Source of the DNA: Vescimonas coprocola
GTDB lineage: Bacteria; Bacillota; Clostridia; Oscillospirales; Oscillospiraceae
Length of the DNA stretch: 64,000 bases
Direction of reading: 5' to 3'
Assembly: GCF_018408575.1 (NCBI RefSeq)
Contig: NZ_AP023418.1
Span: 2,384,415-2,448,414, forward strand
Each line of letters begins with the position of its first letter. The first letter of the stretch is position 1. The notes under the pieces are model-generated. The model saw only the letters and a list, made by a program, of their open reading frames with translations, made no database searches and was not told where the DNA came from. The position numbers and the translations under genes are program-made. Of the stretch, positions 1-64,000 are shown one piece after another.

Positions 1-1099
1 CGAGGTCCTTGGCGTAGACAAAAACGCCAGCGAGGACGAGATCAAACGGGCCTATAAGAAGCTGGCCCGCAAATATCACCCGGACATGAACCCCGGCGAC
101 AAGGAGGCCGAGGAGAAGTTCAAAGAGATCAACGAGGCCAACGAGGTCCTGTCCGACCCGGAGAAGAAGGCCCGCTATGACCAGTTTGGCTTTGCCGGCA
201 CCGATCCCAACTATGGCGCCGGTCAGGGCGGCGGCTTCGGCGGCTTCGACTTCGGTGATCTGGGGGACATCTTCGGCAGCTTCTTCGGCGGTGGCTTCGG
301 CGGCCAACAGCAGCGCCGCAACGGCCCCCAACGGGGTGAGAGCATCCGGGTCAGCGTATCCCTGAGCTTTACGGAGGCCGCCTTCGGCTGCGAAAAGGAG
401 CTGGCGGTGGAGCGCATGGAGCAGTGCACCACCTGTAAGGGCAGCGGCTGCGCCCCCGGCACCACGCCGGAGGTCTGCCCCGAGTGCCACGGCAGCGGCG
501 TGGTGCAGACCCGCCGCCAGACGCCCATGGGGGTGTTCGCCTCCAGCAACCCCTGCCGCAAGTGCGGCGGCACGGGCCGCATCATCCACCAGCCCTGCCC
601 CGACTGTCACGGCGGCGGCTTCACCCGCAAGCGCAAGACCATCAAGGTCTCCATTCCCGCCGGCATCGACCACGGTCAGACCATCTCCCTGCGGGGACAG
701 GGCCATGCCGGGAAGAACGGCGGCCCCGCCGGCGACCTGCTGGTCACGGTGATGGTGCAGCCCCACGACGTGTTCCGCCGGGACGGCACCGCCGTGTTCT
801 GCGAGGCCCCCATCACCTTCACGCAGGCGGTGCTGGGCGCCGAACTGGAGATCCCCACCATCGACGGTAAGGTGAAGTACACCATCCCGGAGGGGACGCA
901 GACCGGCACCGTGTTCCGCCTGAAGGGCAAGGGCATCCCCGTCCTCAACGGCCGTGGCCGTGGCGACCAGTACGTCACCGTCACCATCGAGACGCCCCGG
1001 AACCTGAACCGGGAGCAGAAGGACGCCCTGCGGAAATTCAGCGAGACCTTGAGCGAGGGCAACTATGAGAAGCACCGCAGCTTCTTCAAGAAGAAGTAA
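1..1099 (+). CDS. dnaJ: Chaperone protein DnaJ (5' end cut by the window)
   Basis: DnaJ is the Hsp40 co-chaperone that delivers unfolded clients to DnaK and stimulates its ATPase in the cytosol. The reading frame is open from base 2; only about six residues and the start codon are missing. The J domain is visible, with its HPD motif at 77-85, followed by a Gly/Phe-rich linker. Four zinc-binding repeats follow: [24 protein letters not shown] and CPDCHGGG. The C-terminal substrate-binding domains close the protein. All hallmarks of a full-length type I DnaJ are intact. In Firmicutes dnaJ normally follows grpE and dnaK, which would lie just left of the window (inference). Confidence 0.97.
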
Positions 1100-1104
1100 C
1101 GCCT

Positions 1105-1917
1105 ATGTATCTGGCAGATTATCACGTACATTCTACCTGCTCACAGGACGGCCGGCAGACCATGGCACAGGCGGCACAGGCCGCCGTGGACGCCGGGCTG
1201 GATGAGCTGTGCCTGACGGATCACGTGGACACCGTCTACTGGGGCCCGGAGCAGAAGCCCCGCTGGGACTTCGACTGGGACGCCGTCCGCCGCCAGTTCC
1301 GTCAGGCGCAGGAGCAGTGGGGCCACCGCATTACCCTGCGGCTGGGAGCGGAGCTGGGAGAGGCCGCCATGAGCTTTCAGCGGGCGGAGCATTTGATGCA
1401 GAATGCCCCTCCGCTGGACTTTGTCATCGGCTCCGTCCACATGGCGGGAAAGAAATTTCACCACAAAGATCTCTATTATATTGAAAAAGCCGACGAAGCG
1501 TATTATGATAGTATCATCGACAGCTATCTGGAGGACGTGCTGGCGCTGGCCCGATGGGGCAAGTTTCAGGTGCTGGGCCACTTGACCCTGCCCCTGCGGT
1601 ATATCAACGAAAACTACGGTGAGCACATGACCTTCGCCCACCACATGGATCAGGTGGAGGAGATCTTCCGTACCATCATCCCCAAGGGGCTGGGCATCGA
1701 GTGCAACACCAACCGTGGAAACGAGCCATTGCCCGGCGCCGATATCCTGCGGCTCTACCGCCGTCTGGGGGGCGAGATCATCACCTTGGGCAGCGATGCC
1801 CACCGTCCGGCGGACGTGGGCTGCTTCATCCGCCAGCGGCAGGAGCTGCTGCGGGAGTGCGGCTTCCGCTACTTCACCACCTTTACCGGCGGAAAGCCGG
1901 AGTTCAAAGAATTGTAA
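1105..1917 (+). CDS. PHP-domain histidinol-phosphatase (HisJ/HisK family)
   Basis: A 270-residue protein of the polymerase-and-histidinol-phosphatase (PHP) superfamily. Members of this subfamily hydrolyse L-histidinol phosphate in histidine synthesis. The metal-binding motifs are present: the N-terminal DYHVHS (HxH), LTDHVD near residue 40, GSVHM near residue 110, and GSDAH near residue 230. Length matches the family. It starts 5 bases after dnaJ stops, so the two are probably co-transcribed. No other his gene is near, so the in vivo substrate could be another phosphoester. Confidence 0.85.
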   Translation: MYLADYHVHSTCSQDGRQTMAQAAQAAVDAGLDELCLTDHVDTVYWGPEQKPRWDFDWDAVRRQFRQAQEQWGHRITLRLGAELGEAAMSFQRAEHLMQNAPPLDFVIGSVHMAGKKFHHKDLYYIEKADEAYYDSIIDSYLEDVLALARWGKFQVLGHLTLPLRYINENYGEHMTFAHHMDQVEEIFRTIIPKGLGIECNTNRGNEPLPGADILRLYRRLGGEIITLGSDAHRPADVGCFIRQRQELLRECGFRYFTTFTGGKPEFKEL

Positions 1918-1931
1918 GAGGAGAATACACC

Positions 1932-2369
1932 ATGAAAATTGCCATCGGCTGCGATCACGGCGGCTATCTGCTGAAGCAGGACATTCTCATCTGGCTGGAG
2001 GAGCACAACATCGACTTCGAGGATGTGGGCTGCTACTCCACCGAGAGCGTAGACTATCCCATGTACGGCGAGAAGGTAGGCCGTATGGTGGCCTCCGGCC
2101 AGTGCGATAAGGGCATCGTCATCTGCACCACCGGCATCGGCATCTCCATCGCCGCCAATAAGGTGGCTGGCATCCGCTGCGCCCACTGCACCGACCCTCT
2201 GTCCGCCGAGATGACCCGCCGCCACAACGATGCCAACGTGCTGGCGCTGGGCGCCGGCATCACCGGCCCCAATCTGGCCAAGCGCATGGTGGAGGTCTTT
2301 CTGAACACCGACTTCGAGGGCGGACGCCACGCCCGCCGGGTGGCACAGCTGGATGCCATCCGACCCTGA
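1932..2369 (+). CDS. rpiB: Ribose-5-phosphate isomerase B (RpiB/LacA/LacB family)
   Basis: A 145-residue sugar-phosphate isomerase that interconverts ribose 5-phosphate and ribulose 5-phosphate in the pentose phosphate pathway. It begins with the family signature MKIAIGCDHGGY. The catalytic cysteine segment reads VICTTGIGISIAANK; most RpiB proteins have CGTG where this has CTTG. The HNDANVLALG and GGRHARRV motifs follow. The start is fixed by an AGAGGAGA ribosome binding site 7-8 bases upstream. RpiB is favoured over LacA/LacB because only one subunit is present and no tagatose genes are near. Confidence 0.9.
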   Translation: MKIAIGCDHGGYLLKQDILIWLEEHNIDFEDVGCYSTESVDYPMYGEKVGRMVASGQCDKGIVICTTGIGISIAANKVAGIRCAHCTDPLSAEMTRRHNDANVLALGAGITGPNLAKRMVEVFLNTDFEGGRHARRVAQLDAIRP

Positions 2370-2393
2370 ACCTGAGAAAAAGGAGGTATCGTC

Positions 2394-3416
2394 ATGGCAA
2401 CCAGAGGTTATCAGAGCTACCGTGGCCGAAACCACGGGAAACTGGCGCTGGTCATTGTGCTGGTGCTGATCCTGCTGGCCGCCGTGGGATATTTGGTGGC
2501 GCAGGAGTATATGGTCTACGATGACGAGGGCCACCGGCATCTGGAGCTGCCCTTCCTGAAAAAGGGACAGACGGAGCAGCCCCAGCAGCCGGAGGACACC
2601 ACGCCGGATGACGTGAACCTCATCATCGACGAGCCGGAGCGCCCTCTGCTGAAGGAGCTTCACGCCCGCCAGCTGCCGGACACCGTGCTGACGGAGGATC
2701 CCTCCGCCGTGCTGGCGGAGCACCCGGAGGCGGTGGTGATCCCGGTGAAGCTGCGGGACGGCACCGTCACCTATGACACGCAGACCGCCGCCAGGGACAC
2801 TGTCACCACCGGCGGCCCGGAGACGCTGACAAGCCTCAAGACCCTCCTCTCCGGAGACACATGGACTGTGGCCCGCATCGCCTGCTTTGCCGATATGGAC
2901 TTTGCCAACGCCCAGCCCGACCAGGCGGGGCTGCTGCGGACCGGTGACGGCTGGCTGTGGTACGACGATGACGCCGCCTGCTGGCTGGACCCCGGCAAGG
3001 CTGCTGCACGGGAGTATCTGGTGCAGCTGTGTAAGGAGTGCGCCGAATTGGGCTTCGACGAAATTCTGCTGGACTACTGCACCTACCCTGTCCATGGCCG
3101 TCTGGACCGCATCGACTACGGCTCCGTCACCAACCTCACCGACACCCTCAGCGTGTTCGTGGAGGGGGTGCGGGAGGCCCTGCCCAAAACCACCGCCCTG
3201 TCGGTGCTGGTGCGGGATCAGGTGACGACGGATGCCAACGACGGCGGCGTCACCCTCGCCCTGCTGACGGAGCACTTCGACCGCATCTATGTGGACACAG
3301 ACACCGTGGACGCAGCGGCCCTGCAAGGGCTGCTCCCGGCGGACTTTGACCCTGTGACCCGGCTGGTGCAGGTGGCGGCGGAGGCCGCCTCCTCCGGCAG
3401 CTATGTCACCCGTTGA
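2394..3416 (+). CDS. Membrane-anchored putative glycoside hydrolase (DUF4015-like)
   Basis: A 340-residue protein with one N-terminal membrane segment (about residues 18-36), a Pro/Glu-rich linker, and an extracellular domain resembling the putative glycosyl hydrolase family DUF4015. The best marker is the stretch around residues 205-230, where a helix ends in ELGFDEILLDYCTYPVHG; in this family the equivalent GFDEIxxDYxRFP lies on a TIM-barrel strand. AAGGAGG lies 7 bases before the start. It probably acts on a cell-surface glycan, but the substrate is unknown. Family assignment is moderate. Confidence 0.6.
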   Translation: MATRGYQSYRGRNHGKLALVIVLVLILLAAVGYLVAQEYMVYDDEGHRHLELPFLKKGQTEQPQQPEDTTPDDVNLIIDEPERPLLKELHARQLPDTVLTEDPSAVLAEHPEAVVIPVKLRDGTVTYDTQTAARDTVTTGGPETLTSLKTLLSGDTWTVARIACFADMDFANAQPDQAGLLRTGDGWLWYDDDAACWLDPGKAAAREYLVQLCKECAELGFDEILLDYCTYPVHGRLDRIDYGSVTNLTDTLSVFVEGVREALPKTTALSVLVRDQVTTDANDGGVTLALLTEHFDRIYVDTDTVDAAALQGLLPADFDPVTRLVQVAAEAASSGSYVTR

Positions 3417-3425
3417 ATTTTCCTG

Positions 3426-3454
3426 TTGCCAAGCGGGAAAAGTTGTAGTAAAAT
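3426..3454 (+). promoter_or_regulatory. Promoter of the SRP RNA (and probably dnaX)
   Basis: TTGCCA at 3426-3431 and TAAAAT at 3449-3454 are separated by exactly 17 bp, predicting transcription from about 3461, where the SRP RNA begins. Only 16 bases lie between the end of the SRP RNA U-run and dnaX, so dnaX is probably reached by read-through from here. Confidence 0.75.
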
Positions 3455-3460
3455 AGTAGC

Positions 3461-3607
3461 CACGACCTCTCCTCCGCTGACAGCTGCGGAGCCGGTCTCA
3501 CGCAATGGATACCCACGAATCATGTCAGGCGGGGAACCGAGCAGCATTAAGAGGGACCATCCATGTGCCGTGAGGGCGCCGGCTCCACAGCTGTCAACGG
3601 AGGAGAA
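3461..3607 (+). ncRNA. ffs: Signal recognition particle RNA, small bacterial type
   Basis: This is the RNA scaffold of the signal recognition particle, which binds Ffh and targets nascent membrane proteins. Two arms, 3468-3495 and 3579-3606, pair almost perfectly with a few G-U pairs. The tip carries the conserved GTCAGG / AGCAGC asymmetric loops around a GGAA tetraloop closed by CGG/CCG (about 3522-3545). The stem is followed by seven T residues (3608-3614), a built-in terminator. At about 140 nt it has only the S domain and lacks the Alu domain of the B. subtilis RNA. The position immediately before dnaX is the usual one in Firmicutes. Confidence 0.93.
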
Positions 3608-3630
3608 TTTTTTTCGGGAGGAGGAGATCC

Positions 3631-5583
3631 ATGTATCAGGCGCTGTACCGCAAGTGGCGGCCCAAGGTGTTTTCCGAGGTCGTGGGACAGGAGCACATCA
3701 CGGATACCCTCCGCCGTCAGGTGGCCGAGGGCCATACCGCCCATGCCTATCTCTTCACCGGCACACGGGGTACCGGCAAGACCACCTGCGCCCGGATACT
3801 GGCTAAGGCGGTGAACTGCCTGTCCCCGGTGGACGGCGAGCCCTGCGGCCGGTGCGAGGCCTGTCGGGCCGTGGATGCCGGCACCACGCTGGATATCACG
3901 GAGCTGGACGCCGCCAGCAACAACGGCGTGGATCAGGTCCGTGCGCTGCGGGAGGAGGCGGTATATACTCCCGCCGTGCTGAAAAAGCGGGTGTATATCA
4001 TCGACGAGGTGCATATGCTCTCCACCCCGGCCTTCAACGCCCTGCTGAAGATCCTGGAGGAGCCGCCGGAGCATCTGATGTTCATTCTGGCCACCACGGA
4101 GCTGCACAAGGTCCCGGCCACCATTCTCTCCCGGTGCCAGCGCTTCTCCTTCAAGCGCATCCTGCCTCGTGACATGGAGCGCCAGCTGCTGCACATCGCT
4201 CAGGCCGAGAAGATCGACCTCACCCCTGACGGTGCAGAGATCCTCTCCCGCATGGCGGGGGGCGCCCTGCGGGATGCCCTGAGCCTGCTGGATCAGTGCC
4301 GTGTGGCGGAGGGCCAGCTTACCAGCCGTGCCGTGCTGGACGTGCTGGGCCTTGCCGGCAGCGTCCAGACCCAGCAAATGATGCGCTGTATTCTGGACCG
4401 CCGGACGCCGGATGCCCTGCTGCTGCTGGATCAGCTGTACCGCAGCGGCAAGGACGTCTCCGCCCTGCTGGGGGAACTCAGCGATCTGGCACGGGAGATG
4501 ACCATTCTCAAAGCCGCGCCGGAGGGGGGCAGCGCCCTGCTCTCCGGGCTGTATGATACCAAGACACTGACGGGCCTCTCCGAAAACATCTCCATGCAGC
4601 GGCTGCTGTACCTGACGGAGACGCTGCAAGGGACCCGTGCTGCCCTGCCGGACAGCTTCCAGCCCCGGACGGATGTGGAACTGTGCCTGCTGCGGCTGTG
4701 TGACGAGAGCCTCTGCGGCGACCTGACGGCCCTCAGCGCCCGGCTGGACCGGGTGGAGGAGCTGCTGAAAAAGGGTGTCCCCGCCCGCCGGGAGCGCCCC
4801 GCCGCCCAACCGGCGGCAGAGCGTCCCGCTGCCCCGGAGTCCCGCACCTCAGCGGATTCAGAGTCCCGCCCCGCTGCGGCGGAGAAGCGTCCTCCCGCCC
4901 CGGAGGAGGTCCCGTGGGAGGAGCCGCCTCTGCCCGACGAACCGGCGGGCCGGGAGCGTGTCTTTGACATCCCGGAGGAGCCGCAGCGCTCCTCCGCCCC
5001 AAAGCCCACTCATAGAGTTCCCCGCAGGTCTGCCCCCGCAGACCCGGCCCCCTCGGCCCCCGTCGGCGACAGCCGCCTGTGGACCCAACTGCTGGATCAG
5101 TTCAAGGGCCGCCTGCCGGTGAACCACCGGGTCTTTCTCAACATGGCCTCCGGCACCGTGGAGGGTGACTGCCTCACCGTCCACTGCCGCAACGATTTCG
5201 TCCGGGACTCCCTGAATAACCGCACGGTGCTGGCGGTGCTGGAGGAGGTCACCTCCGCCGCCGTGGGAAGCCCCGTCCGGGTGATGCTGACGGTGGGCGG
5301 CGAAACGCCATCTGCCCCCCGCCCTGCCCCGAAGCCCCCCCGCCCCGCTCCGGAACCCGCTCCCGCACCGGAGAAGGAGCGCCCTCCCCTGCCGGAGGAG
5401 CCGCCCCTGCCTGCGGAGCCATCCCGCCCCCCGGAGCCGATCGCGGAGGAGGAACGTCCCCCTCTGCCGGAGGAGCCCTCGGCGCAGGAGGAGAACGCTC
5501 CACCTTGGGAGGGCGGCAGTAAGGACCGGCTGGAGGAGCTGATCGGCCCCGGCAGCCAGCTGGAGCACTTTAAGATCAAATAG
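3631..5583 (+). CDS. dnaX: DNA polymerase III subunit gamma/tau
   Basis: The 650-residue clamp-loader ATPase of the replicative polymerase. Visible in order: the N-terminal YQALYRKWRPKVF signature, Walker A GTRGTGKT near residue 45, a four-cysteine zinc module around residues 64-80, the Walker B region IIDEVHMLS, and the sensor motif ILSRCQRF. A helical collar domain follows. Residues from about 390 on are a low-complexity Pro/Glu/Arg region interrupted by a small folded domain (about 475-560), and the Pro-rich tail ends in LEHFKIK. The GGGAGGAGGAG binding site fixes the start. No convincing frameshift signal for a shorter gamma form was found. Confidence 0.97.
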   Translation: MYQALYRKWRPKVFSEVVGQEHITDTLRRQVAEGHTAHAYLFTGTRGTGKTTCARILAKAVNCLSPVDGEPCGRCEACRAVDAGTTLDITELDAASNNGVDQVRALREEAVYTPAVLKKRVYIIDEVHMLSTPAFNALLKILEEPPEHLMFILATTELHKVPATILSRCQRFSFKRILPRDMERQLLHIAQAEKIDLTPDGAEILSRMAGGALRDALSLLDQCRVAEGQLTSRAVLDVLGLAGSVQTQQMMRCILDRRTPDALLLLDQLYRSGKDVSALLGELSDLAREMTILKAAPEGGSALLSGLYDTKTLTGLSENISMQRLLYLTETLQGTRAALPDSFQPRTDVELCLLRLCDESLCGDLTALSARLDRVEELLKKGVPARRERPAAQPAAERPAAPESRTSADSESRPAAAEKRPPAPEEVPWEEPPLPDEPAGRERVFDIPEEPQRSSAPKPTHRVPRRSAPADPAPSAPVGDSRLWTQLLDQFKGRLPVNHRVFLNMASGTVEGDCLTVHCRNDFVRDSLNNRTVLAVLEEVTSAAVGSPVRVMLTVGGETPSAPRPAPKPPRPAPEPAPAPEKERPPLPEEPPLPAEPSRPPEPIAEEERPPLPEEPSAQEENAPPWEGGSKDRLEELIGPGSQLEHFKIK

Positions 5584-5591
5584 TCCATCGG

Positions 5592-5635
5592 GCTGGACAA
5601 AAGCTGGACAAAAGCTGGACAAATACCGGACAAAA
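5592..5635 (+). repeat. Four tandem 11 bp units in the dnaX-ybaB spacer
   Basis: GCTGGACAAAA occurs at 5592 and 5603, GCTGGACAAAT at 5614 and ACCGGACAAAA at 5625: four adjacent 11 bp units with no indels. They begin 8 bases after the dnaX stop codon. A further ATCGGACAAAA lies near 5660. They look like an unpaired A-rich spacer; function unknown. Confidence 0.8.
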
Positions 5636-5707
5636 ATAGTCCCCCGGAAGATCCCGGATCGGACAAAACGGACCCTTAAAACAGATCAATAAGGAGGATA
5701 CTCAGCT

Positions 5708-6070
5708 ATGGCAAAAGGATACAGCGCACGGGGAGGCTTCTCCGGCGGCGGAAGCGCCATGCGCCAGCAGCAGATGCAGCAGAAGCTGCTGAAGATGCAG
5801 CAGGATATGGCGGCGGCACAGGAAGCGGTGGAAAACGCCAGCTTCACCGCCTCAGTGGGCGGCGGTGTGGTGCAGGCCACCGTGTCCGGCAAGAAGGAGC
5901 TGACGGCCCTGACCGTCAAGCCGGAGGCCGTGGACCCGGAGGATGTGGAGATGCTGCAGGATCTGGTGATCTCTGCGGTGAACGAGGCCCTGCGCCAGGC
6001 GGACGAGGCCATGAACAGCTCCATGCAGAGCTTCACCGGCGGTCTGAATCTTCCCGGCTTCGGCCTGTGA
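5708..6070 (+). CDS. YbaB/EbfC family nucleoid-associated protein
   Basis: A 120-residue DNA-binding protein of the YbaB/EbfC family, which forms dimers coating nucleoid DNA. It has a Gly/Ser-rich N terminus, the Gln/Met-rich helix beginning RQQQMQQKLLKMQQDM, and the conserved VGGGVVQATVSGKKEL and VDPEDVEMLQDLV segments. AAGGAGG lies 10 bases before the start. In most Firmicutes dnaX-ybaB is followed by recR; here a terminator follows at once and recR is absent. Confidence 0.93.
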   Translation: MAKGYSARGGFSGGGSAMRQQQMQQKLLKMQQDMAAAQEAVENASFTASVGGGVVQATVSGKKELTALTVKPEAVDPEDVEMLQDLVISAVNEALRQADEAMNSSMQSFTGGLNLPGFGL

Positions 6071-6115
6071 TCCCCGGAAGGAAGCGCAAAGGCTGGAATC
6101 GGCATACGATCAAAG

Positions 6116-6161
6116 AAGCAGCGGGCAGACACGCCGTTCGGCGTGTCTGCCCGCTGCTTTT
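6116..6161 (+). terminator. Rho-independent terminator after ybaB
   Basis: A near-perfect 20 bp stem (6116-6135 with 6140-6159) around a TTCG loop, ending in TTTT. It closes the SRP RNA-dnaX-ybaB unit. Confidence 0.9.
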
Positions 6162-6178
6162 GTCGTTGAAAACATATC

Positions 6179-6400
6179 TATTGGGTGCTTTTTGTCATTG
6201 GTAACACGCTTTTTCGGCGCTGTTTGCCATCGCCAATGCACTTTCCGGTACTATTTGTCATGGCCAGTACGTCGTTCCAACGTTCTTTGTCTTTGTTAAC
6301 ACGCCTTTTCGGCGCTGCTTGTCATGGCCGGTACGTATTTCCGGTGCTCCTTGTCATCGTCAATATGGCTTTTCGATGTTGTTTGTGATTTCCGGAACAT
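6179..6400. repeat. Degenerate 31-32 bp tandem array
   Basis: Seven diverged units are anchored by TTGTCAT or close variants at 6192, 6224, 6255, 6287, 6319, 6351 and 6383. Each unit resembles a TTTCGGCGCTG half followed by TTGTCATNGCC and TACG. No unit is identical to another, so the array is old or under relaxed constraint. It fills most of the gap between the ybaB terminator and spoIIID. No convincing gene is seen in 6162-6560. Confidence 0.75.
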
Positions 6401-6468
6401 TATTTCGTGTGCTTTCTGCCGATCGTGTGGATTTTTAGCACTTCTTCTATCTTCATCTTGACGAGCAA

Positions 6469-6512
6469 AACCGCAGCGGCCAAGGGATGTCCTTTGGGTA
6501 CTGCGGTTCTTT
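6469..6512 (+). terminator. Terminator-like hairpin upstream of spoIIID
   Basis: AACCGCAG (6469-6476) pairs with CTGCGGTT (6501-6508), an inner stem CCAAGG pairs with CCTTTGG, and CTTTTC follows. It could end transcripts from the repeat array or act as a leader hairpin for spoIIID. Confidence 0.45.
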
Positions 6513-6581
6513 TCACACCTTTTTCCGCATAGAGATGATATCGGAAAGTCATCTGAGGAGTGGTGCGCTATCAAAGGCAAC

Positions 6582-6818
6582 ATGGAGCAGCGGGCGTGCG
6601 ATCTCGCCCTTTACGTCATAGAGAGCCGTGGAACCGTCCGTTCCGCCGCCAAAAAGTTCGGCATCAGCAAATCCACCGTCCACAAGGATCTGTCGGAGCG
6701 GCTCCCGGCCTTTAATCGGGGGCTGTATCTTCAGGTGAAGCAGGTTTTGGAGGAGAATAAAGCCCAGCGGCATATCCGGGGCGGTCTCGCCACCCGCCGG
6801 AAGTATAAGGGCGAATAG
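6582..6818 (+). CDS. spoIIID: Stage III sporulation transcriptional regulator SpoIIID
   Basis: SpoIIID is the small DNA-binding regulator of mother-cell gene expression during sporulation. The protein contains the helix-turn-helix with the invariant FGISKSTVHKDLSERLP core and the C-terminal RGGLATRRKYK basic end. The ATG at 6582 is given conservatively and has only a weak AAAGG site. A strong GAGGAG site lies at 6555-6560, nine bases before an ATC codon at 6570 in the same frame. Starting at that ATC would restore the N-terminal length seen in B. subtilis SpoIIID. The gene stands alone, flanked on both sides by tandem repeats. Confidence 0.93.
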   Translation: MEQRACDLALYVIESRGTVRSAAKKFGISKSTVHKDLSERLPAFNRGLYLQVKQVLEENKAQRHIRGGLATRRKYKGE

Positions 6819-6830
6819 GAGTCTGCCAAA

Positions 6831-6892
6831 CATACCGAGTACAGGACAGACGGCCACCAAACGTACCAAGTGCAGGACAGACGGTCGCCGGT
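6831..6892. repeat. 31 bp direct duplication after spoIIID
   Basis: Two adjacent 31 bp copies (6831-6861 and 6862-6892) share TACC, AGT and the core GCAGGACAGACGG or ACAGGACAGACGG. The copies have several substitutions but no indel. Confidence 0.65.
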
Positions 6893-6913
6893 TGGATCAA
6901 GAGAGTCGAAAGA

Positions 6914-6953
6914 ACCGCCGGCCCCCGGAATTTTCTTCCGGAGGGCCGGCGGT
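6914..6953 (+). terminator. Strong GC hairpin after spoIIID
   Basis: ACCGCCGGCC...CCGGAA pairs with TTCCGGAGGGCCGGCGGT across a short TTTTC loop. The 3' side (GTTCTATG) has few T residues, so it is a weak intrinsic terminator or an RNA-stabilising hairpin. Confidence 0.55.
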
Positions 6954-6990
6954 GTTCTATGTCTGTAGGCCGTTCGACGCAGCTGCCGGG

Positions 6991-7530
6991 ACGGCAGCTT
7001 ACGACTGGGTGCGGCAGCTTACCGCCGAGTGCGGCAGCTTATGGCTGGGTACGGCGGTTTACCGTTGGATGCAGCCGCTTACCGCCGAGTGCGGCGATTT
7101 ACCGCTGGATGCAGCAGCTTACGGCTGGGTACGGCGGTTTACCGTTGGGTGCGGCAGCTTACGGCTGGGTGCGGCGGTTTACCGTTGGGTGCGGCAGCTT
7201 ATGGCTGGGTGCGGCGGTTTACCGCTGGATGCAGCCGCTTACCGCCGAGTGCGGCGGTTTACCGCTGGATGCAGCAGCTTACGGCTGGGTGCGGCAGCTT
7301 ACGGCTGGGTGCGGCAGCTTACGGCTGGGTGCGGCAGCTTATGGCTGGGTGCGGTAGCTTACCGTTGGGTGCGGCGGGTCACCGCCGGGTGCGGCGGTTT
7401 ACCGCTGGATGCAGCAGCTTACGGCTGGGTGCGGCGGTTTACCGTTGGGTGCGGCGGTTTACCGCTGGATGCAGCAGCTTACGGCTGGGTGCGGCGGTTT
7501 ACCGTTGAGTGCGGCCGCTTATCGTCGGGT
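6991..7530. repeat. Minisatellite: 27 tandem 20 bp units
   Basis: Twenty-seven consecutive 20 bp units run from 6991 to 7530 without a single insertion or deletion, plus half a unit to 7540. The consensus is GCGGCRGYTTACSGYTGGRT. Four main variants alternate; one set carries CAGC...GCTG and another CGGT..ACCG, so each unit can form a small hairpin. All three plus-strand frames stay open only because of composition and period; no ribosome binding site or protein-like pattern is seen. The array ends inside the last codons of tex, so it would be transcribed as the tex 3' region. Confidence 0.95.
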
Positions 7531-7538
7531 GATGCAGC

Positions 7539-9701
7539 TTACTTCTTTCCGGCGGCCTGACGCATGGAGAGGCTGATGCGGTGTTTCTTTTCATCCACCT
7601 CCAGCACCACTACCTTCACCACGTCGCCCACGGCCACGGCCTGAGAGGGGTGCTTGATGAAGCGGTCGCAGATCTGAGAGATATGCACCAGCCCGTCCTG
7701 ATGGACGCCGATGTCCACGAACACGCCGAAGTCCACCACATTGCGGACCGTCCCCGTCAGCTCCATGCCGGGCCTTAAATCCTTGATGTCCAGCACGTCG
7801 GTCCGCAGGATGGGGGCCGGCAGATCGTCCCGCACGTCCCGTCCGGGCTTCACCAGCTCCTGCACCACATCCTGTAAAGTGGGAACGCCCACGCCGATCT
7901 GCCGGGCGGTGTTTTCCTCCCCTATGGCCCGCACCTTCTGGGGCAGCTGACTCATGGCGGCGGCGCCCACGTCCGCCGCCGTATAGCCGCACAGGGTCAG
8001 CAGCTGCTCCGCCGCCGGATAGCTCTCCGGGTGGACGCCGGTGTGATCCAGCACATTGCGGCTCTCCGGCACCCGCAGGAAGCCGGCGCACTGCTGGAAG
8101 GCCTTGGGGCCTACCTTGGGTACCTTCAGCAGCTGCCGCCGGGTGGTGAAGGCTCCGTTCTCCTCCCGGTATTTGACGATGTTTTTGGCGGTGGTGCCAT
8201 TCAGGCCCGCCACCCGGCCCAGCAGGCTGGCGGAGGCGGTATTCACGTCCACGCCCACGGCGTTGACGCAATCCTCCACCACGCCGCCCAGCGTCTCATC
8301 CAGCCGCTTCTGGGGCATATCGTGCTGGTACTGCCCCACGCCAATGGCCTTGGGGTCGATCTTCACCAGCTCCGCCAGCGGGTCCTGCATCCGGCGGGCG
8401 ATGGACACGGCACTGCGGAGGTTTACGTCATACTCCGGGAACTCCTCCGCCGCCAGCTTGCTGGCGGAGTACACGGAGGCCCCGGCCTCGCTGACCATCA
8501 TATAGCTGACGCCGCCCCCTAAGGTATGGATCAGCTCCACCGCCATCTGCTCCGTCTCCCGGCTGGCGGTGCCGTTGCCGATGGCGATGTGCTCCACATG
8601 GTGCCGCTGGATCATGGCCCCCAGCCGGGCGATGGCCTCCTGCTTCTGCCGCTGGCCATAGGTGGGATACACCACCGTGGTATCCAGCACCTTGCCGGTG
8701 GCATCGATGACCGCCACCTTGCAGCCGTGGGCATAGCCGGGGTCCAGCCCCATGGTGACGTGGCCCTTCACCGGCGGCTGCATCAGCAGGGGCTTCAGGT
8801 TCAGGGCGAAGGTCTGGATGGCCCCCTCGCAGGCCCGCTCCGTCAGGTCGCTGCGGGCCTCCCGCTCCAGCGAGGGATAGATGAGCCGGTCATAGGCGTC
8901 CTCGCAGGCGCTCTTGATAAACTCCATGGCCGCAGAGCCGGGCCTGACCACCGCCCGGCGCAGGGCGGTGAGTCCTGTCTCCCGTTCCAGCAGCACGGTA
9001 ACGGAGAGGAAGCCCTCCTTCTCACCCCGGTTGATAGCTAATATCTGATGTCCCGCCAGCTTGGGGAGGGGCTGCTCAAAGTCGTAGTACAGCCGGTAGA
9101 CGGAGTCCTCCTCCCCGGTGGCCAGACTCCGCAGCCGCCCCTGACGGCGCAGCAGCTCCCGCAGGGTCTTGCGGATGGCGGCGTCATCCGACAGAAGCTC
9201 CGCCACGATGTCGTTGGCTCCCTGCAGGGCGTCGGCGGCCGTCTCCACCCCCTTCTCCGGGTCGATGAAGCCCTGCGCCGCCTGCATGGGGTCGGGGCAG
9301 TCCCGCCGCTGGGCCAGCAGCAGCTCCGCCAGCGGCGCCAGCCCTTTTTCACGGGCCACGGTGGCACGGGTGCGGCGCTTTTGCTTATAGGGGCGGTACA
9401 GATCCTCCACCTCCGCCAGCGTCCGGGCGTGGTCAATGGCCTCCGCCAGCTCCGGCGTCAGCTTCTCCTGTCCCTCGATGGCGGACTTTACCTCCTGCCG
9501 CCGCTGTTCCAGATTCCGAAGATAGTTCAGCCGGTCCTCCAGCTTTCGCAGGGCGGTGTCGTCCATGCTGCCGTGAAGCTCCTTCCGGTAGCGGGCGATG
9601 AAGGGAATGGTGTTGCCCTGATCCAGCAGGTCGATGACGTTCTGCACATGGACAGGAGAGGCTCCCAGCTCCTGAGCCAGAAGTTCTGCAATGGTCTGCA
9701 T
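7539..9701 (-). CDS. tex: RNA-binding transcriptional accessory protein Tex
   Basis: A 720-residue Tex protein, a conserved nucleic-acid-binding factor linked to transcription. The N-terminal helical region starts MQTIAELLAQELG, with the RYRKELHGSMDDT motif near residue 38. A YqgF-like RNase H-fold domain begins near residue 315 (MGLDPGYAHGCKVAVID). Tandem helix-hairpin-helix motifs follow (NTASASLLGRVAGLN; LLKVPKVGPKAFQQCAGFLR). A C-terminal S1 domain runs from about 650 (GMELTGTVRNVVDFGVFVDIG). AAAGGAG lies upstream of the ATG. Its stop codon abuts the 20 bp minisatellite. Confidence 0.97.
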   Translation of the reverse strand: MQTIAELLAQELGASPVHVQNVIDLLDQGNTIPFIARYRKELHGSMDDTALRKLEDRLNYLRNLEQRRQEVKSAIEGQEKLTPELAEAIDHARTLAEVEDLYRPYKQKRRTRATVAREKGLAPLAELLLAQRRDCPDPMQAAQGFIDPEKGVETAADALQGANDIVAELLSDDAAIRKTLRELLRRQGRLRSLATGEEDSVYRLYYDFEQPLPKLAGHQILAINRGEKEGFLSVTVLLERETGLTALRRAVVRPGSAAMEFIKSACEDAYDRLIYPSLEREARSDLTERACEGAIQTFALNLKPLLMQPPVKGHVTMGLDPGYAHGCKVAVIDATGKVLDTTVVYPTYGQRQKQEAIARLGAMIQRHHVEHIAIGNGTASRETEQMAVELIHTLGGGVSYMMVSEAGASVYSASKLAAEEFPEYDVNLRSAVSIARRMQDPLAELVKIDPKAIGVGQYQHDMPQKRLDETLGGVVEDCVNAVGVDVNTASASLLGRVAGLNGTTAKNIVKYREENGAFTTRRQLLKVPKVGPKAFQQCAGFLRVPESRNVLDHTGVHPESYPAAEQLLTLCGYTAADVGAAAMSQLPQKVRAIGEENTARQIGVGVPTLQDVVQELVKPGRDVRDDLPAPILRTDVLDIKDLRPGMELTGTVRNVVDFGVFVDIGVHQDGLVHISQICDRFIKHPSQAVAVGDVVKVVVLEVDEKKHRISLSMRQAAGKK

Positions 9702-9720
9702 ATATGCTCCTTTCGTAGGC

Positions 9721-9748
9721 GAAAACCGGGACGGAGGGCCGTCCCGGT
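9721..9748 (-). terminator. Terminator between the DUF1846 gene and tex
   Basis: A ten-pair stem (9725-9734 with 9739-9748) is followed on the minus strand by TTTTC. It lies only about 20 bases before the tex start, so tex either depends on read-through or has a promoter inside the upstream gene. Confidence 0.7.
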
Positions 9749-9760
9749 CAGATGATTCGA

Positions 9761-11245
9761 TTACTTGTGATACAGCTTCTTGATCTCGTACTTAGGCTCA
9801 CAGCTGACGTGGATGCCCAGCCGGTTATACAGCTTCGTGTCCTCCTCCGACAGGATGATGGAGAAGTGGGCATCGCAGCCCCGCAGCTCGTCCAGCTTCT
9901 TCAGCACCAGCTCCGCCAGAGGGTTGGTGACGGCGGAGATGGACAGGGCGATGAGCACCTCGTCGGAGTGCAGCCGGGGGTTGTGGTGGCCCAGATGGGA
10001 GATCTTCATGTCGCTGATGGGGGCGATGATGGAGGCCGGCAGCAGGTCCAGATCCTTGTCGATGCCGGCAAGGGCCTTAATGGCGTTCATCAGAAGCGCC
10101 GCCGACGGCCCCAGCAGGGAGCTGTTTTTGCCGGTGACGATGCGACCGTCCGGCAGCACCATGGCCCCGGCGGGCATCCCCGTGGACTCCGCCACCTGCA
10201 AAGACGCCGCCACCGCCGGGCAGATGTCCGGCGTCACGTCCGCCTGCTGCATGACGATCTCCAGCTTCCGCACCACGCTGTCATCGGCCTTGCCCCGGAC
10301 CCGGTCCACCATGCCGGCATAGTACCGGCGCAGGATCTCCATGCGGCTGGCCTCTCGGCACGCCTCGTCGTCTACGATGGCGAAGCCCGCCATGTTCACC
10401 CCCATGTCCGTGGGGGAGCGGTAGGGGGAGGAGCCCTGGATGCGCTGGAACATGGCGTTGAGCACCGGGAAGATCTCCACATCCCGGTTGTAGTTCACCG
10501 TGGTCTTGCCATAGGCCTCCAAATGGAAGGGGTCGATCATATTCACGTCGTTGAGGTCTGCCGTGGCGGCCTCGTAGGCCAGATTCACCGGGTGCTTCAG
10601 CGGCAGGTTCCAGATGGGGAAGGTCTCGTACTTGGCATAGCCCGCCCGGATGCCCCGCTTATGGTCGTGGTACAGCTGGCTCAGGCAGGTGGCCATCTTG
10701 CCGCTGCCGGGGCCGGGGGCCGTCACCACCACGATGGAGCGGCTGGTCTCGATGTAGTCGTTTTTACCCAAGCCCTCGTCGGAGACGATGTGGGCCACGT
10801 CCGAGGGATACCCGGCGATGGGATAGTGGCGGCAGCTGCGGACCCCCAGTGCCGTCAGCCGGTGGATGAAGGCATCCGCCGCAGGCTGGCCGGCGTACTG
10901 GGTGATGACCACGGAGCCCACATAGAACCCCAGCCCCCGGAACACGTCGATGAGCCGCAGCACGTCCTGATCGTAGCCGATGCCCAGATCACCACGGGTC
11001 TTGTTCTTTTCGATGTCTCCGGCACAGATGGCGATGACGATCTCCACGTCGTCCCGGATGGTCTCCAGCATCCGGATCTTACTGTCCGGCTGGAAGCCCG
11101 GCAGCACACGGGAGGCGTGGTAGTCATCAAAGAGCTTGCCGCCGAACTCCAGATACAGCTTGCCGCCGAACTGGCTCATGCGCTGGCGGATGTGCTCGGC
11201 CTGCAGGGCCAGATACTTTTCGTTGTCAAATCCGATCTTCACCAT
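9761..11245 (-). CDS. DUF1846 domain-containing protein
   Basis: A 494-residue protein matching the DUF1846 family of Firmicutes and Actinobacteria, a conserved cytosolic family without an agreed function. It opens MVKIGFDNEKYLALQAEHI, and near residue 180 carries APGPGSGKMATCLSQLYHDH, which looks like a P-loop. The start at 11245 is chosen over an ATG 30 bases upstream because AAGGGGGA lies 6-7 bases before it and the conserved sequence starts there. Nothing in the neighbourhood reveals its role; a nucleotide-binding function is an inference from the glycine-rich loop. Confidence 0.85.
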   Translation of the reverse strand: MVKIGFDNEKYLALQAEHIRQRMSQFGGKLYLEFGGKLFDDYHASRVLPGFQPDSKIRMLETIRDDVEIVIAICAGDIEKNKTRGDLGIGYDQDVLRLIDVFRGLGFYVGSVVITQYAGQPAADAFIHRLTALGVRSCRHYPIAGYPSDVAHIVSDEGLGKNDYIETSRSIVVVTAPGPGSGKMATCLSQLYHDHKRGIRAGYAKYETFPIWNLPLKHPVNLAYEAATADLNDVNMIDPFHLEAYGKTTVNYNRDVEIFPVLNAMFQRIQGSSPYRSPTDMGVNMAGFAIVDDEACREASRMEILRRYYAGMVDRVRGKADDSVVRKLEIVMQQADVTPDICPAVAASLQVAESTGMPAGAMVLPDGRIVTGKNSSLLGPSAALLMNAIKALAGIDKDLDLLPASIIAPISDMKISHLGHHNPRLHSDEVLIALSISAVTNPLAELVLKKLDELRGCDAHFSIILSEEDTKLYNRLGIHVSCEPKYEIKKLYHK

Positions 11246-11273
11246 AATATCCCCCTTTTTACATAACCATATC

Positions 11274-11302
11274 ATTATACACCGCTGCGCCCTCCGGGAA
11301 AA
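11274..11302 (-). promoter_or_regulatory. Candidate promoter of the DUF1846 gene
   Basis: On the minus strand a perfect TATAAT (11279-11274) lies about 30 bases before the start codon. The -35 at 17 bp spacing is the poor match TTTTCC (11302-11297). Confidence 0.45.
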
Positions 11303-11371
11303 GCCTTTTCGGAGATTTCCCTTTTAGGATTTCTTCCGATTTTTGCGGTGGAATTTTGGTAAAACCCGCCG

Positions 11372-11400
11372 TTGCTTTTTTCCCGGCGGCGGGGTATACT
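11372..11400 (+). promoter_or_regulatory. Promoter of the small 65-residue gene
   Basis: TTGCTT (11372-11377) and TATACT (11395-11400) are separated by 17 bp, about 35 bases before the start codon. Confidence 0.6.
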
Positions 11401-11433
11401 AAACGATACACCCCATGAAGGAGGAACCCCACC

Positions 11434-11631
11434 ATGCGTTTTCAGGTGATGTGGAAAAAGACCCACCTGCCGCCGGAGGCCTACCGGCCGTTCTTCGAGA
11501 CGGACAGCATCGACGAGGCCAAGGACTTCGCCATGCGGCTGGCCTTCGACGAGACCAATCACGTCTACGTGCAGGATACCCGGCGGGATGAGATCGTCCG
11601 GGATTTCGACGCCCCGGTGTACCGGGACTGA
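11434..11631 (+). CDS. Small conserved-looking hypothetical protein (65 aa)
   Basis: A short acidic/aromatic protein, MRFQVMWKKTHLPPEAY at its start, with no membrane segment or recognised domain. It is supported as a real gene by AAGGAGG eight bases upstream, its own promoter, and a strong terminator right after it, making it a single-gene transcript. Composition fits a soluble small protein. I do not recognise the family. Confidence 0.7.
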   Translation: MRFQVMWKKTHLPPEAYRPFFETDSIDEAKDFAMRLAFDETNHVYVQDTRRDEIVRDFDAPVYRD

Positions 11632-11655
11632 CCGCAGCCCCCTATCCGTCCGTTT

Positions 11656-11686
11656 GCCCCGTTCTCTCCGTGAGAACGGGGCTTTT
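11656..11686 (+). terminator. Terminator after the 65-residue gene
   Basis: GCCCCGTTCTC pairs with GAGAACGGGGC around a five-base loop, followed by TTTT. Confidence 0.9.
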
Positions 11687-11705
11687 CATCTGTGTTTAAG
11701 TTTGG

Positions 11706-11711
11706 TATAAT
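11706..11711 (+). promoter_or_regulatory. -10 element before the DUF4340 lipoprotein gene
   Basis: A perfect TATAAT lies 45 bases before the start codon and just after the upstream terminator. No good -35 is seen (TTTTCA is the closest). Confidence 0.45.
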
Positions 11712-11755
11712 AGAATAATTACAGGGACTTCTAAAAACACAAAAGGAGACTTTTT

Positions 11756-12688
11756 ATGATGGATATACGGAGAGCAGCTGCACTGCTGCTGGCGCTGGTA
11801 ATGATCGCTGCGCTGACGGTGGGCTGCGGCAAAAAGCAGAGTGACACCCCCACGGATACACCCGCTGCCGGTGCGGACGGCCGGACTCCCGCCCAGCAGC
11901 CGGCGAAGCTGGTGTGCTACAACGGGTCGGTGACGCTGCGGTTCGTGCGGGAGGAGGATACGTGGTACTGGGGTGACGACCGGGATTTCCCGCTGGAGCA
12001 GTCCATTGTGACGGAGCTGCTGGCCACGGTGCAGGGCTACGCCGCCCTGTCGCCGCTCCCCCATACCGATGATCTGTCCCAGTTCGGGCTTTCGGACACC
12101 AAGCGCTACATCAGTTTGACGGACACCGAGGGCAATACCCGCACCTACTGGCTGGGGACGCAGACCGACGAGGGACAGTACATCCAGCCGGAGGGCGAGA
12201 CGGATGCCGTGTATCTCTCCCCCGCCGGAGTGGATGGGACGCTGAACATGGGCATTTATGACATGGCCCGGCTGCCCAAGCTGCCTCAGCTGACGGCGGA
12301 CAATGTCAGCGCCCTGACTGTCACCGCCGCAGACGGCAAGAGCCTGAGCCTGACGGCGTCGGAGGGCGTATGGCTGCGGAGCGGGCAGGACGTGACCCAA
12401 TGGAGCGGAACGCTGACGGAGGCACTGGGACAGCTGACGCTGCTGCGGTGCATCGACTATCGGCCCAGCACCGGAGTGGCGGAGCTGTGCGGACTGACGG
12501 AGCCGGCGGTGACGCTGACGGTCACTTACCGGGCTATTGCCGGAGAGACGGAGCTGACGCTGCGGGTGGGCGCCCAGTGGGACGGAGGGTATTATGCCAC
12601 GGTGAATGATGACGACACCATTTATCTGCTGCCTGCGGCCCCGGCGGAGGCGCTGGCGGCACTGGCGGCCAACGGTTTGAACGGATAA
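11756..12688 (+). CDS. DUF4340 domain-containing lipoprotein
   Basis: A 310-residue secreted lipoprotein. A hydrophobic signal peptide ends in the lipobox LTVGC (Cys about residue 24), so the mature protein is anchored outside the membrane. The body resembles DUF4340, found in Firmicutes lipoproteins and next to gliding/ABC genes in other phyla: repeated segments such as FVREEDTWYWGDDRDFPLEQ and YWLGTQTDEGQYI. Two ATG codons are adjacent at 11756 and 11759; either suits the AAAGGAG site. A two-component system follows 73 bases downstream and may be linked to it. Confidence 0.75.
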   Translation: MMDIRRAAALLLALVMIAALTVGCGKKQSDTPTDTPAAGADGRTPAQQPAKLVCYNGSVTLRFVREEDTWYWGDDRDFPLEQSIVTELLATVQGYAALSPLPHTDDLSQFGLSDTKRYISLTDTEGNTRTYWLGTQTDEGQYIQPEGETDAVYLSPAGVDGTLNMGIYDMARLPKLPQLTADNVSALTVTAADGKSLSLTASEGVWLRSGQDVTQWSGTLTEALGQLTLLRCIDYRPSTGVAELCGLTEPAVTLTVTYRAIAGETELTLRVGAQWDGGYYATVNDDDTIYLLPAAPAEALAALAANGLNG

Positions 12689-12697
12689 GCTTATTTC

Positions 12698-12722
12698 AGC
12701 CCCTCCCGCCGGGAGGGGCTGC
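12698..12722 (+). terminator. GC-rich hairpin between the lipoprotein gene and the response regulator
   Basis: CAGCCCCTCCC pairs with GGGAGGGGCTG. No T-run follows, so it is probably a weak terminator or a processing/stability element that lowers read-through into the regulator genes. Confidence 0.5.
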
Positions 12723-12761
12723 CTGACAGGAGAAACGGACGCAAGGAAAGGAAGTGATCCC

Positions 12762-13442
12762 ATGCGGATACTGGTGGTGGAGGACGAGGCCCGGCTGGCC
12801 CAGACGCTGGCGGAGCTGCTGCACCGGCAGGGCTATACGGCGGACATCAGCGGCGACGGCCTGTCGGGGCTGGACAACGCCGCCTCGGATATTTACGATC
12901 TGGTGGTGCTGGACGCCATGCTGCCGGGGATGGACGGCTTCACCCTGCTGCAAAGGCTGCGGCAGGAGGGACATACCGTGCCGGTGCTGATGCTCACCGC
13001 CCGCAGCGGCGTGGAGGACAGGGTACGGGGACTGGACAGCGGGGCGGATTACTATCTCACCAAGCCCTTTGAGCCGCAGGAACTGCTGGCCTGCGTGCGG
13101 CTGCTGCTGCGGCGCACCGACGGTCAGCCCCGGCAGGAGGACGCCGTTAGCTGCGGCGATCTGCGGCTGGAGCCGGGGACCTTTCTGCTGCGCTGCGGCC
13201 AGCGGGAGGTGCGGCTGAGCCGGAGGGAGTACGACCTGATGGAGCTGCTGATCCGCAGCTATCCCCAGATCGTTACCAAGGAACAGCTGATCCTGAAGGT
13301 GTGGGGCTATGATTCCGATGCCGAGGACAACAACGTGGAGGTCTACATCTCCTTTCTGCGGCGGAAGCTGGAGCATTTGCATTCCGCCGTGAAGATCCGC
13401 ACCCACCGGCTGGTGGGCTACTGCCTGGAGGTGGGGGCATGA
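12762..13442 (+). CDS. OmpR/PhoB-family response regulator
   Basis: A 226-residue two-component regulator. The receiver domain (about 1-120) has the acidic pocket VVEDE, the phospho-acceptor aspartate in VVLDAMLPGMDG, the conserved threonine in MLTAR, and lysine in LTKPFEPQEL. The winged-helix DNA-binding domain (about 130-225) contains the RREYDLMELL and VYISFLRRKL motifs. It overlaps the next gene by four bases (ATGA), so kinase and regulator are translationally coupled. Target genes are unknown; the DUF4340 lipoprotein just upstream is a candidate. Confidence 0.95.
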   Translation: MRILVVEDEARLAQTLAELLHRQGYTADISGDGLSGLDNAASDIYDLVVLDAMLPGMDGFTLLQRLRQEGHTVPVLMLTARSGVEDRVRGLDSGADYYLTKPFEPQELLACVRLLLRRTDGQPRQEDAVSCGDLRLEPGTFLLRCGQREVRLSRREYDLMELLIRSYPQIVTKEQLILKVWGYDSDAEDNNVEVYISFLRRKLEHLHSAVKIRTHRLVGYCLEVGA

Positions 13443-14638
13443 GCGGCATGATCCGCAGGCTCCGGTGGAAGATCGTGGGCATCAGTATGCTGTTTGTGAC
13501 GCTGGTGCTGGCGGCGGTATTCACCGGAGTGATGCTCACGGCCCGCAGCAGTCTGGAGCAGAGCAGCACCCGGCAGCTGGAGGAGGCCCTGCGGGGCGAG
13601 GGCTACGACGGCCAGAACGGCCAACCCTGCTTCGTGACGGAGGTCTATCCCAGCGGTACGGTGCGGGTCATGGGCAGCAGCTACTATCAGATCAGTGAGG
13701 AGGACCTGCTGGCGCTGGTACAGGAATGCCTGTCCCAGCAGGAGGAGAGCGGCCTGCTGACGGACTATCATCTGCGCTATCTGCGCTATGACGGCGCTCT
13801 TTCCATCCGCATCGCCTTCACCGACAGTACACTGGAGCAGTCGGCGCTGCGGGCCATGGCGGGGAATCTGCTGCTGATCGCACTGGCGGCGCTGGTGGTG
13901 CTGCTGGGGTGCAGCTATCTGCTCTCCGGTGTGGCTGCCCGGCCGGTGGAGCGGGCGTGGCAGGAGCAGCAGCGCTTCCTGTCCGACGCCAGCCATGAGC
14001 TGAAAACGCCCCTGACGGTGATCCTGTCCTCCGCCGACCTGCTGGCGGAGTCCGCCCCGGCGGAGGAGCAGACGTATGTGGAGAACATCCGGGCGGAGTC
14101 CCGGCGGATGAAGAAGCTGGTGGAGGAGATGCTGACCCTGTTCCGGGCGGAGAGTGTCCGGCGGGAGACGGCCTTCTCCGAGGTGGATCTGTCGGACGTG
14201 GTGACGGACGCCGCCCTGCGATTCGAGCCGGTGGTGTTTGAATCCGGACGGCGGCTGCTGTATACCATCGACGAGGGGCTGCAGGTCTCCGGCGACCGGG
14301 ACGCTTTGGAGCGTCTGACGGGTATCCTGCTGGATAACGCCGTGAAATATGCCCCCCAAGGCACGGATATCCGCCTGACCCTGACCCATCAGGACCGCAC
14401 CGCCTGTCTGGCGGTGGAAAACGGCGGCGATCCCATCCCGCCGGAGGTGGCGGCCCACCTGTTCGACCGGTTCTACCGGGCCGACAGCAGCCGTACCGGC
14501 ACGGGCTTCGGACTGGGGCTGGCCATTGCACGGGCCATCGTCCAGAACCACAGGGGAAACATCATCTGCCGCAGTCAGGAGGGCGTGAACCGCTTCTCCG
14601 TGACGCTGCCTGTTTTACGCCAGAAGGAGGCGCAGTGA
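13439..14638 (+). CDS. Sensor histidine kinase
   Basis: A 399-residue membrane kinase partnering the upstream response regulator. Membrane segments lie at about 10-32 and 140-163, enclosing an extracellular sensing region of roughly 105 residues. The H box is SHELKTPLT (phospho-accepting His near residue 185), the N box LDNAVKYAP, and the G boxes FDRFYRADSS and GFGLGLAIARAI. A recognisable HAMP domain between the second helix and the H box is short or absent. The signal is not identifiable from sequence. Confidence 0.95.
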   Translation: MSGMIRRLRWKIVGISMLFVTLVLAAVFTGVMLTARSSLEQSSTRQLEEALRGEGYDGQNGQPCFVTEVYPSGTVRVMGSSYYQISEEDLLALVQECLSQQEESGLLTDYHLRYLRYDGALSIRIAFTDSTLEQSALRAMAGNLLLIALAALVVLLGCSYLLSGVAARPVERAWQEQQRFLSDASHELKTPLTVILSSADLLAESAPAEEQTYVENIRAESRRMKKLVEEMLTLFRAESVRRETAFSEVDLSDVVTDAALRFEPVVFESGRRLLYTIDEGLQVSGDRDALERLTGILLDNAVKYAPQGTDIRLTLTHQDRTACLAVENGGDPIPPEVAAHLFDRFYRADSSRTGTGFGLGLAIARAIVQNHRGNIICRSQEGVNRFSVTLPVLRQKEAQ

Positions 14639-14640
14639 CC

Positions 14641-16227
14641 ATGCTGGACCTGCTGATCCGGGGCGGCACCGTCATAGACGGCACCGGAGCCCCCGGTTTT
14701 TCCGCCGACGTGGCGGTGGAGGGCGGCGTCATCGCCGCTGTGGAGCCGCTGCCGCCGGATACCCCGGCCCGACGGGTGATGGATGCCGCCGGGAAGCTGG
14801 TGACACCGGGCTTCATCGATATCCATCGCCATGCCGATGCGGCGGCCTTCCGTCCCGGCTTCGGAGAGCTGGAGCTGCGGCAGGGGCTGACCACCATTGT
14901 AAACGGAAACTGCGGTCTGTCCGCCGCCCCCTTCGGCCCGGCGCACCGGGAGGAAATATTGGCCTATCTGGCCCCCATCACCGGGGAGGCCCCGCCGGAG
15001 CTGGAGACGGAGACGCTGGCGGGGTATTTTGCCTCCCAGCCACCGGCCCCTATCCACACGGGGATGCTGGTGGGGGCCGGCGTTCTGCGGGCGGATGCGG
15101 CGGGCTACGCCCTCCAGCGATTGGAAAAGCGCCATTACGACGCCATCCACCGCAGCATGGAGCGGGCGCTTTCGGACGGCGCCGTGGGCGTGTCGCTGGG
15201 GCTGGGCTATGCCCCGGAGTGCTTCTATACCACCCGGGAGCTGATCGAGGCCCTGCGGCCCCTCAGCGGCGGCGACGTGCCGGTGACAGTGCATATGCGG
15301 CAGGAGGGGGCCGGGGTGGTGGATTCCGTCCGGGAGATGCTGACGGTGGCCCGTACCCTGCGTATCCCCCTGCAGATCTCCCACCTGAAGGCCATGGGCC
15401 GGGACAGCTGGGGAAAGAAGATCCCGCAGGTGCTGGAGCTTCTGGAGGAGGCCCGGCAGGAGGGGCTGGACGTGGGGTGCGACGTGTACCCCTATACCGC
15501 CGGCTCCACCCAGCTGCTGCACATCCTGCCGCCGGAGTTTCTGGCGGGAGGCATGGAGGCGGTGGTGCGCCGCCTGTCGGACCCGGCGGCCCGCCGGGAG
15601 CTGGCGGAGCGCATCCAGAGCGGGGCGGGCTTCGACGACATTGCCAGACTGGCGGGCTGGGACGGCATCTATCTGACCAGCCTCCACTGCCCGGAGGATC
15701 ACCCCTATCTGGGGAAGAGTCTGGCGGAGATCGCCGCCATGACGGGACAGGATCCCCTGACCTGCTGCTGCGACCTGCTGGTGCGGGAGCAGGGGGAGAT
15801 CACCATGATCGACTTCATGGCCTCGGAGGAGGACATCACCGCCATTCTGCAAAGCCCCCTGTCCCATCTGATCTCCGATGCCACCTATCCCACGGAGGGG
15901 ATGCCTCACCCACGGGTGTACGGTACCTTCCCCCGGCTTTTGCAGCACTTTGTCCGGGAAAAGGGTGCGCTGACGTGGGAGCAGGCCATCCACAAGATGA
16001 CGGGCCGTCCCGCCCAGCGGCTGCGGCTGGCCGGAAAGGGTGTGCTGGCGGCGGGGATGGACGCCGATCTCTGCGTATTTGACCCGGAGGAGTTCCGGGA
16101 AACAGGAACGTATCAGGAGCCCTGCCGCATGGCGGCGGGGATGGACACCGTCTTGGCGGCGGGCGTGCCGGTGCTGGAGCAGGGTGTGCTCACCGGCGCC
16201 CGTCCGGGACGCATCATCAGGAGGTAA
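14641..16227 (+). CDS. D-aminoacylase / N-acyl-D-amino-acid amidohydrolase family protein
   Basis: A 528-residue zinc amidohydrolase of the D-aminoacylase family, which releases D-amino acids from N-acyl-D-amino acids. The N-terminal beta domain leads to the first metal motif in TPGFIDIHRHAD. Further barrel motifs are NGNCGLSAAPFG, VHMRQEG, LQISHLKAMG and the late segment SDATYPTEGMPHPR. The ATG at 14641 is preferred (AGAAGGAGG ten bases away); a GTG at 14635 overlaps the kinase stop and is also possible. Close spacing suggests it is transcribed with the two-component genes. Confidence 0.85.
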   Translation: MLDLLIRGGTVIDGTGAPGFSADVAVEGGVIAAVEPLPPDTPARRVMDAAGKLVTPGFIDIHRHADAAAFRPGFGELELRQGLTTIVNGNCGLSAAPFGPAHREEILAYLAPITGEAPPELETETLAGYFASQPPAPIHTGMLVGAGVLRADAAGYALQRLEKRHYDAIHRSMERALSDGAVGVSLGLGYAPECFYTTRELIEALRPLSGGDVPVTVHMRQEGAGVVDSVREMLTVARTLRIPLQISHLKAMGRDSWGKKIPQVLELLEEARQEGLDVGCDVYPYTAGSTQLLHILPPEFLAGGMEAVVRRLSDPAARRELAERIQSGAGFDDIARLAGWDGIYLTSLHCPEDHPYLGKSLAEIAAMTGQDPLTCCCDLLVREQGEITMIDFMASEEDITAILQSPLSHLISDATYPTEGMPHPRVYGTFPRLLQHFVREKGALTWEQAIHKMTGRPAQRLRLAGKGVLAAGMDADLCVFDPEEFRETGTYQEPCRMAAGMDTVLAAGVPVLEQGVLTGARPGRIIRR

Positions 16228-16232
16228 GAGCT

Positions 16233-16997
16233 ATGCTGGAGAACATCATCGATATTGTGCGCCGGGCCGGGGAGCTGGTCCGCAGCGCCCACAATGTGAC
16301 GGCGGCCACCCATGAGAAGAACGGGCCCGCCGATCTGGTGACGGAGTACGATCTGGCGGTGCAGCGCTTTTTGCGGCAGGAGCTGCTGGCCCTGCTGCCG
16401 GAGGCGGATTTCTTTGGGGAGGAGGGGCAGCACGATGCCCTGACGTCGCCGTGGACCTTCATCGTGGACCCCATCGACGGCACCACCAATTTTGTCCGGG
16501 GCTTTGCCTACACCAACATCTCCGTGGCGCTGGCCAAGGATGGGCAGGTGGAGTACGCCGTGGTATATGCGCCGCTGGCCGGGGATCTGTACGCTGCCCG
16601 CCGGGGCGGCGGGGCCACCCTCAACGGCAGAGCCATCCACGTCAGTGGCCGGGATCCCGGCCACTCGCTGGTGGTGTGCGGCTCCACCATCTATGACCGC
16701 AGCTATACGGAGCGGCACTTCGCCATCATGCGGTATCTCTACGACCGGGGACTGGACTACCGTCGGTTCGGGGCGGCGGCGCTGGATCTGTGTCAGGTGG
16801 CGGCGGGCCGGGCGGAGGTGTTCTTCGAGTGTCGGCTCAGCCCGTGGGATTTCGCCGCCGGGAGCCTGCTGGTGCAGGAGGCCGGGGGCTGCGTCACCAC
16901 GCTGGAGGGGACGACCATCGATCCCCTGCGCCCCGGCTCCGTGTTTGCCGCCAACGCCCTGTGCGGCGGGCTGACGGCGGAGCTGCCCCGTGGATAA
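16233..16997 (+). CDS. Inositol monophosphatase family protein
   Basis: A 254-residue Mg2+/Li+-sensitive phosphatase-fold enzyme. Metal-binding motifs are complete: GEEG near residue 67, DPIDGTTNFVRGF near 83, and the C-terminal WDFAAGSLLVQEAGG. Such proteins act on inositol phosphates, fructose-1,6-bisphosphate, NADP or PAP; substrate cannot be told from sequence alone. It begins five bases after the D-aminoacylase stop and is in the same operon. Confidence 0.9.
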   Translation: MLENIIDIVRRAGELVRSAHNVTAATHEKNGPADLVTEYDLAVQRFLRQELLALLPEADFFGEEGQHDALTSPWTFIVDPIDGTTNFVRGFAYTNISVALAKDGQVEYAVVYAPLAGDLYAARRGGGATLNGRAIHVSGRDPGHSLVVCGSTIYDRSYTERHFAIMRYLYDRGLDYRRFGAAALDLCQVAAGRAEVFFECRLSPWDFAAGSLLVQEAGGCVTTLEGTTIDPLRPGSVFAANALCGGLTAELPRG

Positions 16998-17081
16998 GGG
17001 GATATTTTCCGCAAATATTTGAAAATTGTGTAAATTCCTGTTGAAAATCGGCCGTTTCTATGGTGGAAATGCAAAAAAGTC

Positions 17082-17109
17082 TTGACGTACCCGGAAAATG
17101 TGGTATGAT
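17082..17109 (+). promoter_or_regulatory. Promoter of the M23 peptidase gene
   Basis: TTGACG (17082-17087) and TATGAT (17104-17109) with a 16 bp spacer, 45 bases before the start codon. Confidence 0.65.
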
Positions 17110-17153
17110 AGGCTTTGTAACGAATTTGTAACCTTTTAGCAAGGATCGATCAT

Positions 17154-18863
17154 ATGAAACAGGAATTGGAAAATAAGCGTCCCGATTCGGAGGAGCGCCG
17201 CAGCATCTGGCAGCGGTGGAAGCAGAATCTGAAGGATTGGGTCTGGTTTTGTAAGGAGCATCCGGACTGGTTGGATCTGGATGTGCAGACGTGGGTATCG
17301 ACCCATATCGGCCAGCCCCTGCGCCGCCGGTGGCAGCGTCTGCGGGAGCTGCGGCACCAGAACCGGCAGCGGCAGCTGCCGGAGACAGAGTGGAAGCTGG
17401 GCCAGCTGCTGCTGTTCCTCTGGGGCAGTTTGCCCCGTATGGGCTCCGACCTCCGGGAGCGGCTCACCCGCCGCCGCAAGGGGGCCATTCGCTCCGGCGG
17501 ACGGATGCGGGCCTTCTTCGAGGGCGTGAAGCTGCACCCGGCGGTGTTTGTGGCCGGCGCCGTGGCGGTGACGGCCGTGGCGGTGTGCCTGTCCATGTAT
17601 ACCATCGGCGCCACCGCCCGCTATGACGGCGTGGAGCTGGGAACGGTTCGCAGCGCTCACAGCGTCTCGGCGGCAGTGGATCAGCTGGAGGAGATCACCC
17701 GGCAGACGCTGTCCGACACCGATTACAGCATCGACAGCGCCAAGCTGGAGGTCCGCACCGGCATCGTGGCCCGGAAGGAGCTGGAGAGCACCGACGCACT
17801 GGAGGAGAACCTCACCCAGCAGCTGGGGCTGGTGGATTATGCCTATGTGCTGTATGTGGAGGGGGAGCCGGTGGCGGCCACCACCTTCCCCGGCGCCATC
17901 GAGCAGCTGCTGGAGCAGCTGAAAAAGGGCTACATCACCGACAGCACCGTGGACTGCTACTTCGTGGAAAACGTGGAGGTGAAGCAGGAGTACGTGGACC
18001 GGTCCCTGATCATGAATCTGGGCTACATCGCCGAGAAGCTCAACGCCACCAAGGCGGGCGAGGTGACCTATACCGTTAAGAGCGGCGATGTGTGGTCCCT
18101 CATTGCCGAGGACAACGGCATGACCAATGAGGAACTGCTGGCCCTGAACCCCGGCTATGACATCAGCGTTCTCCACACCGGCGATGTGCTGACCATCTCC
18201 CGTGCCGTGCCGTATCTGACGGTGGTGAACGTGGAGCGGCAGAGCTATTTGCAGGATGTGGCGTACAGCGTGGAATATGTGGACGACCCGGATATGTATG
18301 AGGGCGACTACGAGGTCCTCAGCAAGGGTGTGTACGGTAAGGCGGACATCACCGCCAACGTCACCGTCATCAACGGCACGGAGACGGCCCGTGAGGTGGT
18401 GTCCTCTGTGACGCTGAAGGAGCCGGTGGCTGAGCGGCAGGCACGAGGCACCAAGGAGCGGCCCACGTGGTTCCCCACAGGGTCCTTCCGCTGGCCCTGC
18501 TACGGCGTCATCACCTCCTACTTCGGTGGGCGCAACACCGGCATCAGTGGCGCCAGCAGCTATCATGAGGCCATCGATATCGCCAACTCCTACGGTACGC
18601 CCATCTACGCCGCCGACGGCGGAACCGTCATCTACTCCGGATGGAACGGCGGTCTGGGCTACTGCGTGAAGATCGATCACGGCAACGGCTTTATCACATG
18701 GTACGGCCACAACAGCGACCTCTACGTCTCTGTGGGCGACCACGTGTACAAGGGCCAGACCATCGCCGCCATGGGCTCCACCGGTATCTCCAGCGGTTCC
18801 CACTGCGACTTCCGTATCCAGCGCAACGGCACCATGGTGGATCCCCTGAACTATCTGCCTTGA
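17154..18863 (+). CDS. LysM/G5-containing M23 family metallopeptidase
   Basis: A 569-residue envelope protein. About 120 basic cytoplasmic residues precede one membrane helix (VFVAGAVAVTAVAVCLSMY, near 125-145). Outside follow a coiled/beta region, a LysM peptidoglycan-binding domain (about 302-350), a G5-like region (about 380-425) and a lysostaphin-type M23 peptidase domain (about 465-565). The zinc motif HEAIDIA and WYGHNSD are present, but the usual final HxH reads SHCD, so one zinc-ligand histidine is an aspartate. Likely role: cell-wall or spore-envelope cross-link hydrolysis. A strong terminator follows, so it is transcribed alone. Confidence 0.9.
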   Translation: MKQELENKRPDSEERRSIWQRWKQNLKDWVWFCKEHPDWLDLDVQTWVSTHIGQPLRRRWQRLRELRHQNRQRQLPETEWKLGQLLLFLWGSLPRMGSDLRERLTRRRKGAIRSGGRMRAFFEGVKLHPAVFVAGAVAVTAVAVCLSMYTIGATARYDGVELGTVRSAHSVSAAVDQLEEITRQTLSDTDYSIDSAKLEVRTGIVARKELESTDALEENLTQQLGLVDYAYVLYVEGEPVAATTFPGAIEQLLEQLKKGYITDSTVDCYFVENVEVKQEYVDRSLIMNLGYIAEKLNATKAGEVTYTVKSGDVWSLIAEDNGMTNEELLALNPGYDISVLHTGDVLTISRAVPYLTVVNVERQSYLQDVAYSVEYVDDPDMYEGDYEVLSKGVYGKADITANVTVINGTETAREVVSSVTLKEPVAERQARGTKERPTWFPTGSFRWPCYGVITSYFGGRNTGISGASSYHEAIDIANSYGTPIYAADGGTVIYSGWNGGLGYCVKIDHGNGFITWYGHNSDLYVSVGDHVYKGQTIAAMGSTGISSGSHCDFRIQRNGTMVDPLNYLP

Positions 18864-18879
18864 TGAAAATGATCCATGA

Positions 18880-18911
18880 AAAGCTCCCCGGCTCATGCCG
18901 GGGAGCTTTTT
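18880..18911 (+). terminator. Terminator after the M23 peptidase gene
   Basis: AAGCTCCCCGGC pairs with GCCGGGGAGCTT around TCAT, followed by TTT. Confidence 0.92.
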
Positions 18912-18983
18912 GCCGCCCGCTGGAAGCAGCACAGGCAGTCGCTGCAACATCGTGGAAAACCGAAAGCTTGTTGGCCAAGGGCG

Positions 18984-19427
18984 TCAGCCCAGCGCCCACA
19001 GCACCACGCCGTACACCACGCTGGCCAGTGTGCCATAGACGATCACCGGGCCGGCAATGACGAACATTTTGGCCGCCATGCCGGTGACGAAGCCCTCTGC
19101 CTTGAAATCCAGCGCCGGGGATACCACGGCATTGGCAAAGCCCGTGATGGGTACCAGCGTCCCGGCCCCGCCGAACCGGGCCAGCCGGTGGTAAAGCCCC
19201 AGCCCTGTCAGCAGCGCCGACAGGAACACAAGGGACACCGACGTGGCGGTCCCGGCGTCCTCTGTATTCAGCCCCGCCCCCCGGAAGCCGTCTCCGATAG
19301 CCTGTCCCGCCACACAGATGAGCCCGCCGATGACGAAGGCCAGCGCCATATCCTTTCCCAGCGGGGACTTCTTCTGCATCCGCTTCACATACGCCTGATA
19401 CTCCTTGGGCGTCATGTCCACCCGCAT
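18984..19427 (-). CDS. spoVAC: Stage V sporulation protein AC (SpoVAC)
   Basis: A 147-residue polytopic membrane protein of the SpoVAC family, part of the channel that moves dipicolinic acid into the forespore and out at germination. Basic N terminus MRVDMTPKEYQAYVKRM, then about four hydrophobic helices with the conserved FVIGGLICVAGQ, LARFGGAGTLVPITGFAN and KAEGFVTGMAAKMF segments. The start at 19427 has AAAGGAT six bases upstream; an upstream extension in frame does not look conserved. It stands alone, whereas spoVAC usually sits with spoVAD and spoVAE. Confidence 0.93.
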   Translation of the reverse strand: MRVDMTPKEYQAYVKRMQKKSPLGKDMALAFVIGGLICVAGQAIGDGFRGAGLNTEDAGTATSVSLVFLSALLTGLGLYHRLARFGGAGTLVPITGFANAVVSPALDFKAEGFVTGMAAKMFVIAGPVIVYGTLASVVYGVVLWALG

Positions 19428-19480
19428 CACATCCTTTCTTCCGTAGTATGACCCGCCGCACCGGAAAAATGCGCTTTGGC

Positions 19481-19509
19481 TTGCCAAACGGCGCAAAACA
19501 GGCTATACT
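19481..19509 (+). promoter_or_regulatory. Promoter of the ferredoxin-hemW operon
   Basis: TTGCCA (19481-19486) and TATACT (19504-19509) with a 17 bp spacer, 27 bases before the ferredoxin start. Confidence 0.75.
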
Positions 19510-19535
19510 GAAGGGACGGAAAGGCGGGTGTTATC

Positions 19536-19769
19536 ATGTACGATCCTGCACATCCCTTCGGGAAAAAACGCTATGACCGGGCCATCATCGACCCGGTGAG
19601 CTGCACCGGCTGCGGCTACTGCACCATGTTCTGCGTCATGGACTGCATCCTTTTGCAGCCGGACGGCTTTTATACGGTGGATCTGGACCGCTGCATCGGA
19701 TGCCGGTCCTGTAAGGTGAACTGTCCCTTCGAGGCCGTCATCATCCTGCCCCCCAAGGAGGACGCATGA
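19536..19769 (+). CDS. Small 2[4Fe-4S] ferredoxin-like protein
   Basis: A 77-residue iron-sulfur protein with two cluster motifs, CTGCGYCTMFC (followed by CILLQ) and CIGCRSCKVNCP, each providing CxxCxxC plus a distal cysteine. It would carry electrons in the cytosol. The stop overlaps the hemW start (ATGA), so the two are translationally coupled, and it may serve the radical SAM enzyme HemW as electron donor (inference). Confidence 0.88.
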   Translation: MYDPAHPFGKKRYDRAIIDPVSCTGCGYCTMFCVMDCILLQPDGFYTVDLDRCIGCRSCKVNCPFEAVIILPPKEDA

Positions 19770-20965
19770 CCATGGCCAAGCAAGCGCATCCTCTGGGGCT
19801 GTATCTGCACATTCCCTTCTGCAAGTCCAAATGCGCCTACTGCGACTTCTACTCCCTCTCCGGGCGGGAGGATCGCATGGACGCCTACACGGCGGCACTG
19901 GAGCGCCACCTGATCGAGGTGGCCCCGCAGGCGGCGCAGCATTCGGTGGACACGGTGTACTTTGGCGGCGGCACCCCCAGCTATCTGGGGGAGAAGCGGT
20001 TGGTGAAGCTGCTGAAAGCCGTAAAGAAGCACTATCACATGGATCCCCACGCCGAGATCACACTGGAGGCCAACCCCGACAGCGCCGGGGACTGGAAGGC
20101 CCTGCGGGCGCTGCGGCGGGCGGGCTTTAACCGCATCTCCCTGGGGGTCCAGTCCACGGACGACGTCTGTCTCCGGGCCTTGGGCCGCATCCACACATGG
20201 CAGCAGGTGCAGGAGGCTGTGTCCGCCTGCCGGAGGGCCAAATTCCCGGACGTGAGTCTGGACCTGATTTACGGCCTGCCGGGGCAGACCATGGAGCAGT
20301 GGGAAAAGACCCTCTCCGACGCCCTGACCCTCCAGCCGGAGCATCTGTCCTGCTACGGGCTGAAGCTGGAGGAGGGAACGCCCCTCTACCGGCAGCGGGA
20401 CAGTCTGACCCTGCCGGACGACGAGGCACAGGCGGATATGTATCTCTACGCCGTGGAGTATCTGCGGCAAAACGGCTATGAGCAGTATGAGATCTCCAAT
20501 TTTGCACGGCCCGGCCACGCCTCCCGCCACAACCTGAAATGCTGGACACTGGGGGAGTATGCGGGGTTCGGCCCCGGTGCCTACTCCGACTTTGGCGGCG
20601 TCCGCTACGGCTACATCCGGGACTTGGATCGGTACATTGCCGGGGAGCTGGTGCTGGCGGAGTCGGAGCACATCCCCGCCTCGGAGCGGGAGATGGAGTA
20701 CATCATGCTGCGGCTGCGTACCACGGAGGGGATGAACATCAGGGAGTTTGAAAACCGCTTCCGCCGGCGCTTCGACCCCTTGGGCGCACGGCTGGAGGTT
20801 TACGCCGACCACGGCTTGGCCCAGCGGACGGAGCAGGGCTGGCGCCTGACGCCCCGTGGCTTTCTGGTGTCCAACCAGATCATCGGGGAGCTGCAGGAGC
20901 TCCTGAACCGGGAGAAGCTGGAGCGTCTGCGCCGGGCGCAGGAGGGCGACTACCGGGTGGTATGA
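19766..20965 (+). CDS. hemW: Radical SAM protein HemW (coproporphyrinogen III oxidase-like)
   Basis: A 399-residue radical SAM enzyme. The cluster motif CKSKCAYCDFY near residue 20 and the conserved YFGGGTPSYL, LEANPD, RISLGVQS and DLIYGLPGQT segments identify the HemN/HemW family. The C-terminal HemN domain is present (YEISNFARPGHASRHNLKCW; GPGAYS). HemW binds and transfers heme rather than oxidising coproporphyrinogen. Two Met codons (19766, 19772) are possible; the first overlaps the ferredoxin stop. Confidence 0.93.
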   Translation: MTMAKQAHPLGLYLHIPFCKSKCAYCDFYSLSGREDRMDAYTAALERHLIEVAPQAAQHSVDTVYFGGGTPSYLGEKRLVKLLKAVKKHYHMDPHAEITLEANPDSAGDWKALRALRRAGFNRISLGVQSTDDVCLRALGRIHTWQQVQEAVSACRRAKFPDVSLDLIYGLPGQTMEQWEKTLSDALTLQPEHLSCYGLKLEEGTPLYRQRDSLTLPDDEAQADMYLYAVEYLRQNGYEQYEISNFARPGHASRHNLKCWTLGEYAGFGPGAYSDFGGVRYGYIRDLDRYIAGELVLAESEHIPASEREMEYIMLRLRTTEGMNIREFENRFRRRFDPLGARLEVYADHGLAQRTEQGWRLTPRGFLVSNQIIGELQELLNREKLERLRRAQEGDYRVV

Positions 20966-21234
20966 GAACACCGGAACCCGTGTTTTGACAAAATAAGGGA
21001 CAGAGGGGCGAAAAAGTCTTTTCGCCACGCTGAGGCATTTTTCAGAACTTTAAAAAGCTCTGAAAAATGGGGATCATCATCGTGCAGGACACCCTTCCCG
21101 GGTTTCCCGCACACACCCTTCCGCCCCGTTGACGAAAGGCTCCCGCTCTTTTGACAGGCTCAGGAGGGCCGCACCCCATGGGTGCGGCCCTCCTGTCCGT
21201 ATATCCGGCTTCCTTTATTGGCTGCCTGTTCGGA
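20966..21234. other. Intergenic stretch with three strong hairpins, no gene seen
   Basis: The gap between hemW and the convergent unknown gene holds GGCGAAAA/TTTTCGCC (21007-21026), TTTTTCAGA/TCTGAAAAA enclosing CTTT/AAAG (21037-21067), and an AGGAGGGCCGCACCC/GGGTGCGGCCCTCCT palindrome (21162-21194). The last two could stop transcription from either side. No ribosome binding site or protein-like frame was found. Confidence 0.6.
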
Positions 21235-21705
21235 TCAGTTGTCGGTGCGGTTGCGCCACTCGACCTCCTGATCCAGCTCGAACTTCAGCTTTTTGTTCTC
21301 CTCCACCAGCTCGTCATAGTGACGGCTCTGCACATAGTACTTCACAAAGGTGAAGGTGGCCTCGCCGAACTCCTCCTCGGAATACTCCGGCAGCAGGGAG
21401 CCGCCCTTGCGGCGCAGACCCTGCACATTGATGACCACCAGACGGCGGTGCTGCTCCGACAGCTGGAACAGCTTCAGATCCTCCGGCAGCTCCAGACCAA
21501 GATCAAAGGTCGCGTTGACGATCTCCAGCAGGCGGTGCTGCTCCGGCTTGGCGGAGACGATGACGCCGTGCTCGGCAAACAGCCGCTTCAGATAGTCCAC
21601 GGAGACCTCCTCACGGGTGATGGTGCCCTTGCCGATGCCGGTGAGCATGGTGTTGGAGAGATTCAGGCTGACATAGACCTCCTGGCCGGTTTTGGGATAG
21701 CTCAT
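21235..21705 (-). CDS. Hypothetical protein (156 aa), family not recognised
   Basis: A soluble, acidic 156-residue protein starting MSYPKTGQEVYVSLNLSN. AGGAGG lies seven bases upstream of the ATG at 21705, which decides this start over longer in-frame possibilities whose extra sequence is not protein-like. It has a mixed alpha/beta pattern (VSVDYLKRLFAEHGVIV; RRLVVINVQGL) and a charged helical C terminus (YDELVEENKKLKFELDQEVE) that could form a coiled coil. No cysteine pairs, signal peptide or catalytic motif. It is the only gene of its transcript. Confidence 0.75.
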   Translation of the reverse strand: MSYPKTGQEVYVSLNLSNTMLTGIGKGTITREEVSVDYLKRLFAEHGVIVSAKPEQHRLLEIVNATFDLGLELPEDLKLFQLSEQHRRLVVINVQGLRRKGGSLLPEYSEEEFGEATFTFVKYYVQSRHYDELVEENKKLKFELDQEVEWRNRTDN

Positions 21706-21836
21706 ACAGGTACCTCCTATGTTGCATACGTCCTCGATTTTGCCGTCCGGGACGGCACTTTTTGTTCCGTCTCTACCGTACCACATTCCCACGCAAATTG
21801 CAACAAAAAGTTGTACCAAGTACATTCTATTTATAC

Positions 21837-21871
21837 GAAAAAACCGGTGATTTGCAGAAAATCACCGGTTT
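21837..21871 (-). terminator. Terminator of the mutY-tdk-radical SAM operon (minus strand)
   Basis: AAACCGGTGATTT (21841-21853) pairs with AAATCACCGGTTT (21859-21871). On the minus strand the stem is followed by a run of T residues, so it ends the operon whose last gene stops at 21915. Confidence 0.88.
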
Positions 21872-21914
21872 CGTCATTCTAAATGTACCAAACAATTCAT
21901 ATGACCCGACGACA

Positions 21915-22784
21915 CTATACCCCGGTCAGGTCGAAGGCCGGGGTATACTCCTCACGGGCGGAGGTGCGCTCCTGCACGAAGCCGTCCACGATGCCGCAGT
22001 TGGCCATGTACTCCGCTGCCGCACGGTACTCCGCCGCCGTCACATGGCGGCGCAGGGGGCCCTCTGCGCCGGGCTGGGGGGTATACTGGCTCATGAGGGA
22101 GAACAGCACCTCCCCCGGACGGAAGGTCCGGGCCACCCAGTCGATGACCCGCCGGGTGCTTTCCAGCTGCCCCGGCAGCACCAGATGCCGGATGACCACC
22201 CCCTGCCGCAGCAGGCCATCCTCCATGCGGCAGGGACCCACCTGACGGAACATCTCCCGGATGGCCTCCGTGGCTACGGGGAAGTAGTCCGGGGCGTGGG
22301 AATAGCGCCGGGCCGGCTCCTCCAGCCCGTATTTCAGGTCCGGCAGCCAGATCTGCACTTTTCCTTCCAGCAGACGCAGCGTCTCCACCCGCTCGTAGCC
22401 GCCGCAGTTGAACACCACCGGCACCGGCAGAGGCTCCTCCAGCGCCGGCAGCAGGAAGGGAACGAAGTGGCTGGCGGTGATGAGGTCGATGTTGTGGGCG
22501 CCCTGAGCGATAAGTTCACGGAAGATCTCCCGCAGCCGCTCCGTGGTGACGGCCTTGCCCACCCCCTCGGCGGAGATGGTGTGGTTCTGGCAGTAGACGC
22601 AGCCCAGCGAGCAGCCGGAGAAGAACACCGCTCCGCTGCCCCGTGTGCCGGAGAGCACCGGTTCCTCCCACAGGTGCAGCCCGGCCCGTGCGATGACCGG
22701 CACGGCGGGCATCCGGCAGAAGCCGCCGCCGTAGGTCTCGGTGCGCTCCGCCCCGCACCGACGGGGACAGATGTTACAGATCAT
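21915..22784 (-). CDS. Radical SAM protein, PflX-like (COG1313)
   Basis: A 289-residue radical SAM protein related to pyruvate formate-lyase activating enzymes. It starts MICNICPRRCGAERTE, a four-cysteine N-terminal region typical of COG1313, followed by LHLWEEP and the SAM-cluster motif CSLGCVYCQN. Further family segments are GAHNIDLITASHFVPFLLPAL, VQIWLPDLKYG, VVIRHLVLPG and FSLMSQYTP. The ATG overlaps the tdk stop (ATGA), so it is translationally coupled to tdk. The peptide or enzyme it modifies is unknown. Confidence 0.88.
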   Translation of the reverse strand: MICNICPRRCGAERTETYGGGFCRMPAVPVIARAGLHLWEEPVLSGTRGSGAVFFSGCSLGCVYCQNHTISAEGVGKAVTTERLREIFRELIAQGAHNIDLITASHFVPFLLPALEEPLPVPVVFNCGGYERVETLRLLEGKVQIWLPDLKYGLEEPARRYSHAPDYFPVATEAIREMFRQVGPCRMEDGLLRQGVVIRHLVLPGQLESTRRVIDWVARTFRPGEVLFSLMSQYTPQPGAEGPLRRHVTAAEYRAAAEYMANCGIVDGFVQERTSAREEYTPAFDLTGV

Positions 22785-23368
22785 ACCCGGTTGATGTCGA
22801 AGTCCGGCCCCAGATCCCCGGCCATCCAGTGGCGGCGGCAGAGGCCAATGTACTTGTCGTTGGCTCCCAGCACCACCTGAGCGCCCTCCTTCACCACATG
22901 GCCGTGCTGATCGAAGCGGGCGTTGAAGGCGGCCTTCTTGCCGCACCAGCAGATGGTCTTGACCTCCTCCAGCTTGTCTGCCATCACCAGCAGATGATAG
23001 CTGCCGGGGAATAGCTCCCCTTTGAAGTCCGCCCGCAGGCCGTAGCACATGACGGGGATGTTGCAGTCGTCCACCAGATGCACCAGATAGTAGATATCGG
23101 CCTTTTGCAGGAACTGGGCCTCGTCCACGATGATGCAGGCATACTGCTGCAACTGCTCATCCGTCATCTGCTGCATCTCGTCGAAGTAGATGCAGGGGTG
23201 GGTCAGACCGATGCGGGAGGACACCATGTGGTCACCGTCCCGTGTATCCAGCCGGGGCTTCACCAGCAGGGTGGCCTGTCCCCGCTCCTCGTAGTTGAAC
23301 CGTGCCATCAGGGCGTTGGCGGTCTTGCTGGAGCCCATCGCCCCGTATTTGAAGTATAGCTGTGCCAT
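22781..23368 (-). CDS. tdk: Thymidine kinase
   Basis: A 195-residue type II thymidine kinase that phosphorylates thymidine for salvage. Walker A GAMGSSKT sits near residue 10, a DEAQF Walker B-like motif near 88, and ICWCGKKAAFNARF supplies zinc-binding cysteines together with the C-terminal LCRRHW. The zinc ligand set and lasso region look intact. The gene starts two bases after the mutY stop. Confidence 0.95.
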   Translation of the reverse strand: MAQLYFKYGAMGSSKTANALMARFNYEERGQATLLVKPRLDTRDGDHMVSSRIGLTHPCIYFDEMQQMTDEQLQQYACIIVDEAQFLQKADIYYLVHLVDDCNIPVMCYGLRADFKGELFPGSYHLLVMADKLEEVKTICWCGKKAAFNARFDQHGHVVKEGAQVVLGANDKYIGLCRRHWMAGDLGPDFDINRV

Positions 23369-23369
23369 G

Positions 23370-24422
23370 TCATTCTCCCTCTTTCAGCTCTGCGGTAAAT
23401 TTCTCGAAGGCGGAGGGGATGGCCAGCCGCTCCCGCTGCTGTGCCTCCGCCCAGAGCCAGTCTCCCGGTCCAAGGCCGTCCACCTCCACCACATAGCCCG
23501 TCATTTCCCAGCGAACGTGAGTGAATATATGCCGGGCTGACAGCTTTTTTCTCCACTTGGTGGGGTTTACCCCCCACATTTGCAGCTGCCGGGCGGCCTC
23601 CGCCTCCGTCAGCGTACCCGGTACATGGGGGTACTCCCACAGCCCCGCCAGCAGGCCCGTATCCGGGCGCTGCCGCAGCGCCGCCGCAGCTCCCCGCCGC
23701 AGCAGGAACACAGTCAGATGCTCCGTCCGCTTCTCCCGCTTGGGGGAGCGCACCGGCAGCCGGGCCTGACAGCCCTCCTGCCGGGCTATGCAGAAATCCC
23801 CGGCGGGGCAGTCCCCGCACAGAGGCGCTCCCGACGGCAGGCACACCGTGGCCCCCAGATCCATCAGCGCCTGATTGTAGGCGCCGGGCCGCTCCTGAGA
23901 CATGGCCGCCGCCATCCAGCTGCGGAAGATCTTGCGGTTTTTGGCATCCAGTACATCCAGACGGCTGCCGGTGATCCGTGCCGCCAGACGCAGCACGTTG
24001 CCGTCCACCGCCGGAACGGCCTGTCCGAAGGCGATGGAGAGGATAGCCCCCGCCGTATAGTCCCCGATGCCCGGAAGGGCCGTCAGCTCCCGGTATGTCT
24101 CCGGGAAGCGGCCGCCGTACTGCTCCGTGAGGATGCGGGCCGCCTTTTGCAGATTTCTGGCCCGGCTGTAATAGCCCAGCCCCTCCCACAGCTTCATGAG
24201 CCGCTCCGTGTCGGCCTGGGCCAGGGCCTCCACCGTGGGGAAGGCCTCCATGAACCGCTGAAAATACGGCAGCACCGCCGCCACACGGGTCTGCTGGAGC
24301 ATGATCTCCGACACCCATGTTCGGTAGGGGGATACCTCTTCCCGCCACGGCAGGATGCGCCGGTGGATATCATACCATGCCAGCAGCGGTTGGGCCAGCT
24401 GCTTTAGTATCTGTTCTTCCAT
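23370..24422 (-). CDS. mutY: A/G-specific adenine glycosylase MutY
   Basis: A 350-residue base-excision repair enzyme that removes adenine opposite 8-oxoguanine. Catalytic Glu in WVSEIMLQQTRV, helix-hairpin-helix LTALPGIGDYTAGAILSIA, and catalytic Asp in AVDGNVLRLAAR are present. The C-terminal NUDIX-like domain (about 225-345) recognises 8-oxoguanine. The cluster cysteines read CLPSGAPLCGDCPAGDFC, giving seven rather than six residues in the first interval. The start at 24422 has AGGAG upstream. First gene of the mutY-tdk-radical SAM operon. Confidence 0.95.
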   Translation of the reverse strand: MEEQILKQLAQPLLAWYDIHRRILPWREEVSPYRTWVSEIMLQQTRVAAVLPYFQRFMEAFPTVEALAQADTERLMKLWEGLGYYSRARNLQKAARILTEQYGGRFPETYRELTALPGIGDYTAGAILSIAFGQAVPAVDGNVLRLAARITGSRLDVLDAKNRKIFRSWMAAAMSQERPGAYNQALMDLGATVCLPSGAPLCGDCPAGDFCIARQEGCQARLPVRSPKREKRTEHLTVFLLRRGAAAALRQRPDTGLLAGLWEYPHVPGTLTEAEAARQLQMWGVNPTKWRKKLSARHIFTHVRWEMTGYVVEVDGLGPGDWLWAEAQQRERLAIPSAFEKFTAELKEGE

Positions 24423-24450
24423 ATCGCTCCTATCATCCGTCCGATGCCCC

Positions 24451-25296
24451 TCATCGGCTGAACCGTGCAGCGTAGCCGCAGCGGCGGCACAGCTCCTCCG
24501 ACGGCTGCCGCCGGGAAAAGCCCGCCGCCATGGCTGTGACCCGTGGGGAGACCAGTATCTCCGCCAGCTCCTGCCGGTGCAGGTTTCCCAGTGCCAGCCG
24601 CCCCTCGCTGTCCAGACAGCAGGGAACCACTGTGCCGTCGCACAGCACGGCGATCTGACTCCGCAGGCCGTGGCAGAACTCCGTGCCGCTGTCCGGAGCC
24701 GCCGGATCCGGCCAGTCAAACCGCTCCCCCGGCTCCAGAAACAGCCCCTCCCCCAGCCGCCGGTTGCCCAGACGGTCCGTAGGCAGGGCCGTTACGTCCC
24801 GGCCCAGCTTTTCCGAGAGAAAGGACAGGATCTCTCCGTTGCGCCGGTCCAGTCCGCCGCCGTTCCACAGCCGCAGGGCGCACAGGACGCCCCGGCTGCT
24901 GAGCCGCTGCGCCGCCTGCCAGACACCCTCCAGATATGGGGCTGCGGCATCCTGCCGTCCGTTTCCCTCGAAGCTGTGGAGGGAGACGCTGAGCTTGTGC
25001 AGGGCCGGGGAACTCTCCAGTGTGGGCAGCTGCCGGGGAAGCAGCGTGCCGTTGGTCACAAGGCACACCCGGAAGCCCAGCGCCCCGGCGATATCCAGCA
25101 GCTCCGCCAGTCGGGGATGCAGCAGCGGCTCCCCCATGACGTGGAGCATGAGATACGTCCCGTGGGGCCGCAGCCGGGCCGCCAGCTGTCGGAATTCCTC
25201 CGGCGTCATGAACCGCCGGGGCCGCTGGGTGCCGGGGCAGAAGGCGCACCGCAGATTGCACACGTTGGTGATCTCCAGATACATCCGCTTGAACAT
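24451..25296 (-). CDS. Radical SAM protein with C-terminal cysteine (SPASM-like) region
   Basis: A 281-residue radical SAM protein. The N-terminal YLEITNVCNLRCAFCPGTQR contains CxxxCxxC, followed by MGEPLLHP and VCLVTNGTLLP. The C-terminal part has a cysteine-rich region (CDGTVVPCCLDSEG; LCRRCGY) typical of SPASM/twitch domains that bind an extra cluster. GGGAGGG six bases upstream sets the start at 25296. It lies 28 bases before mutY and may share its transcript. Its substrate peptide or small molecule is not recognisable. Confidence 0.85.
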   Translation of the reverse strand: MFKRMYLEITNVCNLRCAFCPGTQRPRRFMTPEEFRQLAARLRPHGTYLMLHVMGEPLLHPRLAELLDIAGALGFRVCLVTNGTLLPRQLPTLESSPALHKLSVSLHSFEGNGRQDAAAPYLEGVWQAAQRLSSRGVLCALRLWNGGGLDRRNGEILSFLSEKLGRDVTALPTDRLGNRRLGEGLFLEPGERFDWPDPAAPDSGTEFCHGLRSQIAVLCDGTVVPCCLDSEGRLALGNLHRQELAEILVSPRVTAMAAGFSRRQPSEELCRRCGYAARFSR

Positions 25297-25418
25297 TCCA
25301 GCCCTCCCCTGCCGCCCGCAGCGGCCTGTTGCTCCCTGCATTATAGCAAAATCTCCGTTCCGGCGCAAGGGAAAACGGCCTTGTCTCCCCGGTGGGCAAA
25401 AACCGCCGGCCTTCCGCA

Positions 25419-25448
25419 TTGACAGACCTGCCCCCGACGGGGTACAAT
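25419..25448 (+). promoter_or_regulatory. Promoter of the membrane/RyR-like gene
   Basis: TTGACA (25419-25424) and TACAAT (25443-25448), 18 bp spacer, about 70 bases before the start codon; divergent from the radical SAM gene. Confidence 0.7.
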
Positions 25449-25520
25449 AACGATATATCGCTCATGCCATCAAGGGGATGGACCCCTGATATTGATTTGA
25501 TCGGAAAGGAGCTGCCTGCC

Positions 25521-27299
25521 ATGCCACAGATCCTCCTGTGCTGCGTTCTGGCGCTGCTGCTGGCGGCGCTGGGGCTGCTGTTGCGCTCCCTGCGCCGCAG
25601 GTCCCGCCCCTCCGGCGGCAATGAGACCCTGAAGGTGCTGCTGGTCTGCTTTTTCACCTGCGGCATTCTGCTGCACCTGCCCATGTACGCCGCCGCCTAC
25701 GCCGGAGAGCATCTGTCGTGGCTGAAGGCGCTGCTGGGAGCCGTACACCACACCCTGCGGATGTTCGTGCTGGACGGTGAGCTGGATCCTATCCACGAGT
25801 TCGCCATGAGCCGGCCGGCGGTGTGGAGCGACCTCTATTTCGGCGCCGCCATTGTGGTGTATCTGGTGAGCCCACTGCTGACCTTCAGTGTGGTGCTGTC
25901 CTTTTTCAAGAATCTGTCCGCCCTGTGGCGCTATGCTTTCCGCCGCTGCACGGAGCTGTATGTCTTTTCCGAGCTCAACGAGGACTCCCTGTATCTGGCG
26001 GGCAGCATCAAGGCGGCCCATCCCAAGGGACTCGTTGTCTTTACGGACGTCTATGAAAACGAGAGCGAGGAGTTCGGGGAGCAGATGGCCGCCGCCCACC
26101 GGCTGGGGGCCGCCTGCTTCAAGACGGACATCGCCCTGCTGCGGCTGCGGCGCTCTGACCGCTCCCGCCCGGTCTACTTCTTCCTGCTGGGCCGGGACAA
26201 GGCGGAGAACATCCATCAGGCGGTGCTGCTGACCCGCCGGTGGGGGACCCGCTCCAATATGCACCTCTATCTCTTTGCCACCGGCGCCGAGAGTGAGCTG
26301 CTGTTCCAGTCCGCCGATCCCCACGGGATGCGGATCCGCCGGGTCAACGAGGTGCGCTCACTGGTGCAGCTGCTGCTGTATCAGCAGGGGGAGAAGCTCT
26401 TCGAGACGGCGGCTCCTCTGCCGGAGGGCAGGCATCAGATCTCGGCGCTGCTGCTGGGCTTGGGCCAGTACGGCACGGAGATGCTGAAGGCGCTGGCGTG
26501 GTTTGGCCAGATGGACGGCTACGACCTGCGGCTCACCGCCGTGGACGCCCGGCCTAACGCACGGGAGCTGTTCACCTATCGCTGCCCGGAGCTGATGGAC
26601 CGCCGGCACAACGGACAGCGCATCCCCGGCGAAGCCCAGTACGATATCCGCATACACGCCGGGATGCGGCTGGAGAGCCGGGAATTTCTGGAGCTGGTGC
26701 AGACGCTGCCGCAGCTGACGTATGTGTTTGTGGCGCTGGGCAGCGACACCCGGAACATCGAGGCGGCGGTGCGGCTGCGGGAGCTGTGCCAGCGCCGGGG
26801 TCTCCACCCCTATATTCTGGCGGTGGTGCAGGACCCCTTCAAGACGGTGGCTCTCACCTCCGTCACCGACTACCGGGGTACCCCATACGACCTTCATTTT
26901 CTGGGCGCACGGGATATGCTGTACTCCGAGAGCAACATCCTCCACTCCCGGCTGGAAGCGGAGGCGCTGACCCGGCACCTGAAATGGGGAGACGAGGACG
27001 TGTTCTGGCGCTATGAGTTCAACTATCGCTCCTCCATCGCCTCGGTCATCCACCATCGGCTGAAGCTGCGGCTGGGTGTACCCGGTGCAGATAAGCCTCC
27101 GGCGGAGCGGACGGAGGAGGAAAAGCAGCTGCTGCGTGTCATCGAACACCGCCGCTGGAATGCCTATATGCGGACCGAGGGCTACTGTTACAGCGGCTCC
27201 ACGGACCCGGCCAGCCGCAACGATCTGGGGAAGCTCCACAACTGTCTGGTACCCTTTGACGAGCTCTCCGAAAAGGAGAAGGCCAAGGACGACGATTAA
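25521..27299 (+). CDS. Membrane protein with Rossmann (RCK/TrkA-N-like) domains and a C-terminal RyR-like domain
   Basis: A 592-residue protein of unknown function. Three hydrophobic segments lie at about 3-22, 36-62 and 105-132. Two cytosolic Rossmann-like units follow: one starts near 142 (TELYVFSELNEDSLYLAGSI), the second near 308 with the nucleotide-binding loop LLLGLGQYGTEML. Near residue 546 comes RVIEHRRWNAYMRTEGY, which resembles the bacterial RyR domain (EHxRWN). GGAAAGGAG nine bases upstream fixes the start at 25521. A nucleotide-sensing membrane protein is the best guess; this is inference from architecture. Confidence 0.7.
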   Translation: MPQILLCCVLALLLAALGLLLRSLRRRSRPSGGNETLKVLLVCFFTCGILLHLPMYAAAYAGEHLSWLKALLGAVHHTLRMFVLDGELDPIHEFAMSRPAVWSDLYFGAAIVVYLVSPLLTFSVVLSFFKNLSALWRYAFRRCTELYVFSELNEDSLYLAGSIKAAHPKGLVVFTDVYENESEEFGEQMAAAHRLGAACFKTDIALLRLRRSDRSRPVYFFLLGRDKAENIHQAVLLTRRWGTRSNMHLYLFATGAESELLFQSADPHGMRIRRVNEVRSLVQLLLYQQGEKLFETAAPLPEGRHQISALLLGLGQYGTEMLKALAWFGQMDGYDLRLTAVDARPNARELFTYRCPELMDRRHNGQRIPGEAQYDIRIHAGMRLESREFLELVQTLPQLTYVFVALGSDTRNIEAAVRLRELCQRRGLHPYILAVVQDPFKTVALTSVTDYRGTPYDLHFLGARDMLYSESNILHSRLEAEALTRHLKWGDEDVFWRYEFNYRSSIASVIHHRLKLRLGVPGADKPPAERTEEEKQLLRVIEHRRWNAYMRTEGYCYSGSTDPASRNDLGKLHNCLVPFDELSEKEKAKDDD

Positions 27300-27311
27300 G
27301 GCTGAAAAGCA

Positions 27312-27347
27312 CAGCGCTCCACCGTCATTTATGACGGTGGAGCACTG
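27312..27347. terminator. Palindromic terminator between convergent genes
   Basis: GCTCCACCGTCAT pairs with ATGACGGTGGAGC across TT. It separates the RyR-like gene from the convergent GNAT gene and probably works in both directions; flanking T-runs are short. Confidence 0.75.
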
Positions 27348-27366
27348 TTATGTTTGGGGGAAGCGA

Positions 27367-28551
27367 TCACTCTGCCGCTCCGGCAGGGGCGGTGGCTGCA
27401 GCGACAGACTCCTGCGGTGCGGGGGTCAGCACCTTCACAAAGCAGCGGCGGCGCTTATGCTGCTCCAGTGGGAAGTCCTGCCACTGGGTCTGGACCTTCT
27501 CGTTGGTCTCCAGCATGGGGCCGGTCTCCGCCTGCTTTACGCCGATCTTGAAGCAGCCGTGCATGACCTTGCTGATGATGACGGCGTTGACGCCCTTTTT
27601 CTGGAGGTCGGGACGCACGGCGATCAGCAGCAGATCGATGGTGTCGTTGCGGTGGAAGGCCTTCAGAACGTCCGCCCAGCCGGTGGGGAACAGGCGGCCG
27701 TCGTGCTTTTTCAGGGCGGCGGCGATGCTGGGGGCCGCCACGCCGAAGGCCACCAGATCGTCATTTTCATCCATGACGAAGCAGGTGAGCTCGGGCTTGA
27801 CGAGGGGGGCAAACTTCCCGGCGTACTTGCGGATCTGGTCGTCCGACAGCTCCACGGTGCCGTACAGGGGGGCATAGGCCACGTTCACCAGCTCAAAGAC
27901 CTTCCGGATCAGGGGCGGGTACTCCAGACGGCTGCGCACCTGATGGATGTGCAGGCGCTGCCGCTTCAGAACATAGGCGGCGATCTTCTCCCAGCGCTGG
28001 ATGACCCGCTGGTCCGTGGGGACGGAGATGAGATTCTCGGTCCAGTCCACGTCCTTGCCGTAGCCCAGAGCCGTCAGGTGGTCAATATAGTAGGGGTGGT
28101 TATAATAGGTGAAGAAGCAGCTGGTGCGGTCAAAGCCCTCCACCAGCATTCCCTCCCGGTCCATGTCGGTGAAGCCCAGAGGGCCGTGGATCTCCGTGCA
28201 GCCCAGCTGACGGGCCCAGTCCTCCACCGTCTGGAACAGGGCGGAGGATACCTCCCGGTCGTCGATGAAGTCCACCTGCGTGAAACGCAGGCGGTGGGTA
28301 CCCCACTTGTCGTTGGACTTACGGCTGAGGATGGCACCGATGCGGCCCACCAGCGTGCCGTCATCCCGGCTGGCCAGCCAGCAACGGGCCTCGCAGTAGC
28401 TGAAGGCGGGGTTTTTCTCACGGTCCCAGTCTGCCAGATCGTCGCTGTATGTACCGGGGATGTACTGGGGAACGTCTCTATATAAGTCGATGGGGAAGTT
28501 CACGAACTGGCGCAGCTGTGCCTTGGTCGTGACCTCGGTGATATGGATCAT
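27367..28551 (-). CDS. GNAT-family protein (YghO-like), about 390 residues
   Basis: A 394-residue protein of the long GNAT-type family related to YghO. The N-terminal part FVNFPIDLYRDVPQYIPG leads into ARCWLASRDDGTLVGRIGAILS, and the C-terminal acetyltransferase-like half holds LTCFVMDENDDLVAFGVA and LLLIAVRPDLQKKGVNAVI (acyl-CoA loop). AGGAGGAAAG precedes the ATG at 28551; a longer in-frame extension overlaps the upstream promoter and is rejected. Substrate unknown. Confidence 0.82.
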   Translation of the reverse strand: MIHITEVTTKAQLRQFVNFPIDLYRDVPQYIPGTYSDDLADWDREKNPAFSYCEARCWLASRDDGTLVGRIGAILSRKSNDKWGTHRLRFTQVDFIDDREVSSALFQTVEDWARQLGCTEIHGPLGFTDMDREGMLVEGFDRTSCFFTYYNHPYYIDHLTALGYGKDVDWTENLISVPTDQRVIQRWEKIAAYVLKRQRLHIHQVRSRLEYPPLIRKVFELVNVAYAPLYGTVELSDDQIRKYAGKFAPLVKPELTCFVMDENDDLVAFGVAAPSIAAALKKHDGRLFPTGWADVLKAFHRNDTIDLLLIAVRPDLQKKGVNAVIISKVMHGCFKIGVKQAETGPMLETNEKVQTQWQDFPLEQHKRRRCFVKVLTPAPQESVAAATAPAGAAE

Positions 28552-28685
28552 GGTTCTTTCCTCCTGAGTGATACGCAGAACATACACAACCAGTTTAGAC
28601 CCTTTCTCCGCAAAATGCAAGCCCTGTGTTGACTTTCTCATGAAAGGGGGCAAAATGCCCTTTGGGGAAAAGGTGACGCTGACCC

Positions 28686-28714
28686 TTGCCAGAAAGGGAA
28701 AAATGCGATAAAAT
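28686..28714 (+). promoter_or_regulatory. Promoter of the topoisomerase operon
   Basis: TTGCCA (28686-28691) and TAAAAT (28709-28714) with a 17 bp spacer, about 75 bases before the start codon. Confidence 0.75.
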
Positions 28715-28790
28715 ATTCCTGTTGCCCACCGAAAAAGTTCTGTGGGCCTGTAAGGAACGATACCGGGAGCTATCCCGGCAGGAGGCATAT

Positions 28791-30773
28791 ATGACCAAGA
28801 AGAAAACCTATGACAACGACAGTATCTCCAGTCTGAAGGGGGCAGACCGGGTCCGCAAGCGGCCCGGCGTCATCTTCGGCTCCGACGGGCTGGAGGGCTG
28901 CGAGCACGCCATGTTCGAGATCCTCTCCAACGCCATCGACGAGGCCCGTGCAGGCTATGGCCGGCTCATCACCGTGACCCGCTTTGCCGATCTCTCCATT
29001 CAGGTGGAGGATCAGGGCCGTGGCTGCCCCGTGGACTGGAACGAGAAGGAAGGGCGCTACAACTGGGAGCTGGTGTTCTGCGAGCTGTACGCCGGAGGCA
29101 AGTACGACAACGAAAACAGCGACAACTACGAGTACTCGCTGGGGCTCAACGGTCTGGGCTCCTGCGCCACCCAGTACGCCAGCCGCTATATGGACGTCAC
29201 CGTCTGCCGGGACGGCAAGGAGTACCGCCTGCACTTTGAACGGGGCGAGATCGCCGGGGAGATGCGGGTGACGGAGCTCAAGCGCCGCCATACCGGCTCC
29301 ACCATCCGCTGGCTGCCGGATCTGGAGGTGTTCACCGACATCGACATCCCGGCGGAGTACTACCGGGAGGTGCTGCGGCGGCAGGCCGTGGTCAACGCCG
29401 GGGTCACCTTCCGCCTGCGGTGCGAGGTAGCGCCGGGGAAGTTCGAGACGGAGGATTTCCTCTATGAGCACGGCATCCGGGACTATCTGGCGGAGCTGGC
29501 AGGGGAGGATCCCCTGACGGAGCCGGTGTGCTGGGAGACGGAGCGTCGTGGCCGGGATCGGGTGGACAAGCCGGAGTACAAGGTGAAGCTGAACATCGCA
29601 TGGTGCTTCTCCAACCGGGTCCACCTCATCGAGCACTACCACAACTCCAGCTTTCTGGAGTACGGCGGCAGTCCCGATAAGGCCACCCGCCTGGCCTTCG
29701 TCTACGCCATTGACAAGTACCTCAAGGAGAACAATAAATACACCAAGGGGGAGAGCAAGATCACCTTCCCCGATGTGCAGGACTGTCTGGTGCTGGTGAG
29801 CAGCAACTTCTCTACCCAGACCAGCTACGAAAACCAGACCAAGAAGGCCATCACCAACAAGTTCGTGCAGGACGCCATGTCGGAGTTCCTGCGGGAGCAG
29901 CTGCAGGTGTACTTCATCGAGAACCGGGAGGCGGCGGAGAGGATCGCCAATCAGGTGCTGGTGAATAAGCGCAGCCGGGAGACGGCGGAGCGCACCCGTC
30001 TCAACACCCGGAAGAAGCTGACGGAGAAGATCGACATCGCCAACCGGGTGCAGAAGTTTGTGGACTGCCGCACCAAGGATGTGTCCCGGCGGGAAATTTA
30101 TATCGTGGAGGGCGACTCGGCTCTGGGCGCCTGCAAGCAATCCCGTGACGCAGAGTTTCAGGGGCTGATGCCTGTCCGGGGCAAGATCCTCAACTGCCTG
30201 AAGGCGGACTATCCCCGCATCTTCAAGAGCGACGTCATCACGGATCTGATGAAGGTGCTGGGCTGCGGCGTGGAGGTGCAGGGAAAGGCCGCCAAGGAGC
30301 TGAATCAGTTCGATTTGAACAACCTCCGCTGGAGCAAGGTGGTCATCTGCACCGATGGCGACGTGGATGGCTTCCAGATCCGTACCCTGATCCTCACCAT
30401 GCTCTACCGGCTCTGCCCCACCCTCATCAAGGAGGGCTACGTCTACATTGCCGAGACGCCGCTGTTCGAGATCACCTGCAAGGAAAAGACGTGGTTTGCC
30501 TACTCCGAAAAGGAGAAGGCGGAGGTGGTGCGCCAGCTGGAGGGCAAGAAGTACAAGGTGGATCGCTCCAAGGGACTGGGCGAGAACGACCCGGAGATGA
30601 TGTGGCTGACCACCATGAATCCGGAGACCCGGAGGCTGGTGAAGGTACTGCCGGATGACGCCGAGGAGACGGCCCGTGTCTTTGACCTGCTGCTGGGGGA
30701 CAACCTCTCCGGCCGGAAGGACTATATCGCTGAAAACGGCTGCCGCTATCTGGATATGATCGACGTGGGCTGA
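28791..30773 (+). CDS. Topoisomerase IV/gyrase subunit B-like protein
   Basis: A 660-residue ATPase subunit of a type IIA topoisomerase. GHKL motifs: ILSNAIDEA near residue 45, DQGRGCPVD, and the lid GLNGLGSCA in place of the usual GLHGVG. The QTK loop appears as NQTKKAITN. The TOPRIM domain shows EGDSALGACKQSRD and DGDVDGFQIRTL, differing from the usual EGDSAGG and DADVDG. The C terminus is TOPRIM-tail-like, ending KDYIAENGCRYLDMIDVG. Divergence suggests this is the second, decatenating topoisomerase rather than GyrB. GGAGG precedes the ATG. Confidence 0.88.
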   Translation: MTKKKTYDNDSISSLKGADRVRKRPGVIFGSDGLEGCEHAMFEILSNAIDEARAGYGRLITVTRFADLSIQVEDQGRGCPVDWNEKEGRYNWELVFCELYAGGKYDNENSDNYEYSLGLNGLGSCATQYASRYMDVTVCRDGKEYRLHFERGEIAGEMRVTELKRRHTGSTIRWLPDLEVFTDIDIPAEYYREVLRRQAVVNAGVTFRLRCEVAPGKFETEDFLYEHGIRDYLAELAGEDPLTEPVCWETERRGRDRVDKPEYKVKLNIAWCFSNRVHLIEHYHNSSFLEYGGSPDKATRLAFVYAIDKYLKENNKYTKGESKITFPDVQDCLVLVSSNFSTQTSYENQTKKAITNKFVQDAMSEFLREQLQVYFIENREAAERIANQVLVNKRSRETAERTRLNTRKKLTEKIDIANRVQKFVDCRTKDVSRREIYIVEGDSALGACKQSRDAEFQGLMPVRGKILNCLKADYPRIFKSDVITDLMKVLGCGVEVQGKAAKELNQFDLNNLRWSKVVICTDGDVDGFQIRTLILTMLYRLCPTLIKEGYVYIAETPLFEITCKEKTWFAYSEKEKAEVVRQLEGKKYKVDRSKGLGENDPEMMWLTTMNPETRRLVKVLPDDAEETARVFDLLLGDNLSGRKDYIAENGCRYLDMIDVG

Positions 30774-30792
30774 GGGAGCGTATGGGCCGGGC

Positions 30793-30867
30793 GGGACGAT
30801 GTGGGCATCGGCCCCTACATGCGCCTGCTGCTAGACGCTCCGTAAGGGACGATATCTGCGTCGGCCC
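30793..30867. repeat. Two REP-like hairpin repeats in the topoisomerase spacer
   Basis: A 22 bp element at 30793-30814 recurs at 30846-30867 with four substitutions. The first contains CGATG/CATCG around TGGG and the second CGAT/GTCG, so pairing is kept despite the changes. They lie between the two topoisomerase genes. Confidence 0.6.
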
Positions 30868-30945
30868 GGCTGCGCCAGTTCCCAAGCGTTTTTTGACGGG
30901 GTCATCTTTCTCCCGCCAGTTTGAATACGAAAGGAATCATCTTTC

Positions 30946-33186
30946 ATGGCAAAGAAGAAAACAGAAGAGAAAACCGTCCATCGTCCCGCCGATCCCAATG
31001 TCATGGGGCTGCGGGGGACGGTGGTGGAGCAGCCCATCACCCGCACACTGGACGAGAACTATATGCCCTACGCCATGAGCGTCATCGTCTCCCGGGCCAT
31101 TCCGGAGATCGACGGCTTCAAGCCCTCCCACCGGAAGCTGCTGTACACCATGTACAAGATGGGGCTGCTCACCGGCGGGCGCACCAAGTCCGCCAACATC
31201 GTGGGCCAGACCATGCGCCTCAACCCCCACGGTGATCAGGCCATCTACGAGACCATGGTGCGTCTGGCCAAGGGAAACGAGTCGCTGCTGCACCCCTTTG
31301 TGGACAGCAAGGGCAACTTCGGCAAGGTCTATTCCCGTGACATGGCCTATGCCGCCAGCCGCTACACCGAGGCAAAGCTGGCCCCCATCTGTGCCGAGCT
31401 GTTCCGGGATCTGGACTGTGACGCCGTGGACTTCGTGGACAACTATGACAACACCACCAAGGAGCCTACCCTGTTGCCCACCACCTATCCCAACGTGCTG
31501 GTGTCAGCCAATCAGGGCATCGCCGTGGGTATGGCCTCGCAGATCTGCGGCTTCAATCTGGCGGAGGTGTGCGACACCACCATCGCCCTGCTGAAAAATC
31601 CCGACCATGACATCGCCTCCACCCTGCTGGCGCCGGATTTTCCCACCGGCGGACAGCTGGTGTGCGACCCGGCGGAGCTGGCGGAAATTTACCGCACCGG
31701 CCGGGGCGGCGTCAAGGTTCGGGCCCGCTGGCGCTACGACAAGAAGGAGAATCTCATCGAGATCTTCGAGATCCCCTACTCCACCTCCATCGAGGTGATC
31801 CTGGACAAGGTGGCGGAGCTGGTGAAGGCCGGCAAGGTCAAGGAGATCAGCGATATGCGGGACGAGTCGGACCTCAGCGGCCTGAAGCTCACCATCGACC
31901 TCAAGCGGGGGGTGGATCCGGAGAAGCTGATGCAGAAGCTGTATAAGCTGACGCCTTTGCAGGACACCTTCAGCTGCAACTTCAACATCCTCATCGCCGG
32001 GATGCCCCGTGTGCTGGGAGTCAAGGCCCTGCTGGAGGAGTGGATCGCATGGCGCACGGAGTGTGTGCGGCGGCGGGTGTACTTCATCCTCTCCCGCAAG
32101 AAGGAGAAGCTGCATCTGCTGCTGGGTCTGAAGCGCATCCTGCTGGACATCGACAAGGCCATCGCCATCATCCGGGAGACGGAGGAGGAGGCCGAGGTCA
32201 TCCCCAACCTGATGATCGGCTTTGGCATCGACGAGAAGCAGGCGGAATACGTGGCGGAGATCAAGCTCCGCAACATCAATAAGGAGTACATCCTCAAGCG
32301 GGTACAGGAGACGGAGACACTGCAAGGGGAGATCCAGGATCTGGAGGACACCCTGCAAAAGCCCGCCCGCATCCGCAGGATCATGGTGGAGGAGCTGACG
32401 CAGGTACGCAAGAAGTACGCCCAGCCCCGGAAAACCGAGATCATTTACAGCCACGAGGTAGAGGAGTATCGGGAGGAAGAGCATGTGGAGGACTATCCTG
32501 TCACCGTGTTCCTGTCCCGTGAGGGATATTTCAAGAAAATCACGCCCCAGTCCCTGCGGATGAGCGGCGAGCAGAAGTACAAGGAGGGCGACGGCCCCGG
32601 CCAGCAGGCGGAGGCCACCAATGCCGCCGAGGTCATGTTCTTCACCGACCGGTGTCAGGTCTACAAGACCCGCCTCAGCGAGTTCGGGGACAGTAAGGCA
32701 TCAGTGCTGGGAGACTATCTGCCGGCGAAGCTGGGCATGGACGAGGGCGAGAGTGTGGTCTATATGGTGCTGCCGGGGGATTACAGCGGGCATCTGCTGT
32801 TCTTCTTTGAAAACGGCAAGGCTGCCCGTGTGGAGATGAAGGCCTACGCCACCGTCTCCAACCGCCGCAAGCTCACCGGGGCCTACTCCGACAAGAGCAG
32901 GCTGGTGGCCATTCTGCCGCTGGCGGAGGATCGGGAGCTGGCGCTGCTGTCCACGGAGCCCAGGGCGCTGATCTTCCACACGTCCCTGCTGCTGCCCAAG
33001 GCCACCCGCTCCACACAGGGCGTGGCCGTCATGACCCTGAAGCCCAAATACCAGCTGCAACGAGTCTGCACGCCGGAGGAGTCCGGTATCGTGAATCTCC
33101 CCCGCTATCGGGCCCGCAGCATCCCCGGTACCGGCGCTCTCCTGCGGCCGGAGGACCGGGGCGAGGAGCAGCTGACCCTGCTGTAA
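30946..33186 (+). CDS. Topoisomerase IV/gyrase subunit A-like protein
   Basis: A 746-residue DNA-cleaving subunit partnering the preceding B-like subunit. Conserved: LDENYMPYAMSVIVSRAIPE near residue 35, FKPSHRKLLYTMY, LNPHGDQAIYETMVR, and the catalytic tyrosine in AASRYTEAKL. Then come the tower and coiled-coil regions and a C-terminal beta-pinwheel (about 500-735) with blades such as FFTDRCQVYKTRL. No GyrA box is seen, favouring topoisomerase IV-type decatenation over gyrase supercoiling. AAAGGA lies nine bases before the start. The 172-base gap to the B gene contains REP-like repeats. Confidence 0.9.
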   Translation: MAKKKTEEKTVHRPADPNVMGLRGTVVEQPITRTLDENYMPYAMSVIVSRAIPEIDGFKPSHRKLLYTMYKMGLLTGGRTKSANIVGQTMRLNPHGDQAIYETMVRLAKGNESLLHPFVDSKGNFGKVYSRDMAYAASRYTEAKLAPICAELFRDLDCDAVDFVDNYDNTTKEPTLLPTTYPNVLVSANQGIAVGMASQICGFNLAEVCDTTIALLKNPDHDIASTLLAPDFPTGGQLVCDPAELAEIYRTGRGGVKVRARWRYDKKENLIEIFEIPYSTSIEVILDKVAELVKAGKVKEISDMRDESDLSGLKLTIDLKRGVDPEKLMQKLYKLTPLQDTFSCNFNILIAGMPRVLGVKALLEEWIAWRTECVRRRVYFILSRKKEKLHLLLGLKRILLDIDKAIAIIRETEEEAEVIPNLMIGFGIDEKQAEYVAEIKLRNINKEYILKRVQETETLQGEIQDLEDTLQKPARIRRIMVEELTQVRKKYAQPRKTEIIYSHEVEEYREEEHVEDYPVTVFLSREGYFKKITPQSLRMSGEQKYKEGDGPGQQAEATNAAEVMFFTDRCQVYKTRLSEFGDSKASVLGDYLPAKLGMDEGESVVYMVLPGDYSGHLLFFFENGKAARVEMKAYATVSNRRKLTGAYSDKSRLVAILPLAEDRELALLSTEPRALIFHTSLLLPKATRSTQGVAVMTLKPKYQLQRVCTPEESGIVNLPRYRARSIPGTGALLRPEDRGEEQLTLL

Positions 33187-33203
33187 GAAAAAAGGAGGAG
33201 CCT

Positions 33204-34061
33204 ATGAAACGGAACGTCCTGACGCAGTATCTCATCATCACGGCGTCCTGCGCCCTGTATGCCGTGGGGTTCAACTGGATGTTTGACCCCAACCACATCA
33301 GCGTGGGCGGCTTCACCGGTCTGGGGCAGATCATCAACTACCTGCTGCCGGGCCTGCCCATCGGCACCATCGTCATTATCCTCAACGTGCCGCTGTTCGT
33401 GCTGGGCTGGCGGTTCATCGGCAAGGATTTCCTGTTCTCCTCCGTCTATGCCACGGCCGTCAGCTCTCTGATGATCGACGGTCTGGCGGCGGTGCATACC
33501 TTCAAGCCTATGGAGCCCATTCTGGCCTGTCTGTACGGCGGCGTCATCATCGGCGTCTCCTGCGGCATCATGCTGCGGGAAGGGGCCACCACCGGCGGCA
33601 CGGAGCTGGCGGCCCGGCTGCTGAAGCTGAAGCTGGAGAGCCTCAGCATCGGTACCCTGTGTCTTGCCATCGACATTCTGGTGACGGTGACGTACGCCCT
33701 GATCTTCCGGGATCTGACCCGTGCGCTGTACGGCATGATCTCCCTGTCTCTGATCTCCGTGTCCATCGACAAGGTGGTCTACGGCCCCAATGCCGCCAAG
33801 GTGGCCTATATCATCAGCGACTGCCATGAGGAGCTGACCCACCGCCTGCTGGAGCTGGATCGTGGTGTGACACTTTTGCAGGGCAAGGGCGCTTACAGCG
33901 GCAAGGACAAGCAGGTGATCCTGTGCGCCTGCGCCCGGACACAGATCATCCCCGTGAAGCGGGCGGTGCAGGAGATCGACCCAGACGCCTTTGTCATCGT
34001 CTGCGACGCCCACGAGATACTGGGCGAGGGCTTCGGCGTATATGCGCCGGGCGGACTGTAA
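33204..34061 (+). CDS. YitT family membrane protein
   Basis: A 285-residue integral membrane protein. It has about five hydrophobic segments between residues 5 and 190 (GFTGLGQIINYLLPGLPIGTI; GGVIIGVSCGIMLREGATTGGTE), followed by a cytosolic ferredoxin-like DUF2179 domain (about 205-285) containing KDKQVILCACARTQI. AAAAGGAGG precedes the ATG. The family is widespread in Firmicutes; transport function is suspected but not proven. It follows the A-like subunit by 17 bases and is likely in the same operon. Confidence 0.92.
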   Translation: MKRNVLTQYLIITASCALYAVGFNWMFDPNHISVGGFTGLGQIINYLLPGLPIGTIVIILNVPLFVLGWRFIGKDFLFSSVYATAVSSLMIDGLAAVHTFKPMEPILACLYGGVIIGVSCGIMLREGATTGGTELAARLLKLKLESLSIGTLCLAIDILVTVTYALIFRDLTRALYGMISLSLISVSIDKVVYGPNAAKVAYIISDCHEELTHRLLELDRGVTLLQGKGAYSGKDKQVILCACARTQIIPVKRAVQEIDPDAFVIVCDAHEILGEGFGVYAPGGL

Positions 34062-34070
34062 GGTGCGGCC

Positions 34071-34763
34071 ATGAGAAAACGTGTATGGGCGCTGGCGGCG
34101 GCCCTGCTGATGCTGCCCCTTACCGGCTGCGGCTCCCTGCTGAACCGGGATTACAGCGTCACCGAGCCCCACAGCTCCAGCTACTACGAGAGCGAGGACC
34201 GATCCGTCCTCCGGGCGGAGAGCTATCAGGATCTGGTGAATGCCCTGCTGGTGCTGATCAGCGGCGGGGCCAAGGAGGGAACCATCTGGCTCTACCCCGA
34301 CGACAGCGGGCTTCCCGCCCCGCAGGCGGCGGAGCGGGCGTGTCTGGAGGTGCAGAAGGAGACGCCGCTGGGAGCCTACGCCGTGGAGTACCTGACCTAT
34401 ACGGTGGACGAGACACCTCGGAACTATGACGCCATCCAGCTGACCGTCGGCTATCGCCGCACGGCGGCTCAGGTGGCGGGCATTGTGCATATCACCAGCA
34501 CCTCCGCTCTGGGGGATCTGCTGCGGGAGGCCGCACGGAACCACGCTGCGGAGCTGGTGGTGCAGGTGGGCTACTTCGACCATCAGGCGGAGGAGGTCCG
34601 CACACAGGTGACGCAGATACAGGCCGAGGTGGAGCCGGAAAGCAAGGAGCCGTGGACGGTGAATTTCTACCCGGATTCGGGGAACGCCGGCATCATTGAG
34701 GTGCTGCTGAGCGGCGCAGGGAGCGCAGAGGGTGCAGAACAAAATACAAAAAATACAAATTAG
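34071..34763 (+). CDS. Hypothetical lipoprotein (230 aa)
   Basis: A 230-residue secreted lipoprotein with signal peptide MRKRVWALAAALLMLPLTGC; the lipobox is LTGC (Cys 20). The mature part is acidic with Tyr-rich stretches (SSSYYESEDRSVLRAESYQDL) and ends in an Asn/Thr-rich tail (EQNTKNTN). No domain is recognised. It starts nine bases after the yitT stop and is probably co-transcribed. A role at the outer membrane face is implied only by the signal peptide. Confidence 0.8.
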   Translation: MRKRVWALAAALLMLPLTGCGSLLNRDYSVTEPHSSSYYESEDRSVLRAESYQDLVNALLVLISGGAKEGTIWLYPDDSGLPAPQAAERACLEVQKETPLGAYAVEYLTYTVDETPRNYDAIQLTVGYRRTAAQVAGIVHITSTSALGDLLREAARNHAAELVVQVGYFDHQAEEVRTQVTQIQAEVEPESKEPWTVNFYPDSGNAGIIEVLLSGAGSAEGAEQNTKNTN

Positions 34764-34766
34764 CGC

Positions 34767-34795
34767 TTGACAAATCCGAAAAACGCAGGTATAAT
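34767..34795 (+). promoter_or_regulatory. Consensus promoter of tRNA-Gly
   Basis: TTGACA (34767-34772) and TATAAT (34790-34795) with a 17 bp spacer: a perfect consensus pair ending 13 bases before the tRNA. Confidence 0.9.
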
Positions 34796-34808
34796 CAATC
34801 TTGCGTTT

Positions 34809-34884
34809 GCGGGCGTAGCTCATCTGGTAGAGCGCGACCTTGCCAAGGTCGAGGTAGCGAGTTCGAGCCTCGTCGCCCGCTCCA
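34809..34884 (+). tRNA. tRNA-Gly (anticodon GCC)
   Basis: A 76-base tRNA with acceptor stem GCGGGCG/CGCCCGC, a D-arm with GGTAGAGC, anticodon stem CGACC/GGTCG around TTGCCAA (anticodon GCC) and T-arm GCGAG-TTCGAGC-CTCGT. The 3' CCA is encoded. A terminator follows immediately. The 3' 29 bases are repeated twice downstream. Confidence 0.97.
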
Positions 34885-34923
34885 AAAAGAATACCCCATC
34901 CGACAGGACGGGGTATTCTTTTT
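34885..34923 (+). terminator. Terminator of tRNA-Gly
   Basis: AAAAAGAATACCCC pairs with GGGGTATTCTTTTT, starting directly after the encoded CCA. Confidence 0.92.
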
Positions 34924-34924
34924 G

Positions 34925-35070
34925 GAATGTGCCGCAGCACCGGAGAACTCGCTGCCTCGACCTGCGCGAAGCGCGTCAAATCAAGAGGTGAGGCAGGGCT
35001 CCTGCGAATGGCGACAGCCATTCGTGGGATGCCGGGAAGCGAGTTCGAGCCTCGTCGCCCGCTCCAAAAA
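34925..35070. repeat. 146 bp repeat, copy 1, ending in a tRNA-Gly 3' end copy
   Basis: The unit begins GAATGTGCCGCAGCACCGG and ends with a 29-base copy (35038-35066) of the tRNA-Gly T-arm/acceptor/CCA plus AAAAA. It includes the hairpin CGAATGGC-GACA-GCCATTCG (near 35004-35024). It differs from copy 2 at two positions. Confidence 0.93.
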
Positions 35071-35216
35071 GAATGTGCCGCAGCACCGGAGAACTCGCTG
35101 CCTCGACCTGCGCGAAGCGTGTCAAATCAAGAGGTGAGGCAGGGCTCCTGCGAATGGCGAGAGCCATTCGTGGGATGCCGGGAAGCGAGTTCGAGCCTCG
35201 TCGCCCGCTCCAAAAA
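35071..35216. repeat. 146 bp repeat, copy 2, ending in a tRNA-Gly 3' end copy
   Basis: Directly adjoining copy 1 and of identical length; the tRNA 3' copy is at 35184-35212. The differences are GCGC/GCGT in the middle and GACA/GAGA in the hairpin loop, so the hairpin stem is unchanged. Confidence 0.93.
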
Positions 35217-35242
35217 CACCACCCGAAGGGTGGTGTTTTTTT
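35213..35242 (+). terminator. Terminator after the tRNA-derived repeats
   Basis: AAAACACCACCC pairs with GGGTGGTGTTTT around GAAG, then T residues. A second terminator after the repeats suggests they can be transcribed. Confidence 0.9.
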
Positions 35243-35592
35243 CGCTTATTCGGCCCTCACCGCCGTGTCAGGAAGACACAAAATAACCTCCCAAAACCAC
35301 TCCGCCGGAGGGCCACCGCTGCATCGACAATTTCCACTCTTTTTGGAGGGTTTTTGTGTTGACATAACGAGGTGGAAAAGTCTGTGGAAACTGTGCAAAA
35401 CCCAGTAGATAAGCCATTTGCGGAGGTTGCAGGCTGTTATTTTATGCGTAAACCTGGAAACTTATTTCGGGAAAAGAGACTTTTTGCCGAGGAGAGCCGA
35501 GTCCCGCACTGAGAACCTGCGGGCCATGCGGCGGCTGAAAGCAGACAGCGGGACGGTCTGCATCCGGGGTGAAATTTTCTATAAAAAGGGGA
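35243..35592. other. Non-coding stretch, nothing recognised
   Basis: About 350 bases without a convincing gene. Open frames lack ribosome binding sites and protein-like composition. A TGTGGAAA-like motif repeats at about 35372-35393 (GTGGAAAAGTCTGTGGAAA), which is too weak to call a DnaA-box cluster. Confidence 0.5.
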
Positions 35593-35621
35593 TTCCATCC
35601 CGCAGGCAGATTTGCTATAAT
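35593..35621 (+). promoter_or_regulatory. Candidate promoter of the Gfo/Idh/MocA oxidoreductase gene
   Basis: A perfect TATAAT (35616-35621) with a weak -35, TTCCAT, 17 bp upstream; 40 bases before the start codon. The weak -35 suggests an activator may be needed. Confidence 0.55.
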
Positions 35622-35660
35622 AGGGGCGACAACAGGCATTTTGCGAAAGGAGCGAACGGT

Positions 35661-36713
35661 ATGATACGAGTTGCTGTCATCGGCTGCGGCAAGATCGCCC
35701 AGGTGCGCCATCTGCCGGAATATGCCACCAACCCCAACGCACAGCTGGTGGCCTACTATGACAAAAACAGCCAGCGGGCGCACGAGGTGGCCGCCCAATA
35801 CGGCGGAAAGGTCTACGACTCCTACTTCGATCTGCTGAAGGACCCGGAGATCGACGCCGTATCCGTGTGTGTGGAGAACCGCAGCCATGCGGAGATGACC
35901 ACGGCGGCTCTCTACGCCGGGAAGCACGTGCTGTGCGAGAAGCCCATGGCCGTAACGCTGGCGGAGTGCGAGTCCATGGTGGCGGCGGCGGAGTTCAACA
36001 ACCGGCATCTGATGATCGGCCACAATATGCGCTTCGATCCGGTGCATCGCCGGGCCAAGGAGCTGCTGGAGCAGGGGGTCATCGGTGACGTCATCACCTT
36101 CCGCACGGGGCTTGGAACCTCCGGCCCGGAGGGCTGGTCCATGGAGGGCAACTGGTTCTTCGACAAGAAAAAGGCCGTTATGGGCGCTTTGTCGGATCTG
36201 GGCATCCACAAGATCGATCTGATGCAGTATCTGACGGGGCAGACGGTCATCGAAACCACCGCCAAGATCCTGACCCTCAACAAGCACGACCGGGAGGATC
36301 ACCTCATCGGCGTGGACGACAACGCCCTGTGCATCCTGCGGATGAACGGCGGCTCTGCCGGCACCATGGCCGCCAGTTGGACGGTATACGGTCAGGAGAG
36401 CAACTCCACCTGCCTGTTCGGCACCCGTGGCGTCATGCGGATCTACAACAGCCTCACCGCCCCCATCGAGGTGCGGGACCTGAGCAACACCATCACCGCC
36501 TATCAGTTCGAGCACCAGACCCGCTCCGGCGTCATCGACGAGTTCATCGACGCACTGGAGCACGACCGGGAGCCGGAGGTTTCCGGGCGGGAGGCACTGA
36601 CCACCATGCGGACCATTTTCGGCTGCATCAAGTCCTCGGAGACGGGGCGCACCGTCAGTGTCAACAACTCTTTCGTGACCCATTTGCAGGACGGCTATCG
36701 CCGGAATAAGTAA
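35661..36713 (+). CDS. Gfo/Idh/MocA family oxidoreductase
   Basis: A 350-residue NAD(P)-dependent sugar or inositol-type dehydrogenase. Rossmann start MIRVAVIGCGKIAQVRHLPEY, signature EKPMAVTLAECESM near residue 95, and the C-terminal alpha/beta domain with SDLGIHKIDLMQYLTG supplying the catalytic His/Asp region. AAAGGAG eight bases upstream sets the start. A ROK kinase and a sugar kinase follow, suggesting a small sugar catabolic locus; the substrate is not identifiable. Confidence 0.9.
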   Translation: MIRVAVIGCGKIAQVRHLPEYATNPNAQLVAYYDKNSQRAHEVAAQYGGKVYDSYFDLLKDPEIDAVSVCVENRSHAEMTTAALYAGKHVLCEKPMAVTLAECESMVAAAEFNNRHLMIGHNMRFDPVHRRAKELLEQGVIGDVITFRTGLGTSGPEGWSMEGNWFFDKKKAVMGALSDLGIHKIDLMQYLTGQTVIETTAKILTLNKHDREDHLIGVDDNALCILRMNGGSAGTMAASWTVYGQESNSTCLFGTRGVMRIYNSLTAPIEVRDLSNTITAYQFEHQTRSGVIDEFIDALEHDREPEVSGREALTTMRTIFGCIKSSETGRTVSVNNSFVTHLQDGYRRNK

Positions 36714-36732
36714 GCTGTCGAAAAAACAGACC

Positions 36733-36760
36733 AACGGGAGCGGCTGACCGCTCCCGTTTT
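36733..36760 (+). terminator. Terminator after the oxidoreductase gene
   Basis: AACGGGAGCGG pairs with CCGCTCCCGTT around CTGA, followed by TT. Confidence 0.85.
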
Positions 36761-36777
36761 CGGAGAGGAGCGTTTTC

Positions 36778-37704
36778 ATGTATCGCATCGGTATTGATCT
36801 GGGCGGCACCAACATCGCCGTAGGCGTGGTGAACGACCGCTATGAGATCGTGGCCCGCCGCAGCGTCCCCACCGGGGCGGAGCGCCCGGCGGAGGAGGTC
36901 ATCCGGGACATGGGCGACGCCGTGGAGGAGGCTCTGCGGCAGGCGGGACTCACGGCGGCGGACTGCGCCTCTATGGGCGTTGGCTCCCCCGGTGCCTGCG
37001 ACCCCCAGACGGGGGTGGTGAAGCGGGCCTATAACCTCAACTGGTTCGACGTACCGGTATGCCGGATGCTGCACCAGCGGTTCGGCATCCCCGTTCGGCT
37101 GGGCAACGATGCCAACTGCGCCGCTCTGGCGGAGGTGGTGGCCGGGGCCGCCGTGGGCTGTCAGGATATGGTGCTCATTACGCTGGGAACCGGCGTGGGC
37201 AGCGGTATCATCTCCCGTGGAAAAATTCTCTCCGGCCTGCGGGGCGGCGCCGGGGAGGCGGGACATATGCTGCTGGTGCTGGACGGCGAGCCCTGCACCT
37301 GCGGCCGCCGGGGCTGCTGGGAGGCCTACGCCTCCGCTACGGCCCTGATCCGCCAGACCCGTCAGGCGGCGCTGGCGCATCCGGAGTCACTGCTGGCTCA
37401 GGTGGAGGAGATTACCGGTCGCACCGCCTTTGATGCCGCCCAGCAGGGCGATGCCGCCGCTAAGGCGGTGGTGGCGCAGTACGCCGTATATGTAGCGGCG
37501 GGACTGACGGACTTTGTGAATATTCTGGCCCCGGAGATGATTTTGCTGGGGGGTGGCATCAGCCGTCAGGGGGAGGCCCTGCTGGCCCCTATCCGGGAGT
37601 ATGTGGCCACCCACTGTTTCGGTCAGCGGGAAGGGGCCATCCCCACCATTGCTGCTGCGAAGCTGGGCAACGAGGCAGGTATCATCGGCGCCGCCGCCCT
37701 GTGA
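36778..37704 (+). CDS. ROK family sugar kinase (glucokinase-like)
   Basis: A 308-residue ROK protein. N-terminal ATP-binding motif IGIDLGGTNIAVGV, LGNDANCAALAE with the catalytic aspartate near residue 106, TLGTGVGSGII, and the zinc motif CTCGRRGCWE (about 176-185). No N-terminal helix-turn-helix, so it is an enzyme rather than a regulator. Glucokinase is most likely. GGAGAGGAG lies upstream of the ATG. Confidence 0.92.
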   Translation: MYRIGIDLGGTNIAVGVVNDRYEIVARRSVPTGAERPAEEVIRDMGDAVEEALRQAGLTAADCASMGVGSPGACDPQTGVVKRAYNLNWFDVPVCRMLHQRFGIPVRLGNDANCAALAEVVAGAAVGCQDMVLITLGTGVGSGIISRGKILSGLRGGAGEAGHMLLVLDGEPCTCGRRGCWEAYASATALIRQTRQAALAHPESLLAQVEEITGRTAFDAAQQGDAAAKAVVAQYAVYVAAGLTDFVNILAPEMILLGGGISRQGEALLAPIREYVATHCFGQREGAIPTIAAAKLGNEAGIIGAAAL

Positions 37705-37721
37705 GGGTTGCAGCTTCAGCA

Positions 37722-37764
37722 CAAAGAGAGGAGGTATTTCCATCGGAAATACCTCCTCTCTTTG
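37722..37764. terminator. Long palindromic terminator after the ROK gene
   Basis: A perfect 20 bp stem (37722-37741 with 37745-37764) around a three-base loop. It stands between convergent genes and could act in both directions. Confidence 0.85.
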
Positions 37765-37825
37765 TATTGTGGGGAAAAGCAGGCTGTCGGCGGCAAAAGC
37801 CCGATACTCCCCCTCAGCAAAACGC

Positions 37826-37853
37826 ACGGCCCCGGAGATCTCTCCGGGGCCGT
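37826..37853 (-). terminator. Terminator of the ribokinase gene (minus strand)
   Basis: ACGGCCCCGGAGA pairs with TCTCCGGGGCCGT; on the minus strand GCGTTTTG follows. Just after the kinase stop at 37868. Confidence 0.7.
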
Positions 37854-37867
37854 TTACCGTATGTGAT

Positions 37868-38767
37868 TTACTCCCCTCGCCGGAGGGTGCAGCGCTGCAC
37901 CTCGTCCATAGTGGGGATAGACGGAGCGGCGCCGGGTCGTGACACGGCGATGGCCGCCGCACGGGACGCCAGATCCAGACACTCCTCCTCCGGACGCCCC
38001 GCCGCCATACAGGCCACGAAGTAACCGGTGAAGGTATCTCCGGCGGCGGTGGTGTCCACCGTCTCCGCCTGATAGATGCCCTGCCGCAGGCGGCGCTGGC
38101 CGTCGTCGTACACGCAGCCGTGGCTGCCCAGCGTCAGCAGCAGCCGGCAGCGGGGCCACCTCCGCCGCAGAGTGTTCAGGATGTCCTCCTCGTCATCGCA
38201 GCCCGCCAGAGCGGCCCCCTCGATCTCGTTGAAGATCAGCAGCCATGCCTCCCCCAGCGGCAGCCGGGAGATGGACACGTCGATGGGCGAGGGATTGAAC
38301 ACGATCCGCAGCCCCCGCCGGGCGGCCTGCGTCATGAGATAGTCCAGGCCGTTGATCTCATTTTGCAGGATGAGATAGTCCCCTGCCTGAAAGCGCGCCA
38401 GCACCCGGTCGATCTCCTCGTGGGTGATCTCCTGATTGCAGCCGCCGAAGAGCAGGATGCAGTTCTGCCCGGAGGGGTCCACCTGAATGACGGCGTGGCC
38501 GCTGGGGCCGTCGCCTACGGTCACAAAGTCCGTGTCCACCCCGCTCTTCCGCAGGATATCCGTCAGAACGGTGCCGTCTCCGCCGATCTTTCCGGCGTGG
38601 CTGACCGTTCCCCCGGCCCGTGCGGCGGCGATGGACTGGTTCAGCCCCTTGCCGCCGCAGTGGACGGTGCGGCTGGTGGAGCTCAGGGTCTCCCCCGCCT
38701 GAACGAAGTGGGGGACCTGATACACGAGATCCAGATTCAGCGATCCATAGCTGAGAATGTGCGCCAT
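37868..38767 (-). CDS. Ribokinase / PfkB-family carbohydrate kinase
   Basis: A 299-residue PfkB-family kinase. GGKGLNQSIAAARAG near residue 38 and the second signature VDTTAAGDTFTGYF near 245 (anion hole and catalytic Asp) are present, as is SGHAVIQVDPSGQN. The sequence is close to ribokinases. It lies 10 bases after a truncated TctA and downstream of a GntR regulator, which may control it. Exact sugar not certain. Confidence 0.88.
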   Translation of the reverse strand: MAHILSYGSLNLDLVYQVPHFVQAGETLSSTSRTVHCGGKGLNQSIAAARAGGTVSHAGKIGGDGTVLTDILRKSGVDTDFVTVGDGPSGHAVIQVDPSGQNCILLFGGCNQEITHEEIDRVLARFQAGDYLILQNEINGLDYLMTQAARRGLRIVFNPSPIDVSISRLPLGEAWLLIFNEIEGAALAGCDDEEDILNTLRRRWPRCRLLLTLGSHGCVYDDGQRRLRQGIYQAETVDTTAAGDTFTGYFVACMAAGRPEEECLDLASRAAAIAVSRPGAAPSIPTMDEVQRCTLRRGE

Positions 38768-38777
38768 ATGTCCCTCC

Positions 38778-39167
38778 TTATGCCGCCTTTTTCCGGTTGC
38801 TCAGTGCCTTCCGCAGCAGCGGCCAGCACAGGGACAGCACCGCCAGCAGCAGGAAGAAGATGCAGATGGGCCGGGTGAAGAAGGTGGAGGCGCTGCCCTG
38901 ACTCAGCAGCAGGGACCGGCGCAGATTGCTCTCTGCCAGCGGCCCCAGAATCAGCGCCAGCACGATGGGCGCAATGGGGATCTCCAGCTTCAGGAAGAAA
39001 TAGCCGATCACGGCAATCAGCAGCATAGCGCCCACGTCGAACATATTGTTCCGCAGGGCATAGGAGCCGAGGATGCCCTTTTTGTTGTAGGTCTGGTCGG
39101 CGTTCCAGATGGTCATGGACGCCGGACAAATACCATAGGGCTTCTTGGCGGTTTCTTTCACTTTCAT
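38778..39167 (-). pseudogene. C-terminal fragment of a TctA-type tripartite tricarboxylate permease
   Basis: A 129-residue frame matching only the C-terminal quarter of TctA (normally about 500 residues): GSYALRNNMFDVGAMLLIAVIGYF, PIAPIVLALILGPLAESNLRRSL and SQGSASTFFTRPI. Two or three hydrophobic segments remain. It has its own ATG with AAGGA eight bases upstream, so the fragment may still be translated. No TctB or TctC gene is present. Probably a deletion remnant; functional reuse as a small membrane protein cannot be excluded. Confidence 0.75.
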
Positions 39168-39240
39168 GATGTTATTCCTTTCCCGTTTTGAATTGGTGAC
39201 GATTTCTTCAAGCCTGCACCGCAGGCGGGTATACAAAATT

Positions 39241-39260
39241 TTTAATTTTTAATTTTTTAT
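39241..39260. repeat. 20 bp AT-rich repeat flanking gntR (copy 1)
   Basis: A run of T and A only, TTTAATTTTTAATTTTTTAT, identical to 40116-40135. The two copies bracket the gntR gene and the structured RNA behind it. Confidence 0.7.
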
Positions 39261-39267
39261 GCGGTAA

Positions 39268-39373
39268 GAAAAAACGATATCCCTCGGGTTAGATCATCAG
39301 GTTGTCCCAATAGCGGTTGGGTACGGCTGGCGGCCCGGCGGCCGCCCATGATGGGGAAGGGATATCGTTTTGC
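39268..39373 (-). ncRNA. Candidate structured RNA downstream of gntR
   Basis: On the minus strand AAAACGATATCCCT (39372-39359) pairs with AGGGATATCGTTTT (39284-39271), followed by TT. Enclosed are a CATCA/TGATG helix and two hairpins, GGCGGCC/GGCCGCC and CCCA/TGGG. The whole is a multibranched fold of about 100 nt ending in a T-run. No known riboswitch class is recognised. It could be an elaborate terminator of gntR, a leader of the TctA fragment-kinase genes, or the ends of a deleted element. Confidence 0.5.
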
Positions 39374-40030
39374 TTATGCGTTCATTTTCGCCAGAATTTT
39401 CTGGCAGGCGCCCTGAATGTGATTCTCGATGATGTCGTGGGCCCGGGTGAAGTTTCCGGCCTTCAGGGCTGCCAGCAGCCGCTCATGGTCATCGGAGGCT
39501 ACCTGCTGCTGGGAGCGGGTGTGGCTGGTAAGAAGGTAGTTGGCCACGATGAACTGGCCCTGAATGCGGTCATAGACCTCACTGAGACAGCGGTTCCCGG
39601 CCTGCTCCACCAGTATCCGGTGGAAATCCAGATCGGTGCGCCGGGTCTGGACGATGTTGGACGTCTTGTTGGAGGCTACACACTCCCCCGCCAGACGCTC
39701 CAGCGTCTCGAAGTCCATGGGCAGGAGCTTGTTCTGGATATCCGTCAGCGCCTGATGCTCCAGCAGCAGCCGCATCTCGATGATATCGCAGACCTCCTTC
39801 TCACTGAAGGCGGGCACGGAGAAGTGTCCCTTGCTGGAAAAAACCACCATGCCCTGGGTATGCATCCGTTTCAGGGCCTGCTGGATGGGGGTCCGACTGA
39901 CGCCGTAGCGCTCCGCCAGATCGTCCAGATTCAGCGCCTGCCCCGGCTTCCAGTTGCCCTGTAAGATCTCCTCCAGGAATGCTTCGTGGATGGTCACATC
40001 CAGATTCTTTTTCAGTGCCATGTGCTTCAC
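39374..40030 (-). CDS. GntR family transcriptional regulator with FCD domain
   Basis: A 218-residue FadR-subfamily regulator. The winged helix (about 10-75) contains LNLDDLAERYGVSRTPIQQALKRM; the FCD ligand-binding domain (about 85-215) contains the DLDFHRILVEQAGN motif with likely metal-binding His/Asp residues and a DHERLLAALKAGN helix. The GTG at 40030 is preferred because AAGGA lies six bases upstream; an ATG at 40021 is too far. Likely targets are the neighbouring kinase/transporter remnants or the divergent ABC importer (inference). Confidence 0.9.
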   Translation of the reverse strand: MKHMALKKNLDVTIHEAFLEEILQGNWKPGQALNLDDLAERYGVSRTPIQQALKRMHTQGMVVFSSKGHFSVPAFSEKEVCDIIEMRLLLEHQALTDIQNKLLPMDFETLERLAGECVASNKTSNIVQTRRTDLDFHRILVEQAGNRCLSEVYDRIQGQFIVANYLLTSHTRSQQQVASDDHERLLAALKAGNFTRAHDIIENHIQGACQKILAKMNA

Positions 40031-40070
40031 CGTTTGTCCTTGTTGCGTTTTTCTCGCTGTTTACGTTCTT

Positions 40071-40099
40071 ATGATAATCCGTCTTTAGATAAATTGCAA
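40071..40099 (-). promoter_or_regulatory. Promoter of gntR
   Basis: On the minus strand TTGCAA (40099-40094) and TATCAT (40076-40071) with a 17 bp spacer, about 40 bases before the GTG start. Confidence 0.7.
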
Positions 40100-40115
40100 T
40101 ACACGAAACCTCCAA

Positions 40116-40135
40116 TTTAATTTTTAATTTTTTAT
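40116..40135. repeat. 20 bp AT-rich repeat flanking gntR (copy 2)
   Basis: Identical to 39241-39260, in direct orientation, 875 bp apart. Confidence 0.7.
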
Positions 40136-40318
40136 AAAAAACGTAAAATTTCCGTCAATTTTTTCAGATGCTTCCATGTTGGCAAGCCATCGCCGCCGGA
40201 AAGTCCACCGGCAGAGCGGTACTTTTCCTGTGACCCACCCTGAACCGGGGGCATAGGATAAGGGCGGAGAGACATTCTCCGATCCGGGCGCAATGCCCAA
40301 TGGCAAGGGAGGACGGAT

Positions 40319-41080
40319 ATGATGATACAGCTCCTGCACGCCGCCTTCGTGTACCAGTCCCCGGACGGGGAGGTAGAGGCGCTGCGGGATGTCTCCTTCG
40401 ATGTGCAGGAGGGGGAATTTTGCAGCATCGTGGGTCCCTCCGGCTGCGGAAAATCCACCCTGCTGTCGGCGTTGGCAGGACTGGAACGACTTTCAGGCGG
40501 CAGTCTGGAGTTGGATGGGGAGCCGGTGTGCGGGCCCTCCCGGAAGGTGGGGTTCATGCCCCAGCGGGACCAGCTGTTCGAGTGGCGCAGCATCTGGGGC
40601 AACGTGACGCTGGGCCTGACGGTACGGGGTGAGAATACGCCGCAGCGGCAGGCCCATGTCCGGGAGCTGCTGGAGCGCTACGGGCTGGCGGACTTCGCTC
40701 AGAAGCGGCCCTCCCAGCTCTCCGGCGGGATGCGCCAGCGGTGCGCCCTGATCCGGACGCTGGCGGCTCAGCCCAAGGTGCTGCTGCTGGATGAGCCCTT
40801 TTCGGCGCTGGACTATCAGACAAGACTGGCCGTATCGGCGGATATCTACCGCATCATACGGCAGGAGGGCAAGACGGCGCTGCTGGTGACCCATGATATC
40901 TCCGAGGCCATCAGCCTGTCGGACCGGGTGGTGGTGCTGAGTCACCGCCCGGCGGTGGTGAAGAGCATCCACCGGCTGACCCAGCTGCAGGGGGTGCCGC
41001 CCTTGCAGCGGCGGGATCACCCGGCCTTCGCCGGGTATTTCAAGTCCATCTGGAAGGAGCTGGAAGTGCATGAAGGATAG
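40319..41080 (+). CDS. ABC transporter ATP-binding protein (SsuB/TauB family)
   Basis: A 253-residue ATPase of a nitrate/sulfonate/taurine-type importer. Walker A GPSGCGKST near residue 40, signature LSGGMRQR near 136, Walker B VLLLDEPFSALD, and switch VTHDISEA are all present. It overlaps the permease gene by 11 bases. GGGAGG precedes the start. The importer operon is divergent from gntR, which is a natural candidate regulator. Substrate (sulfonate, taurine, pyrimidine precursor) cannot be set from sequence. Confidence 0.9.
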   Translation: MMIQLLHAAFVYQSPDGEVEALRDVSFDVQEGEFCSIVGPSGCGKSTLLSALAGLERLSGGSLELDGEPVCGPSRKVGFMPQRDQLFEWRSIWGNVTLGLTVRGENTPQRQAHVRELLERYGLADFAQKRPSQLSGGMRQRCALIRTLAAQPKVLLLDEPFSALDYQTRLAVSADIYRIIRQEGKTALLVTHDISEAISLSDRVVVLSHRPAVVKSIHRLTQLQGVPPLQRRDHPAFAGYFKSIWKELEVHEG

Positions 41081-41885
41081 CGCTCCTTCGCCCCGGCGGC
41101 TGCAATATCTGCGGGACTACCGCCGGAGAAAGCGGTCGATCCGGCTGTGGCAGGTGTGCCTGCTGGCGGGTCTGTTCGTCCTGTGGGAGCTTACCACCCG
41201 GCTGGGCCTCAGCGACGGCTTCCTCACCAGCAGCCCCAGCCGCATGGCTGGTACCCTGCAAAGCTTGTGGCACAGCGGGGACCTGTGGCGGCACATCGGC
41301 ACCTCGTGTCTGGAGACGGTGGTGGGCTTCACCGCCGGAACACTACTGGGAACCGCCATCGCCGTGGCCATGTGGTGGTGGGAGAAGCTGGCCCGTGTGC
41401 TGGACCCCTATCTGGTGGTGCTGAACGCCCTGCCGAAAACGGCGCTGGGGCCGATCTTTATCGTGTGGATGGGGGCCGGGATGGGGGCCATCATCGTCAT
41501 GACGCTGGCCATCTCCCTGATCGTCACCATCCTGACCATGTATCAGGGTTTTATGACCACAGACCCGGAGAAGCTGCGGCTCATGCGCTCTCTGGGGGCC
41601 AGGCGGAGCCAGATGCTGTGGCTGCTGGTGTTTCCCGCCAATTGCCCTACCCTCTTCAACACCCTGAAGGTAAATGTGGGTCTGTCGTGGGTGGGCGTCA
41701 TTATGGGCGAGTTTCTCGTTTCCCGTGCAGGGCTGGGCTATCTCATCGTCTACGGGTCGCAGGTGTTCAACATGGATCTGGTGATGACCAGCGTGCTGAT
41801 CCTGGCGCTGGCGGCGGTGGTGATGTACCAGCTGGTGCTGCGGGTGGAGAAAATATTGAATCGAACTTGGGGGGTACAGTCATGA
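41070..41885 (+). CDS. ABC transporter permease (SsuC/TauC family)
   Basis: A 271-residue integral membrane permease with about six helices. The BPD_transp_1 domain with the EAA-like loop appears as LRLMRSLGARRSQMLWLLVFP near residue 170. It overlaps the ATPase gene upstream and shares ATGA with the binding-protein gene downstream, so all three are translationally coupled. Confidence 0.92.
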   Translation: MKDSAPSPRRLQYLRDYRRRKRSIRLWQVCLLAGLFVLWELTTRLGLSDGFLTSSPSRMAGTLQSLWHSGDLWRHIGTSCLETVVGFTAGTLLGTAIAVAMWWWEKLARVLDPYLVVLNALPKTALGPIFIVWMGAGMGAIIVMTLAISLIVTILTMYQGFMTTDPEKLRLMRSLGARRSQMLWLLVFPANCPTLFNTLKVNVGLSWVGVIMGEFLVSRAGLGYLIVYGSQVFNMDLVMTSVLILALAAVVMYQLVLRVEKILNRTWGVQS

Positions 41886-42871
41886 AGAAGGTATTTGCCT
41901 GCCTGCTGGCGGTGTGTATGGTGCTTCCGGCGATGGCGGGCTGTTCCCAACCGCAGGAGACCACTGTGGTGCGGCTCAGCGAAGTCACCCACTCCGTATT
42001 CTATGCGCCGCAGTATGTGGCCATCAGTCAGGGGTTCTTCGCTGATGAGGGCCTGACGGTGGAGCTGAGCAACGGCGGCGGCGCCGACAAGGTCATGACC
42101 GCCGTGGTGTCCGGTCAGGCGGACATAGGGCTGGCGGGGCCGGAGGCCAGCATCTACGTGGCCCAGCAGGGCAAGGAGGATCCTCCGGTGATCTTCGCCC
42201 AGCTGACCCGGCGGGACGGCTCGTTTCTGGTGGGCCGCAGCGATGGCCCCTTCCGCTGGGAGAACCTGCGGGGCAGCACCATCATCGGCGGCCGGGCCGG
42301 GGGCGTGCCGGAGATGACGCTGGAGTACGTCCTGCGCCAGCACGGACTGACCCCCGGTGAGGACGTGACCGTGGACACCTCCGTGCAGTTCAACATGATG
42401 GCCGGTGCCTTTACCGGTGGCGGAGGGGACTATGTGACGCTGTTCGAGCCCACCGCCACGGAGGTGGAGCAGGCGGGCAAGGGATACATCCTCTGCTCCA
42501 TCGGGCAGGAGAGCGGCGAGATCCCCTATACTGCCTATTTCGCCAACCGCAGCTACCTGACGGCCAACGCCGGTACGGTGCAGCGCTTCACCAACGCCAT
42601 CGCCCGTGCTCAGCGCTGGGTGGCGGAGCATACGGACCGGGAGGTGGCGGAGGCCATCTGCGGACAGTTCCCGGATACGGATTTGGCGGTTCTGGAACGG
42701 GTCTGCGCCCGGCACCGGGAGATCGATGCATGGAACCTGACGCCGGTGATGGAGCAGGCGGCGCTGGAGCGGCTGGAGACGGTGATGACCACCGCCGGAC
42801 AACTGAAGCAGGAGGAATGGGTGGACTTCGACCGTCTGGTGGATAACTCCTTCGCCCAAAAGGCAAGCTAA
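41882..42871 (+). CDS. ABC transporter substrate-binding lipoprotein (NMT1/SsuA-like)
   Basis: A 329-residue lipoprotein with lipobox AMAGC (Cys about 21). The mature protein resembles the NMT1/SsuA periplasmic-binding fold: VFYAPQYVAISQGFFADEGLTVEL, then GGGADKVMTAVVSGQADIGLAGPE for the first lobe. It delivers substrate to the adjacent permease. NMT1-type proteins bind sulfonates, taurine, nitrate or the thiamine precursor HMP; ligand undetermined. Confidence 0.9.
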   Translation: MKKVFACLLAVCMVLPAMAGCSQPQETTVVRLSEVTHSVFYAPQYVAISQGFFADEGLTVELSNGGGADKVMTAVVSGQADIGLAGPEASIYVAQQGKEDPPVIFAQLTRRDGSFLVGRSDGPFRWENLRGSTIIGGRAGGVPEMTLEYVLRQHGLTPGEDVTVDTSVQFNMMAGAFTGGGGDYVTLFEPTATEVEQAGKGYILCSIGQESGEIPYTAYFANRSYLTANAGTVQRFTNAIARAQRWVAEHTDREVAEAICGQFPDTDLAVLERVCARHREIDAWNLTPVMEQAALERLETVMTTAGQLKQEEWVDFDRLVDNSFAQKAS

Positions 42872-42897
42872 GGGCAGCAGTTGCCCCTCGCCGGAGA

Positions 42898-42931
42898 AGC
42901 ATGAGGGCTGCCCACCGGCGGCCCTCATGCT
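42898..42931 (+). terminator. Hairpin after the ABC operon
   Basis: AGCATGAGGGC pairs with GCCCTCATGCT, with an inner GCC/GGC. No T-run follows; the main terminator is the next feature. Confidence 0.5.
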
Positions 42932-42955
42932 ATCGCAGCGGGCGCTCCCGGCAGT

Positions 42956-42991
42956 AAAAAGAGCCGTCACGCTATGCGTGACGGCTCTTTT
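42956..42991. terminator. Bidirectional terminator between the ABC operon and rnfB
   Basis: AAAAAGAGCCGTCACGC pairs with GCGTGACGGCTCTTTT around TAT. T-runs on both strands serve the plus-strand ABC operon and the minus-strand rnf operon. Confidence 0.93.
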
Positions 42992-43008
42992 CAATCAATA
43001 GGGAGACC

Positions 43009-43932
43009 TTACTCCGCCTTGGGGGCAGCGGCCTTCTCGGCGGCAGCCTTTTCAGCGGCGGCCTTGGCGGCAGCAGCCTTCTTCTCGGCAGCGGCCTTCT
43101 GCGCAGCCTTGAACTTCTCCTTCTCCTCGGGAGTGGGGATGGGCTCAATGGCGTTGCGGGGGCAGGCCTTGGCGCACATGGTGCAGCCCTTGCACTTGGT
43201 GTAGTCGATGACGGCCACGTTGTTTACCACGTGGATAGCGTCGAACTTACAGGTGCGCTGGCACATACCGCAGCCGATGCAGGAGTTGGCGCAGACCTTG
43301 GTGACGGCGGGACCCTTATCCTTGTTGGAGCAGTTGACGAATACCTTCTTGGAATAGGGGACCTCCACAATGAGCTTCCGGGGACAGGCCTCACGGCAGG
43401 CGCCGCAGTTGGTACACTTCTCCTTATCCACCACGGCAGCGCCGTTGGGACCGATGTGGAGCGCATCGAACTTGCAGGCGGCCACGCAGGAGCCGAAGCC
43501 CAGACAGCCGTACTTGCAGGCCAGAGCGTCGCCGCCGCAGACCTTGGTGGCGGCCAGACAGTCCTGCACGCCCCGGTACTCGAAGTTCTTCACGGCGTTG
43601 GTGCCGCCGTTGCAGAGCACGTGAGCCACCATCTTCTCGCCAGAGGGAGCCTCCATGCCCATGATGGCAGCGATTTTGGCAGCGCCCTCGGCGCCTGCGG
43701 GAGCGCAGGCGGTGACGGGAGCCTTGCCGGCCAGAATGGCCTCGGCGCAGCCGGCGCAGCCGGGATAGCCGCAGCCGCCGCAGTTAGCGCCGGCCAGACA
43801 GGCCTGGATCTCCGGCAGGCGGGGGTCTACCTCCACCTCAAAGACCTTGGCGGCGACAGCCAGGATCAGGCCAAACACGATGGCCAGAGCGCCCAGAACC
43901 ACGACCGCCCAGATGATCGTTGTAAAATCCAT
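43009..43932 (-). CDS. rnfB: Rnf complex subunit RnfB
   Basis: A 307-residue iron-sulfur subunit of the ferredoxin:NAD+ oxidoreductase. One N-terminal membrane helix is followed by the ANCGGCGYPGCAGCAEA cluster domain. Ferredoxin-type motifs include CTNCGACREACP, CIGCGMCQRTC and CKGCTMCAKACP. The last 45 residues are an Ala/Lys/Glu repeat tail (AAEKKAAAAKAAAEKAA). RnfB receives electrons from ferredoxin and passes them to RnfC. It is the last gene of the operon. Confidence 0.96.
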   Translation of the reverse strand: MDFTTIIWAVVVLGALAIVFGLILAVAAKVFEVEVDPRLPEIQACLAGANCGGCGYPGCAGCAEAILAGKAPVTACAPAGAEGAAKIAAIMGMEAPSGEKMVAHVLCNGGTNAVKNFEYRGVQDCLAATKVCGGDALACKYGCLGFGSCVAACKFDALHIGPNGAAVVDKEKCTNCGACREACPRKLIVEVPYSKKVFVNCSNKDKGPAVTKVCANSCIGCGMCQRTCKFDAIHVVNNVAVIDYTKCKGCTMCAKACPRNAIEPIPTPEEKEKFKAAQKAAAEKKAAAAKAAAEKAAAEKAAAPKAE

Positions 43933-43946
43933 GATTTTCTACCTCC

Positions 43947-44534
43947 TTACCAGACCTGCAGGCCGCTGAAGCCCATGAAGGCCAGAGCCATCAGACCGGC
44001 GGTGACCAGTGCGATGGGGAAGCCCTCGAAGGCCTTGGGGCACTCGCTGGAGACATCCAGCTGCTCACGGACAGCCGCAAACAGGAAGATAGCCAGCAGG
44101 AAGCCCAGACCGCCGGTGATGCCATAGATCACGGAAGCGACGAAGTTGTAGCTGTTCTGAGTGTTCAGCAGAGCCACGCCCAGAACGGCGCAGTTGGTAG
44201 TGATCAGGGGCAGGTACACGCCCAGAGCGGCGTACAGGGTGGGAATGTTCTTCTTCAGGAACATCTCCACGAACTGCACCAGACCGGCGATGACCAGAAT
44301 GAAGGCCACGGTCTGCATGAAGCCAAGCCCCAGATTGTCCAGCAGCTTATTGACGGGGTAGCACAGGGCGGAGGCCAGACCCATCACGAAGGTCACGGCT
44401 GCGCCCATACCGACAGCGGTGTCGATCTTCTTGGACACGCCCATAAAGGGGCAGATGCCCAAGAACTGGGAGAAAATAAAGTTATTGGTCAGGATAGCGC
44501 CAAGGGCGATGGCCAACAGTTCAGTCACTTTCAT
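43947..44534 (-). CDS. rnfA: Rnf complex subunit RnfA
   Basis: A 195-residue polytopic membrane subunit with about six helices. It begins MKVTELLAIALGAILTNNFIFSQFLGICPFMGVSKK and contains LPLITTNCAVLGVAL, the conserved cysteine-bearing segment that holds a membrane [2Fe-2S] cluster with RnfE in related complexes. It follows rnfE by three bases. Confidence 0.96.
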   Translation of the reverse strand: MKVTELLAIALGAILTNNFIFSQFLGICPFMGVSKKIDTAVGMGAAVTFVMGLASALCYPVNKLLDNLGLGFMQTVAFILVIAGLVQFVEMFLKKNIPTLYAALGVYLPLITTNCAVLGVALLNTQNSYNFVASVIYGITGGLGFLLAIFLFAAVREQLDVSSECPKAFEGFPIALVTAGLMALAFMGFSGLQVW

Positions 44535-44537
44535 AGC

Positions 44538-45191
44538 TTACTTGGCCTCCTTTTCCTTTTTTGCGTTGCTCTTGGCCATGGCCCACTGCATCAGAGCAAT
44601 GAGGGCGCCCAGCGTCAGGAAGCCGCCCACGGGCATGGTCAGGATCTTGATGCCGAACTCCTCGGGGAAGATGGTGATGCCGGGGGCGCTGCCCAGTCCG
44701 CCGCCGCCCAGCAGGCCGCCGCCGAACTTACCGCTGCCCAGCAGCTCACGCACCACGCACATACAGATCAGTACCAGCGTGTAGCCGATACCCTGGCAGA
44801 TGCCGTCCACGGCGGAGGCACCCACGGGGTTCTTGGAGGCAAACGCCTCGGCACGGCCCAGGATGATGCAGTTCACCACGATCAGGGGGATGAACACACC
44901 CAGAGAGGAGGACAGCGCCGGCACAAAGGCCTTCAGCAACAGGTCCACGCAGGTCACGAAGCCGGCGATGACCACGATGAAGCAGGCGATACGCACCTCA
45001 TTGGGGATGATCTTGCGCAGCATGGAAATAAAGACATTGGACAGCGTCAGGATGATGAGCACCGACACGCCCATACCCAGACCGTTGAAGAACGAGGTGG
45101 TGATGGCCATGGTGGAGCACATACCCAGCAGCTGTACCAGAACGGGGTTCTGAGTGATCAGACCCTCTTTGAATTGCTTACCGAAATTCAT
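44538..45191 (-). CDS. rnfE: Rnf complex subunit RnfE
   Basis: A 217-residue membrane subunit homologous to RnfA. It begins MNFGKQFKEGLITQNPVLVQLLGMCSTMAITTS and holds FIPLIVVNCIILGRAEAFASKNP with the matching cysteine. About six helices and a short lysine-rich C terminus (AKSNAKKEKEAK). Confidence 0.96.
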   Translation of the reverse strand: MNFGKQFKEGLITQNPVLVQLLGMCSTMAITTSFFNGLGMGVSVLIILTLSNVFISMLRKIIPNEVRIACFIVVIAGFVTCVDLLLKAFVPALSSSLGVFIPLIVVNCIILGRAEAFASKNPVGASAVDGICQGIGYTLVLICMCVVRELLGSGKFGGGLLGGGGLGSAPGITIFPEEFGIKILTMPVGGFLTLGALIALMQWAMAKSNAKKEKEAK

Positions 45192-45209
45192 ATCTCAGCT
45201 CCTCCTCTC

Positions 45210-45803
45210 TTAACCCAGAGCGGCCACAGCGGCCAGCGCTGCGTTGGCACCCTTGGTCACGCCCTTGGTGGAAACGGTGGCGCCGGAGATGGCGGTGACG
45301 GTTTTGCCCACCTTCAGAGTGCCTGCGCCGCTCATGCCAACGAACTGGTCCAGAACGGGTACACCGTCGTCATTGGGCATATTGCCGCACACCTTGGTGC
45401 CGATACCGGAGGTCTCGGAGTGACTCACCACGGAGATACCGGTGATCTTCTGCTCGGCATCCACGCCGATGACCATCTCGATGAGGCCCTGAGAGCCGCT
45501 GGCCGTCAGCTTCACAGCGTAGCCGGCAGGCTGGCCGTCGAAGGTGACCGTGTACATCTCCTCCAGCGTACCGCCCATTTCCTTGGCGGCGTCCATGACC
45601 TCCTGAGGAATGGAGGTGATCTCGTCGTATGTACTGCCGGCCTCGGTGACGGCCTCCAGAGCCGTCTGAGTAGCGGCGGCGTTCATGGCGGCGATCTTGT
45701 CGGCGGTGACGCCGTTGACCAGACCCAGCAGCAGAGCCACCACCAGAGAGATGATGGTCAGCGTACCGGCGACCTTCAGAATAAACTTACCGGAGATCTT
45801 CAT
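45210..45803 (-). CDS. rnfG: Rnf complex subunit RnfG (FMN-binding)
   Basis: A 197-residue subunit with one N-terminal membrane helix and an extracytoplasmic FMN-binding domain. The covalent flavinylation motif is AISGATVSTKGV near residue 180, with the threonine of SGAT as the expected attachment site. It overlaps rnfD by four bases. Confidence 0.95.
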   Translation of the reverse strand: MKISGKFILKVAGTLTIISLVVALLLGLVNGVTADKIAAMNAAATQTALEAVTEAGSTYDEITSIPQEVMDAAKEMGGTLEEMYTVTFDGQPAGYAVKLTASGSQGLIEMVIGVDAEQKITGISVVSHSETSGIGTKVCGNMPNDDGVPVLDQFVGMSGAGTLKVGKTVTAISGATVSTKGVTKGANAALAAVAALG

Positions 45804-46852
45804 TTTGCAGCCGCCTCCTTCTTGTCTTTCTTGATGGCACCGTAGATGGTGGGCCGGATGTACTTATCCAGCAGCCAGGTGGTGCAGTTCATAATGAGGA
45901 TGGAGTAGCACACACCCTCGGGATAGGAGCCGAACCGGCGGATGAAGCAGGTGATAAGGCCGCAGCCCACGCCGAAGATGGCCTGCCCCAGCTTGGTCAC
46001 AGGGGAGGTGGCATAGTCGGTGGCCATAAAGATGGCGCCCAGCATCAGGCCGCCGCCAAAGACGTTGTAGAGCATGAAGTCCACAGCGCTCATACCGGCG
46101 GGAGCGGAGATCAGGGTCAGCACCGCCACGGTGCCGATGTAGCACACGGGGATCTGCCAGTTGATGACCCTACGCAGCAGCAGATACACAAAGCCCGTCA
46201 GCAGGGCCAGCGCAGAGGTCTCACCCAGAGAGCCGCCGATGCGGCCGATGAACATATCGCTGATGGAGAAGGTGGAGGTCAGGTCATTGACCGCCGCCAG
46301 TGCATCCTCAGCCGTCTCGGCGGAGAAGATGCCCTTCATCACAGCCATGGGGGTGGAGCTGGTCACCACGTCGGCAGTGGAGCCCACCAGAGGCAGCTTG
46401 GAGCCGAAGCCCACCCAATGGGTCATGGCGCTGGCATAGCTGGCCAGCAGCATGGCACGGCCCACCAGAGCGGGATTGACGAAGTTGCAGCCGATGCCGC
46501 CGTAGAGCTGCTTGACCACCACGATGGAGAAGAAGCCGCCGATGATCAGCATCCACACCGGTGTGGTGGGGGGGCAGACAAAGGCCAGCAGGATACCGGT
46601 GACCACAGCGGACAGATCGCCGATGGACTGGGGCTTCTTCAGGAGCTTGCGATAGGCCCACTCCCAGAACACGCAGGCGGCCACGGACACCAGCACCATG
46701 GTGAGGGCCCGCACGCCGAACACATAGATGCTCATGACCAGAGCGGGCAGCAGGGCGATGATGACATCCAGCATGATGCTCCGGGTGTTATCCTTGGAGC
46801 GGATATGGGGAGAGGAGGATGCGATCAGCTTCAAATTTTTGTAATCCGTCAT
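45800..46852 (-). CDS. rnfD: Rnf complex subunit RnfD
   Basis: A 350-residue membrane subunit related to NqrB. About nine helices; the N-terminal LIASSSPHIRSKDNTRSIM and C-terminal GVGCGLITCFIRRFGSYPEGVCYSILIMN segments are typical. VTSSTPMAVMKG near residue 185 matches the site of covalent FMN attachment (threonine of SSTPM). It forms the ion-pumping core with RnfA, RnfE and RnfG. Confidence 0.95.
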   Translation of the reverse strand: MTDYKNLKLIASSSPHIRSKDNTRSIMLDVIIALLPALVMSIYVFGVRALTMVLVSVAACVFWEWAYRKLLKKPQSIGDLSAVVTGILLAFVCPPTTPVWMLIIGGFFSIVVVKQLYGGIGCNFVNPALVGRAMLLASYASAMTHWVGFGSKLPLVGSTADVVTSSTPMAVMKGIFSAETAEDALAAVNDLTSTFSISDMFIGRIGGSLGETSALALLTGFVYLLLRRVINWQIPVCYIGTVAVLTLISAPAGMSAVDFMLYNVFGGGLMLGAIFMATDYATSPVTKLGQAIFGVGCGLITCFIRRFGSYPEGVCYSILIMNCTTWLLDKYIRPTIYGAIKKDKKEAAAK

Positions 46853-46855
46853 TGC

Positions 46856-48226
46856 TTACGCCTCCTTCTTCTCGGCAGCTGCCTTTTCGGCCTCCGCCTT
46901 GGCCTTGGCGGCCATTCTCGCATTATTGACCTTCTGCTTGCCCATGCGGAAGGCATGGATCAGCGGCAGACGGGCAGGACAGATATAGGTGCAGGCGCCG
47001 CACTCGATGCAGTCCATGCCGTGGAGGGTGTTCTGCCAAGTGTCCACATCGCCCTTCATCAGGTACTTGTACATGAACACAGGCTCCAGCCGCATGGGGC
47101 AAACGCCCACGCACTTGCCGCAGCGGATGCACTGGGGATGCTCCTCGTACTGCTCCTCCCTGCCGGCAAAGGCCAGCATGGCGCCGGTGCCCTTACCCAC
47201 GGTGACGTCCACATTGTACTGGGCCAGACCCATCATGGGGCCGCCCATAATCAGCTTGTAGGTATCCTCCCGCAGGCCGCCGCAGGCGTCGAACAGCTTG
47301 GAGATGGGGGTGCCGATGGGGCACTCGATGTTCTTGGGCTCGATGACGCCGGAGCCGGACACGGTGACGATCTTGTTCACCACGGGCATACCGGTATACA
47401 CCGCACGGTAGATGGCGCAGGTGGTGTTCAGGTTGAAGATGCAGCAGCCTGCGTCGGCGGGCAGCTTGCCGGAGGGGACCTGACGGCCGGAGACAGCCTG
47501 ACACAGCTGCTTCTCAGCGCCCTGGGGATACCGGGTGTGCAGGACCTCCACCACCACGGGAGCGTTCAGCTCAGCGATGGTCTTGTTGAGCACGTCGGCC
47601 GCATTCTGCTTGTTGGCCTCGATGCCGATGTACACGTGCTCCACGCCGAAGCACTTGGCCAGCAGCGTAGCGCCCTTGACCACCTGCTCCGGACGCTCCA
47701 GCATGGTGCGGTGGTCGCCGGTGATGTAGGGCTCGCACTCGGCGGCGTTGATGATCACATAGTCCACCTTGCCGAGGCCGGAGCTGATCTTCACATGGGT
47801 GGGGAAGGTCGCACCGCCCTGACCCACGATACCGGCGTTCTTGACGATCTCCACCAGCTGCTCGGGAGCCAGGCTGTCGGGATCCTCCACGGGATGAATG
47901 TCCGGGCACACGGTGTTCTGAAAATCGTTCTCGATCACCACAGACATCATGGTGCCGCCCATAGAGAAGGGGCGGGGCTCCACGGCCTTTACGGTACCGG
48001 ACACGCTCGCATGAATGGGAGCGGACACGAAACCGCCGGGTTCACCGATCTTCTGACCGATGGTCACCTTGTCGCCCACCGCAACGATAGGCTTGCAAGG
48101 CGCACCGATGTGCATAGACATGGGAATGACCACCTCAGCCGGGGCTTCCAGCTGTTCGATGGCCTTTTCATTGGTTGCGGCCTTCATGTCATTGGGATGA
48201 ACGCCGCCAAAGAAAGCTTGTGCCAT
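46856..48226 (-). CDS. rnfC: Rnf complex subunit RnfC
   Basis: A 456-residue peripheral subunit that reduces NAD+. The N-terminal region begins FFGGVHPNDMKAAT, and the NADH/FMN-binding domain holds VGQGGATFPTHVK and NAAECEPYITGDHRTM near 140-180. Two [4Fe-4S] motifs follow: CIRCGKCVGVCP and CIECGACTYICP. The C terminus is Ala/Lys/Glu-rich (KAKAEAEKAAAEKKEA), like that of RnfB. First gene of the operon rnfCDGEAB. Confidence 0.96.
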   Translation of the reverse strand: MAQAFFGGVHPNDMKAATNEKAIEQLEAPAEVVIPMSMHIGAPCKPIVAVGDKVTIGQKIGEPGGFVSAPIHASVSGTVKAVEPRPFSMGGTMMSVVIENDFQNTVCPDIHPVEDPDSLAPEQLVEIVKNAGIVGQGGATFPTHVKISSGLGKVDYVIINAAECEPYITGDHRTMLERPEQVVKGATLLAKCFGVEHVYIGIEANKQNAADVLNKTIAELNAPVVVEVLHTRYPQGAEKQLCQAVSGRQVPSGKLPADAGCCIFNLNTTCAIYRAVYTGMPVVNKIVTVSGSGVIEPKNIECPIGTPISKLFDACGGLREDTYKLIMGGPMMGLAQYNVDVTVGKGTGAMLAFAGREEQYEEHPQCIRCGKCVGVCPMRLEPVFMYKYLMKGDVDTWQNTLHGMDCIECGACTYICPARLPLIHAFRMGKQKVNNARMAAKAKAEAEKAAAEKKEA

Positions 48227-48280
48227 TGTCTTTCACCTCATCTTACTCCTTGGTGGCTACGCCACCACATACTGCACATT

Positions 48281-48309
48281 AGTCTACAACAAAATTGCCC
48301 CGTTGGCAA
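48281..48309 (-). promoter_or_regulatory. Promoter of the rnf operon
   Basis: On the minus strand TTGCCA (48309-48304) and TAGACT (48286-48281), 17 bp spacer, about 55 bases before rnfC. A GGTGGC/GCCACC hairpin (48253-48267) lies in the leader. Confidence 0.65.
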
Positions 48310-48444
48310 GACCTAAGCTCTCATTTTTGTCACTTTTTGAATACTGGAGACTGGGAACTCCGCCTTCACGCACGTTTGTCCGTGTTTGTCCACGTTTTTC
48401 CGAAATATCCATTTTATCCCACCGGCGCAGTTGGGATGCACCTC

Positions 48445-48474
48445 TTGCCAAATGGGAAGGCTATATGATAAAAT
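48445..48474 (+). promoter_or_regulatory. Promoter of the DUF975 gene
   Basis: TTGCCA (48445-48450) and TAAAAT (48469-48474), 18 bp spacer. A CCTGCGG/CCGCAGG hairpin (48493-48512) lies in the leader before the AAAGGA site. Confidence 0.6.
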
Positions 48475-48532
48475 AAACACCTATATAGATATCCTGCGGC
48501 ACAGACCGCAGGAGAGAAAGGACACAAAACAC

Positions 48533-49288
48533 ATGATGAACCGTATTGAGCTGAAGCAGGAGGCCAAGGGCGTTGTCCGCACCGCCGCCGTCTCTGCCTA
48601 TTTGTTCGCTTTGCTCTATCTGGCCCTGACGGAGCTGCTGCAGGGGGCCAGCGTCTACGTCAACGGCGACGTGGCGCTCTATATGCAGACGTATTTCCCC
48701 AACGTCCCCATCCCCTCTTATCTCTACCCGGTGGCTCTGCCCACCACGGTGGTGACGCTGGTGGCGGTGGTGTGCTGGCTGCTGCGGGTACTGCTGCAGG
48801 GCGGCTGGGTGCTGTACCATCTGGGCGTGCGCCGGGGCGAGGAGATGCCTTACGCCACCCTCTTCGACGGCTTCGGCTTCATCGGCAAGCTGATCCTGCT
48901 GAATATCGTCATTACCCTCTATGTTTTCCTGTGGTCCATGCTGTTTATCATCCCCGGTATCATCGCCGGCTACCGCTACCGTTTTGCCATCTATAACCTG
49001 TGTGAGAACCCCGATATAGGCGTCATGGAGGCCATCAGCATGAGCAAGGCACAGACCGCCGGGTATAAGGGCGACCTGTTCCTGCTGGACCTGACCTTCA
49101 TCGGCTGGAACCTCCTGTGCAGCCTGACGCTGGGCATCCTCTCCATCTGGATCGCTCCCTATATCATCCAGACCAACATCGGCTATTTTCAGGAGATCAA
49201 GCGCATCAAGGGCATCGGCTGGCAGGCCCGTCCTGAGCAGCCCGACGATACTTTCCGCCCCACGGACCCCTTCGGCCCGGAGCTGTAA
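48533..49288 (+). CDS. DUF975 family membrane protein
   Basis: A 251-residue integral membrane protein of the DUF975 family. About five helices; conserved stretches are GGWVLYHLGVRRGEEMPYATLFDGF, YVFLWSMLFIIPGIIAGYRYRFA and DLTFIGWNLLCSLTLGILSIWIAPY. The cytosolic N terminus MMNRIELKQEAKGVV is typical. AAAGGA about ten bases upstream supports the start at 48533. The family is common in Firmicutes but has no established function. Confidence 0.88.
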   Translation: MMNRIELKQEAKGVVRTAAVSAYLFALLYLALTELLQGASVYVNGDVALYMQTYFPNVPIPSYLYPVALPTTVVTLVAVVCWLLRVLLQGGWVLYHLGVRRGEEMPYATLFDGFGFIGKLILLNIVITLYVFLWSMLFIIPGIIAGYRYRFAIYNLCENPDIGVMEAISMSKAQTAGYKGDLFLLDLTFIGWNLLCSLTLGILSIWIAPYIIQTNIGYFQEIKRIKGIGWQARPEQPDDTFRPTDPFGPEL

Positions 49289-49327
49289 GGCCACCTTATT
49301 GTATGAAGCTGCCGCAAACCACCCGTA

Positions 49328-49352
49328 GGGGCGGCCCTTGCGGCCGCCTGCA
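49328..49352. repeat. REP-like GC palindrome
   Basis: GCGGCC and GGCCGC flank CTTGC within GTAGGGGCGGCCCTTGCGG and the following GCCTGC. Similar GGGGCGGCC elements are common between genes in this bacterial group (recollection, not tested). Confidence 0.5.
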
Positions 49353-49385
49353 GCGATCGATAAAAGAGCCGCACCCCCACGGAAG

Positions 49386-49697
49386 TGACCCCCAAAAGTC
49401 AGACAAAAACAAGAATTAAGCGGCTTGAACGGCCTGAGTCCTGTGCTGCACAGGACTCAGGCCGTTTAGTTTTCATTTGATTCTGTGGCTATTGTAGTAA
49501 CCGATATACGCAACAATGACCTTTTCGAGTTGGTCAATGGAATCGAGCTTTTCTAAATAGAACAATTCCGTTTTAAGCAGCCCAAAGAAATGTTCGGCGA
49601 CAGCATGATCCAAGCAGGTCGCTTTACGAGACATACTTTGTGTAGTGCCTTTTTCTTTCAGCATCCGCTGGTAAGTCCTCATCTGGTACTGCCAACC
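49386..49697 (-). mobile_element. Remnant of an IS3-family (IS150-like) insertion sequence
   Basis: The frame 49473-49682, with GWQYQ just upstream (to 49697), encodes only the last part of an IS3-type transposase integrase domain: RMLKEKGTTQSMSRKATCLDHAVAEHFF, TELFY, IVAYIGYYNSHRIK. An in-frame stop lies directly upstream of GWQYQ. The likely right terminal repeat TGACCCCCAAAAGTCAGAC begins at 49386. A strong terminator hairpin at 49430-49467 lies in the element's 3' end. The 5' half and the left end are missing, so it is immobile. Confidence 0.85.
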
Positions 49698-49776
49698 TTA
49701 ACAGTATCCCATACTGCCCAACAAATGGGGTGCAGTTCAGCCCAGCCTGCGCCTTCTTTATCGCATAGCTTCGCCT
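49698..49776. other. Spacer after the IS remnant
   Basis: Short non-coding sequence with no recognised signal; it probably includes debris of the insertion. Confidence 0.4.
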
Positions 49777-50670
49777 TTACAGCTCAATCTCCCCCCGAAC
49801 CAACGTCACGGCCGGGCCGCCCACCTTGACGAAGGGCTGGCTGTCCTTCAGGATGACCTGAGCGGAGATCATGGAAGGCCGCCCCATCTTCTCGCCCTGC
49901 ACCACAGTGTACACCTTGTCCAGCTCCACCAGCCCGTGCCGGTACAGATAGTAGACCAGCGCCCCGTTGGAGGTGCCGGTGGCGGCCTCCTCATCGATGT
50001 CATACAGGGGAGCGAAGTTCCGGGCATGGATCATGCCGTCGGTGGTGTTGACGGTGAAGGCGTGGACCCCCACCACGTTATACCTGCGGGAGTGCTCCGT
50101 CAGAGCCGGGAAGTCCGGTGCGATCTTCTCCAGTTCCGCCTCATCGGCCACGGGCATCATGATGTCCGTCAAACCGGTGGACACCTTCTGGGGCAGAAGC
50201 GTCAGCTCCGGCTTCCCGGTCACGGCGCCCTGTCCGTCGGCGGAGAGCCCCATGATGTGGTACAGCTCCTCCAGCTCCTCCGGCGTCTCCAGCCGCTGGA
50301 AGGTCTGGGGCTTGGCCATGTCCATGAGGATGGCGTCCTTGCCCACCACCACCTCCAGCGTACCGGAGAGCGTCTCATCGATGTAGGTGCCGCCCTCGGC
50401 TACCAGTCCCATCTCCTGCAGAGCGTGGAAGCTGCCGATGGTGGCGTGGCCGCACAGCTCCACCTCCGCAGCGGGGGTGAAGTAGCGGATATGGAAGCGG
50501 TTCCCGCCCAGGGGCCTGATGAAGGCCGTCTCGGAGTAGCGCAGCTCCGCCGCCGTTTTCCGCATAGTCTCATCTGCGGGGAAGTCCGCCCCCTCCGGCA
50601 GCAGAACGACACCTGCGGGGTTGCCGCCGAAGGTCTGCCGGGTAAATGCATCTACGATCTGGAATTTCAT
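49777..50670 (-). CDS. PhzF family isomerase-like protein
   Basis: A 297-residue PhzF/diaminopimelate-epimerase-fold protein. It opens MKFQIVDAFTRQTFGGNPAGVVLL, with the catalytic glutamate in LRYSETAFIRP near residue 47, ELCGHATIGSFHAL near residue 73 and the C-terminal EEAATGTSNGALVYYL. Members isomerise or epimerise small acids; no phenazine genes are present, so the substrate is unknown. AAAGGAG lies upstream of the ATG. Confidence 0.92.
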   Translation of the reverse strand: MKFQIVDAFTRQTFGGNPAGVVLLPEGADFPADETMRKTAAELRYSETAFIRPLGGNRFHIRYFTPAAEVELCGHATIGSFHALQEMGLVAEGGTYIDETLSGTLEVVVGKDAILMDMAKPQTFQRLETPEELEELYHIMGLSADGQGAVTGKPELTLLPQKVSTGLTDIMMPVADEAELEKIAPDFPALTEHSRRYNVVGVHAFTVNTTDGMIHARNFAPLYDIDEEAATGTSNGALVYYLYRHGLVELDKVYTVVQGEKMGRPSMISAQVILKDSQPFVKVGGPAVTLVRGEIEL

Positions 50671-50749
50671 GTGCTGATTCTCCTTTCTGACAGGCAGGCT
50701 TCCTGCGATGCCGCAGCGCTGCCTGTTTCGTGGCCTTGTCTCTGACTTC

Positions 50750-50778
50750 TTTATATCATAGTCCCCTCCGACTGTAAA
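50750..50778 (-). promoter_or_regulatory. Promoter of the PhzF-family gene
   Basis: On the minus strand TTTACA (50778-50773) and TATAAA (50755-50750), 17 bp spacer, about 80 bases before the start. Confidence 0.55.
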
Positions 50779-52531
<1,753 letters not shown>

Positions 52532-52571
52532 CATTGCTTTCGTTTTCTTCCTTACTCTTTTCTCCACCATT

Positions 52572-52610
52572 GGCAAAGGACCGGGTGCTTGAAGCACCCG
52601 GTCCTTTGCC
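52572..52610. terminator. Terminator after gdhA
   Basis: A perfect 19 bp palindromic stem (52572-52590 with 52592-52610). It also lies at the 3' end of the convergent lipoprotein gene and may serve both. Confidence 0.85.
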
Positions 52611-52628
52611 GTTCTTATAAAAGAGAAT

Positions 52629-53258
52629 TTACCCCAGCAGACCGGCGCCGAAGTCCTCCAGCGCCCCATAGATGTTGCTGGTGAGGATATCCAGCAGCTG
52701 ATCCGACAGCTCCTCGCTGTTGTCGGCACTGGAGGAGATCTTCCAGCCGTCCGACGTCTGGACACAGGGGATGGTCAGCGTCGCCGTCATGGTGGGGAAG
52801 TCGGCCCCCGTGGTCTTTTCATCAAAGACCTCCTCGAAGGCGGCAGCCAGCTTCTCATCGTCGGCACCGCTCAGAGCCAGAGACCACGCCTCAGAGATGT
52901 ACTCCGTCAGGATCTCCGTCATCAGGCTCCCTGCATTGACATAGGTGAACTCCACCGGTACCGTGGCGGTATCGCCGTCCACGGTGGCCTCGCCCACCTG
53001 ATACTTCAGCTGCCCGGCGCAGGACTTCATGAAGTCCATGATCTTCTGGGCCACGGCATCGTCGCTGTCCACGTCCTCCAGATCCGACAGCTCCAGATCG
53101 TCACCGTTTTCAAAGCACTGGGCAATGGCCTTCTCGTCCAGCTCCTGCAATCCCTTGCAGAACTGGCCCACTACGCCCTCCGGGCCGGCCTTGCCGCCGC
53201 AGGCGGTAAGGCTCAGCGCCAGCACCAGCGCCAGCATCAGGGAAATCACTTTTTTCAT
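52629..53258 (-). CDS. Putative lipoprotein with DUF4878/DUF5105-like features
   Basis: A 209-residue lipoprotein: signal peptide MKKVISLMLALVLALSLTAC with lipobox LTAC. The mature domain begins GPEGVVGQFCKGLQELDEKAIAQCF, a pattern seen in small NTF2-like lipoprotein families, and ends with a conserved-looking CVQTSDGWKISSS strand. The start at 53258 is set by AAGGA upstream. Extracellular role unknown. Confidence 0.8.
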   Translation of the reverse strand: MKKVISLMLALVLALSLTACGGKAGPEGVVGQFCKGLQELDEKAIAQCFENGDDLELSDLEDVDSDDAVAQKIMDFMKSCAGQLKYQVGEATVDGDTATVPVEFTYVNAGSLMTEILTEYISEAWSLALSGADDEKLAAAFEEVFDEKTTGADFPTMTATLTIPCVQTSDGWKISSSADNSEELSDQLLDILTSNIYGALEDFGAGLLG

Positions 53259-53379
53259 AGGTTGCTTCCTTTCTCCGTCGTTGTTCTCTTTCTCATAGGG
53301 CTTCATGCCCTCCACACACTATATCATATCTCTGTTCACTTGACAAGGGATCAGACAAGACTGCTGCGGCAAGAAATGC

Positions 53380-53610
53380 CTACTGCCCCAGGTGCAGCTC
53401 CTTCAGCCGCCGGAAGCTGGCCCGTGCCAGCAGAAAACCGCCCACCGCCAGCAGGGCGCAGGCCCCGCCCAGCAGGAAGGTAACAGCGTCCATCTGGGCG
53501 TTTTCGCAGAGATAGGAGAAAATGCGGTAGGCTCCCATCACCATGAGGATGCCCGCCAGCAGCAGCGCCACCAGCAGGGTATCGTTTTCACATTCCCGAA
53601 GCTTTTTCAT
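53380..53610 (-). CDS. Small two-helix membrane protein (76 aa)
   Basis: A 76-residue protein with two membrane helices (LLVALLLAGILMVMGAYRIF and AVTFLLGGACALLAVGGFLL) and a basic C terminus (RASFRRLKELHLGQ). The ATG at 53610 has GAGG eight bases upstream; a GTG at 53619, two bases after the upstream kinase stop, is also possible. Probably co-transcribed with the PfkB kinase. No family recognised. Confidence 0.7.
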   Translation of the reverse strand: MKKLRECENDTLLVALLLAGILMVMGAYRIFSYLCENAQMDAVTFLLGGACALLAVGGFLLARASFRRLKELHLGQ

Positions 53611-53620
53611 TCCCTGCACC

Positions 53621-54553
53621 TCACTCCGTCACAGTGACGTCCAGCCCGAACTCCTCCGGCAGGAACCGGGGGCAGACGTTGCTGCTGGTGCAGATGACGG
53701 AGGCTGCCAACCGGCTGCCGATGGCGCAGGACTGCCCCAGCGTCTTGCCGTAGGTAAGTCCGATGGTGGCCCCGGCGAAAAAGGCGTCCCCGGCCCCGGT
53801 GGTGTCCTGCACCTCCACCCGGGTGGCGGGGCAGATGCCGCTCTCGCCGTCCATCTCGGCGTACACGGCTCCCTGCTCGCCCATGGTGACGATCATCCGG
53901 GGGATACGGGCGCTGCGGACCTTCAGCCGCAGGAGCTCCTCCATCTCCGCCGGGGTCTTTTCACTGTAATCGTCGGAGAACAGGATGCCCGCCTCCTGCA
54001 AATTGCACACGAAGCAGCTGGTCTGCTGCAAAAAGTCCCGCCGCTCCACGGCGATGCTCATGTTGGACACCACGGCGTATACCGCCTTGCCGTACTTCCG
54101 GGCGTAGGCGAACACCCGCTTGACCAGTTCCTTATCCATGTCGATCTCCAAAGCGATGCTGTCGGCGTCCCGGAAGATCTCGTCACCCTTCTCGTCCAGC
54201 AGTGCCGCCAGCGGCCGCAGATCCGGCCGCTTGGAGATGGAGGCGCACACGTCTCCGTGGTTGTCGAATACCGCCAGCCACGCCCCCATGCCGTCCGGGG
54301 TCCGGAGGATGTAGTCGGTGTTCACCTTGTGGTTCCGTAGCTGCCGCACCACATCCTCCCCCATGCCGGTGTCGTCCACCAGACTGACGAAGGTGGGCCG
54401 CAGCTCCACATTGGCGATGTCCTCCACCACGTTGCGGGATACGCCGCCGGGAACCTGCTCCACCCGTCCCACGTTGCGCCCGCCGGGGATATAGGTGCTC
54501 AGGGGATACCCTTTCACATCCACAAATACGGCGCCCAGAACCACAATGCCCAT
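53621..54553 (-). CDS. PfkB family carbohydrate or nucleoside kinase
   Basis: A 310-residue PfkB kinase. MGIVVLGAVFVDVKGYPL at the start, PGGVSRNVVEDIANV near 37 (substrate GG motif), and the C-terminal VQDTTGAGDAFFAGATIGL near 250 with the anion hole and catalytic Asp. AAAGGAG eight bases upstream fixes the start. Substrate not determined; the YIPGGRNVGRVEQVPGG region resembles pseudouridine/sugar kinases. Confidence 0.85.
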   Translation of the reverse strand: MGIVVLGAVFVDVKGYPLSTYIPGGRNVGRVEQVPGGVSRNVVEDIANVELRPTFVSLVDDTGMGEDVVRQLRNHKVNTDYILRTPDGMGAWLAVFDNHGDVCASISKRPDLRPLAALLDEKGDEIFRDADSIALEIDMDKELVKRVFAYARKYGKAVYAVVSNMSIAVERRDFLQQTSCFVCNLQEAGILFSDDYSEKTPAEMEELLRLKVRSARIPRMIVTMGEQGAVYAEMDGESGICPATRVEVQDTTGAGDAFFAGATIGLTYGKTLGQSCAIGSRLAASVICTSSNVCPRFLPEEFGLDVTVTE

Positions 54554-54635
54554 CTCAGCCGCTCCTTTCGCTGCGTTGTGACAAATTTCGACTTCTATTA
54601 TACGCAAGCCCCGGCCCTTCGTCAACGAAAACGGA

Positions 54636-54674
54636 GAAAACCGCAGCGGGAGTTACGCTCCCGCTGCGGTTTTC
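54636..54674. terminator. Bidirectional terminator downstream of lpdA
   Basis: GAAAACCGCAGCGGGAG pairs with CTCCCGCTGCGGTTTTC around a five-base loop. T-rich on both strands; it closes the glycine-cleavage operon on the minus strand. Confidence 0.9.
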
Positions 54675-54687
54675 CGTAAATTCTGCC

Positions 54688-56052
54688 CTACAGCTTGCCC
54701 GCCAGACTCTCCAGCGCCTCGCTGAGGGCCTCCTCATAGGTGGGGTGGGGCCGCATGGCGGCCAGCAGCTGCCCCGGTGTCATGCCGTTGGCAATGGCCT
54801 GCCCCAGCTGCCCGATGATGTCGCTGGCGTTGGGACACATCAGCTGCGCCCCCAAAATAGCCCCGGTCTCGGCGTGGGCCGTGACCTTCATGAAGCACCG
54901 GCCGGGGTCTGCGATCACGGTCCGGGCGTTGCCGCCCATGACGCACTTGCCGGTCTTGACGGGGATGCCCCGCTCCTTGGCCTCCGCCTCCGTCAGTCCC
55001 ACGGCGGCGATCTCCGGCCGGCAGTAGATGCAGCTGGGTACGGCGTCCATGCACACCCCGGCGGACAGCCCCGCCATGTGCTCCACGCAGGCTGCCCCCT
55101 GTGCTGCCGCCACATGGGCCAGCTGCACCGGGGAGGACACATCCCCGATGGCGTATACGCCGGGGATGCTGGTTTGGTAGTGCTCATCCACCCACAGACC
55201 GTGGCCATTGGTCTCCGGCGTCAGTCCCTGGGCAAACAGTCCATCCCGGAAGGCCCTGCGGCCGATGGCGCACAGCACCGCCTCCCCCACGGCGCAGCCG
55301 GGGGTCTCCTTGGCGGTGTAGTGGACGGCGATCCCCTCCGGTGTCTGCTCCAGACGATCCACCATGGAGCGGGTACAGACTTGCACCCCTTGCTTTTTCA
55401 GGATCAGCGCCAGATTCTGGCCCAGCTCCCGATCCATATTGGGCAGCAGCCGGTCCATGCCCTCCAGCAGGGTGACGCTGCACCCCAGATCGCTGTAAAA
55501 CGTGGCAAACTCCACGCCGATGACGCCCCCGCCGATGATGACGATGGAGCGGTACAGGTGATCCGTCCCCTCCAGCAGTTCATCGGAGGTCATGGCCAGC
55601 TCCAGCCCCGGAATGGGGGGCCGCACCGGCACGGAGCCGGTGGCGATGAGGATGCGCCGGGCCTCATAGTCGCCGCCGTCCTCGCCGGTGACACGGACGC
55701 TTCCCGGCGCCGTGATGACGGCCCGGCCCCGCAGCAGCGTCACGCCTGCGCCCTTCAGAAGGCTCTCCACCCCGCCGCACAGCTGGCGGGAGATGCGCTC
55801 TTTATAGGCGAAGATCTCCGGGATGTCCGCCCGCAGACCCTCTGCGTGGATGCCGATGGCGGCGCCGTCTGCGGCGCTGCGGTAGACCTCCGAAGCATGG
55901 AGCAGCGTTTTGGTGGGGACGCACCCCCGGTTCAGGCAGGTGCCGCCCCAGCTGCGCTCCTCCACGATGGCGGTGGAAAGTCCCAGCTTGGCCGCCCGTG
56001 CGGCGGCGGTATAGCCACCGGGGCCCGCCCCGATGACCAGCAGATCAAACAT
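54688..56052 (-). CDS. lpdA: Dihydrolipoyl dehydrogenase (glycine cleavage L protein)
   Basis: A 454-residue FAD flavoprotein that reoxidises the lipoyl arm of GcvH with NAD+. FAD loop VIGAGPGGYTAAARAAKLG, redox disulfide GGTCLNRGCVPTK, NAD loop IIGGGVIGVEFATFYSDLG and the C-terminal His/Glu pair in RPHPTYEEALSEA. AAAGGAG precedes the ATG at 56052. It is the last gene of the operon, consistent with a dedicated L protein for glycine cleavage. Confidence 0.95.
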   Translation of the reverse strand: MFDLLVIGAGPGGYTAAARAAKLGLSTAIVEERSWGGTCLNRGCVPTKTLLHASEVYRSAADGAAIGIHAEGLRADIPEIFAYKERISRQLCGGVESLLKGAGVTLLRGRAVITAPGSVRVTGEDGGDYEARRILIATGSVPVRPPIPGLELAMTSDELLEGTDHLYRSIVIIGGGVIGVEFATFYSDLGCSVTLLEGMDRLLPNMDRELGQNLALILKKQGVQVCTRSMVDRLEQTPEGIAVHYTAKETPGCAVGEAVLCAIGRRAFRDGLFAQGLTPETNGHGLWVDEHYQTSIPGVYAIGDVSSPVQLAHVAAAQGAACVEHMAGLSAGVCMDAVPSCIYCRPEIAAVGLTEAEAKERGIPVKTGKCVMGGNARTVIADPGRCFMKVTAHAETGAILGAQLMCPNASDIIGQLGQAIANGMTPGQLLAAMRPHPTYEEALSEALESLAGKL

Positions 56053-56065
56053 AGCCGTTCTCCTT

Positions 56066-57052
56066 TCAGATATCCTGCCGCCGCAGCAGGGCGCACAGGT
56101 CCGCCGCCACCTCCCGGCAGGCGGGGGCCTCCTCCACCCGGAGGCAGAGGTCCTCCACCCGGAAGGGGCAGCCCTCCAACCCTCTGGCAAGGGGCTGGGC
56201 GAAACTCTCGTCCATGGCGTCGGTCCACACGGCGGCGTGGCGGCACACGCCGCCCTCCACCGCCAGCTCCAGCGTCAACTCCCCCCACGGAAACCGCTCC
56301 CCGCAGGAGAAGGTGCAGGGCATCGCCTGCCCGTAGACCCAGTCATAGCTGTGAAAACACTGATAGTGCCGCTCCAGAGCGGCCTGATCCAGCTGGGACG
56401 GCTCCAGCCGCCGGGTGGGGAGGCCGTATACCTCAGAAAAGGCCGCCCACAGCGCCTCCTCCATGTGGGAGACGGTCAGCCCCGGCTGTATCTGGGAGAG
56501 ATTCACCACACGGGAGCGCACCGACGCCACGCCCTTGCTCTCCAGCTTCCCCTGAGAGGGGGCCAGATACCGGCCCAGCTTCTCCATGTCCACGTCGATG
56601 AGCAGCGTCCCGTTGTGGAAGGAGCGCCCCCCGTGGTGATAGAAGGAGTTGCCGGAGAACTTCCGGCCGCCGGTGAGAATGTCGTTGCGGCCGGAGCACT
56701 CCGCCGGGATACCCAGACGGCGGCAGGCCGCCACCAGCACCTCCTGCTGACGGCGCAGATCGTAATCCGCCGTAGGCAGGGAGAAGGTGAAGTTCAGATT
56801 GCCCATGTCGTGGTACACCGCCCCGCCGCCGGAGAGCCGCCGGGCCAGCACGCCGCCCTCCTGCTCCAGCAGCGTGGTGCGGCACTCCCGCCATGCGTTC
56901 TGGTTCCGGCCGATGACCACCGTGTGGCGGTTCTGCCACAGATACAGGATGCAGGTATCCTCCGGCACCGTCTCCGTCAGATACGCCTCCGTGGCCAGAT
57001 TCCGGTGGGGATCGGTGCAGCCGTCCCGATAGGTCAGCAGCTGTCGGATCAT
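56066..57052 (-). CDS. lplA: Lipoate-protein ligase (LplA family)
   Basis: A 328-residue enzyme that attaches lipoate to GcvH. Lipoyl-AMP site motifs RRLSGGGAVYHDMGNLNFTF near residue 72, GRNDILTGGRKFSGNSFY near 120, and HNGTLLIDVDMEKL are present, with a C-terminal accessory domain (about 240-328), so it resembles full-length LplA. The ATG at 57052 overlaps the gcvPB stop; an ATG at 57061 is also possible. Location inside the glycine-cleavage operon indicates GcvH as its natural substrate. Confidence 0.92.
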   Translation of the reverse strand: MIRQLLTYRDGCTDPHRNLATEAYLTETVPEDTCILYLWQNRHTVVIGRNQNAWRECRTTLLEQEGGVLARRLSGGGAVYHDMGNLNFTFSLPTADYDLRRQQEVLVAACRRLGIPAECSGRNDILTGGRKFSGNSFYHHGGRSFHNGTLLIDVDMEKLGRYLAPSQGKLESKGVASVRSRVVNLSQIQPGLTVSHMEEALWAAFSEVYGLPTRRLEPSQLDQAALERHYQCFHSYDWVYGQAMPCTFSCGERFPWGELTLELAVEGGVCRHAAVWTDAMDESFAQPLARGLEGCPFRVEDLCLRVEEAPACREVAADLCALLRRQDI

Positions 57053-58449
57053 GCCTGCCACCGCAGAATGGGATTGCGGGCCGCCTGCACCTCGTCGGGC
57101 CGTCCGATCTGGGCATTGTGGGGGGCGGTACGCATGGTCTCCGGGTCAGTGTGGGCCAGCTGGTACAGCTGGCGGAACACCTCCGCCGCCTGATCCAGCG
57201 TCTCCCGGCTCTCCGTCTCCGTGGGCTCCAGCATCAGTGCCTCATGAACGATGAGAGGGAAGTACATGGTGGGGGGATGGATGCCCCGGTCGATGAGACT
57301 CTTGGCCACATCCAGCGCCGAGACGCCGGTCTCCTTCTTGAACTCCTCCAGCCCCAGCACGAACTCGTGCATACAGATGCGGTCAAAGGCGGGCTGGAAG
57401 GTGCCCTGAATGCGCCGCATGAGATAGTTGGCGTTGAGAACGGCGTTCTCCGCCGCCTCCGGGATGCCCTCCCGGCCCAGCGTCAGCAGGTAGGCCAGCG
57501 CCTTCACCACCACCAGGAAGTTGCCGTTGAAGGCCCGCACCTGCAGGTGCTCCCCCTCCGACAGAATGGCGGACTGGGGCAGATACGGCTCCAGAAACGC
57601 CTTGCAGCCCACGGCGCCTGCACCGGGTCCGCCGCCGCCGTGGGGGGTGGCAAAGGTCTTGTGCAGGTTCATGTGGATGCAGTCAAAGCCCATGTCGCCG
57701 GGGCGCACGATGCCCATAACGGCGTTGAGGTTGGCCCCGTCGTAGTAGCACAGCCCTCCGGCCTCGTGGACCAGCCGGGTGATCTCCAGAATGTTCTCGT
57801 CGAAAATGCCCACGGTGTTGGGATTGGTCAGCATCAGCCCCGCCACATCGTCTCCCAGCACCGCCTTCAGAGCCTCCAGATCCACGCAGCCGTCGGCGGC
57901 GGAGGGAATATTCACCACCTGATAGCCGCACATGGCGGCGGTGGCGGGGTTGGTGCCGTGGGCGCTGTCGGGAACGATGATCTTGGTGCGCTGATGATCG
58001 CCCCGTGCATCGTGGTACTGCTTGATCAGCAGCACGCCGGTGAACTCGCCGTGAGCACCGGCGGCGGGCTGGAAGGTCATGCCGTCCATGCCGGTGATCT
58101 GGCAGAGATAGCGGCTGGCGGTGTCCAGCACCTCCCGGCATCCGGCCACGGCGTGCTCCGGGGCCAGGGGATGCACCCCGGCAAAGCCCGGCAGGGCCGC
58201 CATCTCCTCGTCGATGCGGGGGTTATACTTCATGGTGCAGGAGCCCAGCGGATAAAAGCCGCAGTTGACGCCGTGGACGTGCTGGCACAGCTCCGTGTAG
58301 TGGCGGCTCAGATCCACCTCGCTGAGCTCCGGCAGGGCCGGGGCCTCCTGTCGCCGCAGCTCCTGCGGCAGCTGCACCTCCTCCACGTCGCACCGGGGCA
58401 GGATGCTGCACCGGCGGCCGGGAACGCTCTTTTCAAAGATCAGCTTCAT
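57049..58449 (-). CDS. gcvPB: Glycine dehydrogenase (decarboxylating) subunit 2
   Basis: A 466-residue PLP enzyme, the second half of the split glycine decarboxylase (P protein). The PLP lysine lies in MNLHKTFATPHGGGGPG near residue 265. Other P-protein marks are GVNCGFYPLGSCTMKYNPR near 55 and FQPAAGAHGEFTG. It forms a heterotetramer with GcvPA. Four-base overlap with gcvPA. Confidence 0.96.
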   Translation of the reverse strand: MKLIFEKSVPGRRCSILPRCDVEEVQLPQELRRQEAPALPELSEVDLSRHYTELCQHVHGVNCGFYPLGSCTMKYNPRIDEEMAALPGFAGVHPLAPEHAVAGCREVLDTASRYLCQITGMDGMTFQPAAGAHGEFTGVLLIKQYHDARGDHQRTKIIVPDSAHGTNPATAAMCGYQVVNIPSAADGCVDLEALKAVLGDDVAGLMLTNPNTVGIFDENILEITRLVHEAGGLCYYDGANLNAVMGIVRPGDMGFDCIHMNLHKTFATPHGGGGPGAGAVGCKAFLEPYLPQSAILSEGEHLQVRAFNGNFLVVVKALAYLLTLGREGIPEAAENAVLNANYLMRRIQGTFQPAFDRICMHEFVLGLEEFKKETGVSALDVAKSLIDRGIHPPTMYFPLIVHEALMLEPTETESRETLDQAAEVFRQLYQLAHTDPETMRTAPHNAQIGRPDEVQAARNPILRWQA

Positions 58450-59765
58450 TTGCTCAGCACCTCCTTCACCACGGCGGCGGTCTCATCCAGCACGGCACGG
58501 GAGACCTTCTCCGTGGCGCACCACAGGATGCCGCCCTCTACCGGCAGGCCGCCCAGAATACCGTGCTGCTCCAGCGCCTCCAGAACCTCCGGCACCCGGG
58601 GAAGCTCCGTGACGAACTCGTGGAAATATTCCCCCGGATACCGCAGGGACACGCCGGGGATGGCGCACAGGGCCTTTGCCAGATAGTGGGCCTTGGACAG
58701 GCACTGCCGTGCGGCCTCCGCCATGCCCTCCGGCCCCATGGCTGCCATATAGACGCTGGCCGTCAGGGCGCACAGGGCCTCGTTGGAGCAGATGTTGCTG
58801 CTGGCCTTCTCCCGGCGGATGTGCTGCTCACGGGCCTGCAGAGACAGAACGAAGCAGCGCTGGCCACGGCTGTCCACTGTCTGGCCCACGATGCGGCCGG
58901 GGAGCTTACGCATATGCTTTTGCACCGTGGCCATAAAGCCCAGATACGGGCCGCCCCAGCCAAGGGGCATCCCCAGAGGCTGCCCCTCACCTACGGCCAC
59001 ATCAGCGCCGCAGTCTCTGGGGGTCTTGAGGATGGCGGCGGCAATGGGGTTCACCCCCAGAATATACAGAGCGCCCCCCTGATGGATGATCTCACCCAGC
59101 GCCTCAGCCTCCTCCAGCTGACCGAAGAAGTTGGGCTGCTGGATGTACACGCCGGAGACGTCGCCCCCGGCCAACATCTGACGCAGGGCTTCCGGGTCCG
59201 TGCGGCCGTCCTTCACGGGGACGACACGCAGCTCGTCGCCGGTGCCGTAGCAGTAGGTGCGGACGGTGTTGATGGTGTCCGGGTGGGCTGCAGCGGAGAT
59301 CAGCGTTACCCGGCGCTTGCGGTCCCGGCACATGGCGGCGGCCTCAGCGGCGGCAGTGGCGCCGTCATAGACGGAGGCATTGGACACGTCCATGCCCGTC
59401 AGCTGGCAGATCATGGTCTGATACTCAAAGATGGACTGCAAAATGCCCTGACTCATCTCCGCCTGATAGGGGGTGTAGGCGGTGAGGAACTCCTCCTTGG
59501 CGGGGACATACTTCACCAGTGAGGGAATGTAGTGGTCATAGGCTCCGGCGCCCCGGAGAATAGCAGAGTAGGCGGTGTTCCGGGCGGCCATGGCGGTCAT
59601 GGTGCGGCTGACCTCCAGCTCGCTCATGCCCTCCGGCAGGTCCAGCCCGTCCCGCAGCAGCATCTCCTCCGGCACGTCCCGGTACAGCTGGCGGAAGTCG
59701 TGAAGGCCGATGGCCTCCAGCATCTCCTGCCGCTGGGCGGGCGTGGAGGGAACATAGCTTCCCAT
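58446..59765 (-). CDS. gcvPA: Glycine dehydrogenase (decarboxylating) subunit 1
   Basis: A 439-residue subunit of the split P protein. It starts MGSYVPSTPAQRQEMLEAIG, a typical GcvPA N terminus, with FEYQTMICQLTGMDVSNASVYDGATAAAEA near 120-145 and GWGGPYLGFMA near residue 270. It lacks the PLP lysine motif, which lies in GcvPB. One base separates it from gcvH. Confidence 0.96.
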   Translation of the reverse strand: MGSYVPSTPAQRQEMLEAIGLHDFRQLYRDVPEEMLLRDGLDLPEGMSELEVSRTMTAMAARNTAYSAILRGAGAYDHYIPSLVKYVPAKEEFLTAYTPYQAEMSQGILQSIFEYQTMICQLTGMDVSNASVYDGATAAAEAAAMCRDRKRRVTLISAAAHPDTINTVRTYCYGTGDELRVVPVKDGRTDPEALRQMLAGGDVSGVYIQQPNFFGQLEEAEALGEIIHQGGALYILGVNPIAAAILKTPRDCGADVAVGEGQPLGMPLGWGGPYLGFMATVQKHMRKLPGRIVGQTVDSRGQRCFVLSLQAREQHIRREKASSNICSNEALCALTASVYMAAMGPEGMAEAARQCLSKAHYLAKALCAIPGVSLRYPGEYFHEFVTELPRVPEVLEALEQHGILGGLPVEGGILWCATEKVSRAVLDETAAVVKEVLSK

Positions 59766-59766
59766 A

Positions 59767-60144
59767 TCAGCCCTCCTGCTGGCAGAAGGCCTCGTAGCCG
59801 TCGGCGTCCAGCAGCTCCTCCGTGGCGGTAACGCCCTCCACCTTGATGATCCATGCGTCGTAGCACTGGCTGTTCAGCAGCTCCGGAGCGTCCAGCAGCT
59901 CCTCATTGACGGCGCACACCGTGCCGGACACAGGGCTTACCAGATCGCTGACGGCCTTCACGGACTCCACGTCGCCAAAGGCCTCACCGGCGGTGACCTC
60001 ATCGCCCTCGCCGGGCAGGTTCACAAACACCACGTCGCCCAGAGCGTGCTGGGCAAAGTCAGAGATGCCGATCACAGCCACACCGTCCTCGGTGTGGATC
60101 CACTCGTGGGACTTGGAATACTGCAAATGGGTGGGATAGTTCAT
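59767..60144 (-). CDS. gcvH: Glycine cleavage system H protein
   Basis: A 125-residue lipoyl carrier. It begins [16 protein letters not shown], and the lipoylated lysine is in [19 protein letters not shown] near residue 61. Length and fold match the family. It shuttles the aminomethyl group from P to T protein and is reoxidised by L protein, both encoded in the same operon. Confidence 0.97.
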
Positions 60145-60222
60145 GATGTGTTCCTCCGTTTTCGTTTCAAATATTCAAATCTGCTGATTTAGGTGTGTTT
60201 CATTAGACGTGTTCCGCCGGGA

Positions 60223-62868
60223 TCAGAAGCCGATCTGGCCCATGAACTGCTCCAGCGCCGTCTGGAACTCCGGGCCGTCGAAGCAGTAGTGCATGGTGGT
60301 GTAGCGGCTGCGGAGACGGGAAACCTCCTGCCCTACGTCCTTTCCCCGCAGGATGCAGTCCGCCATCAGACCGGCCAGCTCCGTGAACTCCGTCTGGCCG
60401 AAGCCAAACCGGGTCATTTCGCTGACGCCCATCCGCAGAGCACCGGAGGCGGTGAAGCCCTCCTCGTCGGGGGTGGCCTGATAGTTGACGATGATGTTGT
60501 TCTCCTCCAGCCGCTCGGCTACCTCCGGGCCGGTGCCGTAGCCCACGTCCACCAGCACCTGATGGGTTTCGGTGTAGCCGATGGCGGGATCGCCCAGCAC
60601 GTGGAGACCCGCCTCATGGAGGGCCTTGGCAAAGTACTTGGCGTTGTCAATGACGGCCTTCTGATAGCTGTCCTTGAAATAGTTCATCTCATAGGCCGCC
60701 ATCAGCAGGCCCAGCTGGGTCCCCAGATGGTGGTTGGAGACGCTGCCGGGGAAGGCACGGGACTGGATGGTCTCCCACAGCCCCCACTTCAGATCCTCCC
60801 GGCGATAGTTGACGCCGATGACGCCCCGCTGGGGGCCGAAGAAGGTCTTGTGGGTGGAGCCGGTGACGATCTCAGCGCCCTCCTCAAAGGGCTTCTGGAA
60901 GTGGTCACCCACCAGACCCAGCACATGGGCCATGTCGTACATGATGGTGGTGGGGATATTCTGCTCCGTGACGAAGCGGCGGATCTCCGCCACCGGCTCC
61001 CGGCGCAGCACCATGCTCTTGCCGAAGATGATAAGCTCCGGACGGTAGCGGTCGATGACCTTCTTGGTCTCCTCCACGTCGATGCGGAACAGATCGTCCC
61101 GGCACACGGGGAAGTTCACCACGGCGGTGCGCTCGGTCACCGGATCCACGGCGATGTAGTCCTTCAGAGCGCCCATGGGCTGGGCCGACAGGTGGCCGCC
61201 CCGGATGATGTGGTTGTTCAGCACATAGCCCAGCCGCTGGGGGGTGTGCTTGCGGTCCAGACGGTTCTTCCAGTCCATCAGGGCGGAGAAGGTAGCCATA
61301 TTGCTCATCTGCCCGCTGATGACACGGGTCTCCACCTGGGTGCAGCCCAGATACTGGCGCATCTGCTCCGCCAGCAGCTGCTCCACGGTGTCGATGAACT
61401 TGGTGCCCTGATAGTAGAATACATCCTTATCATAGAAGGAGATGATCTTCTTGTGCTCAGCGTACCGGCAGGAGGGATCGCTGGCCGCCAGCAGCTGCAC
61501 CGCCCGGCTGGGGGTGTTCTCCGAAGGGATGAGGTTGATGCACTGGCGCTGGCGCCACTGGTGGTTATCCTGCGCCAGATGCAGCAGCTCCAGCGCCTTG
61601 GCGGCCCGGTCGGCGGGCTGAGACACCTCGTCCTCCGGCCGCCGGTACAACAAAGGGCGGGCATAGGGCGGAGCCCCCACGCTCATGTGACGGGCGGGGA
61701 TCACGGCCTTCAGCCGGCGGCCCCGGATGTCCACCTCCACCACGTCGTCCGTCAGAACGTCGCTGTCTACATAGCACAGGCCGATGGCCCGCTTGGCGGT
61801 CTCCTGGGTGATGACCGTCTCCAGTCCCTCGCCCTCAGCAACGTAGTAGGGGACCATGGTGCCGCTGGTGACCCAGCCCACCTGCTTCTCTCCCCGGTAT
61901 ACCGCCATTCCGGCCCGCATGACGCCCCGGTCCAGCAGGGCGATGGGCAGAATACGGCGGGGCAGGGCGGTGCAGTCGGAGAAATCCCGGTTCATGATGC
62001 GCCGGAAGGCGTCAAACTGCTGCTCCAGTGCCTTGCGGCCGATGAACTCCCCCTTCTGAGGCGCAAAGCTCACGGCGAACTTGGCCAGCGGCACGGCGAA
62101 AATGGGTATCCTCTGCCCGTCGGGATCCACGCCCATCTCATGGCCGTACAGGGGGAAGCCCGCCTCCATGCGGAGGGTGTCCCGTGCGCCCAGACCGGCG
62201 GGCCGGGCGCCCAGCTCCACCAGCCGGTTCCACAGCCACGCAGCGTCCTCGCTGCGGCAGTAGACCTCGTAGCCCAGAGGCTCGCCGGTGTAGCCGGTCT
62301 TGGCCACCTTCACCTCATGACCCTCGAAGGTCAGAGTGTTCAGGGCGTTCTTCATCGGCTCCGTCACCTGTACCCCGCCGGAGAGGGTGGTCAGCAGATC
62401 CTTGGACTTGGGGCCTTGCACGGCGATGGAGGCCCACCGGGAGGTGATGTCCGTGATGGTGCAGTCGTAGTCCTTCACCACGGAGCGCAGATGCATCAGA
62501 TCCTTCTCCGTGTTGGCGGCGTTCACCACCAGCAGGAATCGCTCCTCCTCGAAGCGATAGAGGTACGCATCGTCCACGGCTCCGCCGTCCTCGTCCGGCA
62601 GGATGCAGTACTGGGCCATGTTCAGATCCAGACCCGCCACGTTGCTGGACAGGACGTGCTGCAAAAATGCCAGCCGCTCCGGCCCCTCGATCAGCAGCCG
62701 CCCCATGTGGGACACATCGAACAGGCTGCAGAAGTGCCGGGTGTACAGATGCTCCGCCACGATTCCCGTGGGATACTGGACGGGCATTTCCCATCCGCCG
62801 AAATCCACCATGGAGGCACCGGCCGCCACATGGGTCTCGTACAGCTGGGTGCGTTTGAGTTCGCTCAT
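60223..62868 (-). CDS. gcvT-glyA: GcvT-SHMT fusion: aminomethyltransferase plus serine hydroxymethyltransferase
   Basis: An 881-residue bifunctional protein. Residues 1 to about 375 are glycine-cleavage T protein: FGGWEMPVQYPTG, FDVSHMGRLLIEGP, GARDTLRMEAGFPLYGHEM, and KQVGWVTSGTM. From about 405 to the end is serine hydroxymethyltransferase: INLIPSENTPSRAV, MYDMAHVLGLVG, and the PLP lysine in GSTHKTFFGPQRG near residue 672. The frame is continuous and no start signal was noticed at the join. AAGGAGGAAGG precedes the ATG. T protein makes methylene-THF and SHMT uses it to make serine. Confidence 0.93.
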   Translation of the reverse strand: MSELKRTQLYETHVAAGASMVDFGGWEMPVQYPTGIVAEHLYTRHFCSLFDVSHMGRLLIEGPERLAFLQHVLSSNVAGLDLNMAQYCILPDEDGGAVDDAYLYRFEEERFLLVVNAANTEKDLMHLRSVVKDYDCTITDITSRWASIAVQGPKSKDLLTTLSGGVQVTEPMKNALNTLTFEGHEVKVAKTGYTGEPLGYEVYCRSEDAAWLWNRLVELGARPAGLGARDTLRMEAGFPLYGHEMGVDPDGQRIPIFAVPLAKFAVSFAPQKGEFIGRKALEQQFDAFRRIMNRDFSDCTALPRRILPIALLDRGVMRAGMAVYRGEKQVGWVTSGTMVPYYVAEGEGLETVITQETAKRAIGLCYVDSDVLTDDVVEVDIRGRRLKAVIPARHMSVGAPPYARPLLYRRPEDEVSQPADRAAKALELLHLAQDNHQWRQRQCINLIPSENTPSRAVQLLAASDPSCRYAEHKKIISFYDKDVFYYQGTKFIDTVEQLLAEQMRQYLGCTQVETRVISGQMSNMATFSALMDWKNRLDRKHTPQRLGYVLNNHIIRGGHLSAQPMGALKDYIAVDPVTERTAVVNFPVCRDDLFRIDVEETKKVIDRYRPELIIFGKSMVLRREPVAEIRRFVTEQNIPTTIMYDMAHVLGLVGDHFQKPFEEGAEIVTGSTHKTFFGPQRGVIGVNYRREDLKWGLWETIQSRAFPGSVSNHHLGTQLGLLMAAYEMNYFKDSYQKAVIDNAKYFAKALHEAGLHVLGDPAIGYTETHQVLVDVGYGTGPEVAERLEENNIIVNYQATPDEEGFTASGALRMGVSEMTRFGFGQTEFTELAGLMADCILRGKDVGQEVSRLRSRYTTMHYCFDGPEFQTALEQFMGQIGF

Positions 62869-63020
62869 GTTCCTTCCTCCTTATCATGTTTGTTCCGTTG
62901 TTTGTTCCGCTTGTTTTGCTCCGTTTGCTTCGTTTGTCCAGTCGCTGGACACATTCCGGACGCATCGCGGACAGGTCTTGGCGGTGCCTTGGACACGTTC
63001 CGGAAAGGTTTTGGACGCAC
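62869..63020 (-). other. A-rich leader between riboswitch terminator and gcvT-glyA
   Basis: About 150 bases of 5' leader. On the minus strand it holds repeated GTGTCC words, then CTGGACAAACGAAGCAAACG and GCGGAACAAACAACGG up to the ribosome binding site. It looks like an unstructured A-rich stretch resembling the GGACAAA repeats before ybaB. Confidence 0.55.
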
Positions 63021-63057
63021 AAAAAGGCGCAAAACCGCTTTCGGCAGTTTTGCGCCT
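63021..63057 (-). terminator. Riboswitch-controlled terminator
   Basis: On the minus strand GGCGCAAAACTGCC-GAAAG-CGGTTTTGCGCC is followed by TTTTTG, directly after the glycine riboswitch. Glycine binding would be expected to prevent this stem and allow transcription. Confidence 0.88.
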
Positions 63058-63062
63058 CCGTT

Positions 63063-63215
63063 TTTGTACCTGAGAGATTCCCCGCCGGAGCGGGTTGCAC
63101 CTTCGGCGTGCGGACAGGCCGCACTCTTCGGAGTATCGTCGTGGTCCGACCCTTTTGCCTGAGAGCTTCTGCATTCCCCTTCGGCGCCGCCGCAGCGGTC
63201 TCTCCCGGACCAGTC
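63063..63215 (-). promoter_or_regulatory. Tandem glycine riboswitch
   Basis: Two tandem aptamers on the minus strand. Aptamer 1 (about 63215-63140) has GGGAGAGACC, GCGCCGAAGGGG and CTCTCAGGCAAAAGG. Aptamer 2 (about 63139-63063) has CTCCGAAGAG, ACGCCGAAGGTGCAA and AATCTCTCAGGTACAAAAAC. These are the conserved words of the class. It precedes a terminator and the glycine-cleavage operon, the classic on-switch target. Confidence 0.93.
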
Positions 63216-63243
63216 ATCCGAACTCTGTTTGCTTGTCACCCAT

Positions 63244-63273
63244 AGGCTACCATTTTGCGGCGGTGGTTGTCAA
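63244..63273 (-). promoter_or_regulatory. Promoter of the glycine-cleavage operon
   Basis: On the minus strand TTGACA (63273-63268) and TAGCCT (63249-63244), 18 bp spacer, placing the start of transcription just upstream of the riboswitch. Confidence 0.7.
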
Positions 63274-63395
63274 GAAAATTATGCCGCCCGGCGGGGTAAA
63301 AGCATGGGGGAATTTTTGAAAGAGACATATATGCCGCATGAACGCAAAGAACATATGAAATTAACTAGAATTTTGCACAAATCGGCAAAACCCTG

Positions 63396-63424
63396 TTGCA
63401 AAAAGGCGGGAAACGTGGTAGTAT
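63396..63424 (+). promoter_or_regulatory. Promoter of the last, partial gene
   Basis: TTGCAA (63396-63401) and TAGTAT (63419-63424), 17 bp spacer, about 160 bases before the likely GTG start, leaving room for a long leader. Confidence 0.7.
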
Positions 63425-63430
63425 CTCTCA

Positions 63431-63560
63431 TGGACCTGACAATTAGCAAGACGAAATGTCGAAGGGCAAAGGCTCTCCGGCCGCTGAGATTTGCCGAAAA
63501 ACCACCATTGGTTGTGGCAAGGGCGAGCCAGAGAGTCTATATGTGCCATATGAGTTTTGG
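63431..63560 (+). promoter_or_regulatory. Structured leader of unknown class
   Basis: GACA...TGTC encloses GCAAGACGAAA near the 5' end. A long stem then combines GGCTC (63471) with GAGCC, TTGCC with GGCAA, and AACCA with TGGTT. GACGAAA and GGCAAAGGC resemble words of the GEMM c-di-GMP riboswitch, but the order does not match, so no class is assigned. Confidence 0.4.
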
Positions 63561-63582
63561 AAGGAAGCAGGAGGTGTTACAG

Positions 63583-64000
63583 GTGCGGCAACCCATTCGA
63601 AGCAGCACGGTGAAGCGGCTGATCGTTGTGCTGGCGATCCTGTTGGCGCTGAGCCTTGCGGCGCTGTGTGCCGTGCGGTATTACGGGCGGCAGGCAGGCC
63701 GGGCGGCAGAGGCCCCCGGCAACGGCATCCAGACGGCGGCGCAGCCCGCCGGCGCACCCGTTCCCACAGCGGCCCGGACCGGCAAGGTCACCATCCGGCT
63801 GTATGACCGCAGCCCGGAGTATAACCGGGAGTTCTCCGTGACCAATATGTTCCCCGGCGATGCCGAGACCCAGAACGACTGCGTGCAGGTAGATCACAAG
63901 GGCGACGTCACCGTCCACTTCCGGGCGGAGGTGCGCCCCGGCTATGAGAAGCTGGCGGAGGTGCTGAAGCTGCGGGTGTCCGTGGGCGGTAGTGTGGTGT
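63583..64000 (+). CDS. Secreted or membrane-anchored protein, 3' end outside the window
   Basis: At least 139 residues. After a basic start (GTG at 63583, GGAGG eight bases upstream; a GTG at 63574 is possible) comes a membrane or signal segment VKRLIVVLAILLALSLAALCAV. An Ala/Pro/Gly linker follows, then a beta-rich domain beginning KVTIRLYDRSPEYNREFSVT and continuing TNMFPGDAETQNDCVQVDHKG. The MFPGD region recalls TasA/CalY-like matrix proteins, but this is a weak likeness. The long leader and promoter suggest regulated expression. Confidence 0.65.
   Translation, partial: MRQPIRSSTVKRLIVVLAILLALSLAALCAVRYYGRQAGRAAEAPGNGIQTAAQPAGAPVPTAARTGKVTIRLYDRSPEYNREFSVTNMFPGDAETQNDCVQVDHKGDVTVHFRAEVRPGYEKLAEVLKLRVSVGGSVV

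Follow-up and report, generated by a model that had tools for sequence, protein, structure and literature searches.

Short repeats such as MITEs, REP, BOX and Correia elements are known from bacteria as non-coding, hairpin-forming sequences that occur patchily and in multiple copies. The units described here are likewise short, non-coding, hairpin-forming, patchy and multi-copy, but they lie almost only behind tRNA genes, and their ends are copies of the local tRNA instead of fixed terminal repeats. In Dehalococcoides, integrative islands are stacked at ssrA, where insertion takes place in the middle of the T-loop and many stacked ssrA repeats are found (McMurdie 2011, PMC3146451). Those islands carry integration genes and cargo (PMC3146451), whereas the tRNA-tail units are gene-free, only about 75-185 bp long, possess an inverted tail copy as well and are found at 27 kinds of tRNA/tmRNA. 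Theta ribozymes, which adjoin phage tRNAs, resemble the units as structured RNA tied directly to tRNAs (PMC10879173). They are, however, phage-encoded and HDV-like, whereas in the units a closing helix joins both ends, and a search of the units with the HDV-like and other ribozyme families of Rfam gave no match. The repetitive hairpin-forming elements of sponge mitochondria are reported to have repeatedly invaded intergenic regions (PMC2800124), a similarly recurrent intergenic invasion in another type of genome.

The locus studied here lies in a stretch of 64,000 nucleotides of Vescimonas coprocola (contig NZ_AP023418.1, positions 2,384,415 to 2,448,414), called the window below. In the window, a structured tRNA-tail unit that contains no genes is present as two tandem copies (Table 1), and we use W for this unit, X for its direct and X' for its inverted copy of the tRNA tail. 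The tRNA-Gly(GCC) gene is monocistronic, the stem of the first terminator-like hairpin extends into its CCA end, and the units begin 41 nt 3' of the gene on the same strand. The original prediction had described two adjacent 146 bp units that differ by two bases behind tRNA-Gly, each ending in a 29-base tRNA tail with CCA and A residues, with a second terminator closing the set, and all of this was borne out. The units are identical at 144 of 146 positions (the differences being 34974 C/T and 35015 C/G), both close with AGCGAGTTCGAGCCTCGTCGCCCGCTCCA, an exact match to tRNA-Gly positions 48-76 that is followed by AAAA, and the two-unit set is closed by the second terminator-like hairpin with its T-run. 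What had been overlooked is that positions 38-56 of tRNA-Gly recur in both units in inverted orientation. The first terminator-like hairpin has no second copy at the boundary between the units. A chance origin of the W repeats is excluded by 292 nt at 99% identity together with the 29-nt exact tRNA copies. The layout of intact tRNA, insert and displaced 3' tail is typical of an integrative element at a tRNA. Units of this size leave no room for a recombinase gene, and only unsupported overlapping ORFs cross them. These are open frames of 119 aa (34927-35286) and 111 aa (35073-35408), and it is likely that they are spurious, although automatic annotation may list such frames as hypothetical proteins.

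Table 1. Features of the tRNA-Gly locus, in positions of the window
Feature	Position	Strand	Remark
Sigma-70 promoter of the tRNA-Gly gene	34767..34795	+	TTGACA-17-TATAAT, 12/12 consensus match
tRNA-Gly(GCC), encoded CCA	34809..34884	+	ARAGORN; Rfam RF00005 62.7 bits
Terminator-like hairpin 1	34881..34926	+	21-nt arms, 95% complementary, then T-run
Unit 1 (146 nt)	34925..35070	+	direct repeat; TRF score 570
X' of unit 1, inverted copy of tRNA positions 38-56	34945..34963	+	18/19 complementary
Three-way-junction fold of unit 1 (P1 GAACTCGC/GCGAGTTC, P2, P3)	34945..35046	+	predicted fold
X of unit 1	35038..35066	+	exact copy, tRNA positions 48-76 including CCA
Unit 2 (146 nt)	35071..35216	+	two substitutions relative to unit 1
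X' of unit 2	35091..35109	+	inverted repeat
X of unit 2	35184..35212	+	exact copy, tRNA positions 48-76 including CCA
Terminator-like hairpin 2	35212..35240	+	13-nt perfect arms and T-run

Between X' and X, the W unit is predicted to fold into a three-way junction (34941-35046, -59.1 kcal/mol, z -6.2), the closing helix of which, P1, consists of T-arm sequence of the tRNA, with X' pairing with X. According to the predicted fold, the change of C to T at 34974 turns a G-C pair into G-U and the difference at 35015 falls in a loop. Over the three available W sequences, 96.6% of the cells are paired and no significant covariation was detected.

In the host genome, the W unit was found solely at this tRNA-Gly. 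A second, identical tRNA-Gly inside a tRNA cluster is without units, no tail copy was found behind any other tRNA gene of the genome (54 Rfam tRNA matches), and the few direct tail matches were neighbouring tRNA genes or weak, with 5 mismatches. The search for the unit beside other tRNAs, as had been proposed, gave nothing elsewhere in the host but revealed other units with tRNA-derived ends in other genomes. One congener (G008) has a single W unit at the corresponding position, behind tRNA-Gly and its terminator, with 90% identity over 126 nt. This recurrence at tRNA-Gly goes against a one-off duplication, which would have been suggested by a unit confined to this one place, the finding that had been named as refuting the idea. 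Another genome (G011) carries a truncated W unit behind tRNA-Gly, whose left end GCGGGCAGGCTTGAACTCGCTGCCTCGACCT connects the W type of inverted tail with that of class A, which belongs to the family treated below. No convincing W core was found in any other of the 32 genomes of the genus, the match in G028 being 19 nt long.

Many congeners, among them L007, L010, L017, L021, L025, L027 and L034, have a class A unit in place of W at the tRNA-Gly site, consisting of the inverted tail GCGGGC..GAGGCTCGAA, three hairpins and then ..CGAGCCTCGTCGCCCGCTCCA, and still other cores occupy the site in L023/L208, L030 and L207. One site and the same tRNA-derived right end are therefore common to several unrelated cores. 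As a separate observation, the right end of class A reads CGAGCCGAGGAGCCCGC instead of CGAGCCTCGTCGCCCGC in L024, L028 and L097, and in L024 and L097 the left end is altered too (GAGGCGAG for GAGGCTCG), as if short stretches had been flipped.

Units of classes A and B were collected with two models. With the first, R1, class A units were detected behind tRNA-Pro, Tyr, Ser and Gly(CCC), and in every case the tail copy was that of the tRNA concerned. The second, R2, is a covariance model of the class A-type core, and the elements it detected contain no genes, measure about 75-125 nt and are spread over 65 of the 394 genomes and 35 of the 167 genera of the order. At E <= 1e-4, R2 also matched four genomes in other families of the class, where the three tRNA-adjacent matches all lie behind tRNA-Tyr, and in 299 genomes across the phylum nothing at this threshold, an empty answer that carries little weight. 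Out of 109 analysed R2 matches, 92 follow a tRNA/tmRNA gene of the same strand within 400 nt, the genes concerned being of 27 kinds, and the chance of such adjacency is estimated at less than about 1% (60 tRNAs x 400 nt over both strands of a 2 Mb genome). The remaining 17 lie mostly near the start of a contig or after a stray tail copy. That the matches are real tRNA genes was ruled out, as none of the 109 overlaps a tRNA gene. Tandem units of the R2 type are present in L134, L144, L171 and others. A pattern search of contigs returned only four matching stretches, including those of Sphingomonas and Lacunisphaera. A pair of tandem units with no tRNA nearby was seen in L132 (600-950, read on the minus strand), immediately behind an ORF that encodes a recombinase zinc-ribbon domain and contains, at its 3' end, the tRNA-tail-like GGTTCGAG...CTCCACCA.

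The ends of class A and B units follow the adjoining tRNA, the left end being an inverted and the right end a direct copy of its tail. X is exact to its own tRNA over 17/17 positions in 47 of the 92 units, as against 8 of 8030 comparisons with other tRNAs, and all 50 of the exact class A/B copies share a sharp T-loop boundary, with their first base at tRNA position 55-58. X' mirrors X, for example in GGGATTCGAA, TGGATTCGAA, GGGACTTGAA and CGGAATCGAA, and P1 pairing is kept even in some units without the acceptor part. In 37 of the 92 tRNA-adjacent units, some of which have lost the acceptor part, X is not strictly closest to its own isoacceptor, which counts against the reading preferred below.

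Filled and empty versions of one site could be compared between tRNA-Arg(TCT) and tRNA-His. The interval is empty in L201, with a 26-nt spacer (GTCTTTCCGCTG...), and holds a unit in L175, L181, L204 and L136. In L175, L181 and L204, the flank TTTCCGCTG comes after the displaced CCA of the unit, indicating that the insert consists of spacer, X', core and one tail. No terminator separates the tRNA from the unit in the Arg-His clusters, whereas one does in the window. Judging from this arrangement, it is likely that units are co-transcribed with tRNAs in the terminator-free clusters. Some units occupy the same tRNA in more than one species, which would also agree with a function maintained by vertical descent.

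Over 108 distinct class A/B units, 95.3% of pair cells were standard and 564 compensatory cells were observed, where shuffles gave 167 and slid controls no more than 84, figures that lean towards the model because the alignment was fitted to it. The internal helices contain 48 G-U against 10 A-C combinations, and a similar excess is seen in terminators (28 to 3) and in tRNA stems, which suggests that the tRNA-sense strand is the strand on which the core folds. P1 shows no such strand bias (16 G-U, 18 A-C), and this fits P1 as a by-product of the copied tRNA sequence.

The W unit has the site, the direct tail to CCA, the inverted tail, the closing helix and the tandem layout of class A/B. Its X copy begins at position 48, outside the class A/B boundary of 55-58, and R2 run on the W cores with filters off gave best sense-strand matches of 5.9-6.8 bits, which is background level, so direct homology to the R2 core was dropped. 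Since W shows neither the core homology nor the T-loop boundary, what we claim is the same arrangement at the same site and not a proven common descent, and the W units, which share site and layout but not the core, are best called an analogue and not a proven member of the family. The earlier interpretation has held in part. Its main suggestion, a miniature element associated with tRNA 3' ends, is supported: W recurs behind tRNA-Gly in G008, and other units with tRNA-derived ends lie behind many tRNAs in other genomes.

No Rfam family reached its gathering score on the units, whether W or class A/B. The Gut-1-like RNA of Rfam was rejected as an explanation, the matches in L131, L195 and L196 lying beside the units and not on them; these matches were also below threshold (32-43 bits, gathering score 50). 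One class B unit searched against phage and plasmid collections gave no match, and in IMG/VR nothing was returned for two patterns of class A/W and one of class B. One pattern led to a single IMG/VR prophage contig, in which the unit lies in the host flank, and a phage or plasmid origin of the units was dropped after these searches and this location. The contig (L205, 900-2610) carries tRNA-Ser(TGA), a class B unit, tRNA-Ser(GCT) and then, by eye, a tyrosine-integrase-like ORF. Because this ORF follows the tRNA-Ser cluster, it seems that the prophage integrated beside the unit-bearing cluster. Neither a recombinase, transposase or integrase tied to the units, also in trans, nor a full-length partner element was found. 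The proposal of stacked attachment sites agrees with the layout, but no integrase is tied to the units.

The reading we prefer, with about as much belief in it as doubt, is that of a structured element which has no genes, settles at tRNA 3' ends and borrows its own ends from the host tRNA. Such a unit would consist of a spacer or terminator hairpin, X', a hairpin core and X to CCA. A non-autonomous element would enter the 3' half of the tRNA, leaving the tRNA intact and its original tail displaced downstream, and arrays could then grow and shrink via recombination between direct X copies. Recombination or gene conversion may keep X equal to the tRNA, whereas fold-back copying, or selection on P1, may keep X' complementary to X. 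Selection would favour folding of the core on the tRNA-sense strand, be it RNA or single-stranded DNA that folds, and W would be a local variant with a core of its own. A more far-reaching form of the idea, which we put forward only tentatively and would sooner question than rely on, is that of a new Clostridia class of gene-free elements at tRNA 3' ends that rewrites its direct and inverted ends, so that they match the particular tRNA in front of it, via a folded RNA or single-stranded DNA intermediate. The newness attaches to the class A/B family, of which we found no prior description. The literature search, mostly of open-access papers, gave no account of tRNA-tail units, and other papers may describe them.

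The strong covariation and the sense-strand excess of G-U over A-C in internal helices, like that of terminators and tRNA stems, would also be explained if the units were functional structured RNAs. They would then be host ncRNAs within the tRNA transcript, by read-through or in an operon, whose copied tail engages the machinery that processes or binds tRNA, for example as decoys or processing switches. In several genomes, units between tRNAs of one cluster without a terminator suggest co-transcription, and some units share orthologous positions. We consider this explanation unlikely, though a serious one, as presence is patchy, the tRNAs differ across species, tandem copies and empty sites occur, the same tRNA bears different cores within one genus, and a strong terminator precedes the units in the window. 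The element reading has to be weighed also against remnants of integrative elements or prophages, according to which the units would be collapsed attL-attR ends of larger elements integrating in the T-loop. The intact tRNA, the insert and the displaced 3' end are the layout of tRNA-targeting elements, the Dehalococcoides islands offer a precedent with their mid-T-loop insertion and stacked ssrA repeats (PMC3146451), a prophage with a tyrosine-integrase-like ORF abuts the tRNA-Ser cluster in L205 and a recombinase zinc-ribbon ORF precedes the units in L132. Nevertheless, no larger element with the same core was found beside an attachment site, the phage and plasmid collections held no match to the class B unit, the sole IMG/VR unit is in host flank, and conservation of the core far exceeds what one would expect of random remnants, which makes this origin very improbable.

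An ordinary local duplication would need neither a mobile element nor a function, only repeated template switching at the terminator palindrome that duplicates the tRNA 3' region in tandem and inverted form. X, terminator and X' do form a palindrome, the junction of the two W units resembles slippage at GAAT, P1 is without strand bias and the inverted tRNA copy of W extends into the anticodon stem. Such a process leaves unexplained both the covariation and a homologous core whose sequence is conserved between different tRNAs, between genera and families, and even in further orders of the class, so that it is already strained for class A/B, and we regard it as improbable overall. The units matter in that they couple a conserved structured core to the sequence of the adjoining tRNA, at 27 kinds of tRNA/tmRNA and in many genera of an order common in the gut. 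Should the units move, they would represent mobile elements of unusually small size whose ends derive from the host; should they be RNAs, tRNA transcripts would have a partner not described so far. In both cases, the units can serve to test how a sequence settles at a tRNA tail and leaves the tRNA unbroken.

Some features elsewhere in the window may be recorded. A tandem array at 6992-7542 has a GC-rich unit of roughly 20/40/60 nt (CGGCAGCTTACGGCTGGGTG..., about 13 copies of 40 nt). ARAGORN places a 92-nt tRNA-Trp at 45622-45713 that the Rfam tRNA model does not report, and this call is probably false, given the normal tRNA-Trp present at another place (L037). A bacterial small SRP RNA (69.2 bits) was detected at 3489-3588, and a glycine riboswitch aptamer (56.6 bits) at 63137-63217 on the minus strand.
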